From positions 302,678 through 366,677 of the forward strand of contig NGFI01000005.1 of NCBI GenBank assembly GCA_002215645.1: 64,000 bases of DNA, read 5' to 3'. Of the stretch, positions 1 to 64,000 are shown piece after piece. The notes below the pieces were generated by a model that was not told the origin of the DNA, did not search any database, and saw nothing but the letters and a program-made list of their open reading frames with translations. The position numbers were made by a program, and so were the translations under genes. How positions within the stretch are numbered: the first letter of the stretch is position 1; every line of letters begins with the position of its first letter. This stretch comes from Gemmatimonadetes bacterium 2013_60CM_65_52. GTDB taxonomy: Bacteria > Gemmatimonadota > Gemmatimonadetes > Gemmatimonadales > Gemmatimonadaceae.

Positions 1-114
1 GAGATCCGCCTGCCTGATGCTGGCGATGGCCGTGGGGACTTGCGGCGACTGGGGCGCCGCAGCGCGCGCCGTCAGGAGCGCGAGTATCGATCCCGTCAGA
101 ATATTTCTCTGCAT
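1..114 (-). CDS. N-terminus of a secreted protein (partial)
   Basis: Only the first 38 codons are inside the window; the gene runs off the left edge. The peptide begins MQRNILTGSILALL and continues into an Ala-rich stretch, giving a basic n-region, a hydrophobic core and an A-A-A/P-Q type cleavage region, so it looks like a signal peptide of a Sec-exported protein. The segment after it (IASIRQADL) resembles the start of some exported M28-type metallopeptidases, but there is too little sequence to name a family. It points away from the SET-domain gene next to it. Confidence 0.5.
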   Translation of the reverse strand, partial: MQRNILTGSILALLTARAAAPQSPQVPTAIASIRQADL

Positions 115-195
115 GACCGATATGGTATCGAGTTGTTCACGTCGTAGATAGATCTCGGGGCGCTCGAGTACCTGTGCCGCTGAAGACCGCCTGCG

Positions 196-639
196 CTACC
201 GCTTCTTCGCGAGAATAGTCCCTCGGCAGTTCGGTGCGCCGCACGAGCAGGGAAACCGCCGTTTCGCGGCCGGTGAGTGGCGCTCGTCGAGCACGTACGC
301 ATAGTCATACGCGAGCTCCTCGCCGATCTCGATCGCGCGGATCGTCTCGATCCAGATACGGCCGCCGTCGATGACCGCATCACAGTTCGGATTGCACGAA
401 TGGTTGATGAAGCGCGCCTCGTTTCCGTTCACGGCCGCGTCGATCACCACGTCGTCGTCAATGGCAAAGAGAAAGGTGTGGTGCCGTTCGCCGGCCACGT
501 CCGGATAGCGTGCGTCCGCGGCGGCCGGCGTGAGCCGCTCGCCGGTGTACTCGATCAGGCGTTCACCAGCCGGAATGCGCTCGGTCGCGAAAGCGCCGAG
601 CCCTTGCATCGGCGAGGCCCGAATCGCGAATGAAAGCAT
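196..639 (-). CDS. SET domain-containing protein (putative lysine methyltransferase)
   Basis: A stand-alone SET domain of about 147 residues. Visible hallmarks are the N-terminal GLGAFATERIPAGERLIEY strand pair, the S-adenosylmethionine and active-site block with RFINHSCNPNC, the GEELAYDY motif with its catalytic-type Tyr, and a post-SET cysteine cluster (CSCGAPNCRG) near the C-terminus that normally binds zinc together with the NHSCNPNC cysteine. I chose the ATG at 639 because the domain begins immediately after it; an in-frame ATG at 672 would add 11 unconserved residues and overlap the PD40 relic. No partner gene identifies the substrate. Bacterial SET proteins of this compact type are known, but their targets are mostly uncharacterised. 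Confidence 0.85.
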   Translation of the reverse strand: MLSFAIRASPMQGLGAFATERIPAGERLIEYTGERLTPAAADARYPDVAGERHHTFLFAIDDDVVIDAAVNGNEARFINHSCNPNCDAVIDGGRIWIETIRAIEIGEELAYDYAYVLDERHSPAAKRRFPCSCGAPNCRGTILAKKR

Positions 640-669
640 GCGAGAAATTCTAGTAGGGTATGTTGCTAA

Positions 670-1189
670 CATGACACCACGCCGCTGGTGGACACACGTT
701 TCCTGAGCGTGTCGCCGATTCGGTCGCCCAATGGCCGTTAGCTGGCGTACGTCTCCCCACGAGAGCGGGCAGCTTCAGGTATACGTCGTGCCGTTCCCCA
801 CTACGAGAGCCACTAAATGGGCCGTCTCGACGCGCGGTGGGTTCGGACTCAAGTGGTCGCCGAATGGGCGAGAGCTGTTGTACGTGGACGATAATAACCA
901 CGTCATCTCCGTCGCGGTTGACACGGGACCGGTGTTCGCGATACGTCAGTCCACTATCCTGTTTCGACTTTCGTACTCACAGAAGGGTTGTTGGGGCCGC
1001 GAACTCGAATTCTCGCCGGACGGCAAGCGATTCATTCGGGTGCGGAACGGCGGCCGACCATTAGTGGACAAGATGATCTTCTGCCCCCGGCGCCGGCTTG
1101 TCCACTCTGATTACGTTGTCGGGACGGGAATCCTCGTCCGCACGCGCCGGACGTCGCTCCTCGTTCCGACCCTGGTTTTCATGGAGTAA
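670..1189 (+). pseudogene. Decayed C-terminal fragment of a PD40/TolB-propeller protein (probable Ser/Thr kinase relic)
   Basis: An open frame from 731 encodes propeller-type repeats: QVYVVPFP, a KWSPNGRELLYVD blade and an EFSPDGKRFI blade, the pattern found at the C-terminus of PD40-containing protein kinases and TolB-like propellers. Its apparent start is false. In the frame beginning at 670 the sequence reads TPLVDTRF..SPNGR, then TAG at 739-741 where Trp is expected, then LAYVS. One extra C in the CCCC run at 755-758 shifts this into the frame that continues ESGQLQVYV. So there is a nonsense change, a frameshift, and complete loss of the upstream kinase and most of the propeller. The last 40 or so codons no longer resemble the family. 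It is best read as a gene remnant directly upstream of the ABC permease. Confidence 0.7.
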
Positions 1190-1194
1190 GCGCT

Positions 1195-2232
1195 TTGCGA
1201 CGTCTCGTGCACCGTCTGGCCTCGAGTCAGGAGTTCGGCCTCGTTCTCGTTGTCGCACTCGTGACGATCATCCTGGCCTCACTCGCCGGCTCGCATCCCG
1301 ATCGCATCTCGGGTGCCATGGTCAACAACTTCTGGAACGCCAACACGCTCGTACAGACCGCCACGGACGCGAGCTTCTTCGCGATCATGGCCGTCGGCGC
1401 GACGGTCGTCATCATCTCCGGCGGCATCGACCTCTCCGTCGGCTCCATCTATGCGCTCGCCGGTGTGTCGGCGGCGTTGCTGCTCAGGCGGATGCACGGC
1501 GCGGGCGACGTCACCATCGTGCTCGCTGGCCTGGGGACGTGTCTCGGCATCGGCATTTTGTGCGGTCTTCTCAACGGCGTGCTGGTGGTGGGACTCCGCG
1601 TCCACCCCTTCATCATCACGCTCGGCAGCATGTGGATTCTGCGCGGCAGCGCATTCGTCGCCACGAAGGCGGAAAGCATTCTACTTCCGCCGCCGATGAC
1701 CGCCGTGGTGAAGGCGCCGCTCGGTCTCGGCGGCGGCCTCTATCCCGTGCCGATGCTCACGATGCTCGCGGTCACGGCGCTCGGTGCGATCTATCTCACG
1801 CGCACCGTCATGGGCCGTCACGTCTTCGCGTTCGGCGGCAGCGTCGAGGCGAGTCGCTACGCAGGGTTGCCACTCTCGCGCATTCAAGTGGGCGTGTTTG
1901 CGGTGTCGGGTCTCACTGCCGGACTCGCCGCCTTCCTCGGCGCCGGCTTTTATGGATCGGCCTCATCCGGTGACGCCCAGGGCTACGAGCTCTACGTCAT
2001 CGCCTCGGCCGTCGTGGGCGGCGCCAGCCTGCTGGGAGGAAAGGGGAGCGCCATCGGCGCCATGCTCGGAGCGCTCCTCATCGTGTTGATACGGCAGTCC
2101 ATCCGCACGCTCCACTTCGATCAGAACTACGAGTGGATCGTCATCGGGAGCGCAATCATTCTCGCTGTCGTGATCGACCAGTGGAGCACACGAGCCACGG
2201 CACGGCGTCTCGCGAACGTGCGCCACGAGTAG
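1195..2232 (+). CDS. Sugar ABC transporter permease (RbsC/XylH, CUT2 type)
   Basis: Inner-membrane permease of a CUT2 (ribose/xylose/galactose-class) importer, 345 residues, usual for the family. About eight to ten hydrophobic segments are visible. The family signature GGIDLSVGSIYAL lies near residue 83, and the cytoplasmic ATPase-contact region is followed by AGLPLSRIQVGVFAVSGLTAGLAAFL and a GGASLLGGKGSAIGAMLGAL block. The start is TTG at 1195, supported by a GGAG at 1183-1186. The binding-protein gene follows 97 bp downstream in the same direction. The matching ATPase is not adjacent but lies at 8991-10490. The substrate cannot be fixed from sequence; the nearby xylan locus makes a pentose plausible. 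Confidence 0.93.
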   Translation: MRRLVHRLASSQEFGLVLVVALVTIILASLAGSHPDRISGAMVNNFWNANTLVQTATDASFFAIMAVGATVVIISGGIDLSVGSIYALAGVSAALLLRRMHGAGDVTIVLAGLGTCLGIGILCGLLNGVLVVGLRVHPFIITLGSMWILRGSAFVATKAESILLPPPMTAVVKAPLGLGGGLYPVPMLTMLAVTALGAIYLTRTVMGRHVFAFGGSVEASRYAGLPLSRIQVGVFAVSGLTAGLAAFLGAGFYGSASSGDAQGYELYVIASAVVGGASLLGGKGSAIGAMLGALLIVLIRQSIRTLHFDQNYEWIVIGSAIILAVVIDQWSTRATARRLANVRHE

Positions 2233-2329
2233 CATGCGTGGCCGCGGCACTCCGGCACGGACGCTGCGACACGACAACTCCCTTGGGAGTTCCCACGTAT
2301 TGCGTCACACGAACCGATAGAGAGAACGC

Positions 2330-3349
2330 ATGACGATGCGCGCCACAGCACTATCCCTGATGATGGTTGCCGGCCTCGTGGCCTGCTCGAAGACCGAGAA
2401 CAAGTCCGCGGCGACAGCAAAGGGGAACGGGAAGAAGATCGCAATCGCCCTGATCGCAAAGAGCTCCACGAATCCGGTATTCCTGGCAGCACGCACGGGC
2501 GCGGAGGCCGCCGCCAAGGAGCTCTCGGCGAAAGACAGCATCGACGTCACCGTGAGCTGGCTGACGCCACCGCAGGAGGACGCCGAGATGCAGGCGCAGC
2601 GCATCAGGCAAGCGGTGAATGATGGGGCGGATGCGGTCCTCATCTCGTGCTCGGACGCCGGCAAGGTGACCGGGGCGATCAACGACGCCGTGGACCGCGG
2701 CGTCGTCGTGATGACCTTCGACAGCGATGCGCCGCAATCGAAGCGCTTCGCGTACTACGGCGTGGACGACACGAAGACCGGGCAGGAGACGATGGCCGAG
2801 CTGGCCACGCTGATGAACGGAAAGGGCAAGGTGGCCATTCTCGCCGGCAATCAGAACGCCCCGAACCTTCAGCACCGTGTGCAGGGCGCGAAGGACGAAG
2901 CGGCGAAGCATCCGGGTATGACCATCGCCGGTGTGTTCAACCACGTCGAGACACCACAGGATGCCACGGCCGAAGTCGTTCGCGTCAACAACGCGTATCC
3001 CGACATTCAAGGGTGGGCGTTCATTGGCGGTTGGCCGCTCTTCGCACAGTCGCTGCTCACGGACGCGACGGTAGCGAAGCAGAAGATTGTCTCAGTCGAC
3101 GGGCTGCCGGTGGAGCTCGCGTACGTGGAGAAGGGCGTCGTCCCCGTGCTTCTCGCGCAGTCCGTCTACAAGTGGGGCGAGGTGGGCGTGCGCACCATCG
3201 TCGCAAAGTTGCACGATCACAAGGATCCGCCCACCGCGATCATCGAGATGTCACTCGTGAAGGTGACGAAGGCGAATCTGGGCGCATGGGCGCGTCAGTT
3301 GAAGGCGTGGGGTTTCACGGACGTGGAAGACAAGTACCTCAAGATGTAG
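2330..3349 (+). CDS. Sugar ABC transporter substrate-binding lipoprotein (periplasmic-binding protein type 1)
   Basis: A 339-residue periplasmic sugar-binding protein of the RbsB/XylF class. The N-terminus has a short hydrophobic segment ending in a lipobox (LVAC, Cys19), so it should be a lipoprotein. The two-lobed fold is recognisable from KKIAIALIAKSSTNPVF, the DGADAVLISCSDAG segment, VVMTFDSDAP and the hinge region YYGVDDTKTGQE, then KVAILAGNQNAPN. The C-terminal half ends with a KWGEVGVRTI helix typical of the family. It is downstream of the permease with no other gene between, so the two are probably cotranscribed. It would deliver a monosaccharide to the permease encoded at 1195-2232. 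Confidence 0.92.
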   Translation: MTMRATALSLMMVAGLVACSKTENKSAATAKGNGKKIAIALIAKSSTNPVFLAARTGAEAAAKELSAKDSIDVTVSWLTPPQEDAEMQAQRIRQAVNDGADAVLISCSDAGKVTGAINDAVDRGVVVMTFDSDAPQSKRFAYYGVDDTKTGQETMAELATLMNGKGKVAILAGNQNAPNLQHRVQGAKDEAAKHPGMTIAGVFNHVETPQDATAEVVRVNNAYPDIQGWAFIGGWPLFAQSLLTDATVAKQKIVSVDGLPVELAYVEKGVVPVLLAQSVYKWGEVGVRTIVAKLHDHKDPPTAIIEMSLVKVTKANLGAWARQLKAWGFTDVEDKYLKM

Positions 3350-3358
3350 AGAACGAAA

Positions 3359-3787
3359 ATGACCACGGTCTTCTTCGACATCGGCATCTCGCTGGACGGA
3401 TTCATGGCCGGACCCAATCGTGGTCCGCACAATCCGCTCGGCGACGGCGGCGTGAGTATGCATCAGTGGATGTTTCGTACGACGTTCGGCCGCGAGCGGC
3501 TGGGCATTCCGGGCGACGGCGGCGAGACGTCCGCTGACAATGAGCTGTTGCGTGGCGTCTTCGAGCGCACCGGCGCGTACATCATGAGGCGCAGGATGTT
3601 CGAGGAAGGGGGGCCCAACTGGCCCGAGAACGCGCCTTTTCGTGCGCCCGTGTTCGTGCTCACGCATCAGCCGCGCGATCCCTGGGCACGCAAGGGCGCG
3701 CGTCCAGCGACGTTCGACATCGAGCAATCCGCGATCAGCTCATCGCCGCACGTTGCGCACGTGAGCTATCGAGTCAAGCGACAATAG
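3359..3787 (+). CDS. Dihydrofolate reductase/RibD-type protein with an internal deletion
   Basis: The N-terminal part (about residues 1-112) matches the RibD C-terminal / DHFR-like family: FFDIGISLDGFMAGPNRG, an NELLRGVFERTGAYIMRRRMF helix region, and VFVLTHQPRDPWARKG. Members of this family are normally about 190-210 residues. Here the sequence jumps at about residue 113-115 directly to what looks like the family's extreme C-terminus (IEQSAISSSPHVAHVSYRV). Roughly 65-75 residues, including the part that completes the nucleotide-binding sheet, appear to be missing while the frame is kept. It starts nine bases after the binding-protein stop codon. I expect a non-functional or altered product; the frame itself is intact. 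Confidence 0.65.
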   Translation: MTTVFFDIGISLDGFMAGPNRGPHNPLGDGGVSMHQWMFRTTFGRERLGIPGDGGETSADNELLRGVFERTGAYIMRRRMFEEGGPNWPENAPFRAPVFVLTHQPRDPWARKGARPATFDIEQSAISSSPHVAHVSYRVKRQ

Positions 3788-3797
3788 GACTGTCCTA
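3785..3797. terminator. Palindrome shared by two convergent stop codons
   Basis: TAGGACTGTCCTA is a near-perfect palindrome (6+1+6). Its left TAG is the stop codon of the DHFR-like gene and its right CTA is the complement of the DoxX stop codon, so the convergent genes end seven bases apart inside one hairpin. There is no U-tract. It may act as a short bidirectional terminator or simply be coincidental. Confidence 0.3.
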
Positions 3798-4307
3798 CAC
3801 TGTTATTGGCGTGCGGCGCATGAGAACGTTCACCACGCCGCCGAGTGCTCCGACGACCAGCACGACCTCCCTCAAGCGCGGCGTCCAGATTCTGTCGATG
3901 CCGAACACACCGTCGAGCGAGTACGCACCAAACCCCACGAGCGCCAGTGCGACGGCTGCAGCCGCGTAGAGCGCCGGAATCTCGATGCCGTTCGTCGCCG
4001 CGAAGATGCCGTTGCCCCAGTGCACCGTGACCGCCGCCACGATCATGACGGAGACGATCAGCGCGGGACCGATGGGCCCCAGCAGTCCGAGCACGACGAG
4101 CAGTCCGCCGGTGGTCTCCGTGGCCGATGCAACTGCGGCCAGGACGTGCCCGGGCCGAAAGCCGAGCTGCACGAAGAACTCTCCGGTCTTGGTGAGTCCA
4201 TATCCGCCGAACCATCCCGCGAGCTTCTGCATTCCGTGTCCGGCCATGAGAAGGCCGAATACCACCCTCAAAATGAGAAGCCCGATGTCGCTGCTGGTGT
4301 GAGTCAT
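3795..4307 (-). CDS. DoxX family membrane protein
   Basis: A 170-residue inner-membrane protein with four predicted helices. The first contains the family motif LLILRVVFGLLMAGHGMQKLAGWFGG; the second region has ETTGGLLVVLGLLGPIGPALIV followed by a VHWGNGIFAATNGIEIPALYAAAAVALALVG stretch, as in DoxX/DUF4870-like quinol-associated proteins. The family has been linked to thiol and redox stress in other bacteria, but no enzymatic activity can be read from the sequence. It is divergently transcribed from the AraC-type regulator at 4388, with only 80 bp between them, so the regulator may control it. It converges on the DHFR-like gene with a shared stop-codon palindrome. Confidence 0.88.
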   Translation of the reverse strand: MTHTSSDIGLLILRVVFGLLMAGHGMQKLAGWFGGYGLTKTGEFFVQLGFRPGHVLAAVASATETTGGLLVVLGLLGPIGPALIVSVMIVAAVTVHWGNGIFAATNGIEIPALYAAAAVALALVGFGAYSLDGVFGIDRIWTPRLREVVLVVGALGGVVNVLMRRTPITV

Positions 4308-4387
4308 TGGAGTCCGATTCCGGTGCGGTTTGCCATTGTGCTTCCTGCGCCCGATGTCTAATCTGCTGAAACCAGTCTGGATGATCT

Positions 4388-5380
4388 ATGGCCAAAAAGC
4401 TTGAAAACATGTCCGAAGCTCCAGGACATGAGGACGCTGAGATAGACGTCGTGTCAGAGGTCCTTGGCGCCGTTCGTCTCACGACCGACGTCCTCGGCCG
4501 CTTCGAGCTCGGTGCGCCCTGGGCGTTTCGATCGGATCGAGGCGGCGCCGTTGCGCTCTACGTGATGGCACGCGGAAGCGCGACGCTCGAGCTTCTCGAG
4601 AAGACACGCGGCATGCCTAGTGTTTTCGCGCTCTCTGCCGGAGACGTCGCAGTGCTGCCGCACGGCGCGCCGCACTTGCTGCGCGATCCTGGCGCCGGTC
4701 CGCGCCGCGCGCTGACTTCCGCCGACCTGGCTTGCCGCCGTGGTATGCAGCCCGGGCCCACACGTTTCGGTGGCAGTGGTCCGGTGACCAGCTTCGTCGC
4801 GGGTGCGTTTCACTTCGGCGCCGCGCCGCGGAGCGTGCTGCTCGAGTCGCTGCCGAGCGTGCTGCATCTCGTGTCGGGCGCTGTGTCCATGTCGCCGCAA
4901 GCGGCGGCGACCGTCCAGATGATTCTCGCGGAGAGTGCCGCGCCCGGACCGGGAAGTGCCATGATGATGGCGCGGCTCGCGGACATCATTCTCGTTCACG
5001 CGTTGCGCACACAAACGTGCGCTGCCGGAAAGGCGCACGGCGGACTGTGCGCGCTTGCTGATCCCTCCATCGGTGGCGCACTGCGCCTCATCCACGCGCG
5101 TCCGGCAGAGCCATGGACCGTATACACAATGGCGGCCGCAGTTGGCATGTCGCGCTCGGCCTTCGCGGCGCGGTTTTCCGAGTTGGTGGGTGAATCGCCA
5201 CTCAAGTACCTGACGCGCTGGCGGATGACACAAGCAGCGGAACTGCTGCGCGATCAGCGGGAGCCTGTTGCCCGCATTGCCGAGCGTGTGGGTTACGGAA
5301 ATGCCGCGGCGTTCATGAAGGCTTTTACACGCGTACAGGGGATGGGGCCGGGGGAGTTTCGTAAGACGGTAGGGCGGTAG
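4388..5380 (+). CDS. AraC family transcriptional regulator with N-terminal cupin domain
   Basis: A 330-residue regulator. Residues about 20-200 form a cupin-type sensor domain, with a GDVAVLPHGAPHLLRDP segment that is the classic second cupin motif. Residues about 225-325 are an AraC double helix-turn-helix, with AAAVGMSRSAFAARFSELVGESPLKYLTRWRM as the first half and ARIAERVGYGNAAAFMKAFTRVQGMGPGEFRK as the second. The cupin half matches the AraC cupin_6 group, often found next to small redox or oxidoreductase genes. The divergent DoxX gene is the obvious candidate target, because the two share an 80-bp promoter region. The inducer is not identifiable. Confidence 0.92.
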   Translation: MAKKLENMSEAPGHEDAEIDVVSEVLGAVRLTTDVLGRFELGAPWAFRSDRGGAVALYVMARGSATLELLEKTRGMPSVFALSAGDVAVLPHGAPHLLRDPGAGPRRALTSADLACRRGMQPGPTRFGGSGPVTSFVAGAFHFGAAPRSVLLESLPSVLHLVSGAVSMSPQAAATVQMILAESAAPGPGSAMMMARLADIILVHALRTQTCAAGKAHGGLCALADPSIGGALRLIHARPAEPWTVYTMAAAVGMSRSAFAARFSELVGESPLKYLTRWRMTQAAELLRDQREPVARIAERVGYGNAAAFMKAFTRVQGMGPGEFRKTVGR

Positions 5381-5515
5381 AACCGAGAGCGTTTGTTGTT
5401 GCCTGCCGTCCTACTGTTCTGCCGGTCTGGTCGTACTGGCTAAGGCGACCAAACTGGCGTACGTTAGACCCGCCGAAGTCACCGGTCCGGATCGTCTCGT
5501 TCGAACGGCCAACAG

Positions 5516-8176
5516 ATGGCATCGCCCACGCTCGGCTTTCGTTTCGGCGTCCTCGTCGGAATCATCTTCGCGGGCGTTGCAGTGATTACTCTCGCGCTGA
5601 CCGCGCTGTTTCTCACCGGTCTGCGCGCCATCCCGCCGAGCACCCTTGCCGCTGGGGTGCTGATGCTCATCACGTTGTTTGTCGCCGTCGCACTCGCGGT
5701 CGTGCTCGCGGGGAGTCTCCTCGCTGTCGGTCTTCTCGCGTTCGGCGTCTTCGTCGTGGCGGCCCTCGTCGTCGCTCCGCCGATCGGCATATTGGCCGTG
5801 CTGGTATTCCTGGTACTGCTCGCCCTTGTAAGTGCTGTGGTGGCGAGTCCGTTGAACGTGGCGTTTGGCATCCTACTGCTCCTGCTGCTGCTCATTCCGG
5901 TCGCAGCGCTGGTGGTGGGCATTCTTGGACCTGGTGCGGCACTCGTCGTCATCGCAGTGCTCGGTTACATCGGGCTCGCGCTGGCGCTCGCGTGGTTGTT
6001 GCTTCGCGTGCACCGGATGCCACTCGAGCTGCTTGGCCTCGGCGGCCTGCGGCAGATGCCGTCGATTCCGCTGCCGACGTTGCCGGATTTCATCGACGCG
6101 GTGATGAAGCTCAAGGACAAGGAGGCGCAGGAACAGATTCCGATTCGCGCGTTGACGAACGTCTTTACGCTCGGCGCCGGTACGCTCCATGCGCGCACCG
6201 CGACGGCGCGCACCTTTCTCTTCGAGGATGACGAGGCGAAACAGTACTCCCTCGACTCGCCCGCGCAGTTCGACATGGGGTGGACGACCTTCGGGCAGGT
6301 CGACGTACGGGCGGCTGCGCTCTCGGCCACGTTCGCGGGAGCCCTGACCACTCCAGCCGCAGGATCGGCGCTGTTCTGGCCGAACGTCTCGCGGTACTGG
6401 GGCGCTTTCGGGATCTTGCCGATCAAGGTGGTCACGCAGGCGGATGTGCCGGGTTTCAAGTCCCGTGTGGGTCCCCTGTGGGACGACAACGTGATGGGGC
6501 CGCTGATCCAGAGTATGGCGCTCTTCGTCATCGACATGTCGGTCTTTGCGAGCATCGATCCGCCCACCGCCAGCTCTCCCCGCTTCACGCCCGTAACGCT
6601 TGCGTTTCTCTCTCTGAACGCGCCGACGCCTCTTACACCGACGTTCACGCCGTTCCTCATCCAGGTGTCGGACGGGTCGAACACACAGGTCTACACGACG
6701 ATTCCCACGGGCCTGGTCGCGCCAAGCGCGTGGCTCTATGCGTTGCAAGCACTCAAGGCCTCCACGACCGTGTGGGGCATCTGGCTCGGGCACGTTTACC
6801 GCTACCACATGGTGACGGCCGCGATGCAGATGACGATGTACCAGGGTCTTCCGCGGCGGCACGGAGTGGCACAGGTGCTCGGGCTCCAGTCCAAGTACGT
6901 CATCGGATTCGACGCCGTGCTGCTGCTCGACTGGACGTTCCCGCCGCCGACGTCGTGCGCCACCTCGATCCAGTTCCTCCAGTTGACGGATGCGTTTGCG
7001 GCCGGACGTGCCTTTTTCGACGATGATCCCGAGAGGACACTCGCCGCCCTCGGCATTCCGAAGACGACGTTCTCGAGCCCGCTCTTCCGGTTCCAGGACA
7101 TCAACCTGCCGGATTTCGCGGGGCGGTTGAATGCGGCCAGAGCGAATCCGCTGAGCACGGATTCCATATCGCTTGCACTTCTCGCCGCGCTCGCGCCGAC
7201 TACGACAGCGCTGCTCATCGCATATCTCGGCGGGGAGGACGCTCTGCTCCAGACCGCCCTTGCGACGGATCTCAACGCGCTCATCGCGGGGCCGTCCCTT
7301 GCACCGCTCGTGACCGGCACCGGCATCGTGCTGTCGCCAGATACTGCCGCGGCGGTGGCGGCGGTGACGGCGTTGGCGCCTCCGCCTCCCCCGGGTTCTC
7401 CAGTGCTGACGTCGCTCAATCGGATGCTGCTCCAGGACGCGTATCCGATCGAGCTCTGGATCATGCAGTTCAATCTCTATCCGGTGGCGCACTATGTGGT
7501 GAGCATTTACCGTGCGGCCGCGACATACATCACGGCTGTCGTCGCCGCGCTCTATCCAAGCAATGCCGCCATCATCGCGGACGCGCGGTTGCAGCGGTGG
7601 GTGCTCGCGTCGGCCACGGTCGGCAACGTGCAAGGACTGCCTGTTCCGGTCACCACGACCGCGCAGCTCACGGCCGTGCTTACGAGTCTCATCTACCGCA
7701 TCACGGCGCATGGTCTCGCTCGCCTCGCGCCGGTCGGGAATCCGGGGCTGTCGTGGATCGGCAACTTTCCGCCGTGTCTGGAGGATTCCCGCATTCCCGA
7801 CCCAATTGTGCCGAGCGGCAATCCGCCTGGCTTGTCGCCAAATCTCACGCCGGCGCAGCTGCTCGCCTTCATGCCAAAGGCCGGCACGATCGGTGAGATG
7901 ATCAGCTTCATCTTCGCGTTCGGCTACACCCCTCCGTTCGAGTCGCTCATCCCGGTGACGACCGCAAACACGTCGGGCGGGTCGGATCAGGAGCTGCATC
8001 CATTCGTTGGCTTGCCGGCGGCGTGTGATTCCGCGCTACAGACCTATCGCGCCGCGATCACGGGCTTCATCAGATTCTTCCTGGCCGACCAGAACGCACT
8101 CAACGCGCCGGCGGTGATGAACTTCAGCGCGACGCAGGCGGCGATTCACCAGTGGGAAATGAACATCGAGCAATGA
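5516..8176 (+). CDS. Membrane-anchored lipoxygenase family protein, divergent
   Basis: 886 residues. Residues about 8-165 are a run of hydrophobic helices (five or six spans), which ordinary lipoxygenases lack. Residues about 190-886 align by eye with the lipoxygenase catalytic domain: ALFVIDMSVFASI then RFTPVTLAF and PFLIQV; WLYALQALKAS; the iron-ligand pair H426-x4-H431, followed after exactly 17 residues by H449 where the family has HP; ALYPSNAAIIADARLQRW, matching the YYPSD..v..DpELQ.W block; and the third-ligand His at H732 in ITAHGLARL. Departures are large. The Asn four residues after the third His is Arg736, the C-terminal Ile whose carboxylate ligates iron is absent (ends MNIEQ), and about 120 extra Ala/Pro/Leu-rich residues lie between ligands two and three. 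The next gene begins five bases downstream. Catalysis is doubtful; family membership is likely. Confidence 0.72.
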   Translation: MASPTLGFRFGVLVGIIFAGVAVITLALTALFLTGLRAIPPSTLAAGVLMLITLFVAVALAVVLAGSLLAVGLLAFGVFVVAALVVAPPIGILAVLVFLVLLALVSAVVASPLNVAFGILLLLLLLIPVAALVVGILGPGAALVVIAVLGYIGLALALAWLLLRVHRMPLELLGLGGLRQMPSIPLPTLPDFIDAVMKLKDKEAQEQIPIRALTNVFTLGAGTLHARTATARTFLFEDDEAKQYSLDSPAQFDMGWTTFGQVDVRAAALSATFAGALTTPAAGSALFWPNVSRYWGAFGILPIKVVTQADVPGFKSRVGPLWDDNVMGPLIQSMALFVIDMSVFASIDPPTASSPRFTPVTLAFLSLNAPTPLTPTFTPFLIQVSDGSNTQVYTTIPTGLVAPSAWLYALQALKASTTVWGIWLGHVYRYHMVTAAMQMTMYQGLPRRHGVAQVLGLQSKYVIGFDAVLLLDWTFPPPTSCATSIQFLQLTDAFAAGRAFFDDDPERTLAALGIPKTTFSSPLFRFQDINLPDFAGRLNAARANPLSTDSISLALLAALAPTTTALLIAYLGGEDALLQTALATDLNALIAGPSLAPLVTGTGIVLSPDTAAAVAAVTALAPPPPPGSPVLTSLNRMLLQDAYPIELWIMQFNLYPVAHYVVSIYRAAATYITAVVAALYPSNAAIIADARLQRWVLASATVGNVQGLPVPVTTTAQLTAVLTSLIYRITAHGLARLAPVGNPGLSWIGNFPPCLEDSRIPDPIVPSGNPPGLSPNLTPAQLLAFMPKAGTIGEMISFIFAFGYTPPFESLIPVTTANTSGGSDQELHPFVGLPAACDSALQTYRAAITGFIRFFLADQNALNAPAVMNFSATQAAIHQWEMNIEQ

Positions 8177-8180
8177 CACC

Positions 8181-8906
8181 ATGAATCGAATCTTTGGCTT
8201 CTCCCGCAATGCGGTTGCACTGGTCGGGATCATCCTCGCGATTATTCTCGTCGTGCTCGTGGGAATGATCGTCGTCGGCAGCGCGGCGATCCGGGCCCTC
8301 ATGGCACCGGGGCTGAAGGTGGACGGCGTGAGCCTGCTCGCGCTGCTCGTGACGATCATCGTCCTGCTTGTCGCCGTGTTCGTCCTGCTGTTGGTGTTGT
8401 TCCGGTGCTGCTGCAAGCCGTCAGGGAAGCAAGGCGACGTGCCGCCAGACGTTCTGGCGTTGTTGATTCCGTTAGTCCCGCTCTTCCAACAGATGCCGAA
8501 TCTTCTGCGCGATCTGGGCGTCGCGCTCTATGAGGGCGGCAAGACGGTGACGTGGATACAAGCTCACGTCGACGCCGTCTCATCGGATCTGTCCGCCGCC
8601 GCGGGGACGCTGGCGAATGCCGCCACCTTCCGCGTGCCAGGTCTCATCGACGCCGGAAACGGCCTGTGGCTGGTCGACCCCAATCCTTTCCATGCGAGTC
8701 CGATCAACCCGCTTCAGGATCTTCTTGGAACGCTGACTCAATTGAGTACGCATCTGGCTCTCGCGACTGGTGCTCCGGTAACACTCAATGCGGCGAATCA
8801 GTCGGTTGCGGATGTCGCGAACAAGTTGAGCGAAACGGGACGTGCGTTGGCGCGACTGGCCAACACGTTGCATGCTTCTCCCCCTTCGCCTCCGGAGGCG
8901 CTCTGA
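8181..8906 (+). CDS. Two-span membrane protein of unknown function, companion of the lipoxygenase-like protein
   Basis: 241 residues that I do not recognise as a named family. Two strong membrane segments are visible, at about residues 10-34 (VALVGIILAIILVVLVGMIV) and 50-75 (SLLALLVTIIVLLVAVFVLLLVLF), followed by a cysteine triplet CCCK at the membrane boundary that could be acylated. The remaining 165 residues are hydrophilic with long predicted helices (PLVPLFQQMPNLLRDLGVALYEG; SVADVANKLSETGRALARLANTL) and look like a helical-bundle domain. It begins five bases after the lipoxygenase-like gene, so translational coupling is likely and the two products may form a membrane complex. The first membrane segment resembles that of its neighbour in composition only. 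Confidence 0.6.
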   Translation: MNRIFGFSRNAVALVGIILAIILVVLVGMIVVGSAAIRALMAPGLKVDGVSLLALLVTIIVLLVAVFVLLLVLFRCCCKPSGKQGDVPPDVLALLIPLVPLFQQMPNLLRDLGVALYEGGKTVTWIQAHVDAVSSDLSAAAGTLANAATFRVPGLIDAGNGLWLVDPNPFHASPINPLQDLLGTLTQLSTHLALATGAPVTLNAANQSVADVANKLSETGRALARLANTLHASPPSPPEAL

Positions 8907-8990
8907 ATTGGATAGGACAGCAGGACACATAGGGCGTTGTAGTTGCTCGCGGTCCTACCGGCCTGCTGTCCGACTGTCCTACTTTTCTCG

Positions 8991-10490
8991 ATGACCGACA
9001 TCGCCGTAAAGCTCGAGCACATCTCCAAGCGCTTCCCCGGCGTACGAGCTCTGCACGATGTCTCGCTCGAGATCGCGGCGGGATCCTGTCACGCCCTCTG
9101 CGGCGAGAACGGCGCCGGCAAGAGCACACTCGGCAAGCTCGTCGCCGGGTTGTACGCTCCTGATTCCGGCAAGCTGGTCGTGTCAGGTCGCGAAGTGCAC
9201 TTTGCCGGAGCGCGCGATGGCATCGCGGCCGGCGTCGCGATGGTGCACCAGGAGCTCGCCTTCTGTGACAACCTGTCCGTCGCCGAGAATCTGTGTCTTG
9301 GCGCGATGCCGAGCCGGCGTGGATTCGTGGATCGCGCGGAGATGCGCCGGCGCGCCGATGCGTTGCTGGCGGAAACGGGGACGACGCTCGACGTCTCCGC
9401 CCGGTTCGGCGATCTGTCCATCGGACATCGCCAGATGGTGCAGATCGCGGCCGCCGTGGGCGGCGGCGCGCGCATCATCGTGTTCGACGAGCCGACGAGC
9501 AGTCTCAGTCAGGTTGAGGCCGAGCGTCTCTATGCGCTCATCGGTCGGCTGAAGGGCAGGGGCGTGACGTGCATCTATGTATCGCATCGCATGCCGGAGA
9601 TCTTTGCGCTGTGCGACACGGTGAGTGTGTTGCGCGACGGTGAGCTCATCGCGACGCGCAGCGTCGAGGGGCTCAGCGAGGGCGAGCTCGTGGAGATGAT
9701 GATCGGTCGTCCCCTCGCGGAGTATTATCCGTCGCACGATAAGGTTGTTGCCGGCGACGAGGTACTCCGTGCTGAAGGGCTCACGGCGCCTGCAATGTTC
9801 GAGAACGTGTCGCTGACGTTGCGCGCTGGCGAAGTGGTGGGACTCGCCGGTCTCATGGGCGCGGGGCGTTCGGAGGTCGCGGGCGCGCTGTTCGGCCTCG
9901 CCCCGCTGTCAGCCGGTACGATCAGCCTCAAGGGCATGCCGGTGCACTTCGACGATCCGCGCGAGGCGATTCGCGCCGGCATTGGCCTGGTGCCGGAAGA
10001 TCGGAAGCGGCAGGGGCTCGTCCTCTCGGAGAGCGCCGTGCACAACGCTTCGCTGCCGACGCTCGACCGGTTGGCGCGCTTCACGTGGGTGCTACGCCGC
10101 AAGGAGCGCGAGCAGGCATCGACGCTCTTTCGACGACTGCGGGTTCGGGCGCCCGGATTGGATGCCGTTGTTGGCGGTCTCAGTGGCGGCAACCAGCAAA
10201 AGGTCGTGCTCGCGAAGTGGCTGGCCGCGCGGCCCCAAGTGCTCATCCTGGACGAGCCGACGCGCGGCGTGGACGTCGGCGCCAAGGCGGAGATTCACGC
10301 GCTGATCGGCGAGCTCGCGGCAGGCGGCACCGCCATCCTCGTCATCTCGAGTGAGCTGCCGGAGATTCTGACGCTGTCCGATCGGATTCTCGTGCTGCGC
10401 GAGGGCCGCTTGGTGGGCGAGCTCCCGCGCGCGGAAGCGACCCAGGACTCGCTGCTCCGGCTGATGGCTGGCCTCTCGTCGGGCAGGTGA
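8991..10490 (+). CDS. Sugar ABC transporter ATP-binding protein with two ATPase domains (CUT2 type)
   Basis: A fused double ATPase of the RbsA/XylG/MglA class, 499 residues, normal for the family. The first domain has Walker A GENGAGKS (38-45), a signature region LSIGHRQMVQIA and Walker B IIVFDEPTSSL. The second domain has the degenerate loop GLMGAGRSE expected for these proteins, the signature LSGGNQQKVVLAKWL and Walker B VLILDEPTRGVD. I placed the start at ATG 8991 because homology begins immediately (MTDIAVKLEHISKRFPGV). It should energise the permease at 1195-2232, from which it is separated by 6.7 kb of unrelated genes, an unusual split for this transporter class. The SusC gene follows after a 271-bp gap. 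Confidence 0.94.
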   Translation: MTDIAVKLEHISKRFPGVRALHDVSLEIAAGSCHALCGENGAGKSTLGKLVAGLYAPDSGKLVVSGREVHFAGARDGIAAGVAMVHQELAFCDNLSVAENLCLGAMPSRRGFVDRAEMRRRADALLAETGTTLDVSARFGDLSIGHRQMVQIAAAVGGGARIIVFDEPTSSLSQVEAERLYALIGRLKGRGVTCIYVSHRMPEIFALCDTVSVLRDGELIATRSVEGLSEGELVEMMIGRPLAEYYPSHDKVVAGDEVLRAEGLTAPAMFENVSLTLRAGEVVGLAGLMGAGRSEVAGALFGLAPLSAGTISLKGMPVHFDDPREAIRAGIGLVPEDRKRQGLVLSESAVHNASLPTLDRLARFTWVLRRKEREQASTLFRRLRVRAPGLDAVVGGLSGGNQQKVVLAKWLAARPQVLILDEPTRGVDVGAKAEIHALIGELAAGGTAILVISSELPEILTLSDRILVLREGRLVGELPRAEATQDSLLRLMAGLSSGR

Positions 10491-10536
10491 CGGGAGGGCA
10501 TTTCGGCAGGTCTGAGTGTCTGAGGTGATTAAATTC

Positions 10537-10710
10537 TCTTGACAGACAAAATCTTGATAGTAGGTTCGGTGTCGCCGATGTCATCGTACCGCTTGACTGG
10601 CGGCGTGGGGTAGACCCTCTCCAGACCCCTCGAAGGACCGAACTTCCGAGACAGATGGCAGGAACATGCCTGCACCGGCGTTTTGAACGTCTCCTGTTTG
10701 TTAGTCAAGA
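10537..10710. promoter_or_regulatory. Inverted pair of operator-like sites in the SusC leader
   Basis: The 271-bp region before susC holds TCTTGACAGACAAA at 10537-10550 and TTTGTTAGTCAAGA at 10697-10710. The second is the reverse complement of the first at 12 of 14 positions. The first copy includes TTGACA (10539-10544), with only a weak -10 candidate 16 bases on (TAGGTT). The second copy lies about 50 bp upstream of the susC start. Such spaced, inverted, AT-richer half-sites would suit a looping repressor such as the ROK protein encoded in this locus, but that pairing is an inference. Confidence 0.35.
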
Positions 10711-10761
10711 AAACAAAGTGCCAGCGCCTCTGGCAATCCACGCTCTCTGGAGGAAAGTCTG

Positions 10762-13700
10762 ATGGGACGCAGGGTTCTTCTCGCGGTTCTGAGTCTGCTC
10801 GCGGCGGCGTCCGCCGCGCAGGCGCAAGCCACCGGACGGATCGTCGGGCGCGTCACGACCGCGGAAGGCGGTCGTCCCGTTGCCGGTGCCGCCGTGGTGC
10901 TCGTGGGCACGACGCGGGGCTCGGTCTCCGATTCGTCCGGCGCATTCTCCCTCGCCAATCTCCCGCCGGGCCTCCACCGGGTGCGGGCACAGCGCATCGG
11001 CTTCATCTCGCTGACGCGGGAGGTCACAGTGTCGGCCGGTGCGGCGACATCGGTCAGCTTCGCGCTGGTTGCGTCGCCGGTGCAGCTGGAGGAGATCAAG
11101 ACGGTCGGGTACGGAACACAGGAAGCGCGCACCGTAACAGGTGCCGTCGCCACGGTATCGGCCGAGCAGATCAAGGACATCGCCACGAGCGATCCGATGA
11201 AGGCGATTCAGGGTCGCGTCCCCGGCGTCGAGATCGTGGCCGGCAACAACGAGCCCGGCACGGGGATGCAGGTCCGCATCCGCGGCGTCCGGTCGATCAC
11301 CGCGAACAACGATCCCCTCTACGTCGTGGACGGCGTACCGATTTCGGGAGGCATTCAGGATTTCAATCCGCAGATCATCGAGTCGGTGGACATCCTCAAG
11401 GACGCCGCCGCCACCGCCATCTACGGGAGCAGAGGCGCGAACGGCGTCATCCTCGTGACCACGAAAAAGGGGCCGCTCGACGGACGCATTCACTCGAACT
11501 ACAGCCTCGACAGCTACTACGGCGCGCAGGATCCCGTGAAGGTCATCAACATGATGAACATGCAGCAGTACGTGCGCATGCTGCAGGACGGGGCGCTCTA
11601 CAACAACGGCGCGATGAACGGCGACACGAGTCTCGCGAAGGTGCTCGCGGGCCAGTCGTTCGTGAACGGCGTGCCGAAGAAGCTCTACGCGTTCAACAAC
11701 AACATCCAGTCCGACTGGTTGCGGACGGTCCTCCAGAACTCGCAGCAGAAAAGCTTCCAGGGGAGCGTGACCGGTTCGAGCCCGGATACGCGCTACACTC
11801 TGTCGGGCAATTACTTCGGGCAGGGTGGTCTCATTCCCGGGCAGGGATACACGCGCGGCGCCGGCTTCGCGTCGGTGGACCACACGTCCGGCCGCCTGCA
11901 CGTGGGACTCAGCGCCAACTCGGCGCGCGTGCAGCAGGACATCGGTGAAAGCGGCGCGGCGTTCGGCTATGCATTGGCGATGGCGCCCTTCGGCTCTCCC
12001 TACAACTACACGAATCCCGATTCAGCCGGTCTCTACGATCCGCGTCCGGACGACGACCAGTTGAACATCAATCCCCTGCTCGAGAACCGCTCGTTCGTGC
12101 GGCAGCGGGTCACCAACCGGATCTTCGGTTCGGCATTCGCCGAGCTGCGGTTGCTGGATTGGATGACGTATCGGATGAATTTTGGACCCGACATCACCAA
12201 CGTCACCGAGGGGTGTTACAACGATCCATGGACGCACGGGCCGTGCGCCAATCCGGGCGCCAACAGCCAGAATCAGGGTGCTCCGCCCCAAGCGTTTCTG
12301 CGTGATTCGAAGGACTTCGCCTACACGCTCGACAATCTGTTGCAGCTTAGCCGAGACGTCGGCACGAAGCAGCACGTCGAGGGCACGCTGCTCTACAGCA
12401 TCCAGCGCGATCAATTCAGCCGCGATTCGCTCTACGCGTCCAACCTGCCGTACAACACGCAGCTCTGGTACGACCTCGGGTCCGGCACGGCCGGGCAGCA
12501 GCTCAGCAGCAGGTCCGAGTGGGCGCTGCGCTCGTACATGGGTCGCGTCAACTACACGCTGCTCGACCGATACACGATCTCCGCTACCGGGCGCAGTGAC
12601 GGATCGAGCCGACTCGCGCCCGATCACAAGTGGGCGTTCTTTCCCTCGGTCGGTCTTTCGTGGCAGCTCGGTGACGAGCCGTTCATGCGGCGCTTCACGC
12701 CGCTGAACATGCTCAAGGTGCGCGGCAGCTATGGGACCACCGGCAACACATCCATCTCGCCGTATCAGACGCAGGGGCTGTTGACGCCGCGGGTCTATTC
12801 CTTCGGCGGAACGGCGGTGCGCGGATATCGTCCAGGCTCGATCCCGAATCCCGACCTCTCATGGGAGAAGACGGATCAGACGGACCTCGGCATCGAGTAC
12901 GCGATGTTCGGTAACCGCGTCTCCGGCAGCTTCGACGCGTATCGCGCAACGACGCACGATCTGCTCCTCCAGCAGGCGCTGCCCGTCAGCTCCGGCTTCA
13001 CGTCGACGTTGCAGAACGTCGGCTCGACGCGGAACCAGGGGCTCGAGCTCTCTGTCTCCACCGTAAATGTGCAGGACTGGCGGGGCGTGCGATGGACCAG
13101 CGACGTCAACTGGAGCCACCAGGAAAACATCATCACGTCGCTCCAGAGCGGGACGCTGTCCAACGTGCTCAACACGTGGTTCGTCGGCTCACCGATCAAC
13201 GTGCTCAACGATCCGCAGCACCAGGTGTTCTACGACTACACGTCGCAGGGCGTGTGGCAGTTCGCCGACACGGCGCTCATGCGGCAGTTCAACTCCACGG
13301 GCTCGACGTTCAAGGTGGGTCAGCCGCGCGTGGCGGACATCAACGGCGACGGCAAGATCGACGCGAACGACCGCTCGATCATCGGGACGTCGTATCCCAA
13401 GTGGACGGGCTCGATGTCGAACCGGTTCACGTTCAAGGGATGGGATCTCTCCTCGCTCATCACGGCGAAGTGGCGCTACACGTTCATCGATGGAACGCCG
13501 CGCGGCATGAACGGGCGCAACGGAGTGTCGGTCATCAACTACTGGACGCCCACGAACCCGACGAACGACAACCCCGCGCCGCAGGTTCCGAACTCGGGGA
13601 ATGACTGGCAATACCACGCCACGATGTACTACCTCGACGGTTCGCACTGGCGCATCCGCAACATCACACTCGGCTACACGGCGGGCGAGCGGCTCGCCGG

Positions 13701-13845
13701 GCGCATCGGCGCGACGAGCCTGCGCATCTACGGCACCGCACAGGACCCCTACATCCACTCGAGCTACGCCGGCAATGACCCGGAGGTCGGCGGTTCGGCG
13801 CCGACGGTCCGCACGCTGCTGCTCGGCACCAACATCGTCTGGTAG
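10762..13845 (+). CDS. SusC/RagA family TonB-linked outer membrane transporter
   Basis: A 1027-residue outer-membrane oligosaccharide transporter. It has a signal peptide (residues 1-22, cleavage after AQA), then a carboxypeptidase-regulatory-like beta-sandwich (GRIVGRVTTAEGGRPVAGAAVVL, about 25-110). A TonB plug follows (about 120-240) carrying the SusC signatures RIRGVRSITANNDPLYVVDG and GSRGANGVILVTTKKG. The rest is a long beta-barrel ending in a terminal Trp (GTNIVW), as outer-membrane proteins often do. The TonB box region is EIKTVGYGTQ. A strong GGAGG precedes the ATG. It pairs with the SusD gene 29 bp downstream; both head a cluster with GH3, GH10 and a sugar symporter, so xylo-oligosaccharides are the likely cargo. 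SusC/SusD pairs are best known from Bacteroidota but also occur in Gemmatimonadota. Confidence 0.95.
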   Translation: MGRRVLLAVLSLLAAASAAQAQATGRIVGRVTTAEGGRPVAGAAVVLVGTTRGSVSDSSGAFSLANLPPGLHRVRAQRIGFISLTREVTVSAGAATSVSFALVASPVQLEEIKTVGYGTQEARTVTGAVATVSAEQIKDIATSDPMKAIQGRVPGVEIVAGNNEPGTGMQVRIRGVRSITANNDPLYVVDGVPISGGIQDFNPQIIESVDILKDAAATAIYGSRGANGVILVTTKKGPLDGRIHSNYSLDSYYGAQDPVKVINMMNMQQYVRMLQDGALYNNGAMNGDTSLAKVLAGQSFVNGVPKKLYAFNNNIQSDWLRTVLQNSQQKSFQGSVTGSSPDTRYTLSGNYFGQGGLIPGQGYTRGAGFASVDHTSGRLHVGLSANSARVQQDIGESGAAFGYALAMAPFGSPYNYTNPDSAGLYDPRPDDDQLNINPLLENRSFVRQRVTNRIFGSAFAELRLLDWMTYRMNFGPDITNVTEGCYNDPWTHGPCANPGANSQNQGAPPQAFLRDSKDFAYTLDNLLQLSRDVGTKQHVEGTLLYSIQRDQFSRDSLYASNLPYNTQLWYDLGSGTAGQQLSSRSEWALRSYMGRVNYTLLDRYTISATGRSDGSSRLAPDHKWAFFPSVGLSWQLGDEPFMRRFTPLNMLKVRGSYGTTGNTSISPYQTQGLLTPRVYSFGGTAVRGYRPGSIPNPDLSWEKTDQTDLGIEYAMFGNRVSGSFDAYRATTHDLLLQQALPVSSGFTSTLQNVGSTRNQGLELSVSTVNVQDWRGVRWTSDVNWSHQENIITSLQSGTLSNVLNTWFVGSPINVLNDPQHQVFYDYTSQGVWQFADTALMRQFNSTGSTFKVGQPRVADINGDGKIDANDRSIIGTSYPKWTGSMSNRFTFKGWDLSSLITAKWRYTFIDGTPRGMNGRNGVSVINYWTPTNPTNDNPAPQVPNSGNDWQYHATMYYLDGSHWRIRNITLGYTAGERLAGRIGATSLRIYGTAQDPYIHSSYAGNDPEVGGSAPTVRTLLLGTNIVW

Positions 13846-13874
13846 TCCGCCACTCACGAGGAATGAGACTCCAC

Positions 13875-15740
13875 ATGAAGCGCTTACTACTTCCCGCAGT
13901 GGCACTCGCCCTGCTCGGTGCCGCGCCCGCCTGCGTGAGCCTGGACGAGAAGCTCGTCACGGGCGTGAGCAGCCAGTACTACTCCACGCCGGACGGCCTC
14001 AACTCGGCCATCATTTCCGCGTACGCGCAATTGCGCGGGTATTACGGCAAGGAGCAACTGCTGAGCATGACGCAGGTCGGAACGGACACCTGGCAGGCGG
14101 GCGATCAGCTCGGCTCCAACAACACGAACTTCGACGCGTACAACGGGCAGTTGAGCAGTCAGGCGCCCGAGCTCCAGAACACGTGGAACCCGGCGTACGT
14201 GATGATCAACACGCTCAACGCGGCGCTCGATCGCGGCCCGAACACGGCGGGCATTACGCCCGCCGTAAAGAACGCACTGCTCGGCGAAGCGCACTTCCTG
14301 CGTGCGCTCGAGTACTTCACGCTCGTGCGCCACTTCGGCGACGTGACCCTGTCGCTGCACGAGAATCAGGGGGTCGTCCTCGAGGCCACGCGGCAGCCCG
14401 CGCCGGACGTCTACAAGGCGATCATCGCGGATCTCGACTCGGCGGTCACGCTACTTCCCGTGTCGCAAGCGGATTACGGTCGTGCCACGCGTGGCGCCGC
14501 GTTGACGCTCCGCAGCCTCGTGTATCTCACACGCGCCTATCAGTCCTTCGGCGGCGGTGCGGCGGACTTCACCGCCTCGTTGGCCGATGCGAAAGCCGTC
14601 ATCTCCTCGGGGACGTACGCGCTCGAGCCCGTGTTTGCCGACCTGTGGTGCGTGGCGCGCGCAGCCGATGCGGGGCGCGGCGGTTACTGCGACAACACCG
14701 GATACAACCAGAACCGGAAGGAATTCATCTTCACGGTGCAGTTCAACTACAACCAGGCCAACAACGACGTCGACGGAACGCCGCAGTACAACTATCTCCA
14801 CCTGGTGTACGGCAGTCAGTACGACAACGCGAACGCCGGCGTCGGCATTCCGCGTGACATCAACAATGGCCGGCCTTTCCGGCGGTTGAAGCCCACGCAG
14901 TACGAGCTGTCGCTGTGGGGCACGAAGTATCAGGGAACGACGCCTGGCGGCACGGACGTCGTGGACACACGGTTCGACGGCAGCTTCCAGACGGTGTGGT
15001 ACGCCACGACTGGTGGTCAACGGAATCCAATCGGCGTCTGTCCGACGGGCAACCTTCCGGCCAACTCGTCGCCACAATTCGTCGCGTGCACGAGCAACCA
15101 GGTGGTGAACGCCGGCGACACGACCATCTTCTACGCCACGTATCCGGTGGACTCCGTTCGCCGGCGCGCGAGCAAATACACGATTCGCACGACGTGTCCG
15201 GCCGGCATGGCCGATCCGTCGGTGTATTGTGGCGACAACTTCAGCGAGAACAACGGCTACATCGGGTGGGACCGCTACCCCGTCCTCAAGAAGTTCCAGG
15301 ACAATCTTCGCCCGGGCGGCTTCAACGATCAGAATGGCGGCAAGGTGCAGGTGGTCTATCGCCTCGGTGAGGTGTATCTGATAGCGGCAGAAGCGGATCT
15401 CGGCCTCAACAACACGGCGGAGGCTGCGCAGATGATCAATGTGCTGCGCACGCGCGCGGCCAGCGCCGCGCACAAGGCAGACCCGAACTTCCAGGTGACG
15501 CCGGCGCAGATCACGCTCGACTTCATCATGGACGAGCGCGAGCGCGAGCTCGCGGGCGAGTTCCAGCGCTGGTACGATGTCACGCGACCCGGTGCGAGCT
15601 TCTTCCTGAGCCGAGTGGCGAAGTACAACCCGAAGTCGAAGCCGAATCTTCAGGCGAAGCACCTCCTGCGCCCGGTTCCGCAATCGCAGATCGACGGCGT
15701 CGTTGTCGGTCCGAAGTATCCTCAGAACCCGGGATACTGA
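13875..15740 (+). CDS. SusD/RagB family outer-membrane glycan-binding lipoprotein
   Basis: About 621 residues. The N-terminus MKRLLLPAVALALLGAAPAC ends in a lipobox with Cys20, giving a surface lipoprotein. The SusD fold is indicated by the tetratricopeptide-like helices around LLGEAHFLRALEYFTLVRHFGDV and GAALTLRSLVYLTRAY, and by the conserved C-terminal block VYRLGEVYLIAAEADLGLNN with IMDERERELAGEFQRWYDVTR, which is diagnostic for the family. I chose ATG 13875 because a GAGGA lies 12 bases upstream; an in-frame ATG at 13863 would put that site only two bases away. The product would cap the SusC barrel and capture oligosaccharides. The GH3 gene follows after ten bases. Confidence 0.94.
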   Translation: MKRLLLPAVALALLGAAPACVSLDEKLVTGVSSQYYSTPDGLNSAIISAYAQLRGYYGKEQLLSMTQVGTDTWQAGDQLGSNNTNFDAYNGQLSSQAPELQNTWNPAYVMINTLNAALDRGPNTAGITPAVKNALLGEAHFLRALEYFTLVRHFGDVTLSLHENQGVVLEATRQPAPDVYKAIIADLDSAVTLLPVSQADYGRATRGAALTLRSLVYLTRAYQSFGGGAADFTASLADAKAVISSGTYALEPVFADLWCVARAADAGRGGYCDNTGYNQNRKEFIFTVQFNYNQANNDVDGTPQYNYLHLVYGSQYDNANAGVGIPRDINNGRPFRRLKPTQYELSLWGTKYQGTTPGGTDVVDTRFDGSFQTVWYATTGGQRNPIGVCPTGNLPANSSPQFVACTSNQVVNAGDTTIFYATYPVDSVRRRASKYTIRTTCPAGMADPSVYCGDNFSENNGYIGWDRYPVLKKFQDNLRPGGFNDQNGGKVQVVYRLGEVYLIAAEADLGLNNTAEAAQMINVLRTRAASAAHKADPNFQVTPAQITLDFIMDERERELAGEFQRWYDVTRPGASFFLSRVAKYNPKSKPNLQAKHLLRPVPQSQIDGVVVGPKYPQNPGY

Positions 15741-15750
15741 GCCGGCGCGG

Positions 15751-18051
15751 ATGCACCCATTTCAGGACGCTGCACTTCCGGCGGAACGGCGGGTCGAGGA
15801 TCTGTTGTCGCGCATGACCGTCGAGGAAAAGGCGGCGCAGATGACGTGCGTCTGGCAGAAGAAGGCCGACACCCTCGTGGACGCGAACGGTGCGTTCGAC
15901 GTCGCGAAGGCGCGCACCGCCTTCGGCCATGGCAATGGATTGGGGCAGATCGGCCGCCCGAGCGACGCGGGCGGCACTGGACACGAACCGGAGAAGGGAC
16001 GCAATCCGCGCGAGCAGGCCGAGCTCACGAATGACATTCAACGGTTCTTCCGCGAGGAGAGCCGGCTGGGCATCCCGGTCGTGTTTCATGACGAGTGTCT
16101 GCACGGCCATGCGGCGGTAGGCGGCACGAGCTTTCCGCAGCCCATCGCGCTCGGTGCGACCTTCGATCCCTCGCTCGTCGAGCGCCTCTACGCGATGACG
16201 GCGCTCGAGGCGCGCTCGCGGGGCGTTCACCAGGCGCTCACGCCGGTGGTGGACGTTGCCCGTGACCCACGGTGGGGACGTGTGGAGGAGACCTTCGGCG
16301 AAGACCCGTATCTCTGCTCGCGAATGGGCGTCGCCGCCGTGCGTGGCTTTCAGGGCGACGCCACGTTCCGCGACAAGACGCGTGTGATGGCGACGCTCAA
16401 GCATTTCGTCGCGCACGGCCAGCCGGAGGCCGGACAGAATTGCGCGCCGGCCAACGTGTCCATGCGAGAGCTGCGAGAAGTCTTTCTCCCTCCGTTCAAG
16501 GCGGCGGTGCAGGAGGCGCACGCGGTGAGCGTGATGCCGTCCTACAATGAGGTGGACGGCGTTCCATCACATGCCAACCGCTGGCTTCTTCAGGACGTTC
16601 TGCGCGGGGAATGGGGATTCGACGGATTCACGGTTTCGGATTATTACGCCATCTGGGAGCTCCACGACCGCCCGGACACACACGGGCACTTCGTCGCGGC
16701 GAACAAGCGTGAGGCGGCCGTGCTCGCGGTCCGTGCCGGTGTAAACTGCGAGCTTCCGGAGCCGGACTGCTACACGCACCTGAAGGAGCTCGTGCGCTCG
16801 GGCGCGCTTCAGGAAGCCGAGTTGGATGCACTTGTCGCGCCGATGTTGCTCTGGAAGCTTCGTTTCGGATTGTTCGACGATCCGTACGTAGATCCGGACG
16901 TCGCCGAGAGAGTGGTTGGTCAGCCGGCGCATCGCGCGCTCGCGCTCGAGGCGGCGCTCGATGCCATCACGCTGCTCAAGAACGAGAACGATCTTCTTCC
17001 GCTCGATCCGGCGGCGCGATCCACCATTGCCGTCATCGGTCCGAATGCGGACAGGACGCTGCTCGGCGGATACAGCGGCGTGCCACCGTATACGGTGAGC
17101 GTGCTCCAGGGCATCCGCGCACGCGCCGGCGCGAACACGGTTATTCACAGCCAGGGTTGCAACATCACCATCGGCGGCTCGTGGAACATCGACGAGGTCA
17201 TTCGCAGTGATCCGGCGGATGACGTACGGCTCATTGCCGAGGCGGTAAAGGTCGCGATGGCGTCGGATGTGATCGTGCTCGCGCTTGGCGGTAACGAGCA
17301 GACGTCGCGTGAAGCCTGGAGCCGTACGCATCTGGGCGATCGTGCGAGTCTCGACCTGCTCGGTGCACAGGATGCGCTGCTCGACGCGATGAAGGCGACC
17401 GGCAAGCCGGTCGTGGTGCTCCTGTTCAATGGTCGTCCCCTGTCCGTCACGCACGTGGCGGAGCGAGCCGACGCCGTGCTGGAATGCTGGTATCTCGGCC
17501 AGGATGCGGGGACTGCGGTCGCGCAGACGCTCTTCGGTGACGCGACGCCCGGAGGAAAGCTGCCGATCAGCGTGCCGCGGTCGGTCGGCCACATTCCCGC
17601 CTTCTACAACCACAAGCCGTCCGCGCGCCGCGGCTACTTGTTCGACGAGGTGTCACCCCTCTTTGCGTTCGGCTTCGGGCTGAGCTACACGACCTTTCGT
17701 CTGTCCTCGCCGAGGCTCGCGTCAGCGAACATTCCGGTGAGCGGAGCCACGACGGTGAGCGTGGACGTCACGAACACTGGAAATCGACCAGGATCCGAGG
17801 TGGTGCAGCTCTACGTGCGCGATCTCGTGAGCTCGGTGACGCGTCCGGTGAAAGAGCTGAAGGCATTCAGCCGCGTGCGATTGCAACCGGGTGAAACGAA
17901 AACTGTGGAGCTCTCCATCACGACCGACTCGCTCGCGTTCCACGGCACCGACATGCGTTACGCCGTCGAGCCCGGCGAATTTGCCATTTTCGTCGGCACG
18001 TCCTCACGCGACACCGATCTGCGGCGCCTCCTCCTCACCGTTACCGGCTGA
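15751..18051 (+). CDS. Glycoside hydrolase family 3 (beta-xylosidase/beta-glucosidase type), cytoplasmic
   Basis: 766 residues with the full GH3 layout: an N-terminal TIM barrel (RVEDLLSRMTVEEKAAQM onward; LTPVVDVARDPRWGRVEETFGEDP; RVMATLKHFVAHGQPEAG), the nucleophile Asp297 in FTVSDYYAIW, the second alpha/beta sandwich (DAITLLKNENDLLPLDP), and a C-terminal fibronectin-III-like domain (VSVDVTNTGNRPGSEVVQLYV). There is no signal peptide from the chosen ATG at 15751, which follows the SusD stop by ten bases, so the enzyme is predicted to act inside the cell on imported oligosaccharides. The next gene, a GPH-type symporter, starts on the last base of its stop codon. In a xylanase cluster, exo-beta-xylosidase is the most likely activity; beta-glucosidase cannot be excluded. 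Confidence 0.93.
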   Translation: MHPFQDAALPAERRVEDLLSRMTVEEKAAQMTCVWQKKADTLVDANGAFDVAKARTAFGHGNGLGQIGRPSDAGGTGHEPEKGRNPREQAELTNDIQRFFREESRLGIPVVFHDECLHGHAAVGGTSFPQPIALGATFDPSLVERLYAMTALEARSRGVHQALTPVVDVARDPRWGRVEETFGEDPYLCSRMGVAAVRGFQGDATFRDKTRVMATLKHFVAHGQPEAGQNCAPANVSMRELREVFLPPFKAAVQEAHAVSVMPSYNEVDGVPSHANRWLLQDVLRGEWGFDGFTVSDYYAIWELHDRPDTHGHFVAANKREAAVLAVRAGVNCELPEPDCYTHLKELVRSGALQEAELDALVAPMLLWKLRFGLFDDPYVDPDVAERVVGQPAHRALALEAALDAITLLKNENDLLPLDPAARSTIAVIGPNADRTLLGGYSGVPPYTVSVLQGIRARAGANTVIHSQGCNITIGGSWNIDEVIRSDPADDVRLIAEAVKVAMASDVIVLALGGNEQTSREAWSRTHLGDRASLDLLGAQDALLDAMKATGKPVVVLLFNGRPLSVTHVAERADAVLECWYLGQDAGTAVAQTLFGDATPGGKLPISVPRSVGHIPAFYNHKPSARRGYLFDEVSPLFAFGFGLSYTTFRLSSPRLASANIPVSGATTVSVDVTNTGNRPGSEVVQLYVRDLVSSVTRPVKELKAFSRVRLQPGETKTVELSITTDSLAFHGTDMRYAVEPGEFAIFVGTSSRDTDLRRLLLTVTG

Positions 18052-19532
18052 TGGCGAAACGCGCAGGATCGCTCTCGTTCGCCGAGAAGGCGGGATACAG
18101 CCTCGGAGATGCCGCGGCCAATTTCGTCTTCATGACGATGATCCTCTTCCAGCTGAACTTCTACACCGATACGCTGGGGATCACCGCGGCCGCCGCGGGA
18201 ACGATGTTGCTGGTGGGGCGCCTATGGGACGCATTCTTCGATCCCATGATGGGCGTGCTGGCCGACCGCACCAATACCCGATGGGGCAAGTTCCGTCCGT
18301 GGATTCTCTGGACCGCCATTCCATGGGGCATCGTGATGGTGGCCGCCTACACGACCCCCGGCTTCGGCACGACAGGCCGCCTCGTATGGGCGTGTCTGAC
18401 GAACATCCTTCTCATGACGCTCTATTCGGCCAACAACACGCCGTACTCGGCGCTGAGCGGCGTGATGACGGGAGACAGCAACGAGCGCACGACGTTGTCG
18501 TCGTACCGCTTCGTGTCCGCGATGCTGGCGCAGCTCATCGTTGGCGGGTTCACCCTGCCGCTCGTCGCGAAGTTTGGCGCTGGGGACAACGCGCGGGGAT
18601 GGCAGATGACGATGGCGCTGTGGGCCGTCGTGTGTGTGGCGTGTTTCGTCATCACGTTCGCCACCACGCGCGAGCGCATTGCACCGGATCCCGAGCAGGT
18701 CTCGGCTCCCCGGCAGGACTTTCGCGCCCTGGCCAACAATGGGCCCTGGATCGCGATGTTCGTGCTGACGCTGTCGCACTTCATCTTCGTCGCGATGCGC
18801 GGGGGCACGACGTACTACTACTTCCAATACTACGTGGACAAGGACGCCCTCTATGCGTTCCTTCAGTCGCACGGTCTCGCGACCCTGTCCGGCGGACTTC
18901 TCGACAAGCTGGGTCTCGTGCTCAAGCCCGATCGCTCGAACGTCGCATCGGTCGGGTTCAGCGTCTTCAACATCTCGCAGCAGCTCGTCACCGTCGTGGG
19001 CGTCGTGTGTTCGACGTTCCTCGCCGCGCGGTATGGAAAGAAGGCCGTCGCCATCGTGGGCTTCTCGCTTGCCACGATCTTCATGGCCGCCTTCATTCTG
19101 CTGCCGGCGGACGCCATCGGCGCGACGTTCGTGCTCGAGTGGGTCCGCGCGCTCTGCTATGCGCCCACCATTCCGCTCATCTGGGCGATGTTCGCTGACG
19201 TCGCGGACTATGCAGAATGGAAAACGGGTCGCCGAACCACCGGCGTCATCTTCGCGACTATCCTGTTCGGACTCAAGACCGGCCTGAGTCTCGGCGGCGC
19301 GATTGCCGGCTGGCTCTTGTCGGCGCACGGCTACCAGGCCAACGTCGCGCAGACGCCGCAGGCACAGCTCGGCATTCGGATGACGGTGAGTCTCTATCCC
19401 GCGATCTTCCTCGTGATCGTCGTAGTGTGCCTCGCGAAGTACCAGATCACGAGGTTGCTGAACATCCGTATTCAGGACGAGTTGAGCGCACGGCGCCAGC
19501 TTGCGGCCACGCCAATCACGGCGATTCCATGA
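18051..19532 (+). CDS. MFS transporter, glycoside-pentoside-hexuronide (GPH) symporter family
   Basis: A 493-residue inner-membrane symporter with about twelve helices. The N-terminal FAEKAGYSLGDAAANFVF motif and the loop containing GRLWDAFFDPMMGVLADRTNTRWGKFRPW are diagnostic of the GPH (MelB/XynB/UidB) family; the Asp residues in the latter motif form the cation site in MelB. It overlaps the GH3 stop codon by one base and the xylanase start by four bases, so the three genes are translationally coupled. The context predicts import of xylose oligomers or other plant-derived glycosides across the cytoplasmic membrane in symport with Na+ or H+. A hydrophilic insert of about 40 residues in the middle (around FLQSHGLATLSGGLLDKLGL) is longer than in MelB. 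Confidence 0.93.
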   Translation: MAKRAGSLSFAEKAGYSLGDAAANFVFMTMILFQLNFYTDTLGITAAAAGTMLLVGRLWDAFFDPMMGVLADRTNTRWGKFRPWILWTAIPWGIVMVAAYTTPGFGTTGRLVWACLTNILLMTLYSANNTPYSALSGVMTGDSNERTTLSSYRFVSAMLAQLIVGGFTLPLVAKFGAGDNARGWQMTMALWAVVCVACFVITFATTRERIAPDPEQVSAPRQDFRALANNGPWIAMFVLTLSHFIFVAMRGGTTYYYFQYYVDKDALYAFLQSHGLATLSGGLLDKLGLVLKPDRSNVASVGFSVFNISQQLVTVVGVVCSTFLAARYGKKAVAIVGFSLATIFMAAFILLPADAIGATFVLEWVRALCYAPTIPLIWAMFADVADYAEWKTGRRTTGVIFATILFGLKTGLSLGGAIAGWLLSAHGYQANVAQTPQAQLGIRMTVSLYPAIFLVIVVVCLAKYQITRLLNIRIQDELSARRQLAATPITAIP

Positions 19533-20680
19533 TGATGTCTCCCCGGTTGTTTCGCGTCGCTCTGCTCGCGCTGAGCACGGCGTCTCCGGCGTTCGCCCAG
19601 TCGGACACAACGCGGTCCACGCCCGCGCTCAAGGATGCGTTTCACGGAACGTTTCGGATCGGCACGGCGCTCGCACCGCGTCAGTTCAACGGTGACGATA
19701 AACGCGTGGGGTCTCTCATCCGGACGCACTTCAACGCCATCTCGCCGGAGAACGTGCTGAAGTGGGAGGTTGTTCATCCACTTCCCGACATCTACAACTT
19801 CGGCCTCTCGGACCGATACGTGGAGTTCGGCGAGAAGAACGGAATGTTCATTGTGGGACATACGCTCGCGTGGCATAGCCAGACGCCTCGCTGGGTGTTC
19901 GAGGATTCCACCGGTAAGCCATTGACGCGCGCCGCGCTGCTTCAGCGGCTGCACGAGCACATCGAGATCGTGGTGGGTCGGTACAAGGGGCGCGTGAACG
20001 GGTGGGACGTCGTGAATGAAGCGCTCAACGAGGACGGCACCCTGCGCAACACCCCGTGGCTCCGGATCATCGGACCCGATTTCATCGAGAAGGCATTCCA
20101 GTTCGCCCACGAAGCAGACCCGGGAGCGGAGCTCTACTACAACGACTACGCCCTGGAGAATGCGAACAAACGGCGTGGCTGCGTGAAGCTCATCAGCGGC
20201 CTTCTCGCGAAGGGAATCAAGGTGACCGCCATCGGCATGCAGGATCACCTGAAGATGAACTGGCCGACGGTGGCCGAGGAGGATTCGACCATCTCCGCAT
20301 TCTCCGCGCTGGGCGTGAAGGTGAACATCACGGAGCTGGACGTCGACGTCCTTCCGCCGGCGACACGGAGCACCGGCGCCGACGTCTCGCAGCGCGCAGT
20401 GCGGACGGCGAGTCTCGACCCATACACGGCCGGACTGCCGGACTCTGTTCAACAAGCTCTCGCGTCGCGCTACGAGGAGGTGTTCCGCGTCTTCATGAGC
20501 CACCGCGCCGCCATCGATCGCATTACGTTCTGGGGAGTGACGGACGGAGATTCGTGGCTCAACGGCTGGCCGGTGCCGGGCCGCACGAGCCATCCGCTGC
20601 TGCTCGACCGAGCAGGAAAGCCAAAACCGGCATTCCATCGGGTGGTCGGCGTAGCGGCCGAGTCGACCTCCGCCCGATAG
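19529..20680 (+). CDS. Secreted endo-1,4-beta-xylanase, glycoside hydrolase family 10
   Basis: 383 residues with a signal peptide (MMMSPRLFRVALLALSTASPAFAQ), so exported. The GH10 barrel is clear: NAISPENVLKWEVVHP, then VGHTLAWHSQTPRWVF. The acid/base Glu164 lies in GWDVVNEAL, followed by LYYNDYALE and GMQDHLKMNWP. The nucleophile Glu269 is in VNITELDVDV, and the substrate-binding WGVTDGDSWLNGWPVPG loop is near the C-terminus. Both catalytic residues are intact. Translation should start at ATG 19529, forming an ATGA overlap with the symporter stop; two further ATGs follow at once. It would cleave xylan outside the cell or in the periplasm and feed SusC/SusD. There is no carbohydrate-binding module. 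Confidence 0.95.
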   Translation: MMMSPRLFRVALLALSTASPAFAQSDTTRSTPALKDAFHGTFRIGTALAPRQFNGDDKRVGSLIRTHFNAISPENVLKWEVVHPLPDIYNFGLSDRYVEFGEKNGMFIVGHTLAWHSQTPRWVFEDSTGKPLTRAALLQRLHEHIEIVVGRYKGRVNGWDVVNEALNEDGTLRNTPWLRIIGPDFIEKAFQFAHEADPGAELYYNDYALENANKRRGCVKLISGLLAKGIKVTAIGMQDHLKMNWPTVAEEDSTISAFSALGVKVNITELDVDVLPPATRSTGADVSQRAVRTASLDPYTAGLPDSVQQALASRYEEVFRVFMSHRAAIDRITFWGVTDGDSWLNGWPVPGRTSHPLLLDRAGKPKPAFHRVVGVAAESTSAR

Positions 20681-20711
20681 ACGCATCCACTGCGAAGTGA
20701 GGAGGGCACAA

Positions 20712-21140
20712 ATGCAACGGCCTTTCCATCGCGCACCGCTCGCGCTCGCCCTCGCGAGCCTGCTTGCCTGCGCGGCCCGCTCGCCTCAGGACTCGTCGTC
20801 CCGCGTGGACCGCAACCTGTTGACCGGCGAACAGCTTCGCTCGCAGCACTTCGAGAACGCATACGACGCCATCGAGGCTCTGCGCAGCAACTGGCTCGCG
20901 TCGCGTGGACCGGACAGCTTCCAGACGCCGACCATCGTCCTGGTGTACCTCGACAACGTTCGCCTGGGCGGTGTAGAGATGCTTCGCGGAATATCGACGC
21001 AGTCGGTCGCGAGCATTCAACGCTTCGACGGCCTCGAAGCGACGGCGCGCTGGGGTATCGGCCACGGCGCTGGCGTCATCTACGTTACGAGCTGGGCAGC
21101 GGGAGCAGGGAAGACGCCGCCCACCGACAACCTACATTGA
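20712..21140 (+). CDS. Small plug-like lipoprotein
   Basis: 142 residues starting at ATG 20712, preceded by a strong GAGGAGG. The N-terminus ends in LASLLAC, a lipobox. The mature part has NLLTGEQLRSQHFENAYDAIEAL, VYLDNVRLGGVEMLRGI and IGHGAGVIYVTS, which resembles the plug-domain tail of TonB-linked receptors (LYVVDGVP ... GVI.VTT), but no barrel follows. Proteins of this shape appear to be common in Gemmatimonadota. Its place directly after the xylanase gene suggests membership of the same operon. The role is unknown; an accessory that mimics or contacts a SusC plug is conceivable. Confidence 0.75.
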   Translation: MQRPFHRAPLALALASLLACAARSPQDSSSRVDRNLLTGEQLRSQHFENAYDAIEALRSNWLASRGPDSFQTPTIVLVYLDNVRLGGVEMLRGISTQSVASIQRFDGLEATARWGIGHGAGVIYVTSWAAGAGKTPPTDNLH

Positions 21141-21200
21141 CGGGAAGAGTACGACGCATGCAATTCAGGGAGCGGTACGATGGCGACTTCTCGCGGCGGA

Positions 21201-21230
21201 CTCATGCTGAGCTGACTCATGCTGAGTGGT
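21201..21230 (+). repeat. 15-bp tandem duplication at a start codon
   Basis: CTCATGCTGAGCTGA at 21201-21215 is followed at once by CTCATGCTGAGTGGT at 21216-21230. Each copy contains an ATG. The first gives a three-codon frame ending in TGA; the second is the aldose 1-epimerase start. The duplication could modulate initiation, or be a recent slip event. Confidence 0.6.
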
Positions 21231-22271
21231 AGCGAGGCGTCTCGAGTCACGGCGTTCGGCACATTGTCGGATGGAACACCCATCGAGCGGCATGTGCTGT
21301 CGAATGCCTCGGGGATGGAGGTGTCATTCCTCACGCTGGGTGGCATCATCACCTCGGTGATGGCGCCCGATCGCCATGGCAACCTCTCGGACGTCACGCC
21401 AGGCTTCGACCGCCTGGAGGACTACCTGGCGGACCCTCACTTTCTCGGCGCGCTCGTTGGCCGCTATGCAAATCGCATCGCGGGAGGTCGCTTCGTCATC
21501 GACGGGGAGACGTTCACCATACCGCCCAACGCCGGACCGAACCTGCTGCACGGCGGACCGAGCGGCTTTCACCGCGCCGTCTGGAGGGCGGAGCCGTTCG
21601 ACCAGCATGGGATGACCGGCGTGGCCCTCCGCTACACGAGCCCACCGGGTGAGGGAGGATTTCCTGGGACGCTCGACGTCACCGCGACGTACTCGCTGAC
21701 CAATGCAAACGAGCTGTCGCTCGATTACGTGGCGCACGCCGATCGTCCCACGCCATGCAACATCACACAGCACATCTACTTCAATCTTGCGGGTCACCGG
21801 TCCGGCTCGGTCCTGGACCACGAGCTGACGATCGCCGCGTCCGAGGTGCTCGAGCTGGACGACGAGCAGATTCCCACCGGACGAACGGTCCCGGTAGCCG
21901 GAACGGCGTTCGACTTTCGCCACCAACACGCGATCTCGGAAGCAATGCGCTCGGCGCCACTACTCGGTGCCGGATTCGATCACACCTTTGTGTTGCGCGA
22001 TGGCGCTCGCGCCGCGCGCCTCGTCGAGCTGGGCTCGGGACGCACGCTCGAGGTAGAGACGACAGAGCCCGGGCTACAGCTCTACACGGGCAATCACTTG
22101 TCGGCTGTGCGGGGAAAGGGTGGTGCGCACTATCACCCGCACGACGCGCTGGCCCTGGAGACCCAGCACTTTCCGAATTCTCCGAACGTGCCTCAGTTTC
22201 CCGACACGATTCTCCGCCTCGGCGGCGAATACCGCTCCCGCACCGTCTACCGGTTCGGCGTCAGCGGTTGA
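21219..22271 (+). CDS. Aldose 1-epimerase (galactose mutarotase family)
   Basis: A 350-residue cytoplasmic mutarotase. Family landmarks are TLGGIITSVMAPDRHGN, LVGRYANRIAGGRF, LLHGGPSGFHRAVW (first active-site His region), ITQHIYFNLAGH (second His, general acid) and, near the C-terminus, ALALETQHFPNSPN with the catalytic Glu. There is no signal peptide, so it interconverts alpha and beta anomers of sugars released inside the cell, here probably xylose or glucose freed by GH3. It lies within the xylan cluster, 78 bp after the plug-like lipoprotein and converging on the ROK regulator just three bases away. The ATG sits in the second copy of a 15-bp tandem repeat. Confidence 0.95.
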   Translation: MLSGSEASRVTAFGTLSDGTPIERHVLSNASGMEVSFLTLGGIITSVMAPDRHGNLSDVTPGFDRLEDYLADPHFLGALVGRYANRIAGGRFVIDGETFTIPPNAGPNLLHGGPSGFHRAVWRAEPFDQHGMTGVALRYTSPPGEGGFPGTLDVTATYSLTNANELSLDYVAHADRPTPCNITQHIYFNLAGHRSGSVLDHELTIAASEVLELDDEQIPTGRTVPVAGTAFDFRHQHAISEAMRSAPLLGAGFDHTFVLRDGARAARLVELGSGRTLEVETTEPGLQLYTGNHLSAVRGKGGAHYHPHDALALETQHFPNSPNVPQFPDTILRLGGEYRSRTVYRFGVSG

Positions 22272-22274
22272 CCG

Positions 22275-23495
22275 CTACGCGATGTTCGGCGCCGCGAATC
22301 GTGGCGCCGCCACGAGCGTGGTCGCTCCGCGGAGTCGCGCCTGAGACGGAGCTTTCTCGGGGACGACGGGCGTCGCCGCCGCGACGTCGGTGAGCGCGCG
22401 CTCCGCGATGGTTTTCCGGAGGGACGGCGCGATGATGTCCCACGCTTCAATGATCTCGCCGCCGATGCAGATCTGCGCCGGGCTGAGCGTGTTCACGATG
22501 ACCGCGAGCCCCGCGCCGAGATAGCGCGCCGTCGCCTCGATGGCGGCGATGGCCTTGGCGTCGCCCGCATGCGCGCGCGCAATGACGTCGTCGATGTTCA
22601 GTCCGGATGCCTCAACGATGCCGCGCGCGGTCGGCGCGGCAAATGGCTGCCCGAGATAACGCATCACCGTGGCGAGGTTGGAGGTATACGACTCCAGGCA
22701 GCCATGTCCCCCGCAGTAGCACGACGGGCCGTTCTCGCTGAGCGGCACATGTCCGAACTCTCCGGCAGTATTGCGCACGCCGCGCAGCACCTGTCCGTTC
22801 ACCACCACGCCAGTGCCCACGCCGTCCGAGACGTTCACATATACAAAGTCGGTCAGGTCGGTGCCGCCGCGCTGTCCCATCCACATCTGCGCAAGCGCGC
22901 AGGCGATCGGCGCATTCTCGACGAACACGGGAAGCTGCACCGACTCGGCCAGCGTGTCGCGGATGTCCACGTTGCGCCAGCCGAGGTGTGGCGCGTTCAG
23001 GATTCGCCCGGTGACATTGTTCACCATGCCGGGGACCACGAGTCCCAGCCCCTCGCACGTGCCGACGTCGCGATGCGTCTCGAGAAGCCGGCGAACGCGG
23101 ACGCGCAGCTCCGCCACCAGTGTCTCCGGCGTCTCGGGAGTATCGAATGTTTCCAGTGCGATGGCGATGCCGCTGAAATCGCCAAGCATGACGTAGGTGC
23201 GGCTGAATCGGACGTCGACGGCGACGACGAGCCGGCCGCGCGTACGCACGAACAGCATCTGCGGACGCCGGCCGCGCGGTGAGTCGACCGTGGCGCCCTC
23301 GTACAGCGAGCCGTCGGCGATCAGCTCGTCCACCAGGGACGTCACCATCCCGCGGGCGATCTCCATGCGGCGCGCCAGGTCGGCGCGAGAGATCGGCTCG
23401 TGCTCCCTGACCAGGTTCAGCAGGATCTGTCGGTTGACTTCGCGTGGCGTGGCCCGCGTCGCCCGGACGAAGCTGCGCGTATTGATCTTCCGCAT
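22275..23495 (-). CDS. ROK family transcriptional regulator (XylR/NagC type)
   Basis: 406 residues. A winged helix-turn-helix (about 18-75; NRQILLNLVREHEPISRADLARRM then MVTSLVDELIADG) is joined to a ROK sugar-kinase-like domain. The latter shows VVAVDVRFSRTYVMLGDFSG, GLVVPGMVNN, the substrate-binding GEFGHVPL motif, and the ROK zinc site CYCGGHGCLE. I placed the start at ATG 23495 because the helix-turn-helix homology begins shortly after it. The gene converges on the xylan operon, so the most likely role is sugar-relieved repression of the SusC cluster. Candidate operators are the inverted half-sites at 10537-10710 and the perfect palindrome at 23545-23569 in its own promoter region. Confidence 0.92.
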   Translation of the reverse strand: MRKINTRSFVRATRATPREVNRQILLNLVREHEPISRADLARRMEIARGMVTSLVDELIADGSLYEGATVDSPRGRRPQMLFVRTRGRLVVAVDVRFSRTYVMLGDFSGIAIALETFDTPETPETLVAELRVRVRRLLETHRDVGTCEGLGLVVPGMVNNVTGRILNAPHLGWRNVDIRDTLAESVQLPVFVENAPIACALAQMWMGQRGGTDLTDFVYVNVSDGVGTGVVVNGQVLRGVRNTAGEFGHVPLSENGPSCYCGGHGCLESYTSNLATVMRYLGQPFAAPTARGIVEASGLNIDDVIARAHAGDAKAIAAIEATARYLGAGLAVIVNTLSPAQICIGGEIIEAWDIIAPSLRKTIAERALTDVAAATPVVPEKAPSQARLRGATTLVAAPRFAAPNIA

Positions 23496-23544
23496 ACCCT
23501 CAGTGGCGAATTTTGTTTGCGCGCCTAACATTAGTGGGCGGGAA

Positions 23545-23569
23545 GTCCCACACAAGGATTGTGTGGGAC
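23545..23569. promoter_or_regulatory. Perfect 11-bp inverted repeat in the divergent ROK / Minf_1886 promoter region
   Basis: GTCCCACACAA (23545-23555), a three-base spacer GGA, then TTGTGTGGGAC (23559-23569): both arms match at all 11 positions. It lies in the 98-bp region between the divergent starts at 23495 and 23594. This is good operator geometry for a dimeric repressor; as RNA it would also form a tight hairpin 24 bases before the Minf_1886 start. A competing GTGGG/CCCAC pairing lies just upstream. Confidence 0.55.
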
Positions 23570-23593
23570 GCCGTCTACCCCGCATCTTCTATC

Positions 23594-23983
23594 ATGGCCG
23601 TACCCGACCTGGCATTCCGCGATGGCGTGATGGATCGAATCCGACTGCGCGAGCCGCGATTCGACGAGCGCGCCTATCTCTTTGTCCTCGGCGCCCTGGA
23701 ATTTTGCCAGCAGCGCCTGCCGGAGCGTCGCCACATCAGTGGGCGCGAGCTTGCCTTGGCGTGTCGCGATCTGGCGCTGGACCGCTTCGGCGTCATGGCG
23801 GGCCTCGTCCTTGATCACTGGGGCGTGCACTCGTCCGCAGACCTCGGCGACATCGTCTTCACGCTCGTGGATCTCGAGCTGCTGATGAGCCAGGCGACGG
23901 ACACGCGGGACGAGTTCAGCGAAGTCTTCGACTTCGATCAGGCGTTCGAGCGCGACTATCCGTGGTGCGCGCAATTCGCCTGA
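23594..23983 (+). CDS. Minf_1886 family protein
   Basis: 129 residues matching the small conserved family known as Minf_1886 (Plancto_Ver_chp). The characteristic pattern is visible throughout: ERAYLFVLGALEF, RHISGRELALACRDLALDRFG, VLDHWGVHSSADLGDIVFTLVDLELL and FDFDQAFE near the end. I chose ATG 23594 because an upstream in-frame ATG at 23513 only adds unconserved sequence across the palindromic promoter region. Function is unknown in the family, which occurs widely in Planctomycetes, Verrucomicrobia, Acidobacteria and Gemmatimonadota. The Nnr gene starts 17 bases downstream, so it heads a housekeeping gene run. Confidence 0.88.
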   Translation: MAVPDLAFRDGVMDRIRLREPRFDERAYLFVLGALEFCQQRLPERRHISGRELALACRDLALDRFGVMAGLVLDHWGVHSSADLGDIVFTLVDLELLMSQATDTRDEFSEVFDFDQAFERDYPWCAQFA

Positions 23984-23999
23984 GCGCCGGCACCGGAGC

Positions 24000-25574
24000 G
24001 TGCATTCGGTTTTGATCGCGCCCGCGCCCGGGCACAACGTTCCGGACATATTCGTCGCCGACGCCGGCGGAGCCGCTGCGGCAGACGCCGCGGCCATCGC
24101 GGCGGGCATCCCATCTCGGGCGCTGATGCAGCGCGCCGGTGCGGCCGCCGCCACCCAGCTTGCGGCGCGGTTCGCGACACAGCTCTCACAGGGAGTGCTC
24201 GTCGCAACGGGCGGTGGAAACAATGGCGGGGATGGGTGGGTCGTCGCGCGCGCGCTCCACGCCGTCGGCGCGCGAGTACGCGTGGTGCAATGCGCCGAGC
24301 CGGGGACCGACGACGCGCGCGCCGAACGGGCACTCGCCGTAACGGACGGGCTCGAGACGACGCGAGACGTCCGCGAGCTTCTCACCGGCGGAGAATCCAT
24401 CGTGGTGGACGCGCTCCTCGGCACTGGCTATCGCGCCGATTCACCGTTGCGTGGCGACATCGCCACCGCCGTCGCGATGATCAGCCGGCTCGGTGAACGC
24501 GGCGCCTCGGTCGTGGCGCTGGATCTTCCGTCCGGGCTCGACGCCACCACAGGCCGTGCGCAGGGCGAGATCGTTGCAACGCTGACGTTGACGTTCGGTA
24601 CCGTGCGTCGCGGGCAGCTCCTCGCGCGCGATCGCTGCGGCACCATCGTGCTCCTCGACATCGGACTCGGCGCATTCGCCCGGCAGTCCGGAGGCGCCAA
24701 GCTGGCGACGCCGTTGTGGTTTCGCGCGAACCTTCCGGACATCCCGGTGGCCGCGCACAAGGGCACGCGGAAGAAGGTCGCGATAATCGGCGGCGCGAAA
24801 GGGATGGCGGGCGCGCCGCTGCTGGCCGCTCGTGGCGCGTTGCGCTCCGGCGCCGGATTGGTAAAGTGCGTGGTTGCGGCGGAATCATTGGCCGCCGTGC
24901 AGCGAAGCGAGCCCGCCGCGCTCGCGGCCGAGTGGCCCACGAATGCGAAAGAATGGACCGAGCGCGTCACCTCCTGGGCCGACGTGATCCTGATTGGACC
25001 GGGGCTCGGCGTCGAACGCGCGCGAGAGACCGTCGAGCAATTGCTTGGCACGTTCGCGGGACCAGTCGTGCTCGATGCCGACGCGCTGAACGCTTTCGCG
25101 GGAGATGGGGATCGGCTGCGGCAATTGTTTGGCGGCCGCGAGGCGCTGCTCACCCCGCACCCGCTCGAGTTCAAGCGACTGGTCGGCGATTCCGGAGACT
25201 CTCCCGCTGCGCTGGCAGCGCGCACCGGTGCCACGATTCTCTTGAAGGGAGTGCCAACGAGCGTCGTCGCACCAGGCGGCGAGGAGATGATCGTCGCCGA
25301 GGGAACGCCGATTCTTGCGACTGGTGGTGCGGGGGACGTCCTGGGCGGTATCGCCGCGACGCTCCTCGCGCAAACCGGAAACGCGGTCCTGGCGGGAAGT
25401 CTCGCGGCATTTGCGCACGGGCGTGCGGCGTCCGCGCTGGCACTCACCGATGTGCGCGGCTACACGATTGACGACGTTCTCGAGCTGCTGCCCGACATCT
25501 GGGCGCTCGAGCCGCCGCTGCCCACGCCGCCGATTCTCGCCGAGCTGCCTGCGCTTCGCGGCAACCCGACGTGA
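24000..25574 (+). CDS. nnr: Bifunctional NAD(P)H-hydrate epimerase / ADP-dependent dehydratase
   Basis: 524 residues combining both halves of the NAD(P)HX repair system. The N-terminal YjeF_N epimerase (about 15-225) shows LMQRAGAAAA, ATGGGNNGGDGWVVAR, VVDALLGTGYR and ALDLPSGLDATTG. The C-terminal ribokinase-like dehydratase (about 240-505) has KVAIIGGAKGMAGAPLLAARGALRSGAGLV, VLDADALNAFAG, LTPHPLEFKRL and the GAGD nucleotide motif in ATGGAGDVLGGI. The start is uncertain: GTG 24000 is only one base after a GGAG, and an in-frame TTG at 24012 has better spacing. It overlaps ThiL by four bases. The enzyme restores hydrated NADH and NADPH in the cytoplasm. Confidence 0.94.
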   Translation: MHSVLIAPAPGHNVPDIFVADAGGAAAADAAAIAAGIPSRALMQRAGAAAATQLAARFATQLSQGVLVATGGGNNGGDGWVVARALHAVGARVRVVQCAEPGTDDARAERALAVTDGLETTRDVRELLTGGESIVVDALLGTGYRADSPLRGDIATAVAMISRLGERGASVVALDLPSGLDATTGRAQGEIVATLTLTFGTVRRGQLLARDRCGTIVLLDIGLGAFARQSGGAKLATPLWFRANLPDIPVAAHKGTRKKVAIIGGAKGMAGAPLLAARGALRSGAGLVKCVVAAESLAAVQRSEPAALAAEWPTNAKEWTERVTSWADVILIGPGLGVERARETVEQLLGTFAGPVVLDADALNAFAGDGDRLRQLFGGREALLTPHPLEFKRLVGDSGDSPAALAARTGATILLKGVPTSVVAPGGEEMIVAEGTPILATGGAGDVLGGIAATLLAQTGNAVLAGSLAAFAHGRAASALALTDVRGYTIDDVLELLPDIWALEPPLPTPPILAELPALRGNPT

Positions 25575-26518
25575 GCGCCGAACGGCATCTCGCCATGGCC
25601 CACGGTGCGGAGTTCGACGCCATTCGCGATTTGCTGGCCGAATGGGGACCGCTCGCATCCGGCATCGGCGACGACGCAGCCGTCCTGGACGTGCCCACCG
25701 GTGAACGGGTCGTCATCAGCACGGATGCATCCATCGAGGAGGTGCATTTTCGGCGTGCGTGGTTGACCGCCGAGGAGATCGGCGCGCGCGCGGCCGCGGC
25801 GGCACTCAGCGATCTCGCCGCCATGGCGTCCGTTCCGAGAGGGCTACTGCTGTCCCTCGGCGTGCCCGAATCGTGGCGCACCAGCCTCACGCAGATCGCG
25901 CGTGGTGTGGGGCGCGTCGCGGCATCTGTCGAGTGTCCGATCGTCGGCGGCAATGTTTCGTCGGCGGATGCGCTGTCCCTCACGTTCACCGTCGTGGGCA
26001 GCGCGTTGTCACCGATGCGTCGTCGCGGCGCAAAGTCGGGCGACATCATATTTGTGACCGGTACGTTTGGTGGCCCGGGAGCGGCCCTTGGTGCACTCAT
26101 GGAGGGACGCACACCCGCCGATGCCCATCGACGCCGTTTCGCGGCGCCGGCGCCCCGAATCGCGGAGGCACGTTGGCTCTCGGAGCAACGCGCGGTAGCG
26201 GGCATCGACATCTCGGATGGCCTTCGCGGAGACGCGGAGCATCTCGCGCGAGCGAGCGAGGTGTCCCTCGTCCTGAACGGCTCGAGCGCTCCGCGCGTGG
26301 CTGGTGTCACCGCCGCGGAGGCGCTGGCGAGCGGCGAGGAGTATGAGCTTCTCGTCGCCTTCAGGCCGGACGAGCTTCCCGACCGGAGTGAATTCGAGCG
26401 CCGATTCGGTCTGCCGCTGACTGCCATCGGCGTCGCCGTGCCGGCAGGGGACGATCCCGTGGTCATCACGGACGTGGGAGTGGAGCCGGGTGGAGGATTC
26501 GATCACCTGCGACGGTAA
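25571..26518 (+). CDS. thiL: Thiamine-phosphate kinase
   Basis: 315 residues of the AIR-synthase-like fold. Key features are the N-terminal GIGDDAAVLD metal-binding loop, VISTDASIEEVHFRRAW (substrate-binding), ALSDLAAMASVPRGLLLSLGVP, CPIVGGNVSSADALSLTFTVVG, and IDISDGLRGDAEHLA, then a GEEYELLVAF segment typical of ThiL. It phosphorylates thiamine monophosphate to the active diphosphate using ATP. The GTG start overlaps the Nnr stop by four bases (GTGA), so the two are coupled. No other thiamine genes are in the window. Confidence 0.94.
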   Translation: MSAERHLAMAHGAEFDAIRDLLAEWGPLASGIGDDAAVLDVPTGERVVISTDASIEEVHFRRAWLTAEEIGARAAAAALSDLAAMASVPRGLLLSLGVPESWRTSLTQIARGVGRVAASVECPIVGGNVSSADALSLTFTVVGSALSPMRRRGAKSGDIIFVTGTFGGPGAALGALMEGRTPADAHRRRFAAPAPRIAEARWLSEQRAVAGIDISDGLRGDAEHLARASEVSLVLNGSSAPRVAGVTAAEALASGEEYELLVAFRPDELPDRSEFERRFGLPLTAIGVAVPAGDDPVVITDVGVEPGGGFDHLRR

Positions 26519-26568
26519 GCGGCTCACCGTCGTTGACCCTGCCGTGCGAGCCCGTCACCTTTCGGCTC

Positions 26569-27336
26569 ATGCTGCGCACTGTGTTCTTCGACGTGACCAT
26601 GTTCGTCGTGACCAGTCTTCTCGCGCCGATCGCCGTCGCGGCGCGTCTGCTTCTGGATGAGGAGCGGCGCACGAAAGTGCAGCAATGGTGCATGCACAGC
26701 TGGGCGCGCTCGGCGCTGTGGTGCGCTGGCGCCTCCGTGGTGCTGCACGGTGAAGAGCACATCGAGCACGGGCGGGGAACGATCTACTCCAGCAACCACG
26801 TGAGCTGGTTCGACGTCTTCGCCATCGCGTCCGTTCTGCCGGAATACACGTTCGTCGCCAAGGCGGAGCTGCGCCGCATCCCCATCTTTGGATGGGGCGC
26901 GGAGGGTGCCGGCGTCGTGTTTCTCGCGCGAGAGAATCGCAAGTCCGCCTTTGCCGCGTACCAGCAGGTCGCGGACAGTGTGCGCGAAGGCATGTCCGTC
27001 GTCGTCTGTCCGGAGGGCACGCGCGGGCGGGACTATCATCTTCGTCCCTTCAAGAAGGGGCCGTTCGTCCTCGCCATCGCGGCTGAAGCGCCTGTGGTGC
27101 CAGTGGTCGTCTACGGCGCGCGTGAGGTGATGCCGAAGGGCGCCATCCGGATCAGGCCCGGACGGATCCACGTGCATCTGCTCCCGCCGGTGGAAACCGC
27201 CGGATACGACTACGATCACCGGCACGAGCTCATGGCCCGCGTCTGGGGCAGCATGGCGCTGCTGCTGCGCGACACCTACGGCATCGGCTCGGACGAGCAG
27301 CCGTACGCCCCCGACGTCGCCGAGAAGTCCGCGTAG
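26569..27336 (+). CDS. PlsC-like lysophospholipid acyltransferase family protein
   Basis: 255 residues from ATG 26569. A TTG at 26533 would add twelve residues; neither start has a convincing ribosome site, so I used the one where homology begins. One N-terminal membrane anchor (VFFDVTMFVVTSLLAPIAVAA) is followed by the acyltransferase motifs: SNHVSWFD (the H-x4-D catalytic pair), the VFLARENRKSAFAAYQQ acceptor region, PEGTRGR (motif III) and APVVPVVVYGA (motif IV). It probably acylates lysophosphatidate to phosphatidate at the cytoplasmic membrane. It is transcribed with thiL and the enolase gene in the same direction. Confidence 0.9.
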   Translation: MLRTVFFDVTMFVVTSLLAPIAVAARLLLDEERRTKVQQWCMHSWARSALWCAGASVVLHGEEHIEHGRGTIYSSNHVSWFDVFAIASVLPEYTFVAKAELRRIPIFGWGAEGAGVVFLARENRKSAFAAYQQVADSVREGMSVVVCPEGTRGRDYHLRPFKKGPFVLAIAAEAPVVPVVVYGAREVMPKGAIRIRPGRIHVHLLPPVETAGYDYDHRHELMARVWGSMALLLRDTYGIGSDEQPYAPDVAEKSA

Positions 27337-27400
27337 CGTCCACGGCGACGCCGAGCGTCGCGTGGTGGCGTCACTAGGTTCGCGCGGCGCGTTCGCATAA

Positions 27401-28711
<1,311 letters not shown>

Positions 28712-28714
28712 GTC

Positions 28715-29032
28715 GTGGCCACGCGGACGTCCCGATCAAGTGGCGGCGGCGGAGCGCGGCGGTTCCGTCAACTCCTGATCGTTGCGGGCGTCATCGCGGC
28801 GTTGGTGTTCGCGGTGCAGGGCGGGGAGTATGGGACACGCGATCTCATGCGCCAGCGTGCGCGGCGGACATCGCTGCTGCACACGAACGATTCGTTGCAG
28901 CGCATCATCGACTCTCTAAAGATCTACGAGCGGCGCCTGGAGACCGACGCTGCCTTGCAGGAGCGAATTGCGCGAGAGGAGTTCGGGATGGTGCGAGGCA
29001 AGGAGATACTCTACAGGTTCGCGGAGCCTTGA
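28715..29032 (+). CDS. FtsB/DivIC-type septum formation initiator protein
   Basis: A 105-residue bitopic protein. A short basic N-terminus is followed by one membrane helix (LLIVAGVIAALVFAVQGG, about 20-38), a coiled-coil rich in Arg and Leu (about 45-85) and the family's C-terminal signature IAREEFGMVRGKEILYRF. It starts with GTG three bases after the enolase stop, and enolase-FtsB/DivIC adjacency is a known conserved arrangement. The product should join the FtsB-FtsL-FtsQ divisome subcomplex in the periplasm. Confidence 0.9.
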   Translation: MATRTSRSSGGGGARRFRQLLIVAGVIAALVFAVQGGEYGTRDLMRQRARRTSLLHTNDSLQRIIDSLKIYERRLETDAALQERIAREEFGMVRGKEILYRFAEP

Positions 29033-29042
29033 AACAGCTCTG

Positions 29043-29519
29043 CTACTGTGACGTGCCCGTCTCGCGAATAGCGGTGATCACCGCCTGACCCGCGTAGAAG
29101 AGCGGCGACAACGGATGACTGTGGGCAATCAATTCCTGCTCGAGCGCATCACCGCCAAGTAGCGTCGCGCCGATCCGCGCATGGAAGCGCACATGGCCGG
29201 CCTCTGGCAGCGGATGCTCGTTCGCCTCGACGAGGAGCGCTGCATCGCGCGTCGCCGTCGCGAGAAATGCCGACGCCGCGGCTCGTACGGACTCATGCTG
29301 CCCCGCCCCGAGCATCCCGCCGCCGGTGCTGAAGTAGAGACTCGTCGTGCCGTCGGCGAAGCAGGCGAGAGTGGCTACGGCCTTCGGATATGCGGTCTCC
29401 ATCAAGAGGACCACGACGCTCCGTGGTCGCCCCTCCGCGATAGCAACGGTAAAGGCTCGTTCGCGCAGGTCGCGAATCACCTCGACGGGAGTCGGCTTCC
29501 GCTTATGGAACCACGTCAT
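29043..29519 (-). CDS. Conserved hypothetical protein
   Basis: 158 residues that I cannot assign to a named family. It is soluble with no signal peptide or membrane segment. The alternating strands (RPRSVVVLLMETAYPKAVATLACFADGTTSLYFSTGGGMLG; EAGHVRFHARIGATLLGG) suggest a small alpha/beta fold. The central glycine-rich FSTGGGMLGAG turn is the most conserved-looking element. It overlaps the upstream membrane-protein gene by four bases (ATGA), so both belong to one transcription unit running opposite to eno and the FtsB-like gene. Confidence 0.7.
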   Translation of the reverse strand: MTWFHKRKPTPVEVIRDLRERAFTVAIAEGRPRSVVVLLMETAYPKAVATLACFADGTTSLYFSTGGGMLGAGQHESVRAAASAFLATATRDAALLVEANEHPLPEAGHVRFHARIGATLLGGDALEQELIAHSHPLSPLFYAGQAVITAIRETGTSQ

Positions 29520-29977
29520 GTGACTTCGCTCCGTGCCAACGATTCGGAGGTCTCACCGCGTTCCGCCTTGAGTGCGGCTCGCGCGCCCGTGAGAGTGAGC
29601 AATGCGGCGAGAAGCGCGCCGAGCACACCGATCACGTTTCCGACGAATCCGACGAGGAGGATGGGCGATGTCGTCGGCTGAAAGGCTCGCATCCCCGTCA
29701 TCCCCTCGAGGACGAGCGCCACCATGAATCCATATGCGGTCGCAAGGAGTGCCCAGAAGAGTCCCGCCGCTTCACGCCGCTCGAGGGCCAGTACGGGAAA
29801 CACGGAGCCCATGGTCAGCAGCCAGACTCCCATCATGATCAAACTCTCGTGCGCCGTGTGCCACAGGCGGTTCGCCTCGCTGCCGACTTCCGTTCCCGTG
29901 GGGAATCCAATCAGGAGTCCGACCAACAGGACAATGGCGCCGTGAAAGACGATGCGGACGCGATAACGGCTGGGCAT
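29516..29977 (-). CDS. Four-span membrane protein, hydroxylaminobenzene-mutase-like
   Basis: About 153 residues from ATG 29977 (an in-frame ATG at 30025 would add 16 polar residues). Four membrane helices are visible: RIVFHGAIVLLVGLLIGFP, LIMMGVWLLTMGSVFPVL, LFWALLATAYGFMVALVLEG and ILLVGFVGNVIGVLGALLAALL. The pattern of a His in the first helix, a GLL.GFP turn and a second His before helix two (NRLWHTAHESL) recalls the short hydroxylaminobenzene mutase / styrene-oxide isomerase family. That family uses a membrane-embedded haem or His site, but similarity here is only general. It is coupled by a four-base overlap to the hypothetical gene downstream. Confidence 0.65.
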   Translation of the reverse strand: MPSRYRVRIVFHGAIVLLVGLLIGFPTGTEVGSEANRLWHTAHESLIMMGVWLLTMGSVFPVLALERREAAGLFWALLATAYGFMVALVLEGMTGMRAFQPTTSPILLVGFVGNVIGVLGALLAALLTLTGARAALKAERGETSESLARSEVT

Positions 29978-30041
29978 GACGAGTGGTGTGAAGGGTCGCC
30001 GGACGTGTCCAACGTCGCCGTTCATGACTCGGCGTCAATCG

Positions 30042-30431
30042 CTAGCTGCTGGGCTGCATCTTTACGGCGAATGTCTTCGTATCCACTTTCGGGCAGGAGT
30101 TGCATCCGCCGGCGGTTGCTGTCACCGTGAAATCGACTTGCACGGGCTTGTAGCCGGGCGCACTCAATTGCACGTGATACGTGCCGGCGCCGCCGAGCAC
30201 GTGGCACACACTCGCCCCGGCCGGCGTGCAAGGCCCGCTGCCCGTGACGGCCCCACTCACCGTCATGGTGAGATTGGCGATTCCAGCCGCGCCGGTATCC
30301 GAGAGCACGTTGATCGTGGCAGCTTCCGGTGGCACGCAGGGAAGGGCTATGCACTGCACGTCGGCCGAAGAACAGGCGAGTGTCGCGGTCGCGGCCATCG
30401 CGTATCGCAGCGTCTGGATGATCCCCGTCAT
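30042..30431 (-). CDS. Small lipoprotein with carboxypeptidase-regulatory-like domain
   Basis: 129 residues from ATG 30431, which has AGGAG at the right distance; an ATG two codons upstream does not. The N-terminus ends in ATLAC, a lipobox. The rest contains a beta-sandwich signature of regulatory/PEGA-like domains (GTYHVQLSAPGYKPVQVDFTV) preceded by two cysteine pairs (QCIALPCV; GPCTPAGASVC) and followed by GGCNSC. Such domains act as structural or binding modules at the cell surface. No partner enzyme is adjacent, although a VapBC-like module lies immediately upstream in the same direction. Confidence 0.72.
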   Translation of the reverse strand: MTGIIQTLRYAMAATATLACSSADVQCIALPCVPPEAATINVLSDTGAAGIANLTMTVSGAVTGSGPCTPAGASVCHVLGGAGTYHVQLSAPGYKPVQVDFTVTATAGGCNSCPKVDTKTFAVKMQPSS

Positions 30432-30440
30432 GCGCATCTC

Positions 30441-30890
30441 CTAGGCCGCCACAGGCACTGGCCACGGCGCCACGCACGTCACGTCCACATGGCGGCCGAT
30501 GAGAGCGAAATCATCACGATTCATGCTGATGACGGTGGCTCCGACCTCGCGGGCCGACGCCGCGATCAGAATATCGTGAAAAAAGGACCGCCGGTCGAGC
30601 AGGGAGCGCATTCCTACGTGCGTGCGTAGTCGGCGATCGATGGCCGCGGCGAGCTGCCAGGTGCTCCACGAGGGCGTGATGAAGCGCCGACGGGCACGGA
30701 ATGGCTCGATGAGCGTGCGCTGGAGCGCCCGTTCACGATCCGGGCGCTGCGCGCCGACCAGGAGCTCTGACGCAACGACCGCGCTCACAACGAGCCGTGA
30801 GACCTGCGTGCCGTGGAACTCCAGCAGCTCCTGACCGAACGCGGCGTCGCGAAACCCTCTGATGTAGACATTCGAATCGAGGAGGTACAC
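30441..30890 (-). CDS. PIN domain toxin (VapC-type ribonuclease)
   Basis: 149 residues with the four acidic positions expected for a PIN nuclease: LLDSNVYI (Asp5), VVASELLVG (Glu), FHDILIAASA (Asp) and an SMNRDDFAL Asp. It is a little longer than typical VapC proteins. The GTG start lies five bases after the stop of a small antitoxin-like gene, the usual antitoxin-toxin order. The product should cleave RNA in a Mg2+-dependent way when its antitoxin is degraded. The RNA target cannot be predicted. Confidence 0.87.
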   Translation of the reverse strand: MYLLDSNVYIRGFRDAAFGQELLEFHGTQVSRLVVSAVVASELLVGAQRPDRERALQRTLIEPFRARRRFITPSWSTWQLAAAIDRRLRTHVGMRSLLDRRSFFHDILIAASAREVGATVISMNRDDFALIGRHVDVTCVAPWPVPVAA

Positions 30891-30895
30891 GCGGC

Positions 30896-31120
30896 TCAGC
30901 GCGCCGAGTGCTTGCGCGAAAACCGATCGACGAATCCGCCGCGGCCCACGAGGGACGCAAGCCCGCGATCGACTCGAGCCTCGAACGTGGCAACCTCCTC
31001 AGCGATCGCGAGTGCACGGTCGATCGTATCGGTCTCCGTGTACGTGTGAAGCAGCTCTTTCACTCGATCGATGCGGCGCTGGTCGATGTACACGTTCTTG
31101 CGGCGGCGGCCGGACGGCAC
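30896..31120 (-). CDS. VapB-like antitoxin
   Basis: 74 residues. GTG start with GAGGTGA a few bases upstream. The N-terminal part (KNVYIDQRRIDRVKELLHTYTETDTIDRALAIA) looks like a ribbon-helix-helix DNA-binding domain, in which the VYID strand forms the dimer sheet. The remainder is a charged tail that would wrap the PIN toxin. Its position directly before a PIN-domain gene supports the pairing. Autoregulation of the operon through the AT-richer region just upstream (31121-31196) is expected but no operator stands out. Confidence 0.82.
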   Translation of the reverse strand: MPSGRRRKNVYIDQRRIDRVKELLHTYTETDTIDRALAIAEEVATFEARVDRGLASLVGRGGFVDRFSRKHSAR

Positions 31121-31196
31121 AAATCACCTCACGATTACGGGGGCTGTATAGATAACTCCATCTGCTGTATTGCAACAGACCGCCCTCGTGCCGGGA

Positions 31197-31655
31197 TCAG
31201 GAAGCGCGCAAAGGCTGCTTTACGCCTGGCGTAGCGCGAAGGAGGGCACAATCAGGATTCCCGGCGGTTCTGCCGGCGGGCGGTCGCCACTGCTTCCCTT
31301 TCGTCGTAATGATCAGCGCGCTACCCTCGCAGGCGCCCCGCCTTACTGCTGCGTCGCCCTTCAAGACATGAATGTCTTCGACATCGTCCGGGTTCAGCGT
31401 TTCAAGAATCCGCTGATAGGTAAGCGCCGCCGACTCTCCGGTGTCTCCTTTCAATGGCCACACCAGCACCGAATCGATGATGACCGCCGGCGAACCATTG
31501 AGAGACCACGACTCGCGAATGTGAATGCCGGGAAAGGTTGGCCGGAATACGCCAATCGAATCCATGGGCATTCGCTTGACCTGAGGCACCGCCTGCGCTC
31601 CAAGCGTCTCGCTGGAGAGAATGGTCAGTGCGATACCGAGCAGAAGGATCCGCAT
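31197..31655 (-). CDS. Secreted orphan plug-like protein
   Basis: 152 residues from ATG 31655, with a signal peptide MRILLLGIALTILSSETLGAQ. The mature part carries a TonB-plug-like ending: NGSPAVIIDSVLVWPL, LNPDDVEDIHVLKGDAAVRRGACEGSALIITTKG, which mirrors the DGVP ... SVEVLKG.A..YG..GANGVI.ITTK pattern of TonB-linked receptors, but no barrel is present. It resembles in layout, not in detail, the plug-like lipoprotein at 20712-21140. Function unknown. It is a single gene, transcribed away from the two-component operon that precedes it. Confidence 0.72.
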   Translation of the reverse strand: MRILLLGIALTILSSETLGAQAVPQVKRMPMDSIGVFRPTFPGIHIRESWSLNGSPAVIIDSVLVWPLKGDTGESAALTYQRILETLNPDDVEDIHVLKGDAAVRRGACEGSALIITTKGKQWRPPAGRTAGNPDCALLRATPGVKQPLRAS

Positions 31656-31785
31656 ACAGACCAGACCTTCCAATCGCCGGATTGGTTGCACTACGCGCCA
31701 AAGCTCGGCGCCCGCGCAAGACGATCGGGGACCCGTGGCCGAGCCCCTCGTCAGAAATCAGCCCTCTGGCAGCTCCGACATGCGG

Positions 31786-33798
31786 TCAGATGTCATTCAA
31801 CCTCGGCAGAAATATCTGAAAGGTCGTTCCCCGCTGCGGCTCGCTATGAACGTAGATCTCACCCTGGCTCTGCTTCACGATGCCGTACACTGTCGCGAGA
31901 CCCAGCCCCGTTCCGTGCTCCGCCCCCTTCGTGGTAAAGAACGGCTCGAAGATCCGGCTCTTCGTCTCCGCGTCCATGCCGTGCCCATCGTCCGACACCG
32001 TGAGCGACACGTACTGCCCCGGGTGCTCCACGTCGTACTGCTTCGCGAGCGCCTGATCCAGGTTCACGTTGTGCGTCGCGATTCGGATGCAGCCTCCGTC
32101 GGGCATCGCGTCGCGCGCATTCACGCACAGGTTGAGAATCACCTGTTCCACCTGCGTGGGATCCGCCATGGTGTCCGCGAGATCGGGATCGAGCGACATC
32201 TCGACCTCCACGGATTTCCCTGCGAGCTGCTTGATCATCGTCTGCATGTCCGTGGCGACGTCGTTCAGGCAGACGCGGCGCGGCTGGAGATTCTGCTCGC
32301 GTCCGAACGCGAGAAGCTGCTTCGTGAGATTCGCCGCGCGGCTCGCGGCCTTGAGGATCTCGTCCACGTCTCCCCGAAGCCGATCGCCTTCGGGCAGCTC
32401 GCTCATCACGATCTGACCGAACCCGCTGATGGCGGCAAGCATGTTGTTGAAGTCGTGCGCGACGCTGCTGGCCAGCCGGCCGACCGCCTCGAGACGCTGC
32501 GCCTGCCGGAACGCGATGTCGCTCCGGTTGCGCTCCACCGCGGTGCTCAGGAGATGCGCGACGGCCTGGAGAAAGTGCACCTCCGCCGGTGTGTACTCGC
32601 GCGGACGGCTGTCAAACGCGGCGAGGACGCCGAACGGTTGTGCCAGCCCCGGAATGGGCACCATCACGGCGCTCTCCGCCCCGAACCGCTGCTTGAGGTC
32701 CGTGTCGGGAAAGCGTGTTTCGGTCGCCACGTCGTGGACCACCACCGGCTCGCCCGTCAGCACCGTGTAGCCCGCCTGACAGGTTGGCGTAATGGGCAGC
32801 GTGAGTGCTCGCGTGGTTGCGCCGTCCGTCCCCACGCACGTGCGGAGGTCCAGCGCAGACCCATCCGCGCGGCGCTGAAGAACGACGCTGAGCGGAAGAC
32901 CCAGTGTGGTGACGACAAGTCCGGTCGCTTCCTGAAACAGGTCGGAGAGATTCCGCGCGCTCAGCGCGCGATGCCCGAATTGCGCGACGACCTCCTGCTG
33001 TCGCGCGCGCACCTCAAGTGCCTGGGCCGCGCGCTTCCGGTCCGTGACGTCGAGCACGAAGCACACGCCGCGATCCGAGCGTCCCTCCAGGGTGGCGGAA
33101 CCGACCAGCACGGAGACGCGAGTGCCGTTCTTGCGGATGTACTCCTTCTCATAGGGCGGAATGGTGCCGTTCTCCGCCACCTCCGCCAGCTTCTGGCGGT
33201 CGATGTGCTGGAACTCCGGCGGCGTCATGCGCAGCCAGTCGAGTGCTCCGTCATCGACGTCGTCGCGCGAATAGCCGAGCATCTGAAGAAACGCGTCGTT
33301 GGCGTCGTCGATGTGGCCGGTGGCCTCCCAGAACATGATGCCGAGCATGTCCGACTCGACGACGCGGCGGAAACGCTCGTCGGACTCGCGCAGCCTGTCC
33401 TCCGCGTCGCGGCGCTGCCACCGTTCCGTGGCCACGGAGGCGACCGCGAGCAACTGCTCCACCTGTACGGGCTTCACGAGATAATCGACGCTGTGTTGCC
33501 GCAGGGCCGCGATCGCGCTGTCTACCGAGGCGTTGCCCGTGAGCATCACGACCTCGATGCGCTCCGACAACGCGTGCAGCTTTGCCGCGAGCTCCACGCC
33601 GTCCATGTCGGGAAGCCTGAGATCTACAACCGCCAGTGCCGGAGGATGCAGTTCCGCGAGTGCGAGCCCTTCCAGCGCCGTCTCCGCCGTTTCTGGTGAG
33701 TAGCCATGCAGACGCAGAATGTCCGACAGCGTGCGAATGAGCGCGCTGTCGTCGTCGATGACGAGGATCGGGAGTCGGCTAGCTGGAGCTGAGAGCAT
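31786..33798 (-). CDS. Hybrid sensor histidine kinase (REC-PAS-GAF-HisKA-HATPase)
   Basis: 670 residues with no membrane segment. In order: a receiver domain (1-120; Asp59 phosphoacceptor in AVVDLRLPDMDG, Lys109 in YLVKP), a PAS domain (about 140-255; ends FVLDVTDRKRAAQ), a GAF domain (about 265-425), a HisKA dimerisation domain with His448 in SVAHDFNNMLA, and an HATPase_c domain with N (NLCVNARDAM), G1 (DDGHGM) and G2 (GTGLGL) boxes. The ATG at 33798 overlaps the preceding response-regulator gene by 20 bases. The N-terminal receiver suggests it is switched by phosphotransfer from the upstream sensor kinase, giving a cytoplasmic multi-step relay. Output is unknown. Confidence 0.93.
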   Translation of the reverse strand: MLSAPASRLPILVIDDDSALIRTLSDILRLHGYSPETAETALEGLALAELHPPALAVVDLRLPDMDGVELAAKLHALSERIEVVMLTGNASVDSAIAALRQHSVDYLVKPVQVEQLLAVASVATERWQRRDAEDRLRESDERFRRVVESDMLGIMFWEATGHIDDANDAFLQMLGYSRDDVDDGALDWLRMTPPEFQHIDRQKLAEVAENGTIPPYEKEYIRKNGTRVSVLVGSATLEGRSDRGVCFVLDVTDRKRAAQALEVRARQQEVVAQFGHRALSARNLSDLFQEATGLVVTTLGLPLSVVLQRRADGSALDLRTCVGTDGATTRALTLPITPTCQAGYTVLTGEPVVVHDVATETRFPDTDLKQRFGAESAVMVPIPGLAQPFGVLAAFDSRPREYTPAEVHFLQAVAHLLSTAVERNRSDIAFRQAQRLEAVGRLASSVAHDFNNMLAAISGFGQIVMSELPEGDRLRGDVDEILKAASRAANLTKQLLAFGREQNLQPRRVCLNDVATDMQTMIKQLAGKSVEVEMSLDPDLADTMADPTQVEQVILNLCVNARDAMPDGGCIRIATHNVNLDQALAKQYDVEHPGQYVSLTVSDDGHGMDAETKSRIFEPFFTTKGAEHGTGLGLATVYGIVKQSQGEIYVHSEPQRGTTFQIFLPRLNDI

Positions 33799-34504
33799 CG
33801 AGCACTCCGGTGATGTTTTCCACGGCGAAGGGCTTCTGGAGGTACGCCCGGATCCACTCGCGGGGAAGCTCGACGGGAATGTCCTCCTCCGCGTTCGGCT
33901 GGCCGCTGTACAGAATGAGCGACGCGCCGGGATCGGCGTCGTGCATTGCAGCAATCGTTTCGCCGACATCGTCGTGCCCGAGATGCAGATGCAACAGGAC
34001 GGCCCTGGGGCGCCGCTCGGACATCAGATGCTCCGCCTCGTCGACACTGCGCGCGGTCACCGTCTCGAAGCCTTTCAGCGACAGCACCTCGGACAATGTC
34101 CTGAGGAACGTGGCATCGGTGTCGACGAGCAGGATGAGGCACCGCGCGGCGAGACTCGCCGTCAGCAGCTCGAGCAGCGAGCCGAGGTTCACCGGCTTCT
34201 GCACGATGCGCATCACGCCTTCACGCTCGGCCTCCTGGAGCAGCTCCTGCGCGGAGTATGCGGTCATCAGCAGCACCTTGATGCCCGGTGCGCGCGCCTT
34301 CATCGCCTTGAAGGTCGCGACCCCATCCATGCCGGGCATCTTCACGTCCATGAGCACGACGTCGAACGCATCGGTGCTGACCATCTCAACAGCTTCGATG
34401 CCCGAGTATGCCTGGCTCACCTCCCAGCCGCGGAGGCGAAGGACGTCGGACAACGTCCTCACCATGAAGCGGTCGTCATCGACGACCAGGACTCGTGGAT
34501 TCAT
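33779..34504 (-). CDS. Response regulator with two receiver domains, the second lacking its phosphoacceptor
   Basis: 241 residues consisting only of two receiver domains. The first (1-115) is complete: acidic pair at DDD (9-11), phosphoacceptor Asp53 in VVLMDVKMPGMDG, Thr81, Lys103. The second (122-240) keeps the fold (LILLVDTDATFLRTL) and the conserved Lys in QKPF, but has His172 where Asp is required (AVLLHLHLG), so it should be a pseudo-receiver. There is no output domain. It lies between a membrane sensor kinase and a receiver-bearing hybrid kinase, overlapping the latter, and probably shuttles phosphate or scaffolds the complex. Confidence 0.9.
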   Translation of the reverse strand: MNPRVLVVDDDRFMVRTLSDVLRLRGWEVSQAYSGIEAVEMVSTDAFDVVLMDVKMPGMDGVATFKAMKARAPGIKVLLMTAYSAQELLQEAEREGVMRIVQKPVNLGSLLELLTASLAARCLILLVDTDATFLRTLSEVLSLKGFETVTARSVDEAEHLMSERRPRAVLLHLHLGHDDVGETIAAMHDADPGASLILYSGQPNAEEDIPVELPREWIRAYLQKPFAVENITGVLDALSSS

Positions 34505-34513
34505 GTCCGGCTC

Positions 34514-36334
34514 CTAATTCGCCGCCGCCACGGGCAGCGTAAGACGGAAGGTGGCACCCTGGGTAAACGTCGTCGCGAGGGTGAGGTCGCCCTCATTCGC
34601 GCGTGCCAGCGTGCGCGAGACGGCGAGCCCCAAGCCGATGCCGCGCGCCTTCGTAGTGAACAGCGGCTCGAAGATCTTGGCCACGTTCTCCGGCGCCACT
34701 CCCGGTCCGCTGTCGGTGACGTCGCAGTGAACGACCTGCTCACCGGTGTGCGCCTGGACCTTGATGCGCCCGGAGTAGTCCATCGCCTGCATGGCGTTGG
34801 TGAGCAGATTGAGAATGATCTGGCCCACCTGGACGCTGTCCACGAGCACGTTCGGCAAATCGGTCGGGAACTGGGTCTCGATGGCGACGCCGTTCGTGGA
34901 GCCCAGGCGGGCGATCTGAGCGCTCATGACGTCGCCGAGCGACGCCGGCGAGCGCTGAGGCGACTTCAGACGTGCGAAATCGAGCAGATCGCTGACGATC
35001 TTCTCCGACAGCGTGATCTGCTGCTGGAGAATGTCGAGATACTCGATGACGTTGGACGGACTGCTCGCCAGCACCATCTTCAGGTAATACACGGCGTTCG
35101 TCATGACGCCGAGCGGGTTCCGCAGCTCGTGGCCGACGCCGCTGGCCAGCTGGCCGAGCATGGCCAGCTTCTCGCGGCGCACGAGCGATTCCTGCGTCTC
35201 GTGCAGCTGGAAGAGCGTGTCATTCAGCTCGCGCGTTCGCTCCTCCACCAGGTGCTCCAGGTTGCCACGAGAGCGGTCCACTTCCGCCGCCATGAGGTCG
35301 AAGGCGTCGCCCAGCCGTCCCAGCTCGTCTCCTCGGCCAATCTGCGCGCGCTGTGAGAAATCTCCGGCAGCGATTGCATCGGCCGCGGTGGCCAGTTGGC
35401 TGAGCGGCGCGGTGAGGCGCCGGCTCATGGTCCACGCTACAGCGAGCGCGACCAGAAGTGCCACGACGCCGATGATCGCCATTCTGCCGATGAATGCGTC
35501 CACCGGTGCGAAGATGGCGCGCATGGGGAAGGCGACGGACACCATCCATGGCGTGCGCGGGATGGGTGCAATGCTTGCCAGCACGGCGCCCGAGTCGCCG
35601 GGCATCTCCTGGGGCGTCGACGTGGGCGCCGTGGCTCGCTTCGGCAACGTGACTTCCTTTTCCAGGTCGGTGGCGTAGGTGCCGTCCGCGTTGCCGATCA
35701 GCAGAGTGGCGCTGGTTCCCACGAGTGTCGCCATCTGCTCGCGCGCCTTGGGCGACGCCTGCACCTTGCGCCACTGCACGACGAAGAGCCCGGGCGCACC
35801 CTTCACGGGCGCGACGGCGGGATACCCTGCGCCGCCAACGAGCCGGCGAAACCTTCCGACGGAGGCGCTGTCTCGGTGCAATGCATCGGTCATGGCACCC
35901 ACGGGCACTCTCGGCCCCGTGTCCGACGCCGACGCGGTGGACAGCAGCAACTGTCCAGTGGAGTCGCGAAGCTCGGTGGCGATGACCTGTTCCGGCTGTG
36001 GCCCGTGGTACGTCAGCGCTTGCAGTGCCGCTGCGCGCGCCGTGACATCGTTCGAGCCTGCGTACCCCGCCAGAGCCGGACTCGACGCGGTGGCTGTAAC
36101 CTGCGCGCGCAGTTGTGTGGCAGACAATTGCAGCGCGGTGGCGAATTGCTGCGTCACCCTCACGACGCGTTCAGAGGCCACGCGCTTCGCGGCGCCTCGC
36201 ACCTCGAGAATTGCGGCGGCGGAGAGGGAAAGTATGACGACGAGCAGCAGGCCGCCGATGACCAGGGGTATCTTCTGCTCGAGCGACAGTTTGGAGAAAA
36301 ACCCACCGCGCGCTTGCTTCGCAGTGTCTTGCAT
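34514..36334 (-). CDS. Membrane sensor histidine kinase (Cache-like sensor, HAMP, HisKA, HATPase)
   Basis: 606 residues. Membrane helix one spans about 23-44; an extracytoplasmic Cache-like sensor follows (about 45-280, with TPWMVSVAFP near its end); helix two is about 284-304. Then come a HAMP domain (RRLTAPLSQLATAADAIAAGDFSQRA), a coiled coil with an EERTRELNDTLFQLHETQESLVRREKLAMLGQLASG linker, HisKA with His402 in GVGHELRNPLG, and HATPase_c with N box NLLTNAMQAM, G1 DSGPGV and G2 GIGLGL. It is the first gene of a three-gene unit with a double receiver and a hybrid kinase. The ligand is unknown. The divergent neighbour is the tandem LysR protein. Confidence 0.93.
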   Translation of the reverse strand: MQDTAKQARGGFFSKLSLEQKIPLVIGGLLLVVILSLSAAAILEVRGAAKRVASERVVRVTQQFATALQLSATQLRAQVTATASSPALAGYAGSNDVTARAAALQALTYHGPQPEQVIATELRDSTGQLLLSTASASDTGPRVPVGAMTDALHRDSASVGRFRRLVGGAGYPAVAPVKGAPGLFVVQWRKVQASPKAREQMATLVGTSATLLIGNADGTYATDLEKEVTLPKRATAPTSTPQEMPGDSGAVLASIAPIPRTPWMVSVAFPMRAIFAPVDAFIGRMAIIGVVALLVALAVAWTMSRRLTAPLSQLATAADAIAAGDFSQRAQIGRGDELGRLGDAFDLMAAEVDRSRGNLEHLVEERTRELNDTLFQLHETQESLVRREKLAMLGQLASGVGHELRNPLGVMTNAVYYLKMVLASSPSNVIEYLDILQQQITLSEKIVSDLLDFARLKSPQRSPASLGDVMSAQIARLGSTNGVAIETQFPTDLPNVLVDSVQVGQIILNLLTNAMQAMDYSGRIKVQAHTGEQVVHCDVTDSGPGVAPENVAKIFEPLFTTKARGIGLGLAVSRTLARANEGDLTLATTFTQGATFRLTLPVAAAN

Positions 36335-36556
36335 GCCAGCTCCGATCGGGTAGAGGCGTGGCGGACTCCGCCGTTAACTCCGCTCCCACGCTTGACATAC
36401 ACTCATACGTGTCTGTCGCGGGACCCGACCAATACTTCATTTGCAGAGCAGCTATGCAGTTTTTCGATGACGTGCCGATACTCCGTCACGAAAAGCGCGG
36501 GGTTTCCGCCCCGGGCGGCGGTACGCTGTCCAATGATCTGCACTCCGGAGGGACGC

Positions 36557-38407
36557 TTGATCCTGAGGCATCTGCGCTATTTCGCGACCACTGCCGACGA
36601 AGGCGGAGTGACGAGGGCAGCGGCCAGGCTGCGCATGGCACAACCGGCACTGTCCCGGTCGATCCATGATCTCGAGGAGGCGGTCGGAGCAACGCTGCTC
36701 GAGCGGGACAATCGAGGGGTTCGTCTCACTCCGGCCGGCGTCGTTCTTCGAGACGGTATCGACCTCATCCACGCGCACCTGATCGAAGCGTTGCGCCTGG
36801 TCGCGCTGGCGCACGAGGGCAGGGTTGCAACCCTGCGCATTGGGATGAGCCGTGAAGCGCTGCACAGCCACACACTCGGGCGGGTGATCGCGGCCTATCG
36901 GAAGAAATACCCCGACGTGGAGCTCGTCGTCAGCGAGTTACCGATGTCATTGCAGCCGACTGCGCTCAGAGTGGCCGAGGTGGACGGCGCCATCAGTGCT
37001 GGTGGCGAGGACGAGTCGGCGATTCAGTGCGAGACACTCTTTCACGACCGCATCAACAGCGCGATGCTCGCTGTCTCGCACCCGCTTGCCGGCGCGAGCG
37101 CGCTCACGCCGGAAGAGCTGCGGTCGGTGCCCCTTCGGCTCGACGCCAGCTCCGTCGCGCGCTTGCCCGCGCTTCGGACCGCTCTCGATCAGTTGGGCTT
37201 CGCGTGGGAGGAGGTCGACGGAGTGGACACCGCGCTGAGCTATGTCGCAGCCGGGAATGGCTGGCTTCCGGCACTTCGCTCTCTTCAGTCGACGTCGCCA
37301 GCGGGCCTTGCCGTGAAGCCCGTGATCGGGCTGGATGTTCCGGTGCCGATGGTGCTGCGATGGAACAGCGCTCCACCCGGCGCGGCCCTCCAGAATCTGT
37401 TGGCGATTGCGTCGCGCGTCGTCGCGGAGGAAGAGGACGGAGCGTCATCGCCCCGCCGTCGGAGCTCCAGTCCCCGGCTCCAACTCCTGCCCGACGCCTC
37501 CGGCGGCGGAATCGAGCTGCGGCAGCTTCGCGCGCTCGTGACCTCCATAGAGGAAGGATCCCTGAGTGCCGCCGCCACGCGACTCGGCGTCACGCAGTCG
37601 GCCATCTCGCGGCAGGTGCGGAGTCTCGAGGATGCTGTCGGCGTTCAGCTGCTCAACCGCGGCGGGCGACGACTTGTGGCCACTGCCGCCGGCGAAGCGC
37701 TGCGCGGTGCGGCAACTGTAATCCTCGGCATCCTCGACGAAACGTTCCAGCGCGCGCGGGCGACGTCACGCGGCATCACGGCGCGATGCACGATCGGCAG
37801 CGTGCCTCGCGAGCTGACGAATGGCGTGCTCGTGAGTGCCCTTCAGCAGCTCACTCAGCTTCATCCGGAGCTGTCCGTCAGCGTCGTGGAGAATCCGGCA
37901 CCGGATAGCCTGTTCACCCGCGAAGTGGATCTCACCGTCACGTCGATGTTTCCCGGCGCCGTGGACAACCCCATGATCTCGACGGTGTTGTTACGGGACG
38001 ATCCGCTGGACTGTGCCCTTCTCGCCGAGTCGCACCCCTTGGCGAAACGGGAGTGGATTCAGCCGGCGGAGCTGATGGACCATCCCTTCCTGTTCATCTC
38101 CAGGTCGTACGCGCCGAACGCCTACGATCACATCATCGGGGCGCTACAGAAGTTCGGCATTGCTCCGACCATCGGCGGCGAGTTCAATGGAGCGCGCGTG
38201 TTGTGGTCGGTCGTGGCGGGTGGGGATGGGTGGGCACTCGGGACGCGGTCGCTGCGCACCAACCCGCCGGCCGGCATCGTCGCCCGGCCGATCGAGGGAC
38301 TGCACATCCCGTGGGGCGTAGGTCTGATGTGGCGCAAGAACGAGAGCGATCCCGTGATCAAGCAGGTGATCGAAGTGTTCAGAAATCCGCAGCGTTTACA
38401 GGTGTAA
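36557..38407 (+). CDS. Tandem fusion of two LysR-type transcriptional regulators
   Basis: 616 residues containing two complete LysR proteins in one chain. The first unit has a helix-turn-helix at 3-62 (LRHLRYFATTADEGGVTRAAARLRMAQPALSRSIHDLE) and an effector-binding domain to about 295. A Ser/Arg/Pro-rich linker (SSPRRRSSSPRLQLLP) joins a second helix-turn-helix at about 319-378 (LRQLRALVTSIEEGSLSAAATRLGVTQSAISRQVRSLE) and a second substrate-binding domain. I prefer the TTG at 36557 as start because GGAGGGA lies five bases upstream and family homology begins there; an in-frame ATG at 36533 is possible. There is no stop codon or frameshift between halves. It is divergent from the sensor-kinase operon. 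LysR proteins normally act as tetramers of single-unit chains, so the covalent doublet is unusual. Confidence 0.9.
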   Translation: MILRHLRYFATTADEGGVTRAAARLRMAQPALSRSIHDLEEAVGATLLERDNRGVRLTPAGVVLRDGIDLIHAHLIEALRLVALAHEGRVATLRIGMSREALHSHTLGRVIAAYRKKYPDVELVVSELPMSLQPTALRVAEVDGAISAGGEDESAIQCETLFHDRINSAMLAVSHPLAGASALTPEELRSVPLRLDASSVARLPALRTALDQLGFAWEEVDGVDTALSYVAAGNGWLPALRSLQSTSPAGLAVKPVIGLDVPVPMVLRWNSAPPGAALQNLLAIASRVVAEEEDGASSPRRRSSSPRLQLLPDASGGGIELRQLRALVTSIEEGSLSAAATRLGVTQSAISRQVRSLEDAVGVQLLNRGGRRLVATAAGEALRGAATVILGILDETFQRARATSRGITARCTIGSVPRELTNGVLVSALQQLTQLHPELSVSVVENPAPDSLFTREVDLTVTSMFPGAVDNPMISTVLLRDDPLDCALLAESHPLAKREWIQPAELMDHPFLFISRSYAPNAYDHIIGALQKFGIAPTIGGEFNGARVLWSVVAGGDGWALGTRSLRTNPPAGIVARPIEGLHIPWGVGLMWRKNESDPVIKQVIEVFRNPQRLQV

Positions 38408-38490
38408 CGGAAATTTGCGCAGGGCATACCAGACGCGCCGCGGTGACCATGCGTTTATGGTATGTGCACACACTTGAGGGCGCTTGAACG

Positions 38491-39177
38491 TCAGTCGCGC
38501 AGGTTCCAGAATGCGCTGGTCAAGCCAATGGACCCGAGAAGCGCTTCCGTTTCTTCAAGCGTGTGTCGTCGCCAATCCGGCTTCACCTTATTTCGGTACC
38601 AGCCGTGAGCGAGCTGCCACGTTTGCTCCGGTGTGATGATGGCGCCGCGAGGGAGATCACGGGCGGCACACCATCGGTCGACGTGCTCTTCGTCCCGGAA
38701 GAGCAGCATGGTGCTTCACGTAAAGCCGATATTGTCCCACCAATGGTGCGCTGGAATCGCGAAGTGGACGACGCCCTCACTACGGACTAGACGTTCGTCG
38801 CGCACCTCGAGGGTCATCATGTCTCCGCAATCGCCACACGGTGCGGTGATGACGCCTTCGGTCCCCACAGCGGCCACGATCCCGAGTGCGTCCCAGATGC
38901 AGATGCCCCAGTACTGCCTGCCGCCGGCGGCGACCCGGATACCGGAGGGGACGGCGCAGAATGGATTGGCTGCCCAGATGTTGCCGTCGTTCGGCGCGAG
39001 GATCAGGACCTTCGCCGCGGCGAGCTCGTGGAGAGCTGCGCGAATGTCGGTCTCAGGACGTCCGAGTGCGTGGGCTATATCGGGCGGCTGTGGGACGCGG
39101 CCGGTGGCGGCGGCTTCGCGGAAGATGTGAATGCGAACGTCGCGGAGCAGATTGAGATCCGACACCGGCTCAGTCAT
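38491..39177 (-). CDS. MerB-like organomercurial (alkylmercury) lyase, probable selenoprotein read through UGA
   Basis: A 228-codon reading frame with one internal TGA at 38716-38718 (codon 154). Upstream, an N-terminal winged-helix part (VRIHIFREAAATGRVPQPPDIAHALG) is followed by the MerB catalytic segment with Cys93 and Asp96 (WGICIWDAL), matching MerB Cys96/Asp99. After the TGA the same frame stays open for 74 codons and continues the family (STMLLFRDEEHVDRWC ... LTSAFWNL). The TGA falls where MerB has catalytic Cys159: the Cys93-to-codon-154 spacing is 61, against 63 in MerB. A SECIS-like hairpin follows at once. I read it as selenocysteine at residue 154; the alternative is a nonsense-mutated gene with Cys lost. 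ATG 39177 is chosen over upstream ATGs (39207, 39285), which add unrelated sequence. Expected role: protonolytic cleavage of carbon-mercury bonds. Confidence 0.7.
38668..38714 (-). promoter_or_regulatory. Candidate bacterial SECIS element (selenocysteine insertion hairpin)
   Basis: Directly 3' of the in-frame UGA the mRNA can fold into two stacked stems. The lower stem pairs GCACCAU (38714-38708) with AUGGUGU (38674-38668), six Watson-Crick pairs plus one G-U. The upper stem pairs UGCUCUUC (38705-38698) with GAAGAGCA (38691-38684), eight perfect pairs, closed by the hexaloop CGGGAC. The loop starts 18 nucleotides after the UGA and has G among its first two bases, both within the accepted bacterial SECIS geometry. 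Confidence 0.6.
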
Positions 39178-39326
39178 CCGAGTGAATCGTAATTCAGGTA
39201 GCGGCATGTGGCCAAGTCGTGCCGGGGGGGGCGCGAGGCTCGATATGAGCGCATCGGCGAGGGACACGCGACAGAAGATCAACACTCACGTGGCGTGTCG
39301 GCGCGCGACCCGCGAACTTGCGCGGC

Positions 39327-39866
39327 ATGGCGCTCACCGCAACGGTCTACAACTTCGACGTTCAACTCGCTGACGTCGACCGGGGCGTATACGAAGTACT
39401 CTCCTTCCGCGCGGCGCAGCAGCCGTCAGAAACGGAGGAGTATCTCCTGTCGCGCGTGCTGGCGTACTGCCTCGAGTACGCCGAAGGCATCAGCTTCTCC
39501 AACGGTATTGCGGAGCCCGACGTGCCGGCCCTCTCCGTGCGCGACCTCACAGGTGCGATGCAGGTCTGGATCGACGTCGGTGCTCCCGACGCCGCGCGAC
39601 TTCACAAGGCCAGCAAAGCGTCTCCGCGCGTCGTGGTCTACACGCATCGGGATGCGGCTCGACTGGCATCTCAACTCTCCGGGGAGCGCATCCACCGGTC
39701 GGAGGCGCTTGAACTTTACGGAATCGACCGCGCGCTCATCGACGGTTTGATGGCGCACCTCGATCGGCGCAACACGTGGGAGATGTCCGTCACCGACCGT
39801 CATGTGTACGTGACGGTGCAGGGGGAGACGGTGGAGGGAGATGTGACAAGGACGCGGCTTGGGTGA
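39327..39866 (+). CDS. YaeQ family protein
   Basis: 179 residues. The start MALTATVYNFDVQLADVDRGVYEVLSFRAAQQPSETEEYLLSRVLAYCLEY is characteristic of YaeQ, as is EPDVPALSVRDLTGAMQVWIDVGAPDAARLHKASKASPRVVVYTHRD. The fold is PD-(D/E)xK nuclease-like with the acidic pair at EPD and D in WIDVG, but nuclease activity has not been established for the family. ATG 39327 is used because homology starts there. It stands alone between the divergent MerB-like gene and a convergent lipoprotein. Confidence 0.93.
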   Translation: MALTATVYNFDVQLADVDRGVYEVLSFRAAQQPSETEEYLLSRVLAYCLEYAEGISFSNGIAEPDVPALSVRDLTGAMQVWIDVGAPDAARLHKASKASPRVVVYTHRDAARLASQLSGERIHRSEALELYGIDRALIDGLMAHLDRRNTWEMSVTDRHVYVTVQGETVEGDVTRTRLG

Positions 39867-39883
39867 TGCCCGAGATGCTCGCA

Positions 39884-40447
39884 CTACCGCGACTGGACCT
39901 TGAGCACGAATTGGTTGGATACTCGTTGGTCGAGGCGTAGGGTGTCCCTCGCTCCGCCAGCGTTCGCCGGGTCGGTTGCGTATCCAACGTTCCACACGAT
40001 CCGGTACAGGCCGGGAATGTCCGGTGTGGAGAAGCGCGGCCCGCAATTGCAATCGGGATAGCCGCCGAAGACGCTGATGTCAAAGACGTGCGTTCGACCC
40101 GGAAGCACAACGATTGGCGGACCGTAGCAGAGGAGCACGGCGGGCGACCACACCGACTGCCAGACGGTTCCGACGAGCTTCTCGAAGGTGAAGCTGGTTG
40201 ATCCGCGACAATTCTCGAAGCTCGTGGCTCGCGTCGTCCCGTTGATGTAGGTGACGACGAGCGATCCATCGTAGCCGATCACGCCGGCGTTCAGTGTGTA
40301 GGCCGAGGAGTCGGTCTGGAAGTGTGCGGCGGAATCGCGCGTACTGGTGGGCACCGTGTCCGTGCTACACGACGAGGCCAGCGCGATCGCCAACGTGAGT
40401 GCGAGGCACCTTGCTCGTCCGTTCCAATTCGGCGTGCAATGGGACAC
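39884..40447 (-). CDS. Hypothetical lipoprotein
   Basis: 187 residues with a GTG start preceded by GGAGG. The N-terminus is basic then hydrophobic (ARCLALTLAIALASSC) with a lipobox at LASSC. The mature part is beta-rich, with a segment ending VVLPGRTHVFDISVF and a DIPGLYRIVWNVGY strand pair that recall the Ig-like bulky-strand folds of extracellular binding modules (intracellular-inhibitor/BsuPI-like). Six cysteines in the mature region (ENC, LLC, DCNC and others) could form disulfides. It overlaps nothing and is not evidently in an operon. The function is unknown. Confidence 0.75.
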   Translation of the reverse strand: MSHCTPNWNGRARCLALTLAIALASSCSTDTVPTSTRDSAAHFQTDSSAYTLNAGVIGYDGSLVVTYINGTTRATSFENCRGSTSFTFEKLVGTVWQSVWSPAVLLCYGPPIVVLPGRTHVFDISVFGGYPDCNCGPRFSTPDIPGLYRIVWNVGYATDPANAGGARDTLRLDQRVSNQFVLKVQSR

Positions 40448-40456
40448 CTGGCCTCC

Positions 40457-40660
40457 TTAGATCAGCCACGGCTGAAACATGCCTTCGTAAGGCGTGCCGC
40501 GACAGCGCCACTGCTCCGCGCGAAAAGGATCCTCGATGCGCGCCTCTGCTGAGAGCCAATCCACCATCATGCCGAACCTCAGCCACCATCCGATCGTCAC
40601 GGGGTTGCCGTATCGATATACCGGCACCCAAACTCTCACCCTATATGTCGGCCTTGACAT
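40457..40660 (-). CDS. Small hypothetical protein, uncertain
   Basis: A 67-codon frame immediately upstream of the lipoprotein gene, in the same direction and with a nine-base gap. The peptide is Trp-, Arg- and Tyr-rich (RVRVWVPVYRYGNPVTIGWWLRFG) with no signal peptide, and matches no family I know. Its ATG overlaps the HigB promoter on the other strand and has no ribosome-binding site. It is listed because it fills the gap in register with its neighbour, but it may not be expressed. Confidence 0.3.
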   Translation of the reverse strand: MSRPTYRVRVWVPVYRYGNPVTIGWWLRFGMMVDWLSAEARIEDPFRAEQWRCRGTPYEGMFQPWLI

Positions 40661-40681
40661 ATATCAGTCGCGACATAGTTT
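40654..40681 (+). promoter_or_regulatory. Candidate sigma-70-type promoter of the HigBA module
   Basis: TTGACA at 40654-40659 is a perfect -35 hexamer; a weak -10 (TAGTTT) lies at 40676-40681 after 16 bases. Transcription would begin near 40688, a few bases before the GTG at 40696, so the toxin mRNA would be nearly leaderless. The site also holds ATATGTC/GACATAT, an inverted repeat (about 40644-40662) that could bind HigA. Confidence 0.45.
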
Positions 40682-40695
40682 TGCTGTTGGCGTCC

Positions 40696-41031
40696 GTGGA
40701 TAAACCACTCGTCTGGCTCAGTGGTGAGATCAAGACGCCACCATTCTCGGCGGCTGCGCGGTGTGAAGCGGGTGTGTTGCTCCGACAGCTTCAGGCCGGC
40801 GTGAAACTTGGGATGCCGCACTCACGACCGATGTCGTCCATCGGCGTGCGGTGCCATGAGCTTCGGATCGTCGATGACAACAAGACGTGGCGTGTGGTCT
40901 ACAGGCTCGATCCGGACGCGGTGATCATTGCAGACGTATTTCAGAAGACAACACGACAAACGCCCGCGCGGGTCATTGCTGCGTGTACGCGGCGCCTCAA
41001 GCGGTACGATCAGGTAACTCGGGAGGACTGA
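40696..41031 (+). CDS. HigB/RelE-type toxin (Gp49-like)
   Basis: 111 residues. The family pattern is plain: DKPLVWLSGEIKTPPFSAAARCEAGVLLRQLQAGVKLGMPHSRPMSSIGVRCHELRIVDDNKTWRVVYRLDPDAVIIADVFQKTTRQTP, followed by a C-terminal RRLKRYDQ helix. This group of phage-derived Gp49/HigB proteins are ribosome-dependent mRNA interferases. I prefer the GTG at 40696 because homology begins there and the likely promoter lies just before it; an in-frame ATG at 40645 sits upstream of that promoter. The HigA antitoxin follows after two bases, so the order is toxin-first as usual for higBA. Confidence 0.88.
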   Translation: MDKPLVWLSGEIKTPPFSAAARCEAGVLLRQLQAGVKLGMPHSRPMSSIGVRCHELRIVDDNKTWRVVYRLDPDAVIIADVFQKTTRQTPARVIAACTRRLKRYDQVTRED

Positions 41032-41033
41032 AC

Positions 41034-41354
41034 ATGGATGCCAAAAAGCGGAAGCGGCTCGAAGCGGCAGGCTGGAGTGTCGGGGATGCGAAAGACTTCC
41101 TCAAGCTGACGCCGGAGGAGGTGGCGTTGATCGAAATGCGACTGGCCCTGAGTCAGGCCCTTCGTGAACGGCGTCTGGAGAGTGGGTTGACGCAGATGAC
41201 GCTTGCCAAACAGCTCGGGTCGAGTCAATCGCGTGTCGCGAAGCTCGAGGCTGCGGACGCGAGCGTCTCTCTCGAGCTGTTGATCCGTGCGCTCCTCGCA
41301 GTCGGCGCCAGTCGGAGGGATGTCGCACACGCACTGGCGCGCCGGATCGCCTAG
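41034..41354 (+). CDS. HigA-type antitoxin, XRE helix-turn-helix
   Basis: 106 residues with a GGGAGGA site before the ATG. The N-terminal third (KRKRLEAAGWSVGDAKDFLKLTPEEVALIEMRLALSQALRERR) is the typical antitoxin lead-in; the remainder is an XRE/Cro helix-turn-helix (LTQMTLAKQLGSSQSRVAKLEAADASVSLELLIRALLAVGAS). It neutralises the toxin encoded two bases upstream and would repress the shared promoter. Confidence 0.9.
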   Translation: MDAKKRKRLEAAGWSVGDAKDFLKLTPEEVALIEMRLALSQALRERRLESGLTQMTLAKQLGSSQSRVAKLEAADASVSLELLIRALLAVGASRRDVAHALARRIA

Positions 41355-41403
41355 TCGCCGAATGCCAGCCTCCGACATAAGGACAGCCGACTTCGCTTCA
41401 GTA

Positions 41404-41631
41404 CTATGATTTCGGCTTGAGAGAGTCTGGCACGATACCAGTCCAGTAATAGTCAGCGGTCTTGTGGCACGTCTTCGAGCAATCGATGCACGATGCACCG
41501 CAGCTGCAGCCGATCTTGCAGTTAGGGCCGGTGGCGTCTCCTCCGCATGCCGAGAGAGGAGCGGTACCTCCCGTTAGCAGAAGGAATGGCAGTCCGAGGC
41601 ACGTTCGTCGAATAACCGGCGGCACGGTCAT
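41404..41631 (-). CDS. Small cysteine-rich lipoprotein
   Basis: 75 residues. A hydrophobic N-terminus ends in PLSAC, a possible lipobox at Cys29. It is followed by a compact cysteine cluster with spacing C-x3-C-x-C-x3-C-x2-C-x3-C (positions about 38-55), reminiscent of metal-binding or disulfide knots. The tail is short. Its ATG overlaps the stop of the upstream His/Gly-rich secreted protein gene by four bases, so the two are probably made together. I do not recognise a family. Confidence 0.55.
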   Translation of the reverse strand: MTVPPVIRRTCLGLPFLLLTGGTAPLSACGGDATGPNCKIGCSCGASCIDCSKTCHKTADYYWTGIVPDSLKPKS

Positions 41632-41882
41632 GGCTTGCGCCTCCTGTAGTGATTGCCTGTCTTGGGATTGACATAGTGCCCGCCCTTGTGGGAGGAGCCT
41701 ATGCCACCGGAGTAGTGTCCGCCTTGTCCCACAGAATGACCGCCACCGTCATGACGGGATCGCGGTGCACTGCGGGCCGAATGCGACCTGTGCGAACCGC
41801 CTGATCCATGAGTGCGTTGAGCGTGCGAGGGGAGCGCGGTTAGGCACAACAGCGCGAATGCCATCAAGAAGGGCTTGCGCAT
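41628..41882 (-). CDS. Secreted Gly/His/Ser-rich small protein
   Basis: 84 residues from ATG 41882. A clear signal peptide (MRKPFLMAFALLCLTALPSHAQ) is followed by a low-complexity mature part with many Gly, His and Ser (GGSHRSHSARS; GGGHSVGQGGHYSGGIG), ending in KGGHYVNPKTGNHYRRRK. That terminal motif recurs in short secreted proteins of other soil bacteria. The His-rich composition suggests metal binding. Coupled by a four-base overlap to the Cys-rich lipoprotein downstream. Confidence 0.65.
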   Translation of the reverse strand: MRKPFLMAFALLCLTALPSHAQRTHGSGGSHRSHSARSAPRSRHDGGGHSVGQGGHYSGGIGSSHKGGHYVNPKTGNHYRRRKP

Positions 41883-41911
41883 GGGCACGCCGAGTGAGAG
41901 GAATTGCGTAC

Positions 41912-42742
41912 TTACAAACGTTCTGAGTCAACTCGGCGGGCAAGCTCGCGACGCAGGTCGCTGATATCCTGCCGAAGGAGGGTTAGCTCGATGTCGTCCT
42001 GATCGCTCTTTCCGCGCACGAACCACGACGCAACGAAGCCCGAAAACGTTCCGAATAGTGCCACGCCAAATACCATCAGCCCGGCTGCCAGAAGCCTGCC
42101 CTCACTTGTGACAGGGTACCGATCGCCGTAACCCACCGTGGTAATCGTCACAATCGCCCACCACAGTGCGTCGTCGGCTGACTTGATGTTGGCCTCTGGT
42201 ACAGTCTCGAACTGCAGTATCCCAATACTCGCGAAAACCACGAGGAGCATCGAGACGAGAAGAACTGCCAGGAGAAGGCCCTGGCCTCGCCGCTCCAAAA
42301 TGGCCTCAGCCAATAATTTTGTGGCGCGGGCGCCTCTCAATACTCGTACTATACGGACAACACGAGCCGCTCGTCCCCAGCGCAAGAACGACACTGCCGG
42401 AATGCTCGACAACAAGTCAATCCAGCCCCACGTAACGAAGTAGTGCAGGCGGCGCCTGGCGCGAGTGAGATGAACAACGAAATCGACGAAGAAGACTGCA
42501 CAGACAACGTTGTCCGTGACTTCCAGTATCTGTCGGGTTGAGGTATCGACTCGAACGAAGGAATGGATGGCGAGTGCGCAAAGTGCGAACAAGCAGAGGG
42601 CGAGAATAAAGAGCTGATACGAGTTCGAGAGTGGCGCGTGTAGCGCCGAGTCGAGCCATGACGCGCGACTGATGTCTCGCCACTGCGTGCGCTGCGAGGG
42701 TATTGTGGCCGCCGAAGGTTCAGTGCCCCTTGGGAAAGACAT
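41912..42742 (-). CDS. Voltage-gated-type potassium channel (ion transporter)
   Basis: 276 residues with six membrane helices. S1-S3 are seen at about 42-130. S4 carries regularly spaced arginines (RWGRAARVVRIVRVLRGAR), the voltage-sensor pattern. The pore loop contains the K+ selectivity filter TTVGYGD between S5 and S6. The C-terminal end is a short coiled coil (DDIELTLLRQDISDLRRELARRV) suitable for tetramerisation. There is no TrkA-type RCK domain. It is transcribed as a single gene; the 296-bp upstream region to 43038 holds only the perfect 18-bp hairpin of the neighbouring gene. Confidence 0.94.
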   Translation of the reverse strand: MSFPRGTEPSAATIPSQRTQWRDISRASWLDSALHAPLSNSYQLFILALCLFALCALAIHSFVRVDTSTRQILEVTDNVVCAVFFVDFVVHLTRARRRLHYFVTWGWIDLLSSIPAVSFLRWGRAARVVRIVRVLRGARATKLLAEAILERRGQGLLLAVLLVSMLLVVFASIGILQFETVPEANIKSADDALWWAIVTITTVGYGDRYPVTSEGRLLAAGLMVFGVALFGTFSGFVASWFVRGKSDQDDIELTLLRQDISDLRRELARRVDSERL

Positions 42743-42961
42743 GACGCTCTTAGCGATGATGTGTGTAGGTCGCGAAGCAACCGACGTAAGGCTAACTGCC
42801 TTTCAGTCAGGCCGAGGCAGTCCCGCTCGTGGAAGGTCTGGGGCTGTCCTAGGCTATTCTACGCCTTGAGTCCGGAAACCGTAAGCCGTTGCCTGGTTCG
42901 CGCCAATGACGCGCCGGGCATCTCCTGTAAAGGCTCACGTGAGGCCACAAAGGGGACGATG

Positions 42962-43000
42962 GCATAAGAGCCACACCGGATGCCGGTGTGGCTCTTATGC
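42962..43000. terminator. Perfect 18-bp inverted repeat downstream of the Gfo/Idh/MocA gene
   Basis: GCATAAGAGCCACACCGG (42962-42979), loop ATG, then its exact reverse complement (42983-43000). It begins 38 bases past the stop codon of the minus-strand oxidoreductase gene and lies well upstream of the K+ channel. There is no U-tract on either strand, so it is a terminator-like or mRNA-stabilising hairpin rather than a textbook intrinsic terminator. The rest of 42743-43038 shows no gene. Confidence 0.6.
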
Positions 43001-43038
43001 AGAAAGCGCCCATCCGCTACCTATTCGTCGGAGGCCTA

Positions 43039-44535
43039 TTAGGTAATGGAAGGCACCACAAACGGCGCCCGATACTGCCGCGACAGGTACGAATTCGCCT
43101 GCTGCGTCTCCGGTCCCGTAAACCGCTCCGCCTTCGCATCCACCAGCAGCGGAACTCCCAGCGTTAGCGGCGTCTGCGCCAGATCGCAGTTGTTCGCCGC
43201 CAGATGCTCCACCATGCGGCCATGCGCCTCGCTCAGCACCGAGCTGCCCTTGATCTTCTCGCGCAGCTGACCCTCGGGCGTCGCCATGCCGATGCGGTGT
43301 GAGATGTTACCAAGGTGGCAGAGCGCGCTGGACACGTGGCCTTCTTCAATGGGGCCGTAGAGGTCCGACGTCTTACGGCTCCGCACCACGTCGATGAAGT
43401 TCTCCATGTGGCGGTCGCTGCCCTTCCATTCCTTGATCGTCGTGCCGTTCTTGTCCACCGCATGGGCCGAGGTGTAGCTCGTCACGATCACGCTGCCACC
43501 CTCGCAGTCGATAACGTTGCCGATGTCCACGCCGCGATACCTGTCCATGTCGTTGCCGCCGGCGCCCTGCATGGCGCGTGGGTCGCCGCCGGAGCCAGCG
43601 ACACCGGCGCGCCGCGGAAGCCCACGAACCTCGAAGATGAGCGGTGCCGTGTTGAATTCGTGGAGGACAACCTGGGTGTTCGGGGTCTGGCCATCGTCCA
43701 CGTAACCCAGTCGTCCGCCGATGCTGAGGCTGCGGTGGGGCAGCCCGGACTCGCCGAGGAACCAGCGGGCGACGTCCATCTGATGGATGCCCTGGTTGCC
43801 CACGTCACCGTTGCCATAGAGCCAAATCCAGTGCCAGTCATAGTGCACCGGACCGTTCTTGGTGTTGCGCATCGGGGGGACGAGGGGCGCGGGTCCGCTC
43901 CACAGATCGTAGTTGATGCTGGCGGGGACCTGCTGGGGGCCGCTCACCTTGCCGATGCTGTCGCGGCGCTTGTAACAGAAGCCGCGCGACGCGGTGATCT
44001 TGCCGAGGTTGCCGGCCTGCACCCATGCGACGGCGTCGCGGAGTCCCTGGCCGGAGCGGATCTGCGTGCCGGCCTGAATCACGCGATTGTACTTTCGCGA
44101 TGCATTTACGAGCTGGCGTCCTTCCCACACGTTGTGCGAAACCGGCTTCTCGAGATAGACGTCCTTGCCCGCCTGAAGGGCCCAGATTGCGGCCAGTGAA
44201 TGCCAGTGATTCGGCGTGGCGATGGTGACGGCGTCGATGTTCGGATCGGCGAGAAGCTCGCGGATGTCCTGATAGGTCTTCACGTCGCCGTTATTGACGG
44301 TGGGCTTCACCTTGTCGAGCACCGCGGTGTCGGCATCGCACAGCGCGACGACACGCACGCCGGGAATCTTCGCGAGACTGCTGAGGTGATTGCGCCCACG
44401 GCCATTGAGGCCGATCACGGCGACGCGAATGTCCGAATTGGCGCCAAGAACCTGGCTCCATGCGCGGGCTGGAAGGGCGGCACCGGCCGCGGCGAGCAGC
44501 GACGACTTGATGAAGGTGCGACGTGAGGTGGACAT
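43039..44535 (-). CDS. Gfo/Idh/MocA family oxidoreductase, Tat-exported
   Basis: 498 residues. The N-terminus MSTSRRTFIKSSLLAAAGAALPARA is a Tat signal, so the folded enzyme should reach the periplasm. The Rossmann domain begins IRVAVIGLNGRGRNHLSSL; VRVVALCDADT and the EKP motif (DVYLEKPVSHNVWEG) follow, then the C-terminal sheet domain with a WHWIWLYGNGDVGNQGIHQMDVARWFL segment bearing the conserved His and Asp. It probably carries a bound NAD(P) and acts on a sugar or sugar-derived ring. The gene is divergent from a cupin-LutABC-glycosidase run, and related Tat Gfo/Idh proteins occur in glycoside-utilisation clusters. Confidence 0.93.
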   Translation of the reverse strand: MSTSRRTFIKSSLLAAAGAALPARAWSQVLGANSDIRVAVIGLNGRGRNHLSSLAKIPGVRVVALCDADTAVLDKVKPTVNNGDVKTYQDIRELLADPNIDAVTIATPNHWHSLAAIWALQAGKDVYLEKPVSHNVWEGRQLVNASRKYNRVIQAGTQIRSGQGLRDAVAWVQAGNLGKITASRGFCYKRRDSIGKVSGPQQVPASINYDLWSGPAPLVPPMRNTKNGPVHYDWHWIWLYGNGDVGNQGIHQMDVARWFLGESGLPHRSLSIGGRLGYVDDGQTPNTQVVLHEFNTAPLIFEVRGLPRRAGVAGSGGDPRAMQGAGGNDMDRYRGVDIGNVIDCEGGSVIVTSYTSAHAVDKNGTTIKEWKGSDRHMENFIDVVRSRKTSDLYGPIEEGHVSSALCHLGNISHRIGMATPEGQLREKIKGSSVLSEAHGRMVEHLAANNCDLAQTPLTLGVPLLVDAKAERFTGPETQQANSYLSRQYRAPFVVPSIT

Positions 44536-44651
44536 GGGCCCGGATGGGGAAAAGGGGTGATCCTTGGCATTTGTTCGAACAACGAGCTATTTCCCTGATG
44601 ATGCCACCGAATCGTCCGCGTGGCAAGCTTGGGACCCCCTCCGGAGTGACC

Positions 44652-45131
44652 ATGCCCGCACCGGCCCCGCATCGGCTCTGGCTCCTGGCAACAACCGCCT
44701 GCATCCTCGCCGGCATGTCTGCCGCCGCACAGGCGCCGCTCAAATCAGCGGTCTTTCCCGCGGACTCGGCACGCGCCCGCAAGGGCGCCGCCAACCAGCG
44801 GTCCATCGTCGATACACTCACGCCGACGCTCGCAAAGCTGGAAATGCACGAGACGACGCTGGCGCCAGGACAGTCGCCCCACCCGCCGCACCGTCACGCG
44901 CACGAGGAGCTCATGGTCGTGAAGAGCGGTACCGTCGAAGTGCTCCAGGGCGAAACGCGGCACATCGCACGTCCGGGAGACGTCATTTTCATGAGCTCCA
45001 ACGAGCTGCACGGACTGACGAATACGGGCTCGGTGAGCGCGACGTATCTGGTCATCCGGATCGACGCGCACGATCTCCCGCCGGACGCGAAGCCGTCCGG
45101 CACTGCGCCGGCTCGCACACCCGAGCGGTGA
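44652..45131 (+). CDS. Exported cupin domain protein
   Basis: 159 residues starting at ATG 44652, preceded by GGAG. A signal peptide (LLATTACILAGMSAAAQA) precedes a single cupin domain with metal-binding motif one, HPPHRHAHEELMVVKSGTVEV, and motif two, RPGDVIFMSSNELHGLTN. Three His and one Glu are in the right places to hold a metal ion. The substrate is unknown; its stop overlaps the LutA start by four bases, so it is the first gene of that operon. Confidence 0.86.
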   Translation: MPAPAPHRLWLLATTACILAGMSAAAQAPLKSAVFPADSARARKGAANQRSIVDTLTPTLAKLEMHETTLAPGQSPHPPHRHAHEELMVVKSGTVEVLQGETRHIARPGDVIFMSSNELHGLTNTGSVSATYLVIRIDAHDLPPDAKPSGTAPARTPER

Positions 45132-45874
45132 CGGTCGCGCTCTTCGCGCCCTGTTTCGTGGATCAGTTCCGCGCCAGCGCGGCCATCGCGGCGCTCCGGG
45201 TGCTGGAGCGTCTCGGCGTCGACGTCGAAGTCCCCTCGGGCGCGGCGTGCTGCGGCCAACCGCCGGCGAATGCGGGATTCGAGGACGAGGGCGCCCCCGC
45301 GCTCGAACGATTCGTTCGCACCTTCCGGCGTTACGACACGATCATCGTCCTTTCGGGTAGCTGCGCGCTACATGTTCGCATGCACGCAGCCGCGTTCGGT
45401 GACGACGGCGCCGGCGTCGCAGCACGGACGACGGAGTATTGCACCTACCTCCACGACGTCATCGGCCTCGACCGCCTCTCCTCGCTCGGCGCCGAGCGAA
45501 ACGCGAGGGCGGCGGTGCATATCGGGTGTCACGCGCTGCGGGGACTCGGGCTCGCGTCGCCGAGCGAGCTTCAGGAACCGAGATACGATCGGGTTCGTGC
45601 CGTGCTGAGCACCGTGCGCGGTTTGACGTTCGCGGACCTCGACCGTCCCGATGAATGCTGCGGCTTCGGCGGATCGTTCAGCGTCGACGAGCCGGCGGTC
45701 TCTGCGCGGATGGGTCTCGATCGATTGGCCGACTATGGAAAGGGAGGCGCGGAGCTGCTCGTCTCCACCGACGTGTCGTGTCTCCTGCATCTCGACGGAC
45801 TCGCGCGCCGGCTCGGTGTCTCTTTGCCGGTGATGCATGTGGCCGAGCTGCTGGCGGGCGAGGTGAGCGCGTGA
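45128..45874 (+). CDS. lutA: (Fe-S)-binding protein, LutA/YkgE subunit of lactate utilisation
   Basis: 248 residues. It contains the two CCG domains of the family, CCGQPPANAGF (Cys41-Cys42) and DECCGFGGSFSV (Cys177-Cys178), which ligate an iron-sulfur cluster, plus the intervening GSCALHVR and IGCHALRGLGL motifs. The start is GTG 45128 in a GTGA overlap with the cupin gene. It forms the LutABC L-lactate oxidation complex with the next two genes, with which it is overlapped by four bases each. Confidence 0.93.
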   Translation: MTVALFAPCFVDQFRASAAIAALRVLERLGVDVEVPSGAACCGQPPANAGFEDEGAPALERFVRTFRRYDTIIVLSGSCALHVRMHAAAFGDDGAGVAARTTEYCTYLHDVIGLDRLSSLGAERNARAAVHIGCHALRGLGLASPSELQEPRYDRVRAVLSTVRGLTFADLDRPDECCGFGGSFSVDEPAVSARMGLDRLADYGKGGAELLVSTDVSCLLHLDGLARRLGVSLPVMHVAELLAGEVSA

Positions 45875-47247
45875 TCGTCGATCATGCGTCGGCGGCCGAG
45901 AAGTTCAATGCGAATCCGGAGCGCGTGACATGGCACGATGCGACGCTCTGGTACGCGCGCGAGAAGCGCGATCGCGCCGCCGCGGAAGTGCCTGAATGGG
46001 AGACGCTGCGCGAGCTGGCGTCGGCCATCAAGGAGCACACGCTCTCGCACCTGGACGAATATCTGGTGATGTTCGAGCGGGCGGCGATCGCGAACGGCGC
46101 CATCGTGCACTGGGCCCGCAACGCGGACGAGCACAACGCCATCGTGCATGGCATTCTCCACTCGGCGGGCGCACGCCGCCTGGTGAAGAGCAAGTCGATG
46201 CTCACCGAGGAATGCCACCTCAATCCGTACCTCGAGGCGCGCGGAATAGACGTTGTCGACACGGATCTCGGTGAGCGGATCGTACAGCTTCGCCGCGAGC
46301 CACCGAGCCACATCGTGGCGCCCGCGATCCACCTGAAGAGAGAGGACATCGCGGAGACGTTCGTCGAGCACCTCGGCACCGAGCCGGGAGTACACGATCC
46401 GCTCGTGCTCGTCGGTGCGGCGCGCGTGCACCTCCGCGAGCGGTTCCTTGCTGCGCAGGCGGGACTCACCGGCGTGAACTTCGCGATTGCGGAGACAGGT
46501 GGCATCGTGGTCTGCACGAACGAGGGCAACGCGGACCTCGGCGTCGCGGTGCCGCCGATCCACATCGCGAGCATGGGCATCGAGAAGCTCGTGCCCGGTC
46601 CGGCAGAGCTGGCGGTCTTCCTTCGACTGCTCGCGCGAAGCGGTACGGGACAGCGCGCGACGGTCTACACCACGCACGTGCACCGCCCGGTACGCGGGCA
46701 GCACTTTCACATCGTGCTGGTGGATAACGGCCGGACCACGCAGCTCGGGCGAACGGACTTCTGGCGGTCGCTCAAGTGCATCCGTTGCGGCGCGTGCATG
46801 AACACGTGCCCGGTGTATCGCAGGTCGGGCGGGCATGCATATGGATCAACGGTGCCGGGCCCGATCGGTTCGGTCCTCACACCGGGAATCGATCTCCAGA
46901 AGTACGCCGCGCTCCCGTTTGCATCCACACTGTGCGGTTCGTGCACCGCGGTCTGTCCTGTGAAGATCGACCTCGATGCGCAGCTTTATCGGTGGCGACA
47001 GGTCGTGACGAAGGCGGGGCATACGGGTCGGATGAAGCGCACGCTTGCGTCGGTGGGTGGCAAGCTACTCGCACATCCGACGCTGTTGGCCGGCGCGGGT
47101 CGTGTTGCGCGGGTTGTGTCGCGCATATTCCCGCAAACGCTCACGAACCGATTTGCCGGCGCGTGGACGAAGCATCGCGAGGCGCCGGAGCCGTCGCCGC
47201 AGAGCTTCCGCGCGTGGTACGCTGCCAATCGCCGAGGAAAGAAATGA
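45871..47247 (+). CDS. lutB: LutB, iron-sulfur lactate utilisation protein
   Basis: 458 residues. The N-terminal LUD domain (about 50-270) has VKSKSMLTEECHLNPYLEARGI, the family hallmark, and GVNFAIAETGGIVVCTNEGNADL. A ferredoxin-like region follows with CIRCGACMNTCP (303, 306, 309, 313) and CGSCTAVCP (355, 358, 362) for two [4Fe-4S] clusters. The GTG start overlaps lutA by four bases. Together with LutA and LutC it should oxidise L-lactate to pyruvate, feeding electrons to the respiratory chain. Confidence 0.94.
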   Translation: MIVDHASAAEKFNANPERVTWHDATLWYAREKRDRAAAEVPEWETLRELASAIKEHTLSHLDEYLVMFERAAIANGAIVHWARNADEHNAIVHGILHSAGARRLVKSKSMLTEECHLNPYLEARGIDVVDTDLGERIVQLRREPPSHIVAPAIHLKREDIAETFVEHLGTEPGVHDPLVLVGAARVHLRERFLAAQAGLTGVNFAIAETGGIVVCTNEGNADLGVAVPPIHIASMGIEKLVPGPAELAVFLRLLARSGTGQRATVYTTHVHRPVRGQHFHIVLVDNGRTTQLGRTDFWRSLKCIRCGACMNTCPVYRRSGGHAYGSTVPGPIGSVLTPGIDLQKYAALPFASTLCGSCTAVCPVKIDLDAQLYRWRQVVTKAGHTGRMKRTLASVGGKLLAHPTLLAGAGRVARVVSRIFPQTLTNRFAGAWTKHREAPEPSPQSFRAWYAANRRGKK

Positions 47248-47819
47248 GGGCGCGCGACGAGATGCTCACCGCCGTGCGAGCGGCCAAACCGGCGGCGCTG
47301 CCACGTCCCGATCTCGCGGCCGTGTCGCGTTTCGCGCGCGCGGAGAACCTCGTTGCGGTATTTGCGGAGAGTGCGCGGCTCGCGGGCGCGTCCGTACTGC
47401 TGACGACACGTGGGGGCGTGGACGCGTTCGTGGATTCCGCGTCGAAGCCGAATGAGCGCCGCGTGTCGATGCTCGACGTCGACGGTGTACACCACGATGC
47501 GACGGCAGATGACTTCGCGAACACGGATCTCTTCGTCTGCGAGGGCGTGATTGGCGTGGCCGAGACTGGCGCGGTGTGGCTGCCGCTGTCGCGGCTGCGT
47601 CATCGGGCGGCGCTGTTCCTTGCCACCAACGTGATCATCGTGCTCGAGCAATCGCGCATCGTGAACAACGTGCATGACGCGTATGCGGCGATCGACGTGG
47701 CGGAGGAGGAGTGTGGTGTATTCGTTGCCGGCCCGTCGAAGACGGCGGACATCGAGCAGATGCTGGTCATCGGTGCGCATGGCCCGAAGGCGTTGACCGT
47801 GTTGCTGGTCGAGGGGTGA
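47244..47819 (+). CDS. lutC: LutC, lactate utilisation LUD-domain protein
   Basis: 191 residues of LUD domain without iron-sulfur cysteines. The characteristic block is DLFVCEGVIGVAETGAVWLPLS, followed by LFLATNVIIVLEQSRIVNNVHDAYAAI and GPSKTADIEQMLVIGAHGPKALTVLLVE, which ends the family. The ATG overlaps lutB by four bases, and the following glycosidase gene starts on the last base of its stop codon, so a catabolic enzyme for carbohydrates is joined to the lactate operon. Confidence 0.93.
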   Translation: MRARDEMLTAVRAAKPAALPRPDLAAVSRFARAENLVAVFAESARLAGASVLLTTRGGVDAFVDSASKPNERRVSMLDVDGVHHDATADDFANTDLFVCEGVIGVAETGAVWLPLSRLRHRAALFLATNVIIVLEQSRIVNNVHDAYAAIDVAEEECGVFVAGPSKTADIEQMLVIGAHGPKALTVLLVEG

Positions 47820-50398
47820 TGCGGGCAACGCGTGCTGCGCTCGTGCTCATCGCCTTATCCGTTGGTGGGCGAGGTGAAGCCCAGCGCGCATCCGCGACAC
47901 GCATGCCAACGTGGCCCGCGCCAACGTCCACGTCGCGTCCGTGGACTCGCTGGTGGTGGCTTGGGAGCGCGGTGGATTCAGCCGGGCTCACGCGCGAGAT
48001 CAAGGACCTCGCCGACGCCGGATTTGGCGGCGTGGAGGTGACGTCGCTCTATGGCGCGCGCGGGTATGAGGCCGCGTATGTCCCATATCTCTCGCGACAC
48101 TGGGTCGCGCTGCTGTCGCACGCGATAACGGAAGCGGGGCGCCGAGGGATGCGTGTGGATCTGCCGCTCGGGTCGGGGTGGCGAACGGGCGGGCCGCGCG
48201 TCCCCGAAGCGGACGTGAATCTCTCGGTGCGGCTCGTGCCGACCGTTCAACCGGGCGGTGAGACGCTCTTCGTCGCACAGCCGCGTTTTTCCGGCGACAG
48301 CGTGAAGCGTCCCGCGCCGGGAGGCGAAGGCCGGGCGATCGACCCGTTTTCGGCGACAGCTACGTTGCAGTGGCTCCAGGATTTCGGCGACCGGCTTTCG
48401 AGTGTCCCTCGCGGCGCCGTGCGGTCGTACTTCCACGACTCATTCGAGTACACGGGCAACTGGTCGGCAAGCCTGTTCGACGAGTTCGCGCGGCGGCGCG
48501 GTTATGATCTCAGCGGAGAGTTGCGCGCGCTTGCCGGCCGCGGCGACACGACGCGCATGGCTCGCGTGAAGTCCGACTACCGCGAAACGATGGACGAGCT
48601 GCTGCTCGAGCACTTCGTGCAATCCGTCACCAAGTGGTCGCACGCGCGCGGCTCGCTCATGCGCGAGCAAGCGCACGGCTCGCCGGGCAATTTGCTCGAT
48701 TTGTACGGATTGACCGATATTCCCGAAACGGAGAGTTACGGTCCGCTGTCCGGCGCGGACGCCAATCCGCTCGTGATGCGCTTCGCGTCCTCGGCGGCAC
48801 ATGTCGCGGGACGTCGCCTTGCGTCGGCCGAGTCGTTCACGTGGCTCGGCGAGCACTTTTCGACGCCGTTGGCCGAGGCGAAACGCGCGGCCGACCGGCT
48901 GTTCGTCGCCGGCGTCAACCACCTGGTGTATCACGGCACGGCCTATTCGCCGGCGCAGGCGGCGTGGCCCGGATGGCAGTTCTATGCATCGATGGAGCTC
49001 AATCCGCGGAATGCCATCTGGCGTGACGTGCCGGCGTTGAACGCCTATGTCACGCGCGTCCAGTCGATGCTTCAGTCGTCGCTGCCGGACAATGACGTGC
49101 TGCTCTACTGGCCCATCTGGGACAGTTGGCACGATGCCGCAGGGATGCGGATGGACTTTCGCGTGCACAATCCCACGTGGCTCACCGGCAAGCCGATTGG
49201 CGCGGCTGCGCACACGCTGAACGACGACGGCATCGGCTTCGATTTTGTGTCCGATCGGCAGCTCTCGTCGCGCGTTCGAGCTCGTGGTGGACGTCTCACT
49301 GCCGGAGAAGCGAGGTATCGCGTGCTCGTGATCCCCTCGGCGAGACATATGCCGGTGTCTACACTCGAGACCATTCTTCGTCTCTCGCGCGACGGCGCCA
49401 CCATCGCATTTCTCGGCGGCCTCCCGCCGGACGTCCCCGGTCTTGGCGCTATCGAGCAGCGGCGCGCCGCGTTGGCAACGCTGCGGGCGAGCGTCGTGCT
49501 CGACTCCGCCATTGGCGATGTACGCTCCGCGCGTATGAATCGCGGACGCATTCTCGCCGGCGACGACCTGCATGCGCTACTCGCCGCCGCTGGAGTGGAG
49601 CGCGAGCCGCTCGCGACATTGTCGGGAGTGCAAGTCACTCGAAGTCGCCGTGGAGATGCGACGCAGTATTTCGTCGTCGCCGGCGACAGCGCGGTGGATG
49701 CTTGGGTGCCGATGCCTGCGTCCTCGAATACGGTCGTGTCGATGGATCCCATGAGCGGTCGGATCGGTGTCGCCGAGTCGCGTGTGAGCGCGGGGCGTCG
49801 CGAGATGCACTTGAGGCTCGAGCCGCACGAGTCGCGCATGCTGCTCGGCGAGCGGTGCCGAGTGAATGGAACGGTGTGGCACGACGGGATCGCGACGGGA
49901 CCTGCCGTCCCAATCCTCGGGAGCTGGGACGTGAGCTTCATCGGTGGCGGGCCGGCGCTGCCGTCGCCATTTCACGCGGCCGCCCCCGCCGTGTGGACTG
50001 GGCGAGGAGATGCGGACGCCGATCGGTTCGCCGGAACGGCACGGTATTCGGTCACCTTCGACACGCCGCGAACCGCTACTCGATTTCGCCTCGATCTCGG
50101 CCGTGTGCTCGAGAGTGCTCGGGTGCGCCTCAACAGGCGTGACATCGCGACGCTCATCACCGCGCCGTTCTCCGTTTACGTCGATTCGCTTCGCGCACGC
50201 GGCAACGTGCTCGAGATCGAGGTGACGAACCTGTCCGCCAACCGCATTCGCGACCTCGACCGGCGCGGCGTGCCCTGGAAAATCTTCCGCGACATCAATT
50301 TCGTGAACATCGACTATCGGTCATTCGACGCCTCGTCGTGGCCGGTGCGGGAATCAGGACTGGCAGGACCCGTGACGCTGACACCGCTGGACCGATGA
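47819..50398 (+). CDS. Exported glycoside hydrolase, GH106-like (alpha-L-rhamnosidase family)
   Basis: 859 residues with a signal peptide (MRATRAALVLIALSVGGRGEAQ). The N-terminal RPWTRWWWLGSAVDSAGLTREIKDLADAGFGGVEV is the typical opening of GH106 and related proteins, followed by WHDAAGMRMDFRVHNPTWL, RYRVLVIPS, and a C-terminal beta-sandwich (ARYSVTFDTP ... VLEIEVTNLSANRIRDLDRRG). The catalytic pair is not certain from reading alone. The family attacks terminal rhamnose on pectic side chains and glycosides. It begins on the last base of the lutC stop codon, and precedes the GH29-GH27 fusion in the same direction. Confidence 0.82.
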   Translation: MRATRAALVLIALSVGGRGEAQRASATRMPTWPAPTSTSRPWTRWWWLGSAVDSAGLTREIKDLADAGFGGVEVTSLYGARGYEAAYVPYLSRHWVALLSHAITEAGRRGMRVDLPLGSGWRTGGPRVPEADVNLSVRLVPTVQPGGETLFVAQPRFSGDSVKRPAPGGEGRAIDPFSATATLQWLQDFGDRLSSVPRGAVRSYFHDSFEYTGNWSASLFDEFARRRGYDLSGELRALAGRGDTTRMARVKSDYRETMDELLLEHFVQSVTKWSHARGSLMREQAHGSPGNLLDLYGLTDIPETESYGPLSGADANPLVMRFASSAAHVAGRRLASAESFTWLGEHFSTPLAEAKRAADRLFVAGVNHLVYHGTAYSPAQAAWPGWQFYASMELNPRNAIWRDVPALNAYVTRVQSMLQSSLPDNDVLLYWPIWDSWHDAAGMRMDFRVHNPTWLTGKPIGAAAHTLNDDGIGFDFVSDRQLSSRVRARGGRLTAGEARYRVLVIPSARHMPVSTLETILRLSRDGATIAFLGGLPPDVPGLGAIEQRRAALATLRASVVLDSAIGDVRSARMNRGRILAGDDLHALLAAAGVEREPLATLSGVQVTRSRRGDATQYFVVAGDSAVDAWVPMPASSNTVVSMDPMSGRIGVAESRVSAGRREMHLRLEPHESRMLLGERCRVNGTVWHDGIATGPAVPILGSWDVSFIGGGPALPSPFHAAAPAVWTGRGDADADRFAGTARYSVTFDTPRTATRFRLDLGRVLESARVRLNRRDIATLITAPFSVYVDSLRARGNVLEIEVTNLSANRIRDLDRRGVPWKIFRDINFVNIDYRSFDASSWPVRESGLAGPVTLTPLDR

Positions 50399-50429
50399 CG
50401 AATTCACCCCAACGCCGACGCCTACTCCG

Positions 50430-53312
50430 ATGATGCCATCGCGCTTGCACACCATTCTGGTGACGTGTGGTCTCCTGACTGCTCTCGCGGTTCCGGCGGC
50501 GCCGACCCTTGCGCAGGAGCTACGCGCCGTCGATTCCGCGAAGACCGCGCGACTCGCGTGGTTTCGCGAAGCGAAGTACGGGCTGTTCATCCATTGGGGG
50601 CTGTACGCCATTCCCGCCGGGCAGTGGAAGGGAAAGTCCATTCCGAGCATCGGCGAATGGATCATGAACCGCGCGCGGATTCCGGCGCCGGAATACGCCA
50701 GGCTCGCAAAGCAATTCAACCCTGTGAAATACAACGCGGACGAATGGGTGCGCCTCGCGAAGGATGCGGGGATGAAATACATCGTCATCACGTCCAAGCA
50801 CCACGACGGCTTCGCGCTCTTCAAGTCGAAGGCGAGTCCATTCAACGTGGTAGATGCCACACCATTCGGGCGCGACGTGCTCAAGGAGCTCGCGGCGGCC
50901 TGCCAACGTCAGGGCATTCGCCTGGGATTCTACTACTCGCAGTCGCAGGACTGGCACGAGCCCAACGGCGCCGGAAACACGTGGGACTTCGGTCCCGATT
51001 CGCTCAAGGACTACGATGCCTATCTAAGAGGAAAGGCCGAGCCGCAAGTGCGCGAGCTGTTGACGGCCTACGGCCCGGTAGCGCTCATCTGGTTCGACAC
51101 GCCGCGCAACATGCAGGGCGAACGTGCAAAGCGGTTTACGCAACTCGTGCGCACGCTCCAACCGAACACGCTCATCGACGGCCGGCTTGGCGAGTCGGGC
51201 GACTACGCCAGCACCGGAGACAACGTCATTCCCGGCGCGGTGAACAATGAGGCGTGGGAAGTTCCGGCCACGCTGAATCACACGTGGGGTTATCGCACGG
51301 ACGACGACGACTGGAAGTCGCCCGGCGACGTGGTGTTCAAGCTGGTGGACATCGTGAGCAAGGGCGGCAACTACCTGCTCAACGTCGGCCCGATGGCAAA
51401 TGGACAGATTCCGAAGCCGGCGCAGGACGTGCTCCGCGCGGCAGGCAAGTGGCTCAAGGTGAACGGCGAGGCCGTGTACGGCGCGTTACCCACGCCGTTC
51501 GGCGAAGAGCTCGGGGAGCCAACCGCGAAGGGAACGAAGGATCTGCGTGGCCAGCCGCTGTTTCTCTCGCGCAACGAGTATCGCGTCACGACAAAGCCGG
51601 GGAAGTTGTACTTCACGTTCTTCTCCGATCCGCGCGCGTCATTCGAGCTGCCGCCCATGCAGAACGCGATCAAGCGCGCGTATCGGCTGAGCGATGGTGC
51701 GCCGATCGAGGTGCGCGAGGTGAATGGCGCGCGCCAGTTTGTGCTGCCGCGCTTTCCCGCGAACAACCCGCAATTCCTCGCCATCAACGATCCGATGGGC
51801 ACCGTCATCGTGGTCGAATTCGAGGGTGACAAGGTGGTGCGTCTGCCCGCGGCGACGCGCGTGTCTCGCATCACGGGCAACTGGGCAGTGGACAACTCGA
51901 ACGCCGATGGTGCGGTGCGGAGGCAGTACTTCTCGCTGACGGACCAGGGAGGTCAGATCCGCGGCGCGATGCGGTCCACGCAGTTCCTCTACCACATCAA
52001 CGAGGGCACAGGCACGCCGGAGAAGTTCGCGTTCGTCGGATCGATGATGGACGGCAAGAACGAGCGACGGGTGACGTACGAGGCGAAGCTCATCGGCGAC
52101 GAGCTGCATCTCTTCACGAGGCGCCGTGCGTCGGACACCGTGCTCACCGAATCCGTCGCGCGCCGCGTGCCTGATGGCGAGGGCGCGTATCCGGCGCGCA
52201 ACGCGCTGCCTTCTCTGCACACGGTGGCCGACAACGGATTGGCGCGCACGCCGCCGATGGGATGGAACAGTTGGAACAAGTTTGCCGGACGCGTGGATGA
52301 TGCGGGCGTTCGCGCGATGGCCGACGCAATGGTGAGCAGCGGCATGCGGGACGCCGGCTACCAGTACATCAACATCGACGACACGTGGGAGGCAGGACGC
52401 GACACGCAGGGCAGGATCACGTCGAACAAGAAGTTTCCCGACATGAAGGCGCTCGCGGATTACGTGCACAGCAAGGGGCTGAAGATCGGCATCTATTCGT
52501 CGCCCGGGCCGAACACGTGCGCGGGCTACGAGGGGAGCTACGGCCACGAGCTGGACGATGCGAAGACATACGCCGCGTGGGGCATCGACTATCTGAAGTA
52601 CGACTGGTGCGGCGCGCGGAACCTGTACACCGACGAGGAGATGCCCGCGGTCTATCAGATCATGGGAGACGCGTTGCTCGCCACCGGGCGGCCGATCGTC
52701 TACAGCCTCTGCCAGTACGGGCGGCTCGACGTGTGGAAGTGGGGCCCGGACGTCGGCGGAAATCTCTGGCGCACCACCGGTGACATTCGCGACGCGTGGG
52801 ATTCGATGTCGCGCATCGGGTTCGGTCAGAAGGATCTCGCGCCGTACGCTCGCGTGGGGCACTGGAACGACCCCGACATGCTGGAGATCGGCAACGGGGG
52901 AATGACGGACGCCGAATATCGGACGCACATGAGTCTCTGGGCGATCCTTGCCGCTCCGTTACTGGCGGGCAACGACCTGCGGAGCATGAGCCCCTCGATC
53001 CTCGAGATCCTGACGAATCGGGACGTGATCGCGGTCGATCAGGATCCGGCAGGACATCAGGGGACGAAGGTGTGGGGCGCAGGCGACCAGGAGATCTGGA
53101 CGCGGCCGCTCGCCGACGGATCAACCGCTGTCGCCGTGTTCAATCGTGGCGCGCAGGACGCCGCCGTGCCCGTGCGATGGGCGGAGATCGGTCTGGAGCG
53201 CCACGGCGCGGTGCGCGATCTCTGGTCAAAGACAGATCTGCAGACCTCGGGCGCCGAGCAATCGGTTTCGGTGCCAGGTCATGGCGTTGCTTTCTGGCGC
53301 GTCTCGCGTTGA
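50430..53312 (+). CDS. Exported GH29 alpha-L-fucosidase fused to GH27 alpha-galactosidase
   Basis: 960 residues; signal peptide to about 29. Residues 40-400 are GH29: WFREAKYGLFIHWGLYAIPAGQW, YIVITSKHHDGFALF, and the nucleophile Asp223 in LIWFD. A linker region with beta-sandwich segments (about 400-595) follows. Residues 604-960 are GH27: RTPPMGWNSWNKFAG, YINIDDTWEA, the nucleophile Asp725 in KYDWCG, the acid/base Asp785 in WRTTGDI, and HWNDPDMLEIG. Both active sites look intact. Fusion of these two families in one chain is not a common architecture and predicts simultaneous removal of fucose and galactose from one substrate, such as xyloglucan side chains. Confidence 0.9.
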   Translation: MMPSRLHTILVTCGLLTALAVPAAPTLAQELRAVDSAKTARLAWFREAKYGLFIHWGLYAIPAGQWKGKSIPSIGEWIMNRARIPAPEYARLAKQFNPVKYNADEWVRLAKDAGMKYIVITSKHHDGFALFKSKASPFNVVDATPFGRDVLKELAAACQRQGIRLGFYYSQSQDWHEPNGAGNTWDFGPDSLKDYDAYLRGKAEPQVRELLTAYGPVALIWFDTPRNMQGERAKRFTQLVRTLQPNTLIDGRLGESGDYASTGDNVIPGAVNNEAWEVPATLNHTWGYRTDDDDWKSPGDVVFKLVDIVSKGGNYLLNVGPMANGQIPKPAQDVLRAAGKWLKVNGEAVYGALPTPFGEELGEPTAKGTKDLRGQPLFLSRNEYRVTTKPGKLYFTFFSDPRASFELPPMQNAIKRAYRLSDGAPIEVREVNGARQFVLPRFPANNPQFLAINDPMGTVIVVEFEGDKVVRLPAATRVSRITGNWAVDNSNADGAVRRQYFSLTDQGGQIRGAMRSTQFLYHINEGTGTPEKFAFVGSMMDGKNERRVTYEAKLIGDELHLFTRRRASDTVLTESVARRVPDGEGAYPARNALPSLHTVADNGLARTPPMGWNSWNKFAGRVDDAGVRAMADAMVSSGMRDAGYQYINIDDTWEAGRDTQGRITSNKKFPDMKALADYVHSKGLKIGIYSSPGPNTCAGYEGSYGHELDDAKTYAAWGIDYLKYDWCGARNLYTDEEMPAVYQIMGDALLATGRPIVYSLCQYGRLDVWKWGPDVGGNLWRTTGDIRDAWDSMSRIGFGQKDLAPYARVGHWNDPDMLEIGNGGMTDAEYRTHMSLWAILAAPLLAGNDLRSMSPSILEILTNRDVIAVDQDPAGHQGTKVWGAGDQEIWTRPLADGSTAVAVFNRGAQDAAVPVRWAEIGLERHGAVRDLWSKTDLQTSGAEQSVSVPGHGVAFWRVSR

Positions 53313-53507
53313 GGCGCACGGTTTACCGCACATTGCGGCGAGGAGCGGCGAATACGGTGGCTCAATCTCTACGTTGTAGTCCCAAACGTGAAAGCCGCGA
53401 CACCTCCGTTCCCACGCCTCGATCGCTCCGTCGACTTCTCTGGACGCGCCACCGTCGCTTGCTATACCGCGAGCACTGGCCCAGCGATGGGGATACCGCA
53501 GCGCCGC

Positions 53508-54737
53508 CTATCGGTAACAGAGGACTTCGCGAGTTTCGACCCCGGTACTAAGCACGGTGTCTCTTGGGAAACGGACTATTTGTCCGCTTATCAAACTGGC
53601 ACGCTTGCCATCTGCCAATAGCCACGGAGCGGTTGTGGCGTAAACAGCGTCATCCCCGATGAGAAGGAGGGTGTCACTCGTAAACAGTCCCCAAAGCCGC
53701 TGGTGTCTGTTCGCGCCGTTGACGTTTGCAGCAACAAGGAGGCTTCCATCGGCTAGACGCGCGGTACCGAGTTGGTCGACGGCATCGAAAGCACCATCGG
53801 TTCCGAGTTCCTTCCAATGTTTGCCGGTGTCGATACTCGCAGCGCCCCTCAACCCCCGAGCTACACCGGGTTGTTGTTCGGGCAGCCAAAAAAGTACATC
53901 GCGCCCTTCAACCCTTGCAAGTGCTGGCGCGAAGGTGTTCCCAACAGCGATACGACGAGGTCTGTCCCAGTGCCTGCCACTATCGTCTGAGCGCGTAACA
54001 AAAAGGCCGCTAACTCCCACAGTATCCGTACCAACATAGGCCAGTATCCACGCAGAGTCGGAATATTCGAGGGTCACGTATAACACTCCACGACTCTCGG
54101 ATATCAATTGAGTTTCCCACCTGCCACCGATCTGCGCAACGAAGTGCACCTTTCTTACGCCATCCACTGACACTGGTAGCGCGAATGCCGCGCCTTGAGG
54201 GCTTCGTACAAGCTCTGACATAAGGCCGTCGCCGAAAAGCGTTCGTTCTACGTTGCGCAGTTGCGTCGCCTTGGACCATCCGGCAACACCGAGGCGAGCG
54301 GAATAAAGAGCTGCTGGTCCAGCAGCGCGATCCATTGTTGTATCGTACTGCATCCATACCACTTCCCATTCGGAACGGCCGCGGTCAACAGCGCGAGGGA
54401 CCCACATCATGGTTCCCTTCGGCACAGGCGCGGCTACACGCACCGCTCGGCCAGAGTCGTCAACAATTACACCAACCGCCGTCTCACTCCCCGCGACAGC
54501 GCCTCCTCTGCGCGCGTCGATGTTGAGTATTCTGCCAAGTGCCAAGGTTAACTTTCCGCTGCGAGACACTGTCTGAGGTTCGACGTACACTCGTCTCCCA
54601 TCATCGTCCCTTAGCACGTTCGTGCTGCGACGAAGTACTTGGCAGGAAGCCCGCGCTATTCTGGGATCGCTAGTGGGCTGTTGCGCCGCACCGCAGGCGC
54701 CAATCGCGCAAAGGAGTCCAATCACCAGCACGCGCAT
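53508..54737 (-). CDS. Lipoprotein with BNR/sialidase-like propeller
   Basis: 409 residues. The N-terminus ends in CAIGAC (Cys15 as lipobox). The mature chain has several Asp-box-like blades (SDDSGRHWDRPRRI; DTGKHWKELGT), the Ser-x-Asp-x-Gly-x-x-Trp pattern of BNR repeats, so a beta-propeller is likely. The conserved sialidase arginine triad is not apparent, so enzymatic activity is unproven. Codon and base composition are less GC-rich than the flanking genes (sampled 60-base lines range from 45 to 60% GC), suggesting recent acquisition. It is transcribed opposite to the fusion glycosidase upstream. Confidence 0.72.
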   Translation of the reverse strand: MRVLVIGLLCAIGACGAAQQPTSDPRIARASCQVLRRSTNVLRDDDGRRVYVEPQTVSRSGKLTLALGRILNIDARRGGAVAGSETAVGVIVDDSGRAVRVAAPVPKGTMMWVPRAVDRGRSEWEVVWMQYDTTMDRAAGPAALYSARLGVAGWSKATQLRNVERTLFGDGLMSELVRSPQGAAFALPVSVDGVRKVHFVAQIGGRWETQLISESRGVLYVTLEYSDSAWILAYVGTDTVGVSGLFVTRSDDSGRHWDRPRRIAVGNTFAPALARVEGRDVLFWLPEQQPGVARGLRGAASIDTGKHWKELGTDGAFDAVDQLGTARLADGSLLVAANVNGANRHQRLWGLFTSDTLLLIGDDAVYATTAPWLLADGKRASLISGQIVRFPRDTVLSTGVETREVLCYR

Positions 54738-55274
54738 CGGTCAGCTACTCCGACTGATTGCGCGGCACCTCTGCAGTCTTGCTTTCATTGTAGGGATCGT
54801 CCGGCTGTGGTCGTTAACAGGTAGGTGATAGGACACTGAGCTCACGCCCAATCGGGCTCCAGATCGTAGAGAGGGTACGCAAACAATTCTCGTACACAGT
54901 CAGTCAGGTGTTGTGCCCTCAAAGTCACCGGTATTCTGTCAAGGCGCAAACCGTTGCCCGACGCTCGACGGAGGGCGTCCACGTCGCACACCATCCTTAG
55001 AACTGTTCTGACGGGTGTTTCAAGAATGGTGAGATGCGTCGACGGCTGCAAGCGATCATCGCGAGCCATCCTCCCCGGGAACTGCTCGCGCCCGGTCAGC
55101 TTCTTCTTCCCACTCCGGGCCAAGCCGGCAAGCGTGTGCTGGTCGCTCGTGGCTCCTCACGGATTCGCTCCACACGGCAATACCACATCCGTGTGGGGTC
55201 CGAAGCAAGAGCCATTTGCAGACCGCCCTTAGTGAATCGGAGCATCACGTCGCAAAATCTCAGCGGACGCCTAA
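54738..55274. other. Gene-poor, lower-GC interval
   Basis: 537 bases without a confident gene. It contains one weak minus-strand frame (54842-55069) described separately. No repeat, terminator or RNA gene stood out. With the BNR gene it forms a compositionally distinct patch between two glycosidase gene groups. Confidence 0.6.
54842..55069 (-). CDS. Small hypothetical protein, uncertain
   Basis: A 75-codon frame from ATG 55069 (MARDDRLQPSTHL ... YDLEPDWA). The frame is open upstream to a TTG at 55123 but has no ribosome-binding site. The composition is balanced and there is a plausible helix (TDCVRELFAYPLYDLE), yet nothing resembles a known family. The absence of any neighbouring gene in the interval and codon choice only mildly biased toward G or C keep confidence low. 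Confidence 0.3.
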   Translation of the reverse strand: MARDDRLQPSTHLTILETPVRTVLRMVCDVDALRRASGNGLRLDRIPVTLRAQHLTDCVRELFAYPLYDLEPDWA

Positions 55275-56975
55275 CTACAGATTGCGACGATTCAGCTCGC
55301 GAACCGCGTAGTCCACGGCGCGAGCTGTGAGAGCCATGTAAGTGGCCGAGGGGTTCACACAGGAGGTGCTCGCCATGCAGGCGCCGTCGGTGATGAAGAG
55401 ATTCTTCACGTCGTGCGCCTGGTTGTGCGCGTTCAGCACGGACGTGCGCGGATCGCGCCCCATGCGTGCCGTGCCCATCTCGTGCACGCTGAATCCCATC
55501 GGCGCATCGTCGTCGTAGGTCTCCACCGCCGTGCAGCCGGAGGCCTCGAGCATCTCCGCGCACTGCTGCATCATGTCCGTGCGCAGCGCTTTCTCGTTCT
55601 CGCTCCATGTGACGTGTATGCGGACGATGGGAATGCCCCATTTGTCCTTCCTGGCGGGATCGAGATCGAGGTAATTCTCGTGGCGCGGAAGACACTCGCA
55701 GTAGCCCTGCATGTTCGCGCGCCATGGGCCGGGCTCGCGCAGTCGCTCCTTGAGCTCCGGACCGAAACCAGGCTCCGCACCGCCGCGTGACCACGACGCC
55801 CGGCTTGCACCGGACTGAATGCCATAACCGCGCAGGAAGCCGAGCTTCTCATCCTTGCGGCCAAGATTGCGAAAGCGGGGGACGTACGTGCCCGTGGGAC
55901 GCCGGCCATACACGTACTGGTCGAGCATGCCGGGCACGATGGCCCGCGCGCCCGCCTTGGAGAGATGATCCATCAGGTTGTGGCCGACTTCGCCGCTCGA
56001 GTTGGCGAGCCCGTTGGGAAATCTGGCGCTCTTCGAGTTGAGCAGAATCTGCGCGGTGCCGATGGTGGAGGCGTTGAGAAAGACGATGCGCGCCTCGTAC
56101 TCGCGCGCCTGGCCCGTCACCGTATCGATGACTCGCACGCCGGAGACCCGATCGCGCTTAGCATCGTACAACACGCTCTCCACTGTCGCATTGGTCACAA
56201 GTGTTAGCTTGCCAGTCGCGCGCGCGGCCGGCAGCGTGGCGCTCTGCGTGCTGAAGTAGCCGCTGAAGCTACAGCCACGTGCGCATTGGTCCCGTGCCTG
56301 GCAGGGCCCGCGGCCATTGTGCGCCCGCGTGAGATTGGCCACGCGCGTAAGGGTCATGTGGCGATCGGAGTACGCCTTTTCGAGGCCGGCCTTCATGACC
56401 TTCTCCGCGCACGTCATCTCCCACGGCGGCAGGAACTCGCCGTCGGGAAGCTCGGGGAGTCCCCGCTTTTCGCCGGCGACGCCGATGAAGCGCTCGATAT
56501 GCGCGTACCACGGTGCCAGGTCCGCATAACGGATCGGCCAGTCCACACCGTGGCCATCCTTGGCGTTGGCGGTGAAGTCGAGATCACTCCATCGCCAGCA
56601 GGCCCGTCCCCAGATGAGACTCCGCCCGCCGAGCTGATAGCCGCGAATCCAGCGGAACTTGTTGGCGTCGTCGGTCTCGTAGGGATGCTCGCTGTCCTTC
56701 ACGAAGAAATGCTTCGTCGCCTCGCCAAATGCGTAGTTCTTGCTCTGCACGGCGTAGTCGCGCGCGTAAAGGTCGGGCTCTCCCTTGCCGCGATGTGGGA
56801 ACTCCCAGGGCTTCTTCCACTCGGTGACGTAATCCTTGCCGTGCTCGACGTCGCGCCCACGCTCGATGAGGAGCGTGCGGAGACCGTGCTCGGTGAGCTC
56901 CTTCGCCGCCCAGCCGCCGGTGATCCCGGAGCCGACGACGATGGCGTCGAACGGCTCGTTGCGTTGTGGCGACAT
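55275..56975 (-). CDS. GMC family oxidoreductase (sugar dehydrogenase catalytic subunit type)
   Basis: 566 residues. The FAD-binding Rossmann motif is at the N-terminus (FDAIVVGSGITGGWAAKELTEHGLRTLLIERG). It contains the GRSLIWGRACWRWSDLDF segment, the GMC second motif (FLNASTIGTAQILLNSKSARFPNGLANSSGEVGHNLMDH), and the C-terminal HEMGTARMGRDP and ITDGACMASTSCVNPSATYMALTARAVDY, which include the active-site His and Asn. A cysteine cluster CQARDQCARGCSFSGY mirrors gluconate/sorbitol dehydrogenase-type enzymes. It starts on the last base of the upstream Tat subunit's stop, so the two form the catalytic and small subunits. No cytochrome c subunit lies nearby. Confidence 0.94.
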   Translation of the reverse strand: MSPQRNEPFDAIVVGSGITGGWAAKELTEHGLRTLLIERGRDVEHGKDYVTEWKKPWEFPHRGKGEPDLYARDYAVQSKNYAFGEATKHFFVKDSEHPYETDDANKFRWIRGYQLGGRSLIWGRACWRWSDLDFTANAKDGHGVDWPIRYADLAPWYAHIERFIGVAGEKRGLPELPDGEFLPPWEMTCAEKVMKAGLEKAYSDRHMTLTRVANLTRAHNGRGPCQARDQCARGCSFSGYFSTQSATLPAARATGKLTLVTNATVESVLYDAKRDRVSGVRVIDTVTGQAREYEARIVFLNASTIGTAQILLNSKSARFPNGLANSSGEVGHNLMDHLSKAGARAIVPGMLDQYVYGRRPTGTYVPRFRNLGRKDEKLGFLRGYGIQSGASRASWSRGGAEPGFGPELKERLREPGPWRANMQGYCECLPRHENYLDLDPARKDKWGIPIVRIHVTWSENEKALRTDMMQQCAEMLEASGCTAVETYDDDAPMGFSVHEMGTARMGRDPRTSVLNAHNQAHDVKNLFITDGACMASTSCVNPSATYMALTARAVDYAVRELNRRNL

Positions 56976-57670
56976 CAGACCGCCCATGCGCGGCCAACGC
57001 GCGTCAGCGGTACGCATCCCTCGAAGCGGCCGGGCACCTGTGTGTACGTCAGCTCCCTGGTCGCGCCGATCTCCGACGTGTAGTAGCCGAGCAGGGTGAG
57101 CTCCTTCATCGTGCGGAAGAAGGGTTGTGAATGCGCAGGTGCCTTGAGTCGACTGGTATCCGCCTTCTTCGGCGCACCCGTGGCGTTCTCCGTCTGTCCG
57201 CGCTCGGAATCTTCTCCGCGCGTAGCAGCAGGTGCCGTCGCGGAGTGCGGATACGCCTCCCGGTCGAGCGCGGTCAGCACCGCGAGCTGTTGCTCCTTCG
57301 TGGCGCGCAAGAAGCTCTTCGCTCCGGCGCTCCGGGCGCGTGCGTCGACGTCTTCGAGGCCATCCACGAACGTCGTCCGCTCCGTGGCGCCGTAATACTC
57401 GGCGAGCATCGTATCGATGAACCGATGCACACCGGCCGCCTGTGCACCCGGCGTATCGGTGGCGGGGAGAATGTGCTCCGCGAGCGACGCCATGAGCGCA
57501 CCCTGATCGGCCGTCATCGAGCGGGGCGCCCACCCGGAGTTGGTTGCGGGAGCTTCGCACCCGGCGAGAACGCCGGCAAGAGTCGGGGCAGAGATGGCTC
57601 CGCCAAGCAGCAACGCGGTGCGCCGCAGCGCTTCGCGCCGATCAATGCGTATTGGAGTGGACTCGCTCAT
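56975..57670 (-). CDS. Gluconate 2-dehydrogenase subunit 3 family protein
   Basis: 231 residues. The start MSESTPIRIDRREALRRTALLLGGAISAPTLAGVLAGC is a Tat signal with RREALRR and a lipobox-like GC. The family body follows: QGALMASLAEHILPATDTPGAQAAGVHRFIDTMLAEYY, FLRATKEQQLAVLTALDREAY, and FFRTMKELTLLGYYTSEIGATREL near the C-terminus. It is the small subunit of a membrane-bound sugar dehydrogenase and probably pilots the GMC subunit out through the Tat system. The ATG at 57670 is chosen for the Tat motif. Confidence 0.92.
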   Translation of the reverse strand: MSESTPIRIDRREALRRTALLLGGAISAPTLAGVLAGCEAPATNSGWAPRSMTADQGALMASLAEHILPATDTPGAQAAGVHRFIDTMLAEYYGATERTTFVDGLEDVDARARSAGAKSFLRATKEQQLAVLTALDREAYPHSATAPAATRGEDSERGQTENATGAPKKADTSRLKAPAHSQPFFRTMKELTLLGYYTSEIGATRELTYTQVPGRFEGCVPLTRVGRAWAV

Positions 57671-57765
57671 TGACCTCTGGCCTGCGATGGTGTGCAACTG
57701 CATCGTTGAAGTTCGACCGGAGATATTGCGACGGCAACACCTTGGCAAGCCACTCGTTCCTCACG

Positions 57766-60700
57766 ATGACCGCACTGCGTTCGACCATTGCGATGCTCGC
57801 GCTCGGCACGCTGTCCGCCGAAGCGCAATCGGCCGCCACGCCACCGGTCCTGGTGGAGTGGCCCGCATTCCTTGGCCGCCACGACCTCGTCTGGGACCAC
57901 CTTCCCGCCAGGTGGGGAGAGAGCGCGTTCATCGGCAACGGCAATCTCGGCGCAACGATTTTCGTGCAGGGCGGCGCACTGTCGTGGACGATCAATCAGA
58001 CCACGGTGACGCACGATCAATCGCGCTTTCCGATTGGTCGCGTGGGGCTGCGAACTCGCGGGGCCCAGCGCGGCGGCAGCGCGCGTCTCTCTCTGTGGGA
58101 CGCGGAGGCGTCCGGGGAAGTGACGACCGACAGCGGCACGGTGCGATGGTCGAGCTTCGTGAGCACCACACCGTCCGTCATCGTCATCGAGCTCCAGGGA
58201 GAGGGAGGGGAGCGCGACGTTGCGCTGGATTGGACGCCAGCCGAGGCGCGCCCGCCGCGTAAAGTGGCGCGAAAAGAGACGTTCGCGCCGGAGGACCTGC
58301 ACCCGCCAGCCGACGTCGTGCAATCGATGCGTGGCATCTCGAGCGTGCAGACCTTCCTCGGCGGCGGCGCACATGCGGAGTGGATTCGGCGTGAGCCGTC
58401 GAAGAACGGACGGACGACGTATTACGTGACCATCGGCCAAAGCGATGATGGCCCTCGGGCGCTCGGCGCTGCGGACGCACTGGTTGGCAGCGCGGAGGCA
58501 AAAGGCCCAGCGAGGCTGCGGTCGAATCATCGCGTGTGGTGGCACGCATACTATCCGGCCAGCTTCCTCTCGTTCCCGGACGCGCGCCTCGAGGGATACT
58601 ACTGGATCCAGATGTACAAGCTGGGCTCGGCCATGCGGGAGGACGGTCCGATTCTCGATCTGAATGGACCATGGTATGCAGCTACGCCGTGGCCCGCGAT
58701 CTGGTGGAACCTCAACGTCCAGCTCACGTACTCGCCGCTGTTTCGCGCGAATCGCATTCCGCTGAGCGAGTCGCTCTTCCGGAATCTCGATCGCAACACG
58801 GCCGCGTTGATCGCCAATGTGCCGGAACATCTGCGGGCGGATGCTGCCGCCATTGGCCGGAGCAGCGGCCCCGATCTGCACCGTCCGGTCGATCTCGCCA
58901 CTGCAACGAGCGACGCCGCGCACGAGATGGGCGATCTGCCGTGGACGATGTTCTACTACTGGCAGTACTACCGCTACACGATGGATCCGCGCCTGTTGCG
59001 CACGCGCGTCTACCCGCTACTGAGCCGCGCCATCAACAATTATCTCGGTTATGTGGAGCGCGGTTCTGACGGACGGTACCATCTGCCGAAGACGCACTCG
59101 CCCGAGCTGGCTACCGTACCGGACGCAAACTACGATCTCGCCCTGGTGCGGTGGGGGCTGCAAACGCTCATCGCGAGCGCCGAGCAGCTCCATGTTGCGG
59201 ACCCGCACTTGCCGCGGTGGCGCGACGTGCTCGGGAATCTCACGCCCTTTCCCGCGGACTCCACGGGCCTTCTCGTCGGACGTGAGCGCCCGTGGAAGGA
59301 GTCGCATCGTCACTACTCACACCTGCTCGCCATCTATCCGCTCGGGCTCATCACGCCCGACTCTGCGAGCGGACGGTCGCTCATCGAGCGCTCACTCGCG
59401 ACGTGGGAGGGCGTTCCCTCGGCATTCCGCGGCTACTCGTTCACCGGCGGCGCGTCAATGCACGCGATGCTTGGTCACGGCGATTCCGCACTCGTGCGAC
59501 TCAACAGATTTCTCGACGCGCCGAGGTACATGGAGCCGAACACGTTCTACGCGGAGGCCGGCCCGGTGATCGAGACGCCGCTCGCCGCGGCAAACACCAT
59601 GCAGGAGCTGTTTCTTCAGGACTGGGGTGGGACACTGCGCGTGTTTCACGGTATGCCGACGGCGTGGCGCACCGCCTCATTCGACAAGCTGCGCGCAGAT
59701 GGCGGCTTTCTCGTGAGCGGCGTCCGCAACGACGGACGCACCCGCTGGGTCAGAGTGCAGTGCCTTTCCGGGCTGCCGACCCGTCTGCTGGTCGACGACT
59801 GGCACGGATTCGTCGTGCGAGCGAAGGGCGGTGGAAGAGCTCGTGTCTCGGCGGCCGACGGAGGAGGGGTCCACCTGGAGCTTGCAAAGGGCGCGTGGGT
59901 CGTGTTGTCGGAGACAGCCGACGTGCGGCTCGTCCCCGTGCAGCCCGCACCGCTCGAACGAGACCACGTCTGGCCGACGCGGGCCGCGGTGACGCGAGGG
60001 GATCTTCTCGTCAGCGAGCGGGCCCGAGTGCTCGCGGCGGCAGAGCGATATCTCCGCGAGGCGCCAGTGACCGTCACAGCCACGCGTGCACCGCGCAGCG
60101 CGGGTGGATTGCACGACTTCTATTCCGAGGCGGACTACTGGTGGCCCGATCCATCGGATTCGGCCAAACCGTACATTCGCCGCGACGGCGAAACGAATCC
60201 CGCCAACTTCGAGGCGCATCGAAGCGCCATGCGGCGATTGAGCCTGATCGTACCCGCTCTGGTGGCCGCCTTCGAGATCACGGGCGACGCCCGCTATGCG
60301 CGTCATGCCATCGCACATCTGCGCGCATGGTTTGTCGACGACGCAACCCGGATGACCCCGAACATGCTGTACGCGCAGGCGATCAAGGGCGTGGCGACGG
60401 GGCGGGGCATCGGCATCATCGATACCATCCACCTGGTGGAAGTTGCACAAGCGGCGCTCGAGCTGGAGCGGCTCGGCGCGCTCGAGGAGTCCGAGCTCCG
60501 CAACGTGAAGGCCTGGTTCCACGAGTACGTCACATGGATGACGACGCATCCGTACGGCGTCGACGAGCGCAACAACGGCAACAACCACAGCGCTGCGTGG
60601 GCATTACAGGTGGCGGCTTTTTCACGATTCACAGGCGACACCGCAAAGCTCGGCGAAATGCGCCGTTTCTTTACGGAAACGCTGATCCCTGGGCAAATGT

Positions 60701-61092
60701 CCGCCGACGGCAGCTTCGCCCGGGAGCTCGCGCGCACGAAGCCGTACGGGTACTCCCTGTTTCAGCTGGACGTGATGGGCATGCTCGCCGAAACAGTGTC
60801 CACGCCGTCACAGAACATGTGGACGTTCACCACGCCCGACGGTCGAGGCATGGGACGCGCCATGGCGTTCATGGCGCCGTACATCGAGAACAAGGCCACA
60901 TGGCCAAAGCCGCCGGACGTGATGTACCATGACGCGTGGCCCGTTCGGCATCCGTCGCTGTTGTTCGGCGGGCTGGCATTGCATCGACCGGAGTACATCG
61001 CGCTCTGGAAGCGACTCGACCCCGATCCCACCGTGGACGAGGTGATTCGCAATTACCCCGTGCGTCAGCCGCTGCTGTGGATGGCGCCGTGA
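57766..61092 (+). CDS. Exported GH95-like glycosidase fused to an alginate-lyase-family domain
   Basis: 1108 residues; signal peptide MTALRSTIAMLALGTLSAEAQ. Residues about 25-725 have the GH95 (1,2-alpha-L-fucosidase-type) layout: an N-terminal sandwich with WGESAFIGNGNLGATIFVQGG, then the helical barrel with LEGYYWIQMYKLGSAMREDGP, THSPEL, ESHRHYSHLLAIYPLGLI (His514) and FTGGASMHAMLGHGDSAL. After about residue 735 an alginate-lyase-type helical toroid begins (AVTRGDLLVSERARVLAAAERYL), with DFYSEADYWWPDP, YIRRDGETNPANFEAHR and NNGNNHSAAWALQVAAF (His941). One uninterrupted frame links the two. The family call for the first half is fairly secure; the lyase substrate could be another uronate polymer. 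Confidence 0.85.
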   Translation: MTALRSTIAMLALGTLSAEAQSAATPPVLVEWPAFLGRHDLVWDHLPARWGESAFIGNGNLGATIFVQGGALSWTINQTTVTHDQSRFPIGRVGLRTRGAQRGGSARLSLWDAEASGEVTTDSGTVRWSSFVSTTPSVIVIELQGEGGERDVALDWTPAEARPPRKVARKETFAPEDLHPPADVVQSMRGISSVQTFLGGGAHAEWIRREPSKNGRTTYYVTIGQSDDGPRALGAADALVGSAEAKGPARLRSNHRVWWHAYYPASFLSFPDARLEGYYWIQMYKLGSAMREDGPILDLNGPWYAATPWPAIWWNLNVQLTYSPLFRANRIPLSESLFRNLDRNTAALIANVPEHLRADAAAIGRSSGPDLHRPVDLATATSDAAHEMGDLPWTMFYYWQYYRYTMDPRLLRTRVYPLLSRAINNYLGYVERGSDGRYHLPKTHSPELATVPDANYDLALVRWGLQTLIASAEQLHVADPHLPRWRDVLGNLTPFPADSTGLLVGRERPWKESHRHYSHLLAIYPLGLITPDSASGRSLIERSLATWEGVPSAFRGYSFTGGASMHAMLGHGDSALVRLNRFLDAPRYMEPNTFYAEAGPVIETPLAAANTMQELFLQDWGGTLRVFHGMPTAWRTASFDKLRADGGFLVSGVRNDGRTRWVRVQCLSGLPTRLLVDDWHGFVVRAKGGGRARVSAADGGGVHLELAKGAWVVLSETADVRLVPVQPAPLERDHVWPTRAAVTRGDLLVSERARVLAAAERYLREAPVTVTATRAPRSAGGLHDFYSEADYWWPDPSDSAKPYIRRDGETNPANFEAHRSAMRRLSLIVPALVAAFEITGDARYARHAIAHLRAWFVDDATRMTPNMLYAQAIKGVATGRGIGIIDTIHLVEVAQAALELERLGALEESELRNVKAWFHEYVTWMTTHPYGVDERNNGNNHSAAWALQVAAFSRFTGDTAKLGEMRRFFTETLIPGQMSADGSFARELARTKPYGYSLFQLDVMGMLAETVSTPSQNMWTFTTPDGRGMGRAMAFMAPYIENKATWPKPPDVMYHDAWPVRHPSLLFGGLALHRPEYIALWKRLDPDPTVDEVIRNYPVRQPLLWMAP

Positions 61093-61102
61093 GCGCCGAG
61101 CG

Positions 61103-62056
61103 TCATCCGTCGTGTTCGATGGGGCGGACGCCCGCTTCGAGCATGTAGCTCGTCACCACGTCGGCGAATTGCGCGAAGGCGACTTCCGGCTCCTCGATGT
61201 CGGGGTGCCAGCGCTTCTCCCACTCGAAATTGTAGAAGCCGCGATAGCCCGTTGCGGCGAGCGCCGCGATCTGCCGTTTCACCGGCACGTCACCTTTCCC
61301 GGTCAGCACGTACTTCCTGTCGTTGCCCGCGGGTACGGAGTCCTTGAGGTGCGTGTGCCGAATGTGCTGGCCAAGCGCGAGCACCGTCGCCTCGGGCTCC
61401 TCCTTGCCAAACGCGAACGTGTGATGCGCGTCCCAGAGCACGTCGGCACCGGGCGAATCGGCGCGTTTGATGATCTCGAGAATGGTCGGCGAATCGGTGA
61501 AATCGCCGTGTGTCTCGATCAGCACGACGACGTTCTTTTCCTTCGCGTATGTGCCCAGCGTCCGCAACGCCGCGCCGACGCGCTCGAGCGTCTGCTCGCG
61601 CGGAACGCCAGCGATGTACTTGTTGCCGAACACACGGATGTAGGGGACGCCCAACGCCGACGCCAGGTCGATGAAGCCGCGCGCCTCGTTCACTCCTGCC
61701 ACGCGCTTGGCCTCGTCGGTCTCGTGCAGGTTGGTCGACGCGCCAAGGTCGCTGATGACCAGCCCCAGATCTTCCAGCGCGCGTCTCGTCTGAGCGATTT
61801 GCGCCGGCTGGAACTGCGGCACCTTCGTCAGATCGATGGTGTCCTGCACGCCGCGAAGCTCGATGGCCGCATAGCGGTGGCTCGCGGCGAAATCGAGAAT
61901 CGTGCGCCAGTCCCACTTCGGGCAGCCCAATGTCGAGAAGCCCATGGGCAAGTGGCTCGGATGGCGCGTCAGCAGTGCGCCCGCAGAGCGGGGAAGGACA
62001 ACGCCGGCAGCCGCTATGGCGGCTGCGCGCTGAAGGAAGTCGCGTCGGTTGATCAT
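61103..62056 (-). CDS. Sugar phosphate isomerase/epimerase-type TIM barrel protein, Tat-exported
   Basis: 317 residues. The N-terminus MINRRDFLQRAAAIAAAGVVLP is a Tat signal with RRDFLQ. The mature part is an AP-endonuclease-2/xylose-isomerase-like barrel: YAAIELRGVQDTIDL, GVPYIRVFGNKY, VVVLIETHGDFTDSPTILEII, VLWDAHHTFAFGKEEPE, HIRHTHLKDS and FYNFEWEKRWHPDIEEPE. The Glu, Asp, His and Glu in these motifs match the metal ligands of the fold. The ATG at 62056 overlaps the preceding gene stop by four bases. Periplasmic proteins of this type occur next to GMC and Gfo/Idh enzymes and are suspected keto-glycoside converting enzymes. Confidence 0.9.
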   Translation of the reverse strand: MINRRDFLQRAAAIAAAGVVLPRSAGALLTRHPSHLPMGFSTLGCPKWDWRTILDFAASHRYAAIELRGVQDTIDLTKVPQFQPAQIAQTRRALEDLGLVISDLGASTNLHETDEAKRVAGVNEARGFIDLASALGVPYIRVFGNKYIAGVPREQTLERVGAALRTLGTYAKEKNVVVLIETHGDFTDSPTILEIIKRADSPGADVLWDAHHTFAFGKEEPEATVLALGQHIRHTHLKDSVPAGNDRKYVLTGKGDVPVKRQIAALAATGYRGFYNFEWEKRWHPDIEEPEVAFAQFADVVTSYMLEAGVRPIEHDG

Positions 62057-62877
62057 GCGCATGCTGTGAATCGCTCCTTCGTGAGGCGGACGATGTCGTC
62101 TGTCGGCATCGCCCAGATCTGCTCGTTGAAGATCTCGACTTCGATTGGCCCGCGATAGCTCGCCCGCTCGATCTCGGCGCGGATGCCGCGCAGATCGATT
62201 ACGCCGTCACCCATCATGCCGCGTCCCATGAGCACGTCGCGGGCAGGCACGAGCCAGTCATTCACGTGGTACCCGACGATGCGGTCGCCGAGCCATTGAA
62301 TCTCGTCCGTCCGCTCGGGATCCCACCAGACGTGATAGACGTCCACCACCACGCCGACCACTCGCGGATCGAAACGCTCCGCCAGCAGTCTCGCCTCGCG
62401 AAGCGTCGTGATGCACGACCGCTCGGCGGCAAACGCAGGATGCAGCGGCTCGATGCCAAGCTTCACGCCTCGCTCGGCGGCGTGCGACGCGATGGCGGCG
62501 ATGCCGTCCCGCACCATCGCTCGTGCTCCGGAGATGTCGCGATCGGGCGCGGCCCCGCACACGAGCACGAGCACCTCGGCGCCGAGTGCCGCAGCGTCGT
62601 CGATCGCGCGAAAGTTGTCGTCGATGCGTTCGCGGCGTGCAACATCCGTGGACGCGGGAAACATACCGCCGCGGCATACGCTCGAGACATTGATGCCGGC
62701 GTCGCGCACGAGCTTCACTGCTGCCGCGACGCCGGTCTCCGCCAACTTGTGCCGCCAGATACCGACATTGGAAATGCCATGGCGCGCGCAACTCTCCACC
62801 ACCTCTCCCAGTGACGCACGCTCCGCCGTGGCCTGATTGAAGCTGAGTCGCCGAACCTCAGGAGGCTGTAGCGTCAT
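62053..62877 (-). CDS. Sugar phosphate isomerase/epimerase family protein, cytoplasmic
   Basis: 274 residues, a second TIM-barrel protein of the AP-endonuclease-2/IolE-like group but without a signal peptide. Motifs: LSFNQATAERASLGEVVESCARHGISNVGIWRHKL, VSSVCRGGMFPA, GAEVLVLVCGAAPDRD, KLGIEPLHPAF, VGVVVDVYHVWWDP, IVGYHVNDWLVPARD and PIEVEIFNEQIW. The start is ATG 62877, four bases inside the stop of the DUF993 gene. The three genes 61103-63995 overlap serially and so form one operon, likely converting a keto-sugar or inositol-derived intermediate. Confidence 0.91.
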   Translation of the reverse strand: MTLQPPEVRRLSFNQATAERASLGEVVESCARHGISNVGIWRHKLAETGVAAAVKLVRDAGINVSSVCRGGMFPASTDVARRERIDDNFRAIDDAAALGAEVLVLVCGAAPDRDISGARAMVRDGIAAIASHAAERGVKLGIEPLHPAFAAERSCITTLREARLLAERFDPRVVGVVVDVYHVWWDPERTDEIQWLGDRIVGYHVNDWLVPARDVLMGRGMMGDGVIDLRGIRAEIERASYRGPIEVEIFNEQIWAMPTDDIVRLTKERFTACA

Positions 62878-63995
62878 GCGACTCCCGCGACAGCGAAGAA
62901 GGATCGCGCGCGCGCCGCCGCGAGCTCGGGATCGCGGATGAGGCCCGCCTCGTCTGCCAGCATGAGAAGATCCGCGAGATGCACGACGGAACGCGCGCTC
63001 TCGGCGCCGCCGAGCATGCGGAAATGCCGTTGATGGCCGTTGAGCCACGCGAGAAACACGATGCCTGTCTTGTATGCATGCGTCGGCGCGCGGAAGATGT
63101 GTCGGGACAACGGCACCGTCGGCTCCAGTGCCGTCTGATAGCGATCCATGTCGCCGGCGTCGAGCGCCTGGAGTGCATCGGATGCCGCGGGCGCGATTGC
63201 GTCGAGGATGCCGAGCAACGCGTCACTGTGGCCGGACTCGTCACCCCTGATGAGCTCGGCGTAGTTGAAGTCGTCGCCGGTGTACATGCGTACGCCCGCC
63301 GGCAACCGCCGCCGCATGTCGATCTCGCGCTGCGCGTCGAGCAATGAGATCTTGATGCCGTCCACCTTCTCGCGATTGGCTGAGATGATGTCGAGACAGA
63401 CACTCATCGCTTCGTCGAGGTCGCGGGTGCCCCAGTAGCCCTCGAGCGCCGGGTCGAACATGTCCCCGAGCCAATGAAGGATCACGGGCGTGCGCACCTG
63501 GCGGAGAATGGCGCCGTAGACATCGCGATAGTCGTCCGCGGAGCATGCCGCGCGAACGAGAGCGCGACTTGCCATGAGAATCACTCGTCCGCCGACCGAC
63601 TCCACACATCCCACCTGTTCTTCGTATGCGTGGCGCACGGTGGCGAGCGAGACGCCCGCCGCAGGCGCGAGATGGTCTGTTCCCGCACCGCATGCGACGA
63701 TGCCGCCCGTCGCGCGTGCCTCGGCAACCGACCGCGCGATGAGCTGTTGTGCCGCCGGCCATGTGAGGCCGCCTCCCCGCTGTGCCGTGTCCATTGCTTC
63801 GGCGACCGCAAATCCAAGTCCCCAGAGATGTCGCCGATAGGCAAGCGTCGCTTCCCAGTCGATGCGCGACTCACTCAGTACGTTCACGTCGGCGAATGGA
63901 TCACAGACGACGTGTGCGGCGGCAAATGCGATGCGAGAACGAAACGGCGCCGTCGGTGTGCGCCACTCGCGCGCCGGACGCAGAGTGAACGTCAT
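62874..63995 (-). CDS. DUF993 family protein
   Basis: 373 residues. I recognise the DUF993 family from the opening RIAFAAAHVVCDPFADVNVLSESRIDWEATLAYRRHLWGLGFAVAEAMDTAQRG, and from PVILHWLGDMFDPALEGYWG, KVDGIKISLLDAQREIDMRRRLPAGVRMYTGDDFNYAELIRGD and HAYKTGIVFLAWLNGHQRHF. The fold is predicted as a TIM barrel of the dihydrodipicolinate-synthase type; the Lys in GIKIS would be the Schiff-base candidate. The ATG is five bases from the window edge, so the gene appears complete. It commonly sits beside sugar isomerase genes, as here, suggesting an aldolase-like step. Confidence 0.9.
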   Translation of the reverse strand: MTFTLRPAREWRTPTAPFRSRIAFAAAHVVCDPFADVNVLSESRIDWEATLAYRRHLWGLGFAVAEAMDTAQRGGGLTWPAAQQLIARSVAEARATGGIVACGAGTDHLAPAAGVSLATVRHAYEEQVGCVESVGGRVILMASRALVRAACSADDYRDVYGAILRQVRTPVILHWLGDMFDPALEGYWGTRDLDEAMSVCLDIISANREKVDGIKISLLDAQREIDMRRRLPAGVRMYTGDDFNYAELIRGDESGHSDALLGILDAIAPAASDALQALDAGDMDRYQTALEPTVPLSRHIFRAPTHAYKTGIVFLAWLNGHQRHFRMLGGAESARSVVHLADLLMLADEAGLIRDPELAAARARSFFAVAGVA

Positions 63996-64000
63996 CGTGG

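Follow-up and report, generated by a model that had tools for sequence, protein, structure and literature searches.

The window, a stretch of 64,000 nucleotides, holds a reading frame that is open throughout and translates into 886 residues (protein P0001; Table 1), with a GC content at the third codon position of 0.76–0.84, coding-like in every segment including the membrane part. The gene lies in a 5.6-kb insert together with a 142-aa ORF, a DoxX-family protein, an AraC-type regulator and a 241-aa protein. The genes flanking the insert, one for a binding protein and one for an ATPase, belong to what we take, from their families and from linkage in relatives, to be one sugar ABC transporter.

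Table 1. Features of the locus, in window coordinates.
Feature	Position	Strand	Basis or remark
Insert between ABC binding protein and ABC ATPase	3350..8942	.	Flanks adjacent in 15/16 relatives
DoxX-family membrane protein	3795..4307	-	PF07681, 8.6e-18
AraC-type regulator (Cupin_6 + HTH)	4388..5380	+	Domain matches
Lipoxygenase homologue P0001, membrane-anchored	5516..8176	+	Open frame; three-member profile matches lipoxygenases only in PDB
N-terminal membrane domain, residues 1–165, about six hydrophobic helices	5516..6010	+	Hydropathy, charge-free run, low-confidence model
H426-x4-H431, candidate first metal-ligand pair	6791..6808	+	HMMER alignment to lipoxygenase H-x4-H
H449, conserved family His, 18 residues past H431	6860..6862	+	Motif comparison
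Ala-rich insert, residues ~521–651 (~130 aa)	7076..7468	+	Alignment gap; absent from Aureibacter and Aquimarina proteins
H732, candidate third metal ligand	7709..7711	+	Four other lipoxygenases have it one residue later
R736 at His+4, usual fourth-ligand position	7721..7723	+	Arg in 3/3 members
C-terminus I884-E885-Q886	8165..8173	+	Two residues past position aligned with lipoxygenase terminal Ile
241-aa orphan membrane protein, candidate partner	8181..8906	+	4 bp past lipoxygenase homologue
Hairpin after 241-aa gene, possible transcript end	8904..8990	+	RNA fold -33.8 kcal/mol, z -3.1

Of 60 genomes, 17 carried the binding protein, the window genome included, and in 15 of the 16 others an ATPase match lay 7–178 bp away, vs. 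a gap of 5,641 bp in the window genome; in the sixteenth relative (G024), no ATPase match was listed for the contig that carries the binding protein. Among the stretches taken from seven relatives, permease, binding protein and ATPase ran on in six, and binding protein and ATPase in the seventh, where the contig ends; the five inserted genes had no match in these stretches at E ≤ 1e-5. Because the ABC genes are contiguous in relatives, the lipoxygenase homologue was most likely brought in with the 5.6-kb insert. No long repeats of the kind that mark mobile-element ends were found flanking it. Codon-usage distances were 0.109 for the lipoxygenase gene, 0.08–0.10 for the ABC genes, 0.178 for the AraC gene and 0.205 for the 241-aa gene; the reference consisted of five window genes, the ABC genes among them, short genes inflate the distance, and no dating was drawn from these values.

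The insert looks composite, as its AraC/DoxX pair also occurs in two other genomes (G048 and G019). This divergent pair (window 3795–5380) is kept there at 56–60% identity, and the stretches examined carried it without a lipoxygenase homologue. The AraC regulator was considered as a conserved partner and rejected: an AraC gene stands upstream of the Aureibacter relative described below as well, but the two regulators have only 30% identity over the HTH, and in G048 and G019 the one from the window pairs with DoxX instead, so that it is unlikely to control the lipoxygenase homologue. The leftmost gene of the insert, the 142-aa ORF (window 3359–3787), had no Pfam match; its first residues look like those of RibD_C/dihydrofolate-reductase-like proteins, and it is possibly a broken gene. 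Elsewhere in the window, a 158-aa ORF on the reverse strand (196–672) may encode a SET-domain protein, which it resembles in its NHSCNPNC and GEELAYDY motifs.

The 241-aa protein has hydrophobic helices at its N-terminus. It matched no NCBIfam family and no plasmid protein, its sole other match in 179 genomes of the family was weak (E 7.2e-4), and a BLAST comparison with the membrane domain fused to the lipoxygenase homologue gave nothing significant. A defence-system reading was rejected: in PADLOC the lipoxygenase homologue had no match, and the weak value of 0.053 between the 241-aa protein and a membrane part (PycTM) probably reflects chance likeness between hydrophobic helices. The hairpin that follows the gene was not among the hits of a terminator scan.

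Homology to lipoxygenases and distribution of the group

The preliminary description had assigned the reading frame a lipoxygenase-family domain and proposed the Pfam model as a check. Applied to the 886-aa protein itself, the model (PF00305) gave 13.6 bits, under its cut-off of 23.6, and an NCBIfam search returned no family; the best phmmer match in the PDB was human ALOX15B (E 8.6e-4, in two collinear stretches). The Pfam check thus fell short on the protein itself but succeeded on two relatives. One is a 613-aa protein annotated as "lipoxygenase family protein" on plasmid pAT1 of Aureibacter tunicatorum (WP_309942117.1; P0002), which matched the 886-aa protein at E 1e-59 and scored 56.9 bits on PF00305 (1.8e-15); the other comes from an uncultured Aquimarina sp. 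(L005:7920-9836) and scored 68.2 bits (7.1e-19), both above the cut-off. The 886-aa protein is 37% identical to each of them, and they are 54% identical to one another. When a profile of these three members was searched against the PDB, 54 distinct sequences were retrieved at E ≤ 0.01, of which 54 were named lipoxygenases (best 1.4e-17). A control profile, built from only two ordinary bacterial lipoxygenases (P0003 from Nostoc and P0004 from Rhodococcus), scored 23.7 bits on residues 166–886, compared to 8.9 bits for the best among 1000 shuffles of the same residues.

Since the two relatives exceed the PF00305 cut-off and the PDB matches of the profile are all lipoxygenases, the 886-aa protein is, as certainly as sequence can establish, a lipoxygenase homologue, and the family assignment made earlier was borne out by the relatives, the PDB profile and the shuffle control together. 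It is a real, rare and strongly altered lipoxygenase relative. That its motifs are coincidental and the protein no lipoxygenase homologue at all, as the subthreshold Pfam score and the empty NCBIfam search might by themselves suggest, is very unlikely in view of the homology passed on through the two relatives, the PDB matches of the profile and the score of the shuffled residues.

The motifs listed in the preliminary description were recovered in the translation: the H-x4-H pair at 426/431, a further conserved His exactly 18 residues past H431, the RFTPV and PFLIQV strands, the WLYALQALKAS helix and ALYPSNAAIIADARLQRW. The spacings from W406 to H426 (20), from H426 to H431 (5) and from H426 to H449 (23) are identical in the Rhodococcus lipoxygenase. 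The position given for the third His was right, but H449, the conserved "HP" His of the family, is not known to be an iron ligand in the family, and it is followed by G here and by P in the Aureibacter and Aquimarina proteins; the candidate for the third ligand is H732 rather than H449. Within the lipoxygenase domain, the insert of approximately 130 residues is peculiar to the 886-aa protein among the three members.

AlphaFold models of the window protein and the Aquimarina protein, each computed from a two-sequence alignment, reached pLDDT values of only 36.7 and 37.9, respectively, and their coordinates were left out of the reasoning on the metal site. In Foldseek searches with these low-confidence models, 38 of 38 matches of the Aquimarina model at E ≤ 0.001 were lipoxygenases, as were the top six of the window-protein model (7e-3 to 0.2, none at E ≤ 0.001). 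Because TM-scores to lipoxygenases were 0.10–0.20 from both models, the ranking reflects likeness of residues and local structure and not a fold match.

The Aureibacter protein resembles the 886-aa protein along the lipoxygenase domain (37% identity) and shares with it the set of His residues, the Arg in the fourth-ligand place and the C-terminal IHQWxMxIE tail, but has neither membrane helices nor the Ala-rich insert. The Aquimarina protein has the same altered site and an N-terminal hydrophobic helix; it differs in having one helix instead of about six and in lacking the Ala-rich insert. The neighbours of the Aureibacter gene are the AraC regulator mentioned above and an NO-inducible flavohemoprotein, which is encoded directly after it; an alkene reductase gene is found nearby on the opposite strand (L002:7700-8878 and 10918-12018).

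The group appears thinly spread in the collections searched. In two overlapping samples of the phylum, P0001 matched 1 of 298 genomes and the three-member profile 1 of 395, and both times this was the window genome itself. The plasmid search returned one record with P0001 and five with P0002, four of which were distant ordinary lipoxygenases; the phage search with P0002 and the viral contig searches yielded no relatives. A scan of the genome collection found one locus, with two narrow seed patterns, and since these patterns alone were used, absence elsewhere in that collection is weak evidence.

PF00305 was found in three of the 395 phylum genomes, and the other two cases were different types of lipoxygenase. 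The first (L008:58-2634), in a genome of the same family as the window genome (G170), is an 858-aa protein with cyclic-nucleotide-binding and lipoxygenase domains (PF00027 at 6e-25 in two stretches; PF00305 at 24.9 bits, slightly above the cut-off) that ends in ...TNI and is possibly a cNMP-regulated lipoxygenase. The second (L009:784-2328, reverse strand; genome G122) is a 514-aa lipoxygenase relative, slightly below the PF00305 cut-off, with His at the fourth-ligand position and a tail, SIQY, that extends two residues beyond Ile.

The N-terminal membrane domain

Residues 4–166 form a single hydrophobic region on the Kyte–Doolittle scale, which includes 126 consecutive uncharged residues, the longest such run among the 302 open frames of at least 100 residues in the window (runner-up 49). 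The multi-span N-terminal domain of the preliminary description is accordingly present as a polytopic hydrophobic domain. The AlphaFold model, at a low-confidence pLDDT of about 37, places helices at residues 4–35, 41–63, 69–86, 88–109, 112–137 and 139–165, and a Pfam search of residues 1–165 found no family. By the positive-inside rule, R164 and R167, which come after the last helix, would lie inside, and with helices even in number so would both termini; we infer six spans with this topology. At the same threshold, the Aureibacter protein has no hydrophobic helix and the Aquimarina protein a single N-terminal one, followed by basic residues. Because the Aureibacter protein lacks a membrane helix, membrane tethering is no rule of the group.

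The protein might instead be a soluble member that starts at M168 (window 6017), which would leave the hydrophobic stretch outside it: the N-terminal end of the soluble Aureibacter protein aligns at M168, and by eye a clear Shine-Dalgarno sequence is absent at both starts. However, the second codon positions of residues 1–165 are 57% T and 1% A and the third positions GC-rich, a bias typical of a frame that selection has kept as a membrane protein; the uncharged run far exceeds that of the next frame in the window, and the Aquimarina protein likewise begins with a hydrophobic helix. We regard the downstream start as unlikely.

The altered candidate metal site

In a canonical iron lipoxygenase, the position four residues downstream of the third His holds the fourth ligand (Asn, His or Ser), and the carboxylate of the C-terminal Ile binds the metal. 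The three members were compared at these positions with four other lipoxygenases: P0003, P0004 and the two proteins from other genomes of the phylum (L008 and L009). P0003, P0004 and L009 share the H-x4-H pair and its distance to the later conserved His, and in L008 the pair is present with a different residue at the later His position. H732 is kept in all three members, where it follows the Thr of VLT by 9 residues, vs. 10 at the matching position in all four others. At the +4 position, where Asn, His or Ser would be expected, each of the three carries Arg, and in place of a terminal Ile the chain ends in I-E-Q here and in I-E-T and V-E-T in the relatives, an overhang of two residues past Ile/Val, found in 3/3 members when their tails are aligned by eye with the canonical C-terminal Ile. 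Because the fourth ligand and the C-terminus depart from the lipoxygenase rule, it would be unsafe to call the protein a working lipoxygenase and, as two defining features thus differ, we do not claim membership among canonical iron lipoxygenases.

H426, H431, H449, H732, R736 and E885 are identical in 3/3 members at 37–54% identity, which argues for a pocket that is kept and working, with the proviso that "invariant" here refers to the three members known. Arg and the invariant Glu appear as a consistent signature of this three-member group. Judging from the sequences compared, the ligand set drifts in other lipoxygenases too: the fourth position is Ser in ALOX15B, Gly in the Nostoc plasmid protein P0003 and His in L009, and P0003 ends in Gly and L009 in S-I-Q-Y. 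The gene of the Nostoc plasmid lipoxygenase (L003:1970-3811), with its Gly at the fourth-ligand position and terminal Gly, overlaps the next gene.

Proposed function and relation to known lipoxygenases

Taken as a whole, the explanation that we favour, with confidence a little better than even, is a divergent lipoxygenase homologue that is held in the membrane, has a remodelled metal site and oxygenates lipids with the 241-aa protein as its partner. The approximately six N-terminal helices would anchor the protein permanently in the cytoplasmic membrane, with the catalytic domain on the cytoplasmic (inner) face, where it could draw unsaturated acyl chains directly from the bilayer. H426, H431 and H732 would hold a metal, most likely iron. 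R736 would take the place of the Asn, His or Ser that serves as fourth ligand and, being Arg, would be unable to bind iron; the carboxylate normally supplied by the C-terminal Ile would come from E885 or from the displaced C-terminus instead. Such an enzyme would yield an oxygenated (hydroperoxy) lipid, and the 241-aa membrane protein may act as its partner. The substrate is the weakest step of this mechanism: the window genome has one FA_desaturase domain and, as to polyunsaturated fatty-acid synthase, no PfaA over the cut-off, with pieces far below it of a kind also found in 11 of 14 control genomes.

The protein may alternatively have retained the lipoxygenase fold and ceased to oxygenate fatty acids, either as a pseudoenzyme or as an enzyme of other chemistry, for example the conversion of lipid hydroperoxides, and would then employ its altered site to bind a different membrane lipid or for redox chemistry on it. 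Arg at the fourth ligand, the third His shifted by one residue and a C-terminus that no longer offers the Ile carboxylate, all found in each of the three members, would fit such a change, as would the lack of an evident polyunsaturated lipid supply in the genome and the flavohemoprotein encoded next to the Aureibacter gene. Against it stand the three metal-type His kept across 37–54% identity, the carboxylate residue retained beside the C-terminus, and the fourth position that varies between Ser, Gly and His in ALOX15B, the Nostoc protein and L009. We consider this alternative a serious possibility, though one that falls clearly short of an even chance. A bolder form of the oxygenase reading would make the protein the first membrane-built oxygenase of lipoxygenase fold, with a new metal site of three His and the side chain of a Glu near the C-terminus, Arg at the fourth position and a dedicated membrane subunit, which performs non-classical chemistry on bilayer lipids; in this strong form, we find it doubtful.

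To our knowledge, lipoxygenases described so far are either soluble or secreted enzymes that reach the membrane from outside. The best solved relatives, found with the profile or with the Aureibacter sequence, are human ALOX15B (PDB 4nre, 7laf) and soybean lipoxygenase-1. They share with the 886-aa protein the H-x4-H pair, the HP-type His and the helix ahead of the third His, but are soluble, use N or S for the fourth ligand and end in Ile, in contrast to the Arg and the longer tail found here. Among bacterial enzymes of solved structure, the lipoxygenase of Enhygromyxa salina (PDB 8x8f) and LoxA of Pseudomonas aeruginosa (PDB 4g32/5ir5) are the points of reference, and the three-member profile matches 8x8f and 4g32. 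LoxA is described as periplasmic (PMC11011848), and MF-LOX1 of Myxococcus fulvus as a bacterial lipoxygenase with His/His and His/Asn ligand clusters (PMC6612559); in the excerpts available from these two articles, no mention of membrane spans in either enzyme was found. Likewise, no description of a polytopic or integral-membrane bacterial lipoxygenase was recognised in the portions of the open-licence literature available to us.

Since it is kept in three distant bacteria, the altered site would put to the test which ligands are truly required by the lipoxygenase fold. Human 5-lipoxygenase requires a separate small membrane protein, FLAP, to form leukotrienes in intact cells (PMC11011848); a lipoxygenase and a membrane domain united in one chain would offer a direct model of how a lipid is handed over from the bilayer to the active site.

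Follow-up and report, generated by a model that had tools for sequence, protein, structure and literature searches.

Solved structures of the organomercurial lyase MerB (PF03243) include PDB 1s6l, 3f0o, and 3f2f, and MerB2 is represented by 5c17. In MerB, Cys96 and Cys159 hold the mercury and Asp99 assists (PMC4525700). Among the 119 prokaryotic selenoprotein families and subfamilies inventoried in 2026, one is MerB-like: SaoL (NF040728), which carries a Cys-Sec motif (PMC13188914, Table 1). Selenocysteine (Sec) recurs in other mercury-linked proteins, including MerP/mercuric transport protein, the NF041115 metal-binding protein, and HgcA/HgcB (PMC13188914, PMC2398784). These are other protein families, not MerB. 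SaoL, a MerB-like organometallic lyase selenoprotein, was reportedly defined by Haft and Gwadz in 2023.

The window analysed here, a stretch of 64,000 nucleotides of contig NGFI01000005.1 from Gemmatimonadetes bacterium 2013_60CM_65_52, contains a MerB-family gene on its minus strand (Table 1). The frame opens with an ATG at 39177, runs for 153 codons to an in-frame TGA at codon 154 (38718-38716), and continues for 74 sense codons. The whole frame thus has 228 codons, followed by a terminal stop TGA at 38493-38491, and codon 154 is the single in-frame TGA of the gene. Annotation with table 11 breaks the locus into two ORFs of 189 aa (GTG start) and 72 aa. The Pfam MerB domain covers residues 75-194 of the read-through protein with a score of 92.7 bits (E = 2.3e-26), which passes the gathering cut-off of 27 bits, and the match spans the UGA. 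A sequence-only reading of this DNA had proposed one minus-strand frame of 228 codons with one TGA, family homology on both sides of that codon, and a naive annotation that would split the gene. Translation of the frame, the Pfam match across codon 154, and the two table 11 ORFs bear out these proposals. After the UGA, dN is well below dS in all four homologue pairs with computable dS, for instance 0.23 versus 3.8 with homologue L020 and 0.11 versus 0.73 with L021; in the L019 pair, dS after the UGA is saturated.

Table 1. Features of the Sec-type MerB-like gene, in window coordinates.
Feature	Position	Strand	Basis
MerB-family gene, UGA read through	38491..39177	-	Homology flanking the UGA; purifying selection downstream of it
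UGA codon 154, predicted Sec, at the MerB Cys159 position	38716..38718	-	Homologues and alignment to solved MerB/MerB2
Codon Cys93, at the MerB Cys96 position	38899..38901	-	Alignment
Codon Asp96, at the MerB Asp99 position	38890..38892	-	Alignment; Asp in 67/67 Sec forms
Codon Cys114, at the MerB Cys117 signature position	38836..38838	-	Equivalent present in most homologues, not all (54/74 alignment rows)
Predicted bacterial SECIS hairpin, GCUCUUC-CGGGAC-GAAGAGC	38685..38704	-	bSECIS model of PMC13188914; homologue conservation

The window protein and MerB share the fold, the span of the domain, the equivalents of Cys96 and Asp99, and the third catalytic position. Profile alignment with the PDB sequences pairs Cys93 with MerB Cys96, Asp96 with MerB Asp99, and residue 154 with MerB Cys159 and its counterpart Cys in MerB2. 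The spacing from Cys93 to codon 154 is 61 residues, compared with 63 between Cys96 and Cys159 of MerB. The sequence-only reading had assigned Cys93, Asp96, and the UGA to these three positions with almost the same spacing, and the profile alignment agrees. In a structure search, MerB2 and MerB are the best fold matches of an AlphaFold model of the window protein. The model was built with five sequences, has a mean pLDDT of 69, and falls below 50 at residues 142-154. Because its confidence is only moderate, the model supports the fold and does not show the geometry or distances of the active site. The window protein differs from MerB in that it has a predicted Sec, which is the selenium counterpart of Cys, for Cys159, shares about 20% sequence identity, and is not encoded in a mer operon. 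It also misses the cut-offs of the NCBIfam organomercurial lyase models, scoring 28.3 versus 193 bits and 21.3 versus 200 bits.

Homologues were sought in the genome contigs, 99 relatives, 395 Gemmatimonadota genomes, and 396 Acidobacteriota genomes. A comparison of residue 154 among homologues, as proposed in the sequence-only reading, yielded TGA in 67 (designated Sec forms), Cys in 23, and Trp in one degenerate row that lacks Cys93. The recurrence of TGA at one aligned codon greatly exceeds what chance would give. The equivalents of Cys93 and Asp96 are always kept with the TGA. The triad at positions 93, 96, and 154 reads C-D-U in 67 rows, C-C-C in 14, and C-D-C, the canonical MerB-like form, in 8. 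Cys at 154 also occurs in one additional row, which is partial; the degenerate row reads Ser-Asp-Trp. The Sec form is carried by Gemmatimonadota (52 of the 395 genomes searched), Acidobacteriota (15 of 396), and one Deltaproteobacteria/Myxococcota MAG. Most of the carrier genomes are MAGs. Only 12 of the 99 close genomes contain the gene, so its distribution is patchy. No relative of the Sec MerB-like gene was found in the viral contigs scanned.

The C-C-C forms constitute a sister group in Gemmatimonadota, Acidobacteriota, and plasmids of Sphingomonas and Paraburkholderia. They belong to the same full-length family and share 30-37% identity with the window protein, but they have Cys at the Sec site and lack the SECIS core motif. 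Asp96 is present in every Sec form and is replaced by Cys in every C-C-C form. In the tree, the C-C-C rows form one clade with support of 100/99 that is drawn inside the Sec rows, and the deeper forks are weak. This topology suggests, without proving, that the clade arose by one Sec-to-Cys loss together with an Asp-to-Cys change.

Several individual copies deserve description. The plasmid genes of Sphingomonas panacis and Paraburkholderia (L071:4950-5633 and L072:3001-3630, respectively) are C-C-C MerB-like genes in which Cys replaces the catalytic Asp and also occupies the Sec site. In the degenerate row, L141 of the Acidobacteriota genome G573, the Sec site is Trp (TGG) and the Cys93 position is Ser; this copy is probably catalytically dead. 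In the Sec-form copy L103 (genome G134), a further TGA lies in frame at a position that is not conserved, and the hairpin is altered; this copy may be decaying. A plasmid of Rubrobacter radiotolerans carries a fragment (L074; NZ_CP007515.1, 103195-103670), annotated as merB of 270 bp, in which the Sec site is an in-frame TGA and the frame is broken beyond it. This fragment could be what is left of a Sec gene from Actinomycetota.

The neighbours of the Sec gene in the window encode a two-component system, a double LysR ORF, YaeQ, an ion channel, and a GFO/IDH oxidoreductase, and there is no mer operon around it. The double LysR ORF (35396-38407, plus strand) is convergent with the Sec gene. It is a single ORF with two LysR HTH and two LysR substrate-binding domains, the LysR domains beginning at about 36.5 kb, and represents a tandem fusion of two regulators. 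At about 30 loci of other copies, examined with a GC-frame gene caller and with ORFs judged by eye, neither a mer gene nor a neighbour shared between loci was found. MerA scores above the cut-off in 4 of 33 Sec-form genomes checked, and in the window genome the best match to the MerA model stays below it (330 versus 454 bits).

These observations bear on what the protein does. A Sec-containing MerB-family protein might not be an organomercurial lyase at all, and could instead bind metals or metalloids, serve a redox function, or cleave another organometal, such as one of tin, lead, or arsenic. Such a role would suit the lack of adjacent mer genes, the variation of neighbours between genera, and the usual absence of MerA, and SaoL provides a precedent in a non-mer system (PMC13188914). 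However, all Sec forms retain the complete catalytic triad of MerB (C-D-C/U). The absence of MerA is moreover only weak evidence against mercury, because slightly over half of merB-carrying genomes in a large survey (906 of 1795) have no merA (PMC8261052). A non-mercury role remains a serious possibility, though one less likely than not. With no mer operon and MerA usually missing, the name organomercurial lyase, used in the sequence-only reading, is an inference, and other organometals are possible. We favour MerB-type carbon-metal lyase chemistry to a modest degree, an activity inferred without enzyme data. Methylmercury can be put forward only tentatively as the natural substrate, and falls somewhat short of a favoured assignment.

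The evidence that the UGA is read as Sec includes an RNA element located just downstream. By the bSECIS criteria of PMC13188914, the window gene has a predicted hairpin with a 7-bp stem (GCUCUUC/GAAGAGC) and a 6-nt loop (CGGGAC) that starts 18 nt after the UGA. The folding energy of the hairpin region is -19.6 kcal/mol for 48 nt. Most relatives have the hairpin CUUCC-GGUC-GGAAG, with the loop beginning at the 20th nucleotide after the UGA, and the window loop is unlike their GGUC. A CGGG-containing apical loop like that of the window gene occurs in the Sec-type selD of the same genome. Of 64 Sec genes, 63 have a hairpin at the UGA whose stem is 5 bp or longer, compared with 11% at other codons. 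The core TTCCGGTCGGA is present in 57 Sec genes and in none of 22 non-Sec homologues.

The loop codons are frozen in the Sec genes. Arg161 is encoded by CGG in 51 of 52 cases and Ser162 by TCG in 47 of 47, whereas the usage of these codons elsewhere in the same genes is 0.34 and 0.43, respectively. No such freeze was seen in the Cys homologues examined. In addition, one stem pair displays a compensatory U-A/C-G change, observed in 17 sequences, and the covariation score of the hairpin exceeds those of all 500 shuffles and all slid controls. The counts are inflated by kinship, and the amino acids encoded there (Leu/Ala and Glu/Gly) change together. As judged from these alignments, the predicted SECIS-like element is conserved as RNA, not only as protein.

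A search for the Sec machinery, also proposed in the sequence-only reading, located all components in the same genome. SelA scores 542 bits, SelB 349 bits summed, and SelD 367 bits. SelD has its own TGA at the active site (CAGUAAK), and a tRNA-Sec with anticodon TCA (69.6 bits) lies about 95 bp downstream of selD. Among the 395 Gemmatimonadota genomes, selA is present in 50 of the 52 with the Sec form and in 233 of the 343 others (Fisher p = 4e-6, uncorrected for phylogeny). The two Sec-form MAGs without detected selA are 81% and 89% complete. selA is also present in all four genomes of L019, L021, L022, and L023, which were reached by contig scan, and in G103, which was tallied as having the canonical form. 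It is missing from 7 of 11 C-C-C Gemmatimonadota genomes.

The correlation of the gene with selA and the freezing of the hairpin at the nucleotide level are difficult to reconcile with the UGA being an ordinary stop that yields two separate polypeptides or a functional truncated form. The two table 11 ORFs would be compatible with such termination, the second having an ATG (M157) shortly after the UGA, but many homologues have Ile or Tyr in place of M157, and the UGA falls on the position of the family's catalytic Cys. Ordinary termination is thus very improbable. A nonsense mutation or a sequencing error, the latter acknowledged in the sequence-only reading as a possible refutation, would convert the Cys codon TGC or TGT into TGA by a single base and leave a pseudogene or assembly artefact, and the genome is indeed fragmented into 14 contigs. 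This explanation is not upheld and can be excluded for practical purposes, because dozens of independently assembled Gemmatimonadota and Acidobacteriota genomes share the same TGA and the conserved SECIS-like hairpin; the frames are also intact on both sides, and dN is below dS after the UGA where computable. Decoding as another amino acid such as Trp, through a changed code or a suppressor, finds support in the TGG of L141 and is hardly credible, given that the same gene also ends with TGA, that tRNA-Sec, SelA, SelB, and SelD are present, that 23 homologues have Cys at the site, and that L141 also lacks Cys93 and is probably inactive.

Decoding of UGA 154 as Sec is therefore close to certain on the computed frame, family, conserved Sec site, SECIS-like element, and Sec machinery, while incorporation in vivo is inferred in the absence of proteomic or expression evidence. 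The full explanation, Sec at UGA 154 combined with MerB-type carbon-metal cleavage, is highly probable, with its catalytic part inferred and favoured only modestly. According to this explanation, the SelB and tRNA-Sec of the host would decode UGA 154, directed by the hairpin. The Sec154 selenolate would take the place of the MerB Cys159 thiolate and work with Cys93 and Asp96. The substrate, an organomercurial or a comparable organometal, would be held through its metal by Cys93 and Sec154, and Asp96 would relay a proton so that the alkyl group is released. These metal-binding and proton-relay roles are assigned by homology to MerB, and the substrate and the catalytic cycle are inferred. The metal would then be handed to cellular thiols without a dedicated MerA. 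From general chemistry, Sec is expected to be more fully deprotonated and to be a stronger mercury ligand. Release of mercury could be slower, and small-molecule thiols or selenols may then be needed.

SaoL is MerB-related like the window protein, and the two match weakly over the N-terminal two thirds. The Sec forms score 25-48 bits against the SaoL profile (25.5 for the window protein and 47.8 for the best homologue), well short of the cut-off of 140. The match extends no further than profile position 137 of 159 and does not reach the Sec region. Unlike the Cys-Sec motif of SaoL, the residue before Sec in the window family is Thr, rarely Asn, and never Cys. The two families also occur in different taxa. 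The low score and the missing motif are the sole grounds for keeping the window family out of SaoL.

No model in NCBIfam release 20.0 names the Sec MerB-like family, and a search of an open-access literature collection for Gemmatimonadota selenoproteins, which did not cover Haft and Gwadz 2023, yielded no paper with such a protein in title or abstract. The family is apparently unreported. We regard it as a new selenoprotein subfamily because the inventory lists only SaoL, the SaoL scores are low, and neither an NCBIfam model nor a paper was found. Since SaoL is already in the literature (PMC13188914), the novelty lies in the subfamily and not in the idea of a Sec-containing MerB. The broader proposal is a widespread unlisted selenoenzyme subfamily of Gemmatimonadota and Acidobacteriota that acts outside mer operons and uses a selenolate, in place of a thiolate, as a direct metal ligand in the cleavage of carbon-mercury or other carbon-metal bonds; the balance of evidence tips only slightly in its favour.

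The affinity of selenium for mercury is well known chemically, and we know of few natural enzymes for which Sec has been proposed as a mercury ligand in catalysis. The C-D-U, C-C-C, and C-D-C forms provide a natural three-way comparison of one active site. On the broader proposal, merB surveys would miss the Sec gene, since annotation cuts it short and a Cys159 filter discards it. A 2021 survey that required Cys159 recorded MerB in a single Gemmatimonadetes genome (PMC8261052), compared with 52 of 395 genomes carrying the Sec form here, which suggests that merB surveys undercount demethylators. If the enzyme is active, soil and water bacteria with the Sec form would be unrecognised players in methylmercury breakdown.

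A separate observation concerns two Gemmatimonadota genomes, G181 (L152:248-1600, minus strand) and G160 (L153:1354-2706, plus strand). Both encode a flavoprotein resembling MerA and lipoamide dehydrogenase in which an in-frame TGA takes the place of the first Cys in the redox motif (GGT-U-VNEGCVPTK). The L152 gene follows genes for an ArsR-type regulator and a canonical MerB, both of which share its strand. Going by its motif, the flavoprotein is a candidate Sec-containing mercuric-reductase-like protein.

Follow-up and report, generated by a model that had tools for sequence, protein, structure and literature searches.

A predicted SECIS-directed selenocysteine at the catalytic position of a MerB-family subfamily

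A gene of the MerB family in a 64-kb stretch of bacterial DNA (64,000 nt; hereafter the window) carries an in-frame UGA that is, with high probability, a selenocysteine (Sec) codon whose insertion is directed by a bacterial SECIS element. The element is a stem-loop directly downstream of the UGA and within the coding region (Table 1). The host SelA, SelB, SelD and tRNA-Sec would decode the UGA as selenocysteine at the position of the catalytic Cys159 of MerB, and we infer that SelB binds the short hairpin, whose loop lies 18 nt past the UGA, and reads it as the bacterial SECIS. By conservation, the working part of this SECIS is the upper stem and the loop only. The MerB triad would thus be retained as Cys96, Asp99 and Sec159.

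Table 1. Coordinates of the MerB-family gene, its catalytic codons and the hairpin in the window
Feature	Position	Strand	Remarks
MerB-family coding sequence with in-frame UGA	38491..39177	-	start ATG at 39177, 228 codons; the terminal TGA is at 38493-38491
In-frame UGA, predicted Sec, residue 154 from ATG	38716..38718	-	aligned with the MerB Cys159 position
Cys96-equivalent codon, residue 93 from ATG	38899..38901	-	C in 60/60 full-length TGA rows
Asp99-equivalent codon, residue 96 from ATG	38890..38892	-	D in 60/60 full-length TGA rows
5' arm of lower stem	38708..38714	-	pairs here; pairing not conserved in the family
Upper stem and loop CGGGAC, conserved SECIS part	38684..38705	-	fold, covariation and homologue counts
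3' arm of lower stem	38668..38674	-	pairs here; pairing not conserved in the family

With the TGA read as a residue, the protein matches the Pfam MerB profile PF03243 at an E-value of 3.2e-26 (92.2 bits against a gathering cut-off of 27), and its homologues align with it from end to end. Alternative in-frame starts are possible further upstream, to position 39285. In a phmmer alignment, the UGA faces the sole Cys of the corresponding stretch of MerB2 (structure 5c17), which we take to be the catalytic Cys159 position. PMC8261052 gives Cys96, Asp99 and Cys159 as the essential residues of MerB, and PMC4525700 models their roles. Both Cys96 and Asp99 are present in all 60 full-length homologues with TGA, with the Sec codon in the place of Cys159, and the residue preceding Sec is Thr in 58 of these 60. 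The protein therefore resembles the MerB lyases (PF03243; 3f0o, 1s6l and 5c17) in its fold family, scored above the Pfam cut-off, and in triad positions 96, 99 and 159, but differs from them in having Sec at position 159, in scoring below the NCBIfam MerB cut-offs and in that no mer operon is seen around it. A structure model predicted from 4 rows (aligned sequences) is poor, with a mean pLDDT of 59.1. Foldseek searches with this weak model returned 11 matches at E < 0.001, all of them MerB structures with TM-scores to the query of 0.33-0.39, so that the model would support the fold family only.

None of the NCBIfam models claims this subfamily. The MerB equivalogs NF009710 and NF033555 reach 27.9 and 20.7 bits against cut-offs of 193 and 200 bits, respectively, and the SaoL model NF040728 reaches 25.1 and 26.2 bits against a curated cut-off of 140. 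On the part of the protein that precedes the UGA, no NCBIfam model scores higher than the last of these values, which raises the question of whether the protein is a SaoL of the known selenocysteine-assisted organometallic (SAO) system. SaoL is likewise a MerB relative and a selenoprotein: a MerB-like selenoprotein is listed in two reviews (PMC9312934, PMC13188914), and the later name for it, SaoL, is given in PMC13188914. Membership in that system is nevertheless improbable, given bit scores far below the cut-off and a motif that is CU in the review (PMC13188914) but TU here. Furthermore, no SAO-like operon is seen, and no neighbour family is shared by more than 4 of 25 loci, in a comparison that clustered the neighbours rather than seeking Sao genes by name.

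A literature search over titles and abstract starts returned no published description of a Sec-containing MerB of this kind. The main texts of PMC2398784, PMC12013277 and PMC5029168 hold no MerB or alkylmercury entry, and the 2021 mer-gene survey (PMC8261052) contains no word starting with 'seleno'. Judged from these texts, a MerB-fold subfamily whose catalytic site carries Sec, widespread in at least two phyla, is probably, though not provenly, new and unreported. The mechanism of Sec insertion is the known bacterial one.

Homologues of the gene came from several searches. Of the 99 related genomes searched first, 12 had a match, and the strong matches mostly carry exactly one TGA. Profile searches matched 71 of 395 genomes from the phylum of the window and 12 of 297 genomes from the Acidobacteriota, the phylum of the genome with locus L024, 10 of these 12 with one TGA. 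A scan of named contigs added five loci from metagenome-assembled genomes labelled Candidatus Sulfotelmatobacter, Deltaproteobacteria, Acidobacteriota, Acidobacteria and Actinomycetota, of which the Actinomycetota match is short, at 35%; the TGA-bearing record labelled Deltaproteobacteria is L025. In the resulting 85-row alignment, the codon at the catalytic column is TGA in 67 rows, TGC in 15, TGT in 2 and TGG in 1, so that 67 TGA codons are paired with 17 Cys codons and one Trp codon at a conserved site. Rows gapped at this column (L094, L095, L101, L102 and one L027 fragment) were dropped, L022 and L028 have no row, the match G244:C61 was left out, and L029-L035 and L151, which are second copies of genes already present, were excluded from the counts. 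The 60 full-length TGA rows have a median pairwise identity of 38% and exactly one TGA each.

The tree and the codon analysis omit those rows that fall below 185 residues, 13 of the 85. In the tree of the remaining 72 rows, which contains the long branches L100 and L162, the Sec and Cys states need three changes, and a nine-row Cys clade (L018, L042-L045, L052, L055, L064 and L076) is nested among the Sec rows. Support for this placement is modest, at 80/68 for the fork joining the clade to a Sec group and 86/85 one fork up. The clade comprises the closest Cys relatives and is distinct from the Sec rows in three respects: TGC replaces TGA, the SECIS stem is mostly lost, and Asp99 is replaced by Cys in nine of nine rows, giving a C-x-x-C site.

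The hairpin was proposed in a first-pass annotation of the sequence, and both of its stems and its loop are indeed present on the minus strand at 38714-38668. The lower stem joins the two arms listed in Table 1 through seven pairs, one of them G-U, and the upper stem consists of eight perfect pairs (38705-38698 with 38691-38684) closed by the loop CGGGAC at 38697-38692. The placement claimed for the loop is likewise borne out, with 18 nt between the UGA and the loop and a G at the second loop position. This small apical loop with a G agrees with the small apical loop and conserved guanosine described for bacterial SECIS elements in PMC1088965, and it lies within the 16-37 nt past the UGA that the first-pass annotation gives for such elements. 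The minimum-energy fold of 38660-38720 on the minus strand contains both stems, with an energy of -24.3 kcal/mol (z -2.53) that 4 of 200 shuffles matched; a hairpin on the plus strand was rejected, the fold there being unremarkable (z 0.09). Of the 1601 TGAs in the window, counting both strands, 5.8% have a comparable stem after them, defined as at least 8 pairs and a loop 16-37 nt past the TGA with a G among its first two bases; under tighter limits the share is 1.8%. Given this baseline, the single-sequence fold stands out only mildly, and it is the homologues that carry the case. Rfam gives no match within the 64-kb window.

Among the homologues, the upper stem is maintained as an RNA structure in the TGA rows. 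Scored for the family as seven pairs counted from the closing pair of a GGUC loop, it is paired in 87.6% of cells across 54 distinct TGA rows, with 27 cells changed on both sides. By each of three measures (paired cells, both-side changes and covariation score) it surpasses all 500 shuffles and all slid versions of the stem, in tests that ignore the relatedness of rows and in which Cys rows also exceed most shuffles on some measures. The first-pass annotation had reasoned that Cys homologues keeping the same stems would point to coding constraint. The upper stem is instead mostly gone from 15 Cys rows, a result in favor of the SECIS reading: 53.3% of cells are paired there, and some slid versions do equally well. 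Contiguous stems of 5 or more pairs occur in 61 of 62 distinct TGA rows versus 2 of 18 non-TGA rows, these two being the Cys rows L020 and L076, with stems of 5 or 7 pairs. Codons change in pairs across the two arms of the upper stem (CTC/GAG, TTC/GAA, GCC/GGC, GGC/GCT and CTG/CAG), and in L156/L157 the CTG/CAG change replaces E by Q in the protein and preserves the stem. RNAalifold predicts only 5 pairs on the TGA rows, all belonging to the upper stem; for the Cys rows it predicts no pairs.

The lower stem behaves differently: 52.9% of its cells are paired in TGA rows versus 64.8% in Cys rows. Since its pairing is no better in TGA rows than in Cys rows, it reflects coding rather than SECIS function, and it is ruled out as a part of the SECIS at the family level. 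Of the two stems in which the first-pass annotation advised looking for compensatory changes, the upper one shows them, and its argument from 15 kept paired positions holds for the upper stem but fails for the seven lower pairs.

The loop is conserved at the level of its codons. A GGUC loop closed by C-G is found in 60 of 66 TGA rows, with the loop Arg codon being CGG in 59 of 60 rows and the loop Ser codon TCG in 57 of 57; these two codons rank second and first, respectively, among 36 conserved degenerate columns for codon freezing. By comparison, non-TGA rows mostly lack both the stem and the CGG-TCG loop codons. The frozen loop codons together with the conserved stem argue for selection on the RNA, not on the protein alone. 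The family element has in common with known bacterial SECIS elements its position just after an in-frame UGA, a small loop with G, a compensatory upper stem and the presence of the machinery in the genome. It is distinct in its C-G-closed GGUC loop, replaced by CGGGAC in the window, and in its unconserved lower stem. At the single locus with TGG (Trp) at the Sec site, L160 of genome G574 from the Acidobacteriota search, Ser stands at the Cys96 site and the frozen loop codons are lost; this looks like a changed or dying copy.

The genome of the window encodes SelA, SelB, SelD and a tRNA-Sec (69.6 bits, anticodon UCA), so the Sec machinery is complete. The SelD gene adjoins the tRNA-Sec gene and carries an in-frame TGA of its own; ARAGORN finds no tRNA within the 64-kb window, and the tRNA-Sec gene lies elsewhere in the genome. 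SelB was found in 49 of 52 genomes with TGA versus 4 of 11 genomes with Cys (Fisher p 5.9e-5 for SelB against codon, a value that ignores genome relatedness and is based on three SelB candidates scored per genome). The three TGA genomes with no SelB match (G398, G365 and G258) are 81-85% complete. This distribution is consistent with Sec having been given up in those genomes that no longer have the machinery. At two loci, L110 (G274) and L112 (G389), SelD has Cys and the MerB-like gene still has UGA.

Soil bacteria contain variant tRNAs that read UGA, and such a tRNA could in principle decode the codon as Cys or Trp, a reading with which the TGG of L160 would agree. That copy, however, is also without Cys96 and looks decayed or changed, the window's own genome has the standard tRNA-Sec (UCA) with SelA, SelB and SelD, and the same gene terminates with TGA. 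We consider decoding by a variant tRNA very unlikely.

Ordinary annotation would read the gene as two open reading frames, at 38716-39285 and 38491-38709, as would be expected of a decaying pseudogene or a sequencing error, with the UGA acting as a premature stop and the stem arising from chance or coding constraint. Equally good stems after 1.8-5.8% of window TGAs also accord with such an origin. Against it stand the TGA at the same site in 67 of 85 rows, the single TGA per gene in 60 of 60, the synonymous sites frozen in the loop, and a dN/dS after the UGA of 0.066-0.158 in four of five pairs, the fifth pair being saturated. The conservation of the TGA across rows and the low dN/dS downstream of it strongly disfavor a pseudogene, to which we assign a minimal probability. 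Just as small is the probability that the UGA is a true stop with a restart at the AUG at 38709-38707, yielding a two-piece protein: the second window frame does begin with an ATG 6 nt past the UGA, but ATG occupies that codon in only 29 of 67 TGA rows (ATC, ATT, TAC or TAT in the others), so that a restart fails to explain the family, and it would forfeit catalytic position 159 though C96 and D99 are invariant.

For the window sequence itself, the weakest point in the reading of the UGA as a Sec codon remains its deviating loop. In the window's gene and at loci L021, L024, L025 and L027, the Ser codon TCG of most rows is replaced by an Asp or a Gly codon, and the loops of this subclade are CGGGAC, CGGGAU or CGUGGA, not the GGUC of the family; L046, from another clade, has the loop CGGGCG. 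A 6-pair core stem is preserved in the subclade (L012, L021, L024, L025 and L027), and no both-side compensatory change was seen among its five stems. Because the core stem is kept and the pairs tested show purifying selection after the UGA, the UGA is very probably still read in the subclade. The hairpin loops at the SelD loci of related genomes are varied, so that these genomes may not require a strict loop sequence. The SelD hairpin of the window's own genome was set aside as evidence, since its minimum-energy fold lacks a clean loop.

Genomic context ties the gene to no pathway at the loci compared. No gene family is shared by the neighborhoods of more than 4 of 25 loci (20 fetched loci, four others and 20 kb of the window, with crude ORF calling and with L013 being a shorter copy of the same place as L150). 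Neighbors were clustered with each other, mer families were scanned for by name within the window only, and no link to a mer operon was seen at the loci compared. MerA above the curated cut-off occurs in 5 of 30 TGA genomes and in none of the 5 Cys genomes tested, and is absent from the window's own genome. A mer operon or conserved partner genes were accordingly rejected as the setting of the family, the link to MerA being weak (5/30).

Several other genes were observed along the way. A YaeQ-family gene at 39318-39866 (+) is divergent from the MerB-like gene. At 36560-38407 (+), a 615-residue frame holds two HTH_1 and two LysR_substrate domains and is an apparent head-to-tail fusion of two LysR-type regulators. 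A Gp49-like (DUF891) protein followed by an HTH protein at 40399-41354 (+) looks like a toxin-antitoxin pair of the HigB/HigA type. In one genome only, a MerA-like flavoprotein disulfide reductase (L164, G160:C26:57700-59214) reads GGTUVNEGC, its TGA replacing what we take, from the motif, to be the first redox-active Cys; it is a possible Sec disulfide reductase.

The Cys96-Asp99-Sec159 triad suggests a chemistry of the MerB type with a selenolate. By analogy with MerB, the Cys thiolate and the selenolate would bind a soft metal or metalloid center and the Asp would protonate the leaving carbon. Replacement of Asp99 by Cys upon Sec loss may point to a functional coupling between the acid and the selenolate. 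We infer, with moderate confidence, that the protein most likely functions as an organometal(loid) lyase that depends on Sec and works outside the mer operon; that organomercury is its main natural substrate appears rather unlikely. A broader proposal, which we put forward tentatively, is that these proteins may be widespread MerB-fold selenoenzymes of at least two phyla, in which a Cys/Asp/Sec triad cleaves carbon-metal(loid) bonds outside mer, Asp99 changes to Cys at the loss of Sec, and the SelB of the window subclade tolerates a loop other than GGUC.

Selenolates have a higher affinity than thiolates for mercury and other soft metals. Sec as a catalytic ligand in the organomercurial-lyase fold is therefore chemically pointed, and its presence there predicts a better carbon-metal lyase or a metal trap. 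Because ordinary annotation reads two broken frames, genes of this kind are probably missing from catalogues in two phyla. The natural Sec and Cys forms of the protein provide a ready comparison at the same catalytic site.
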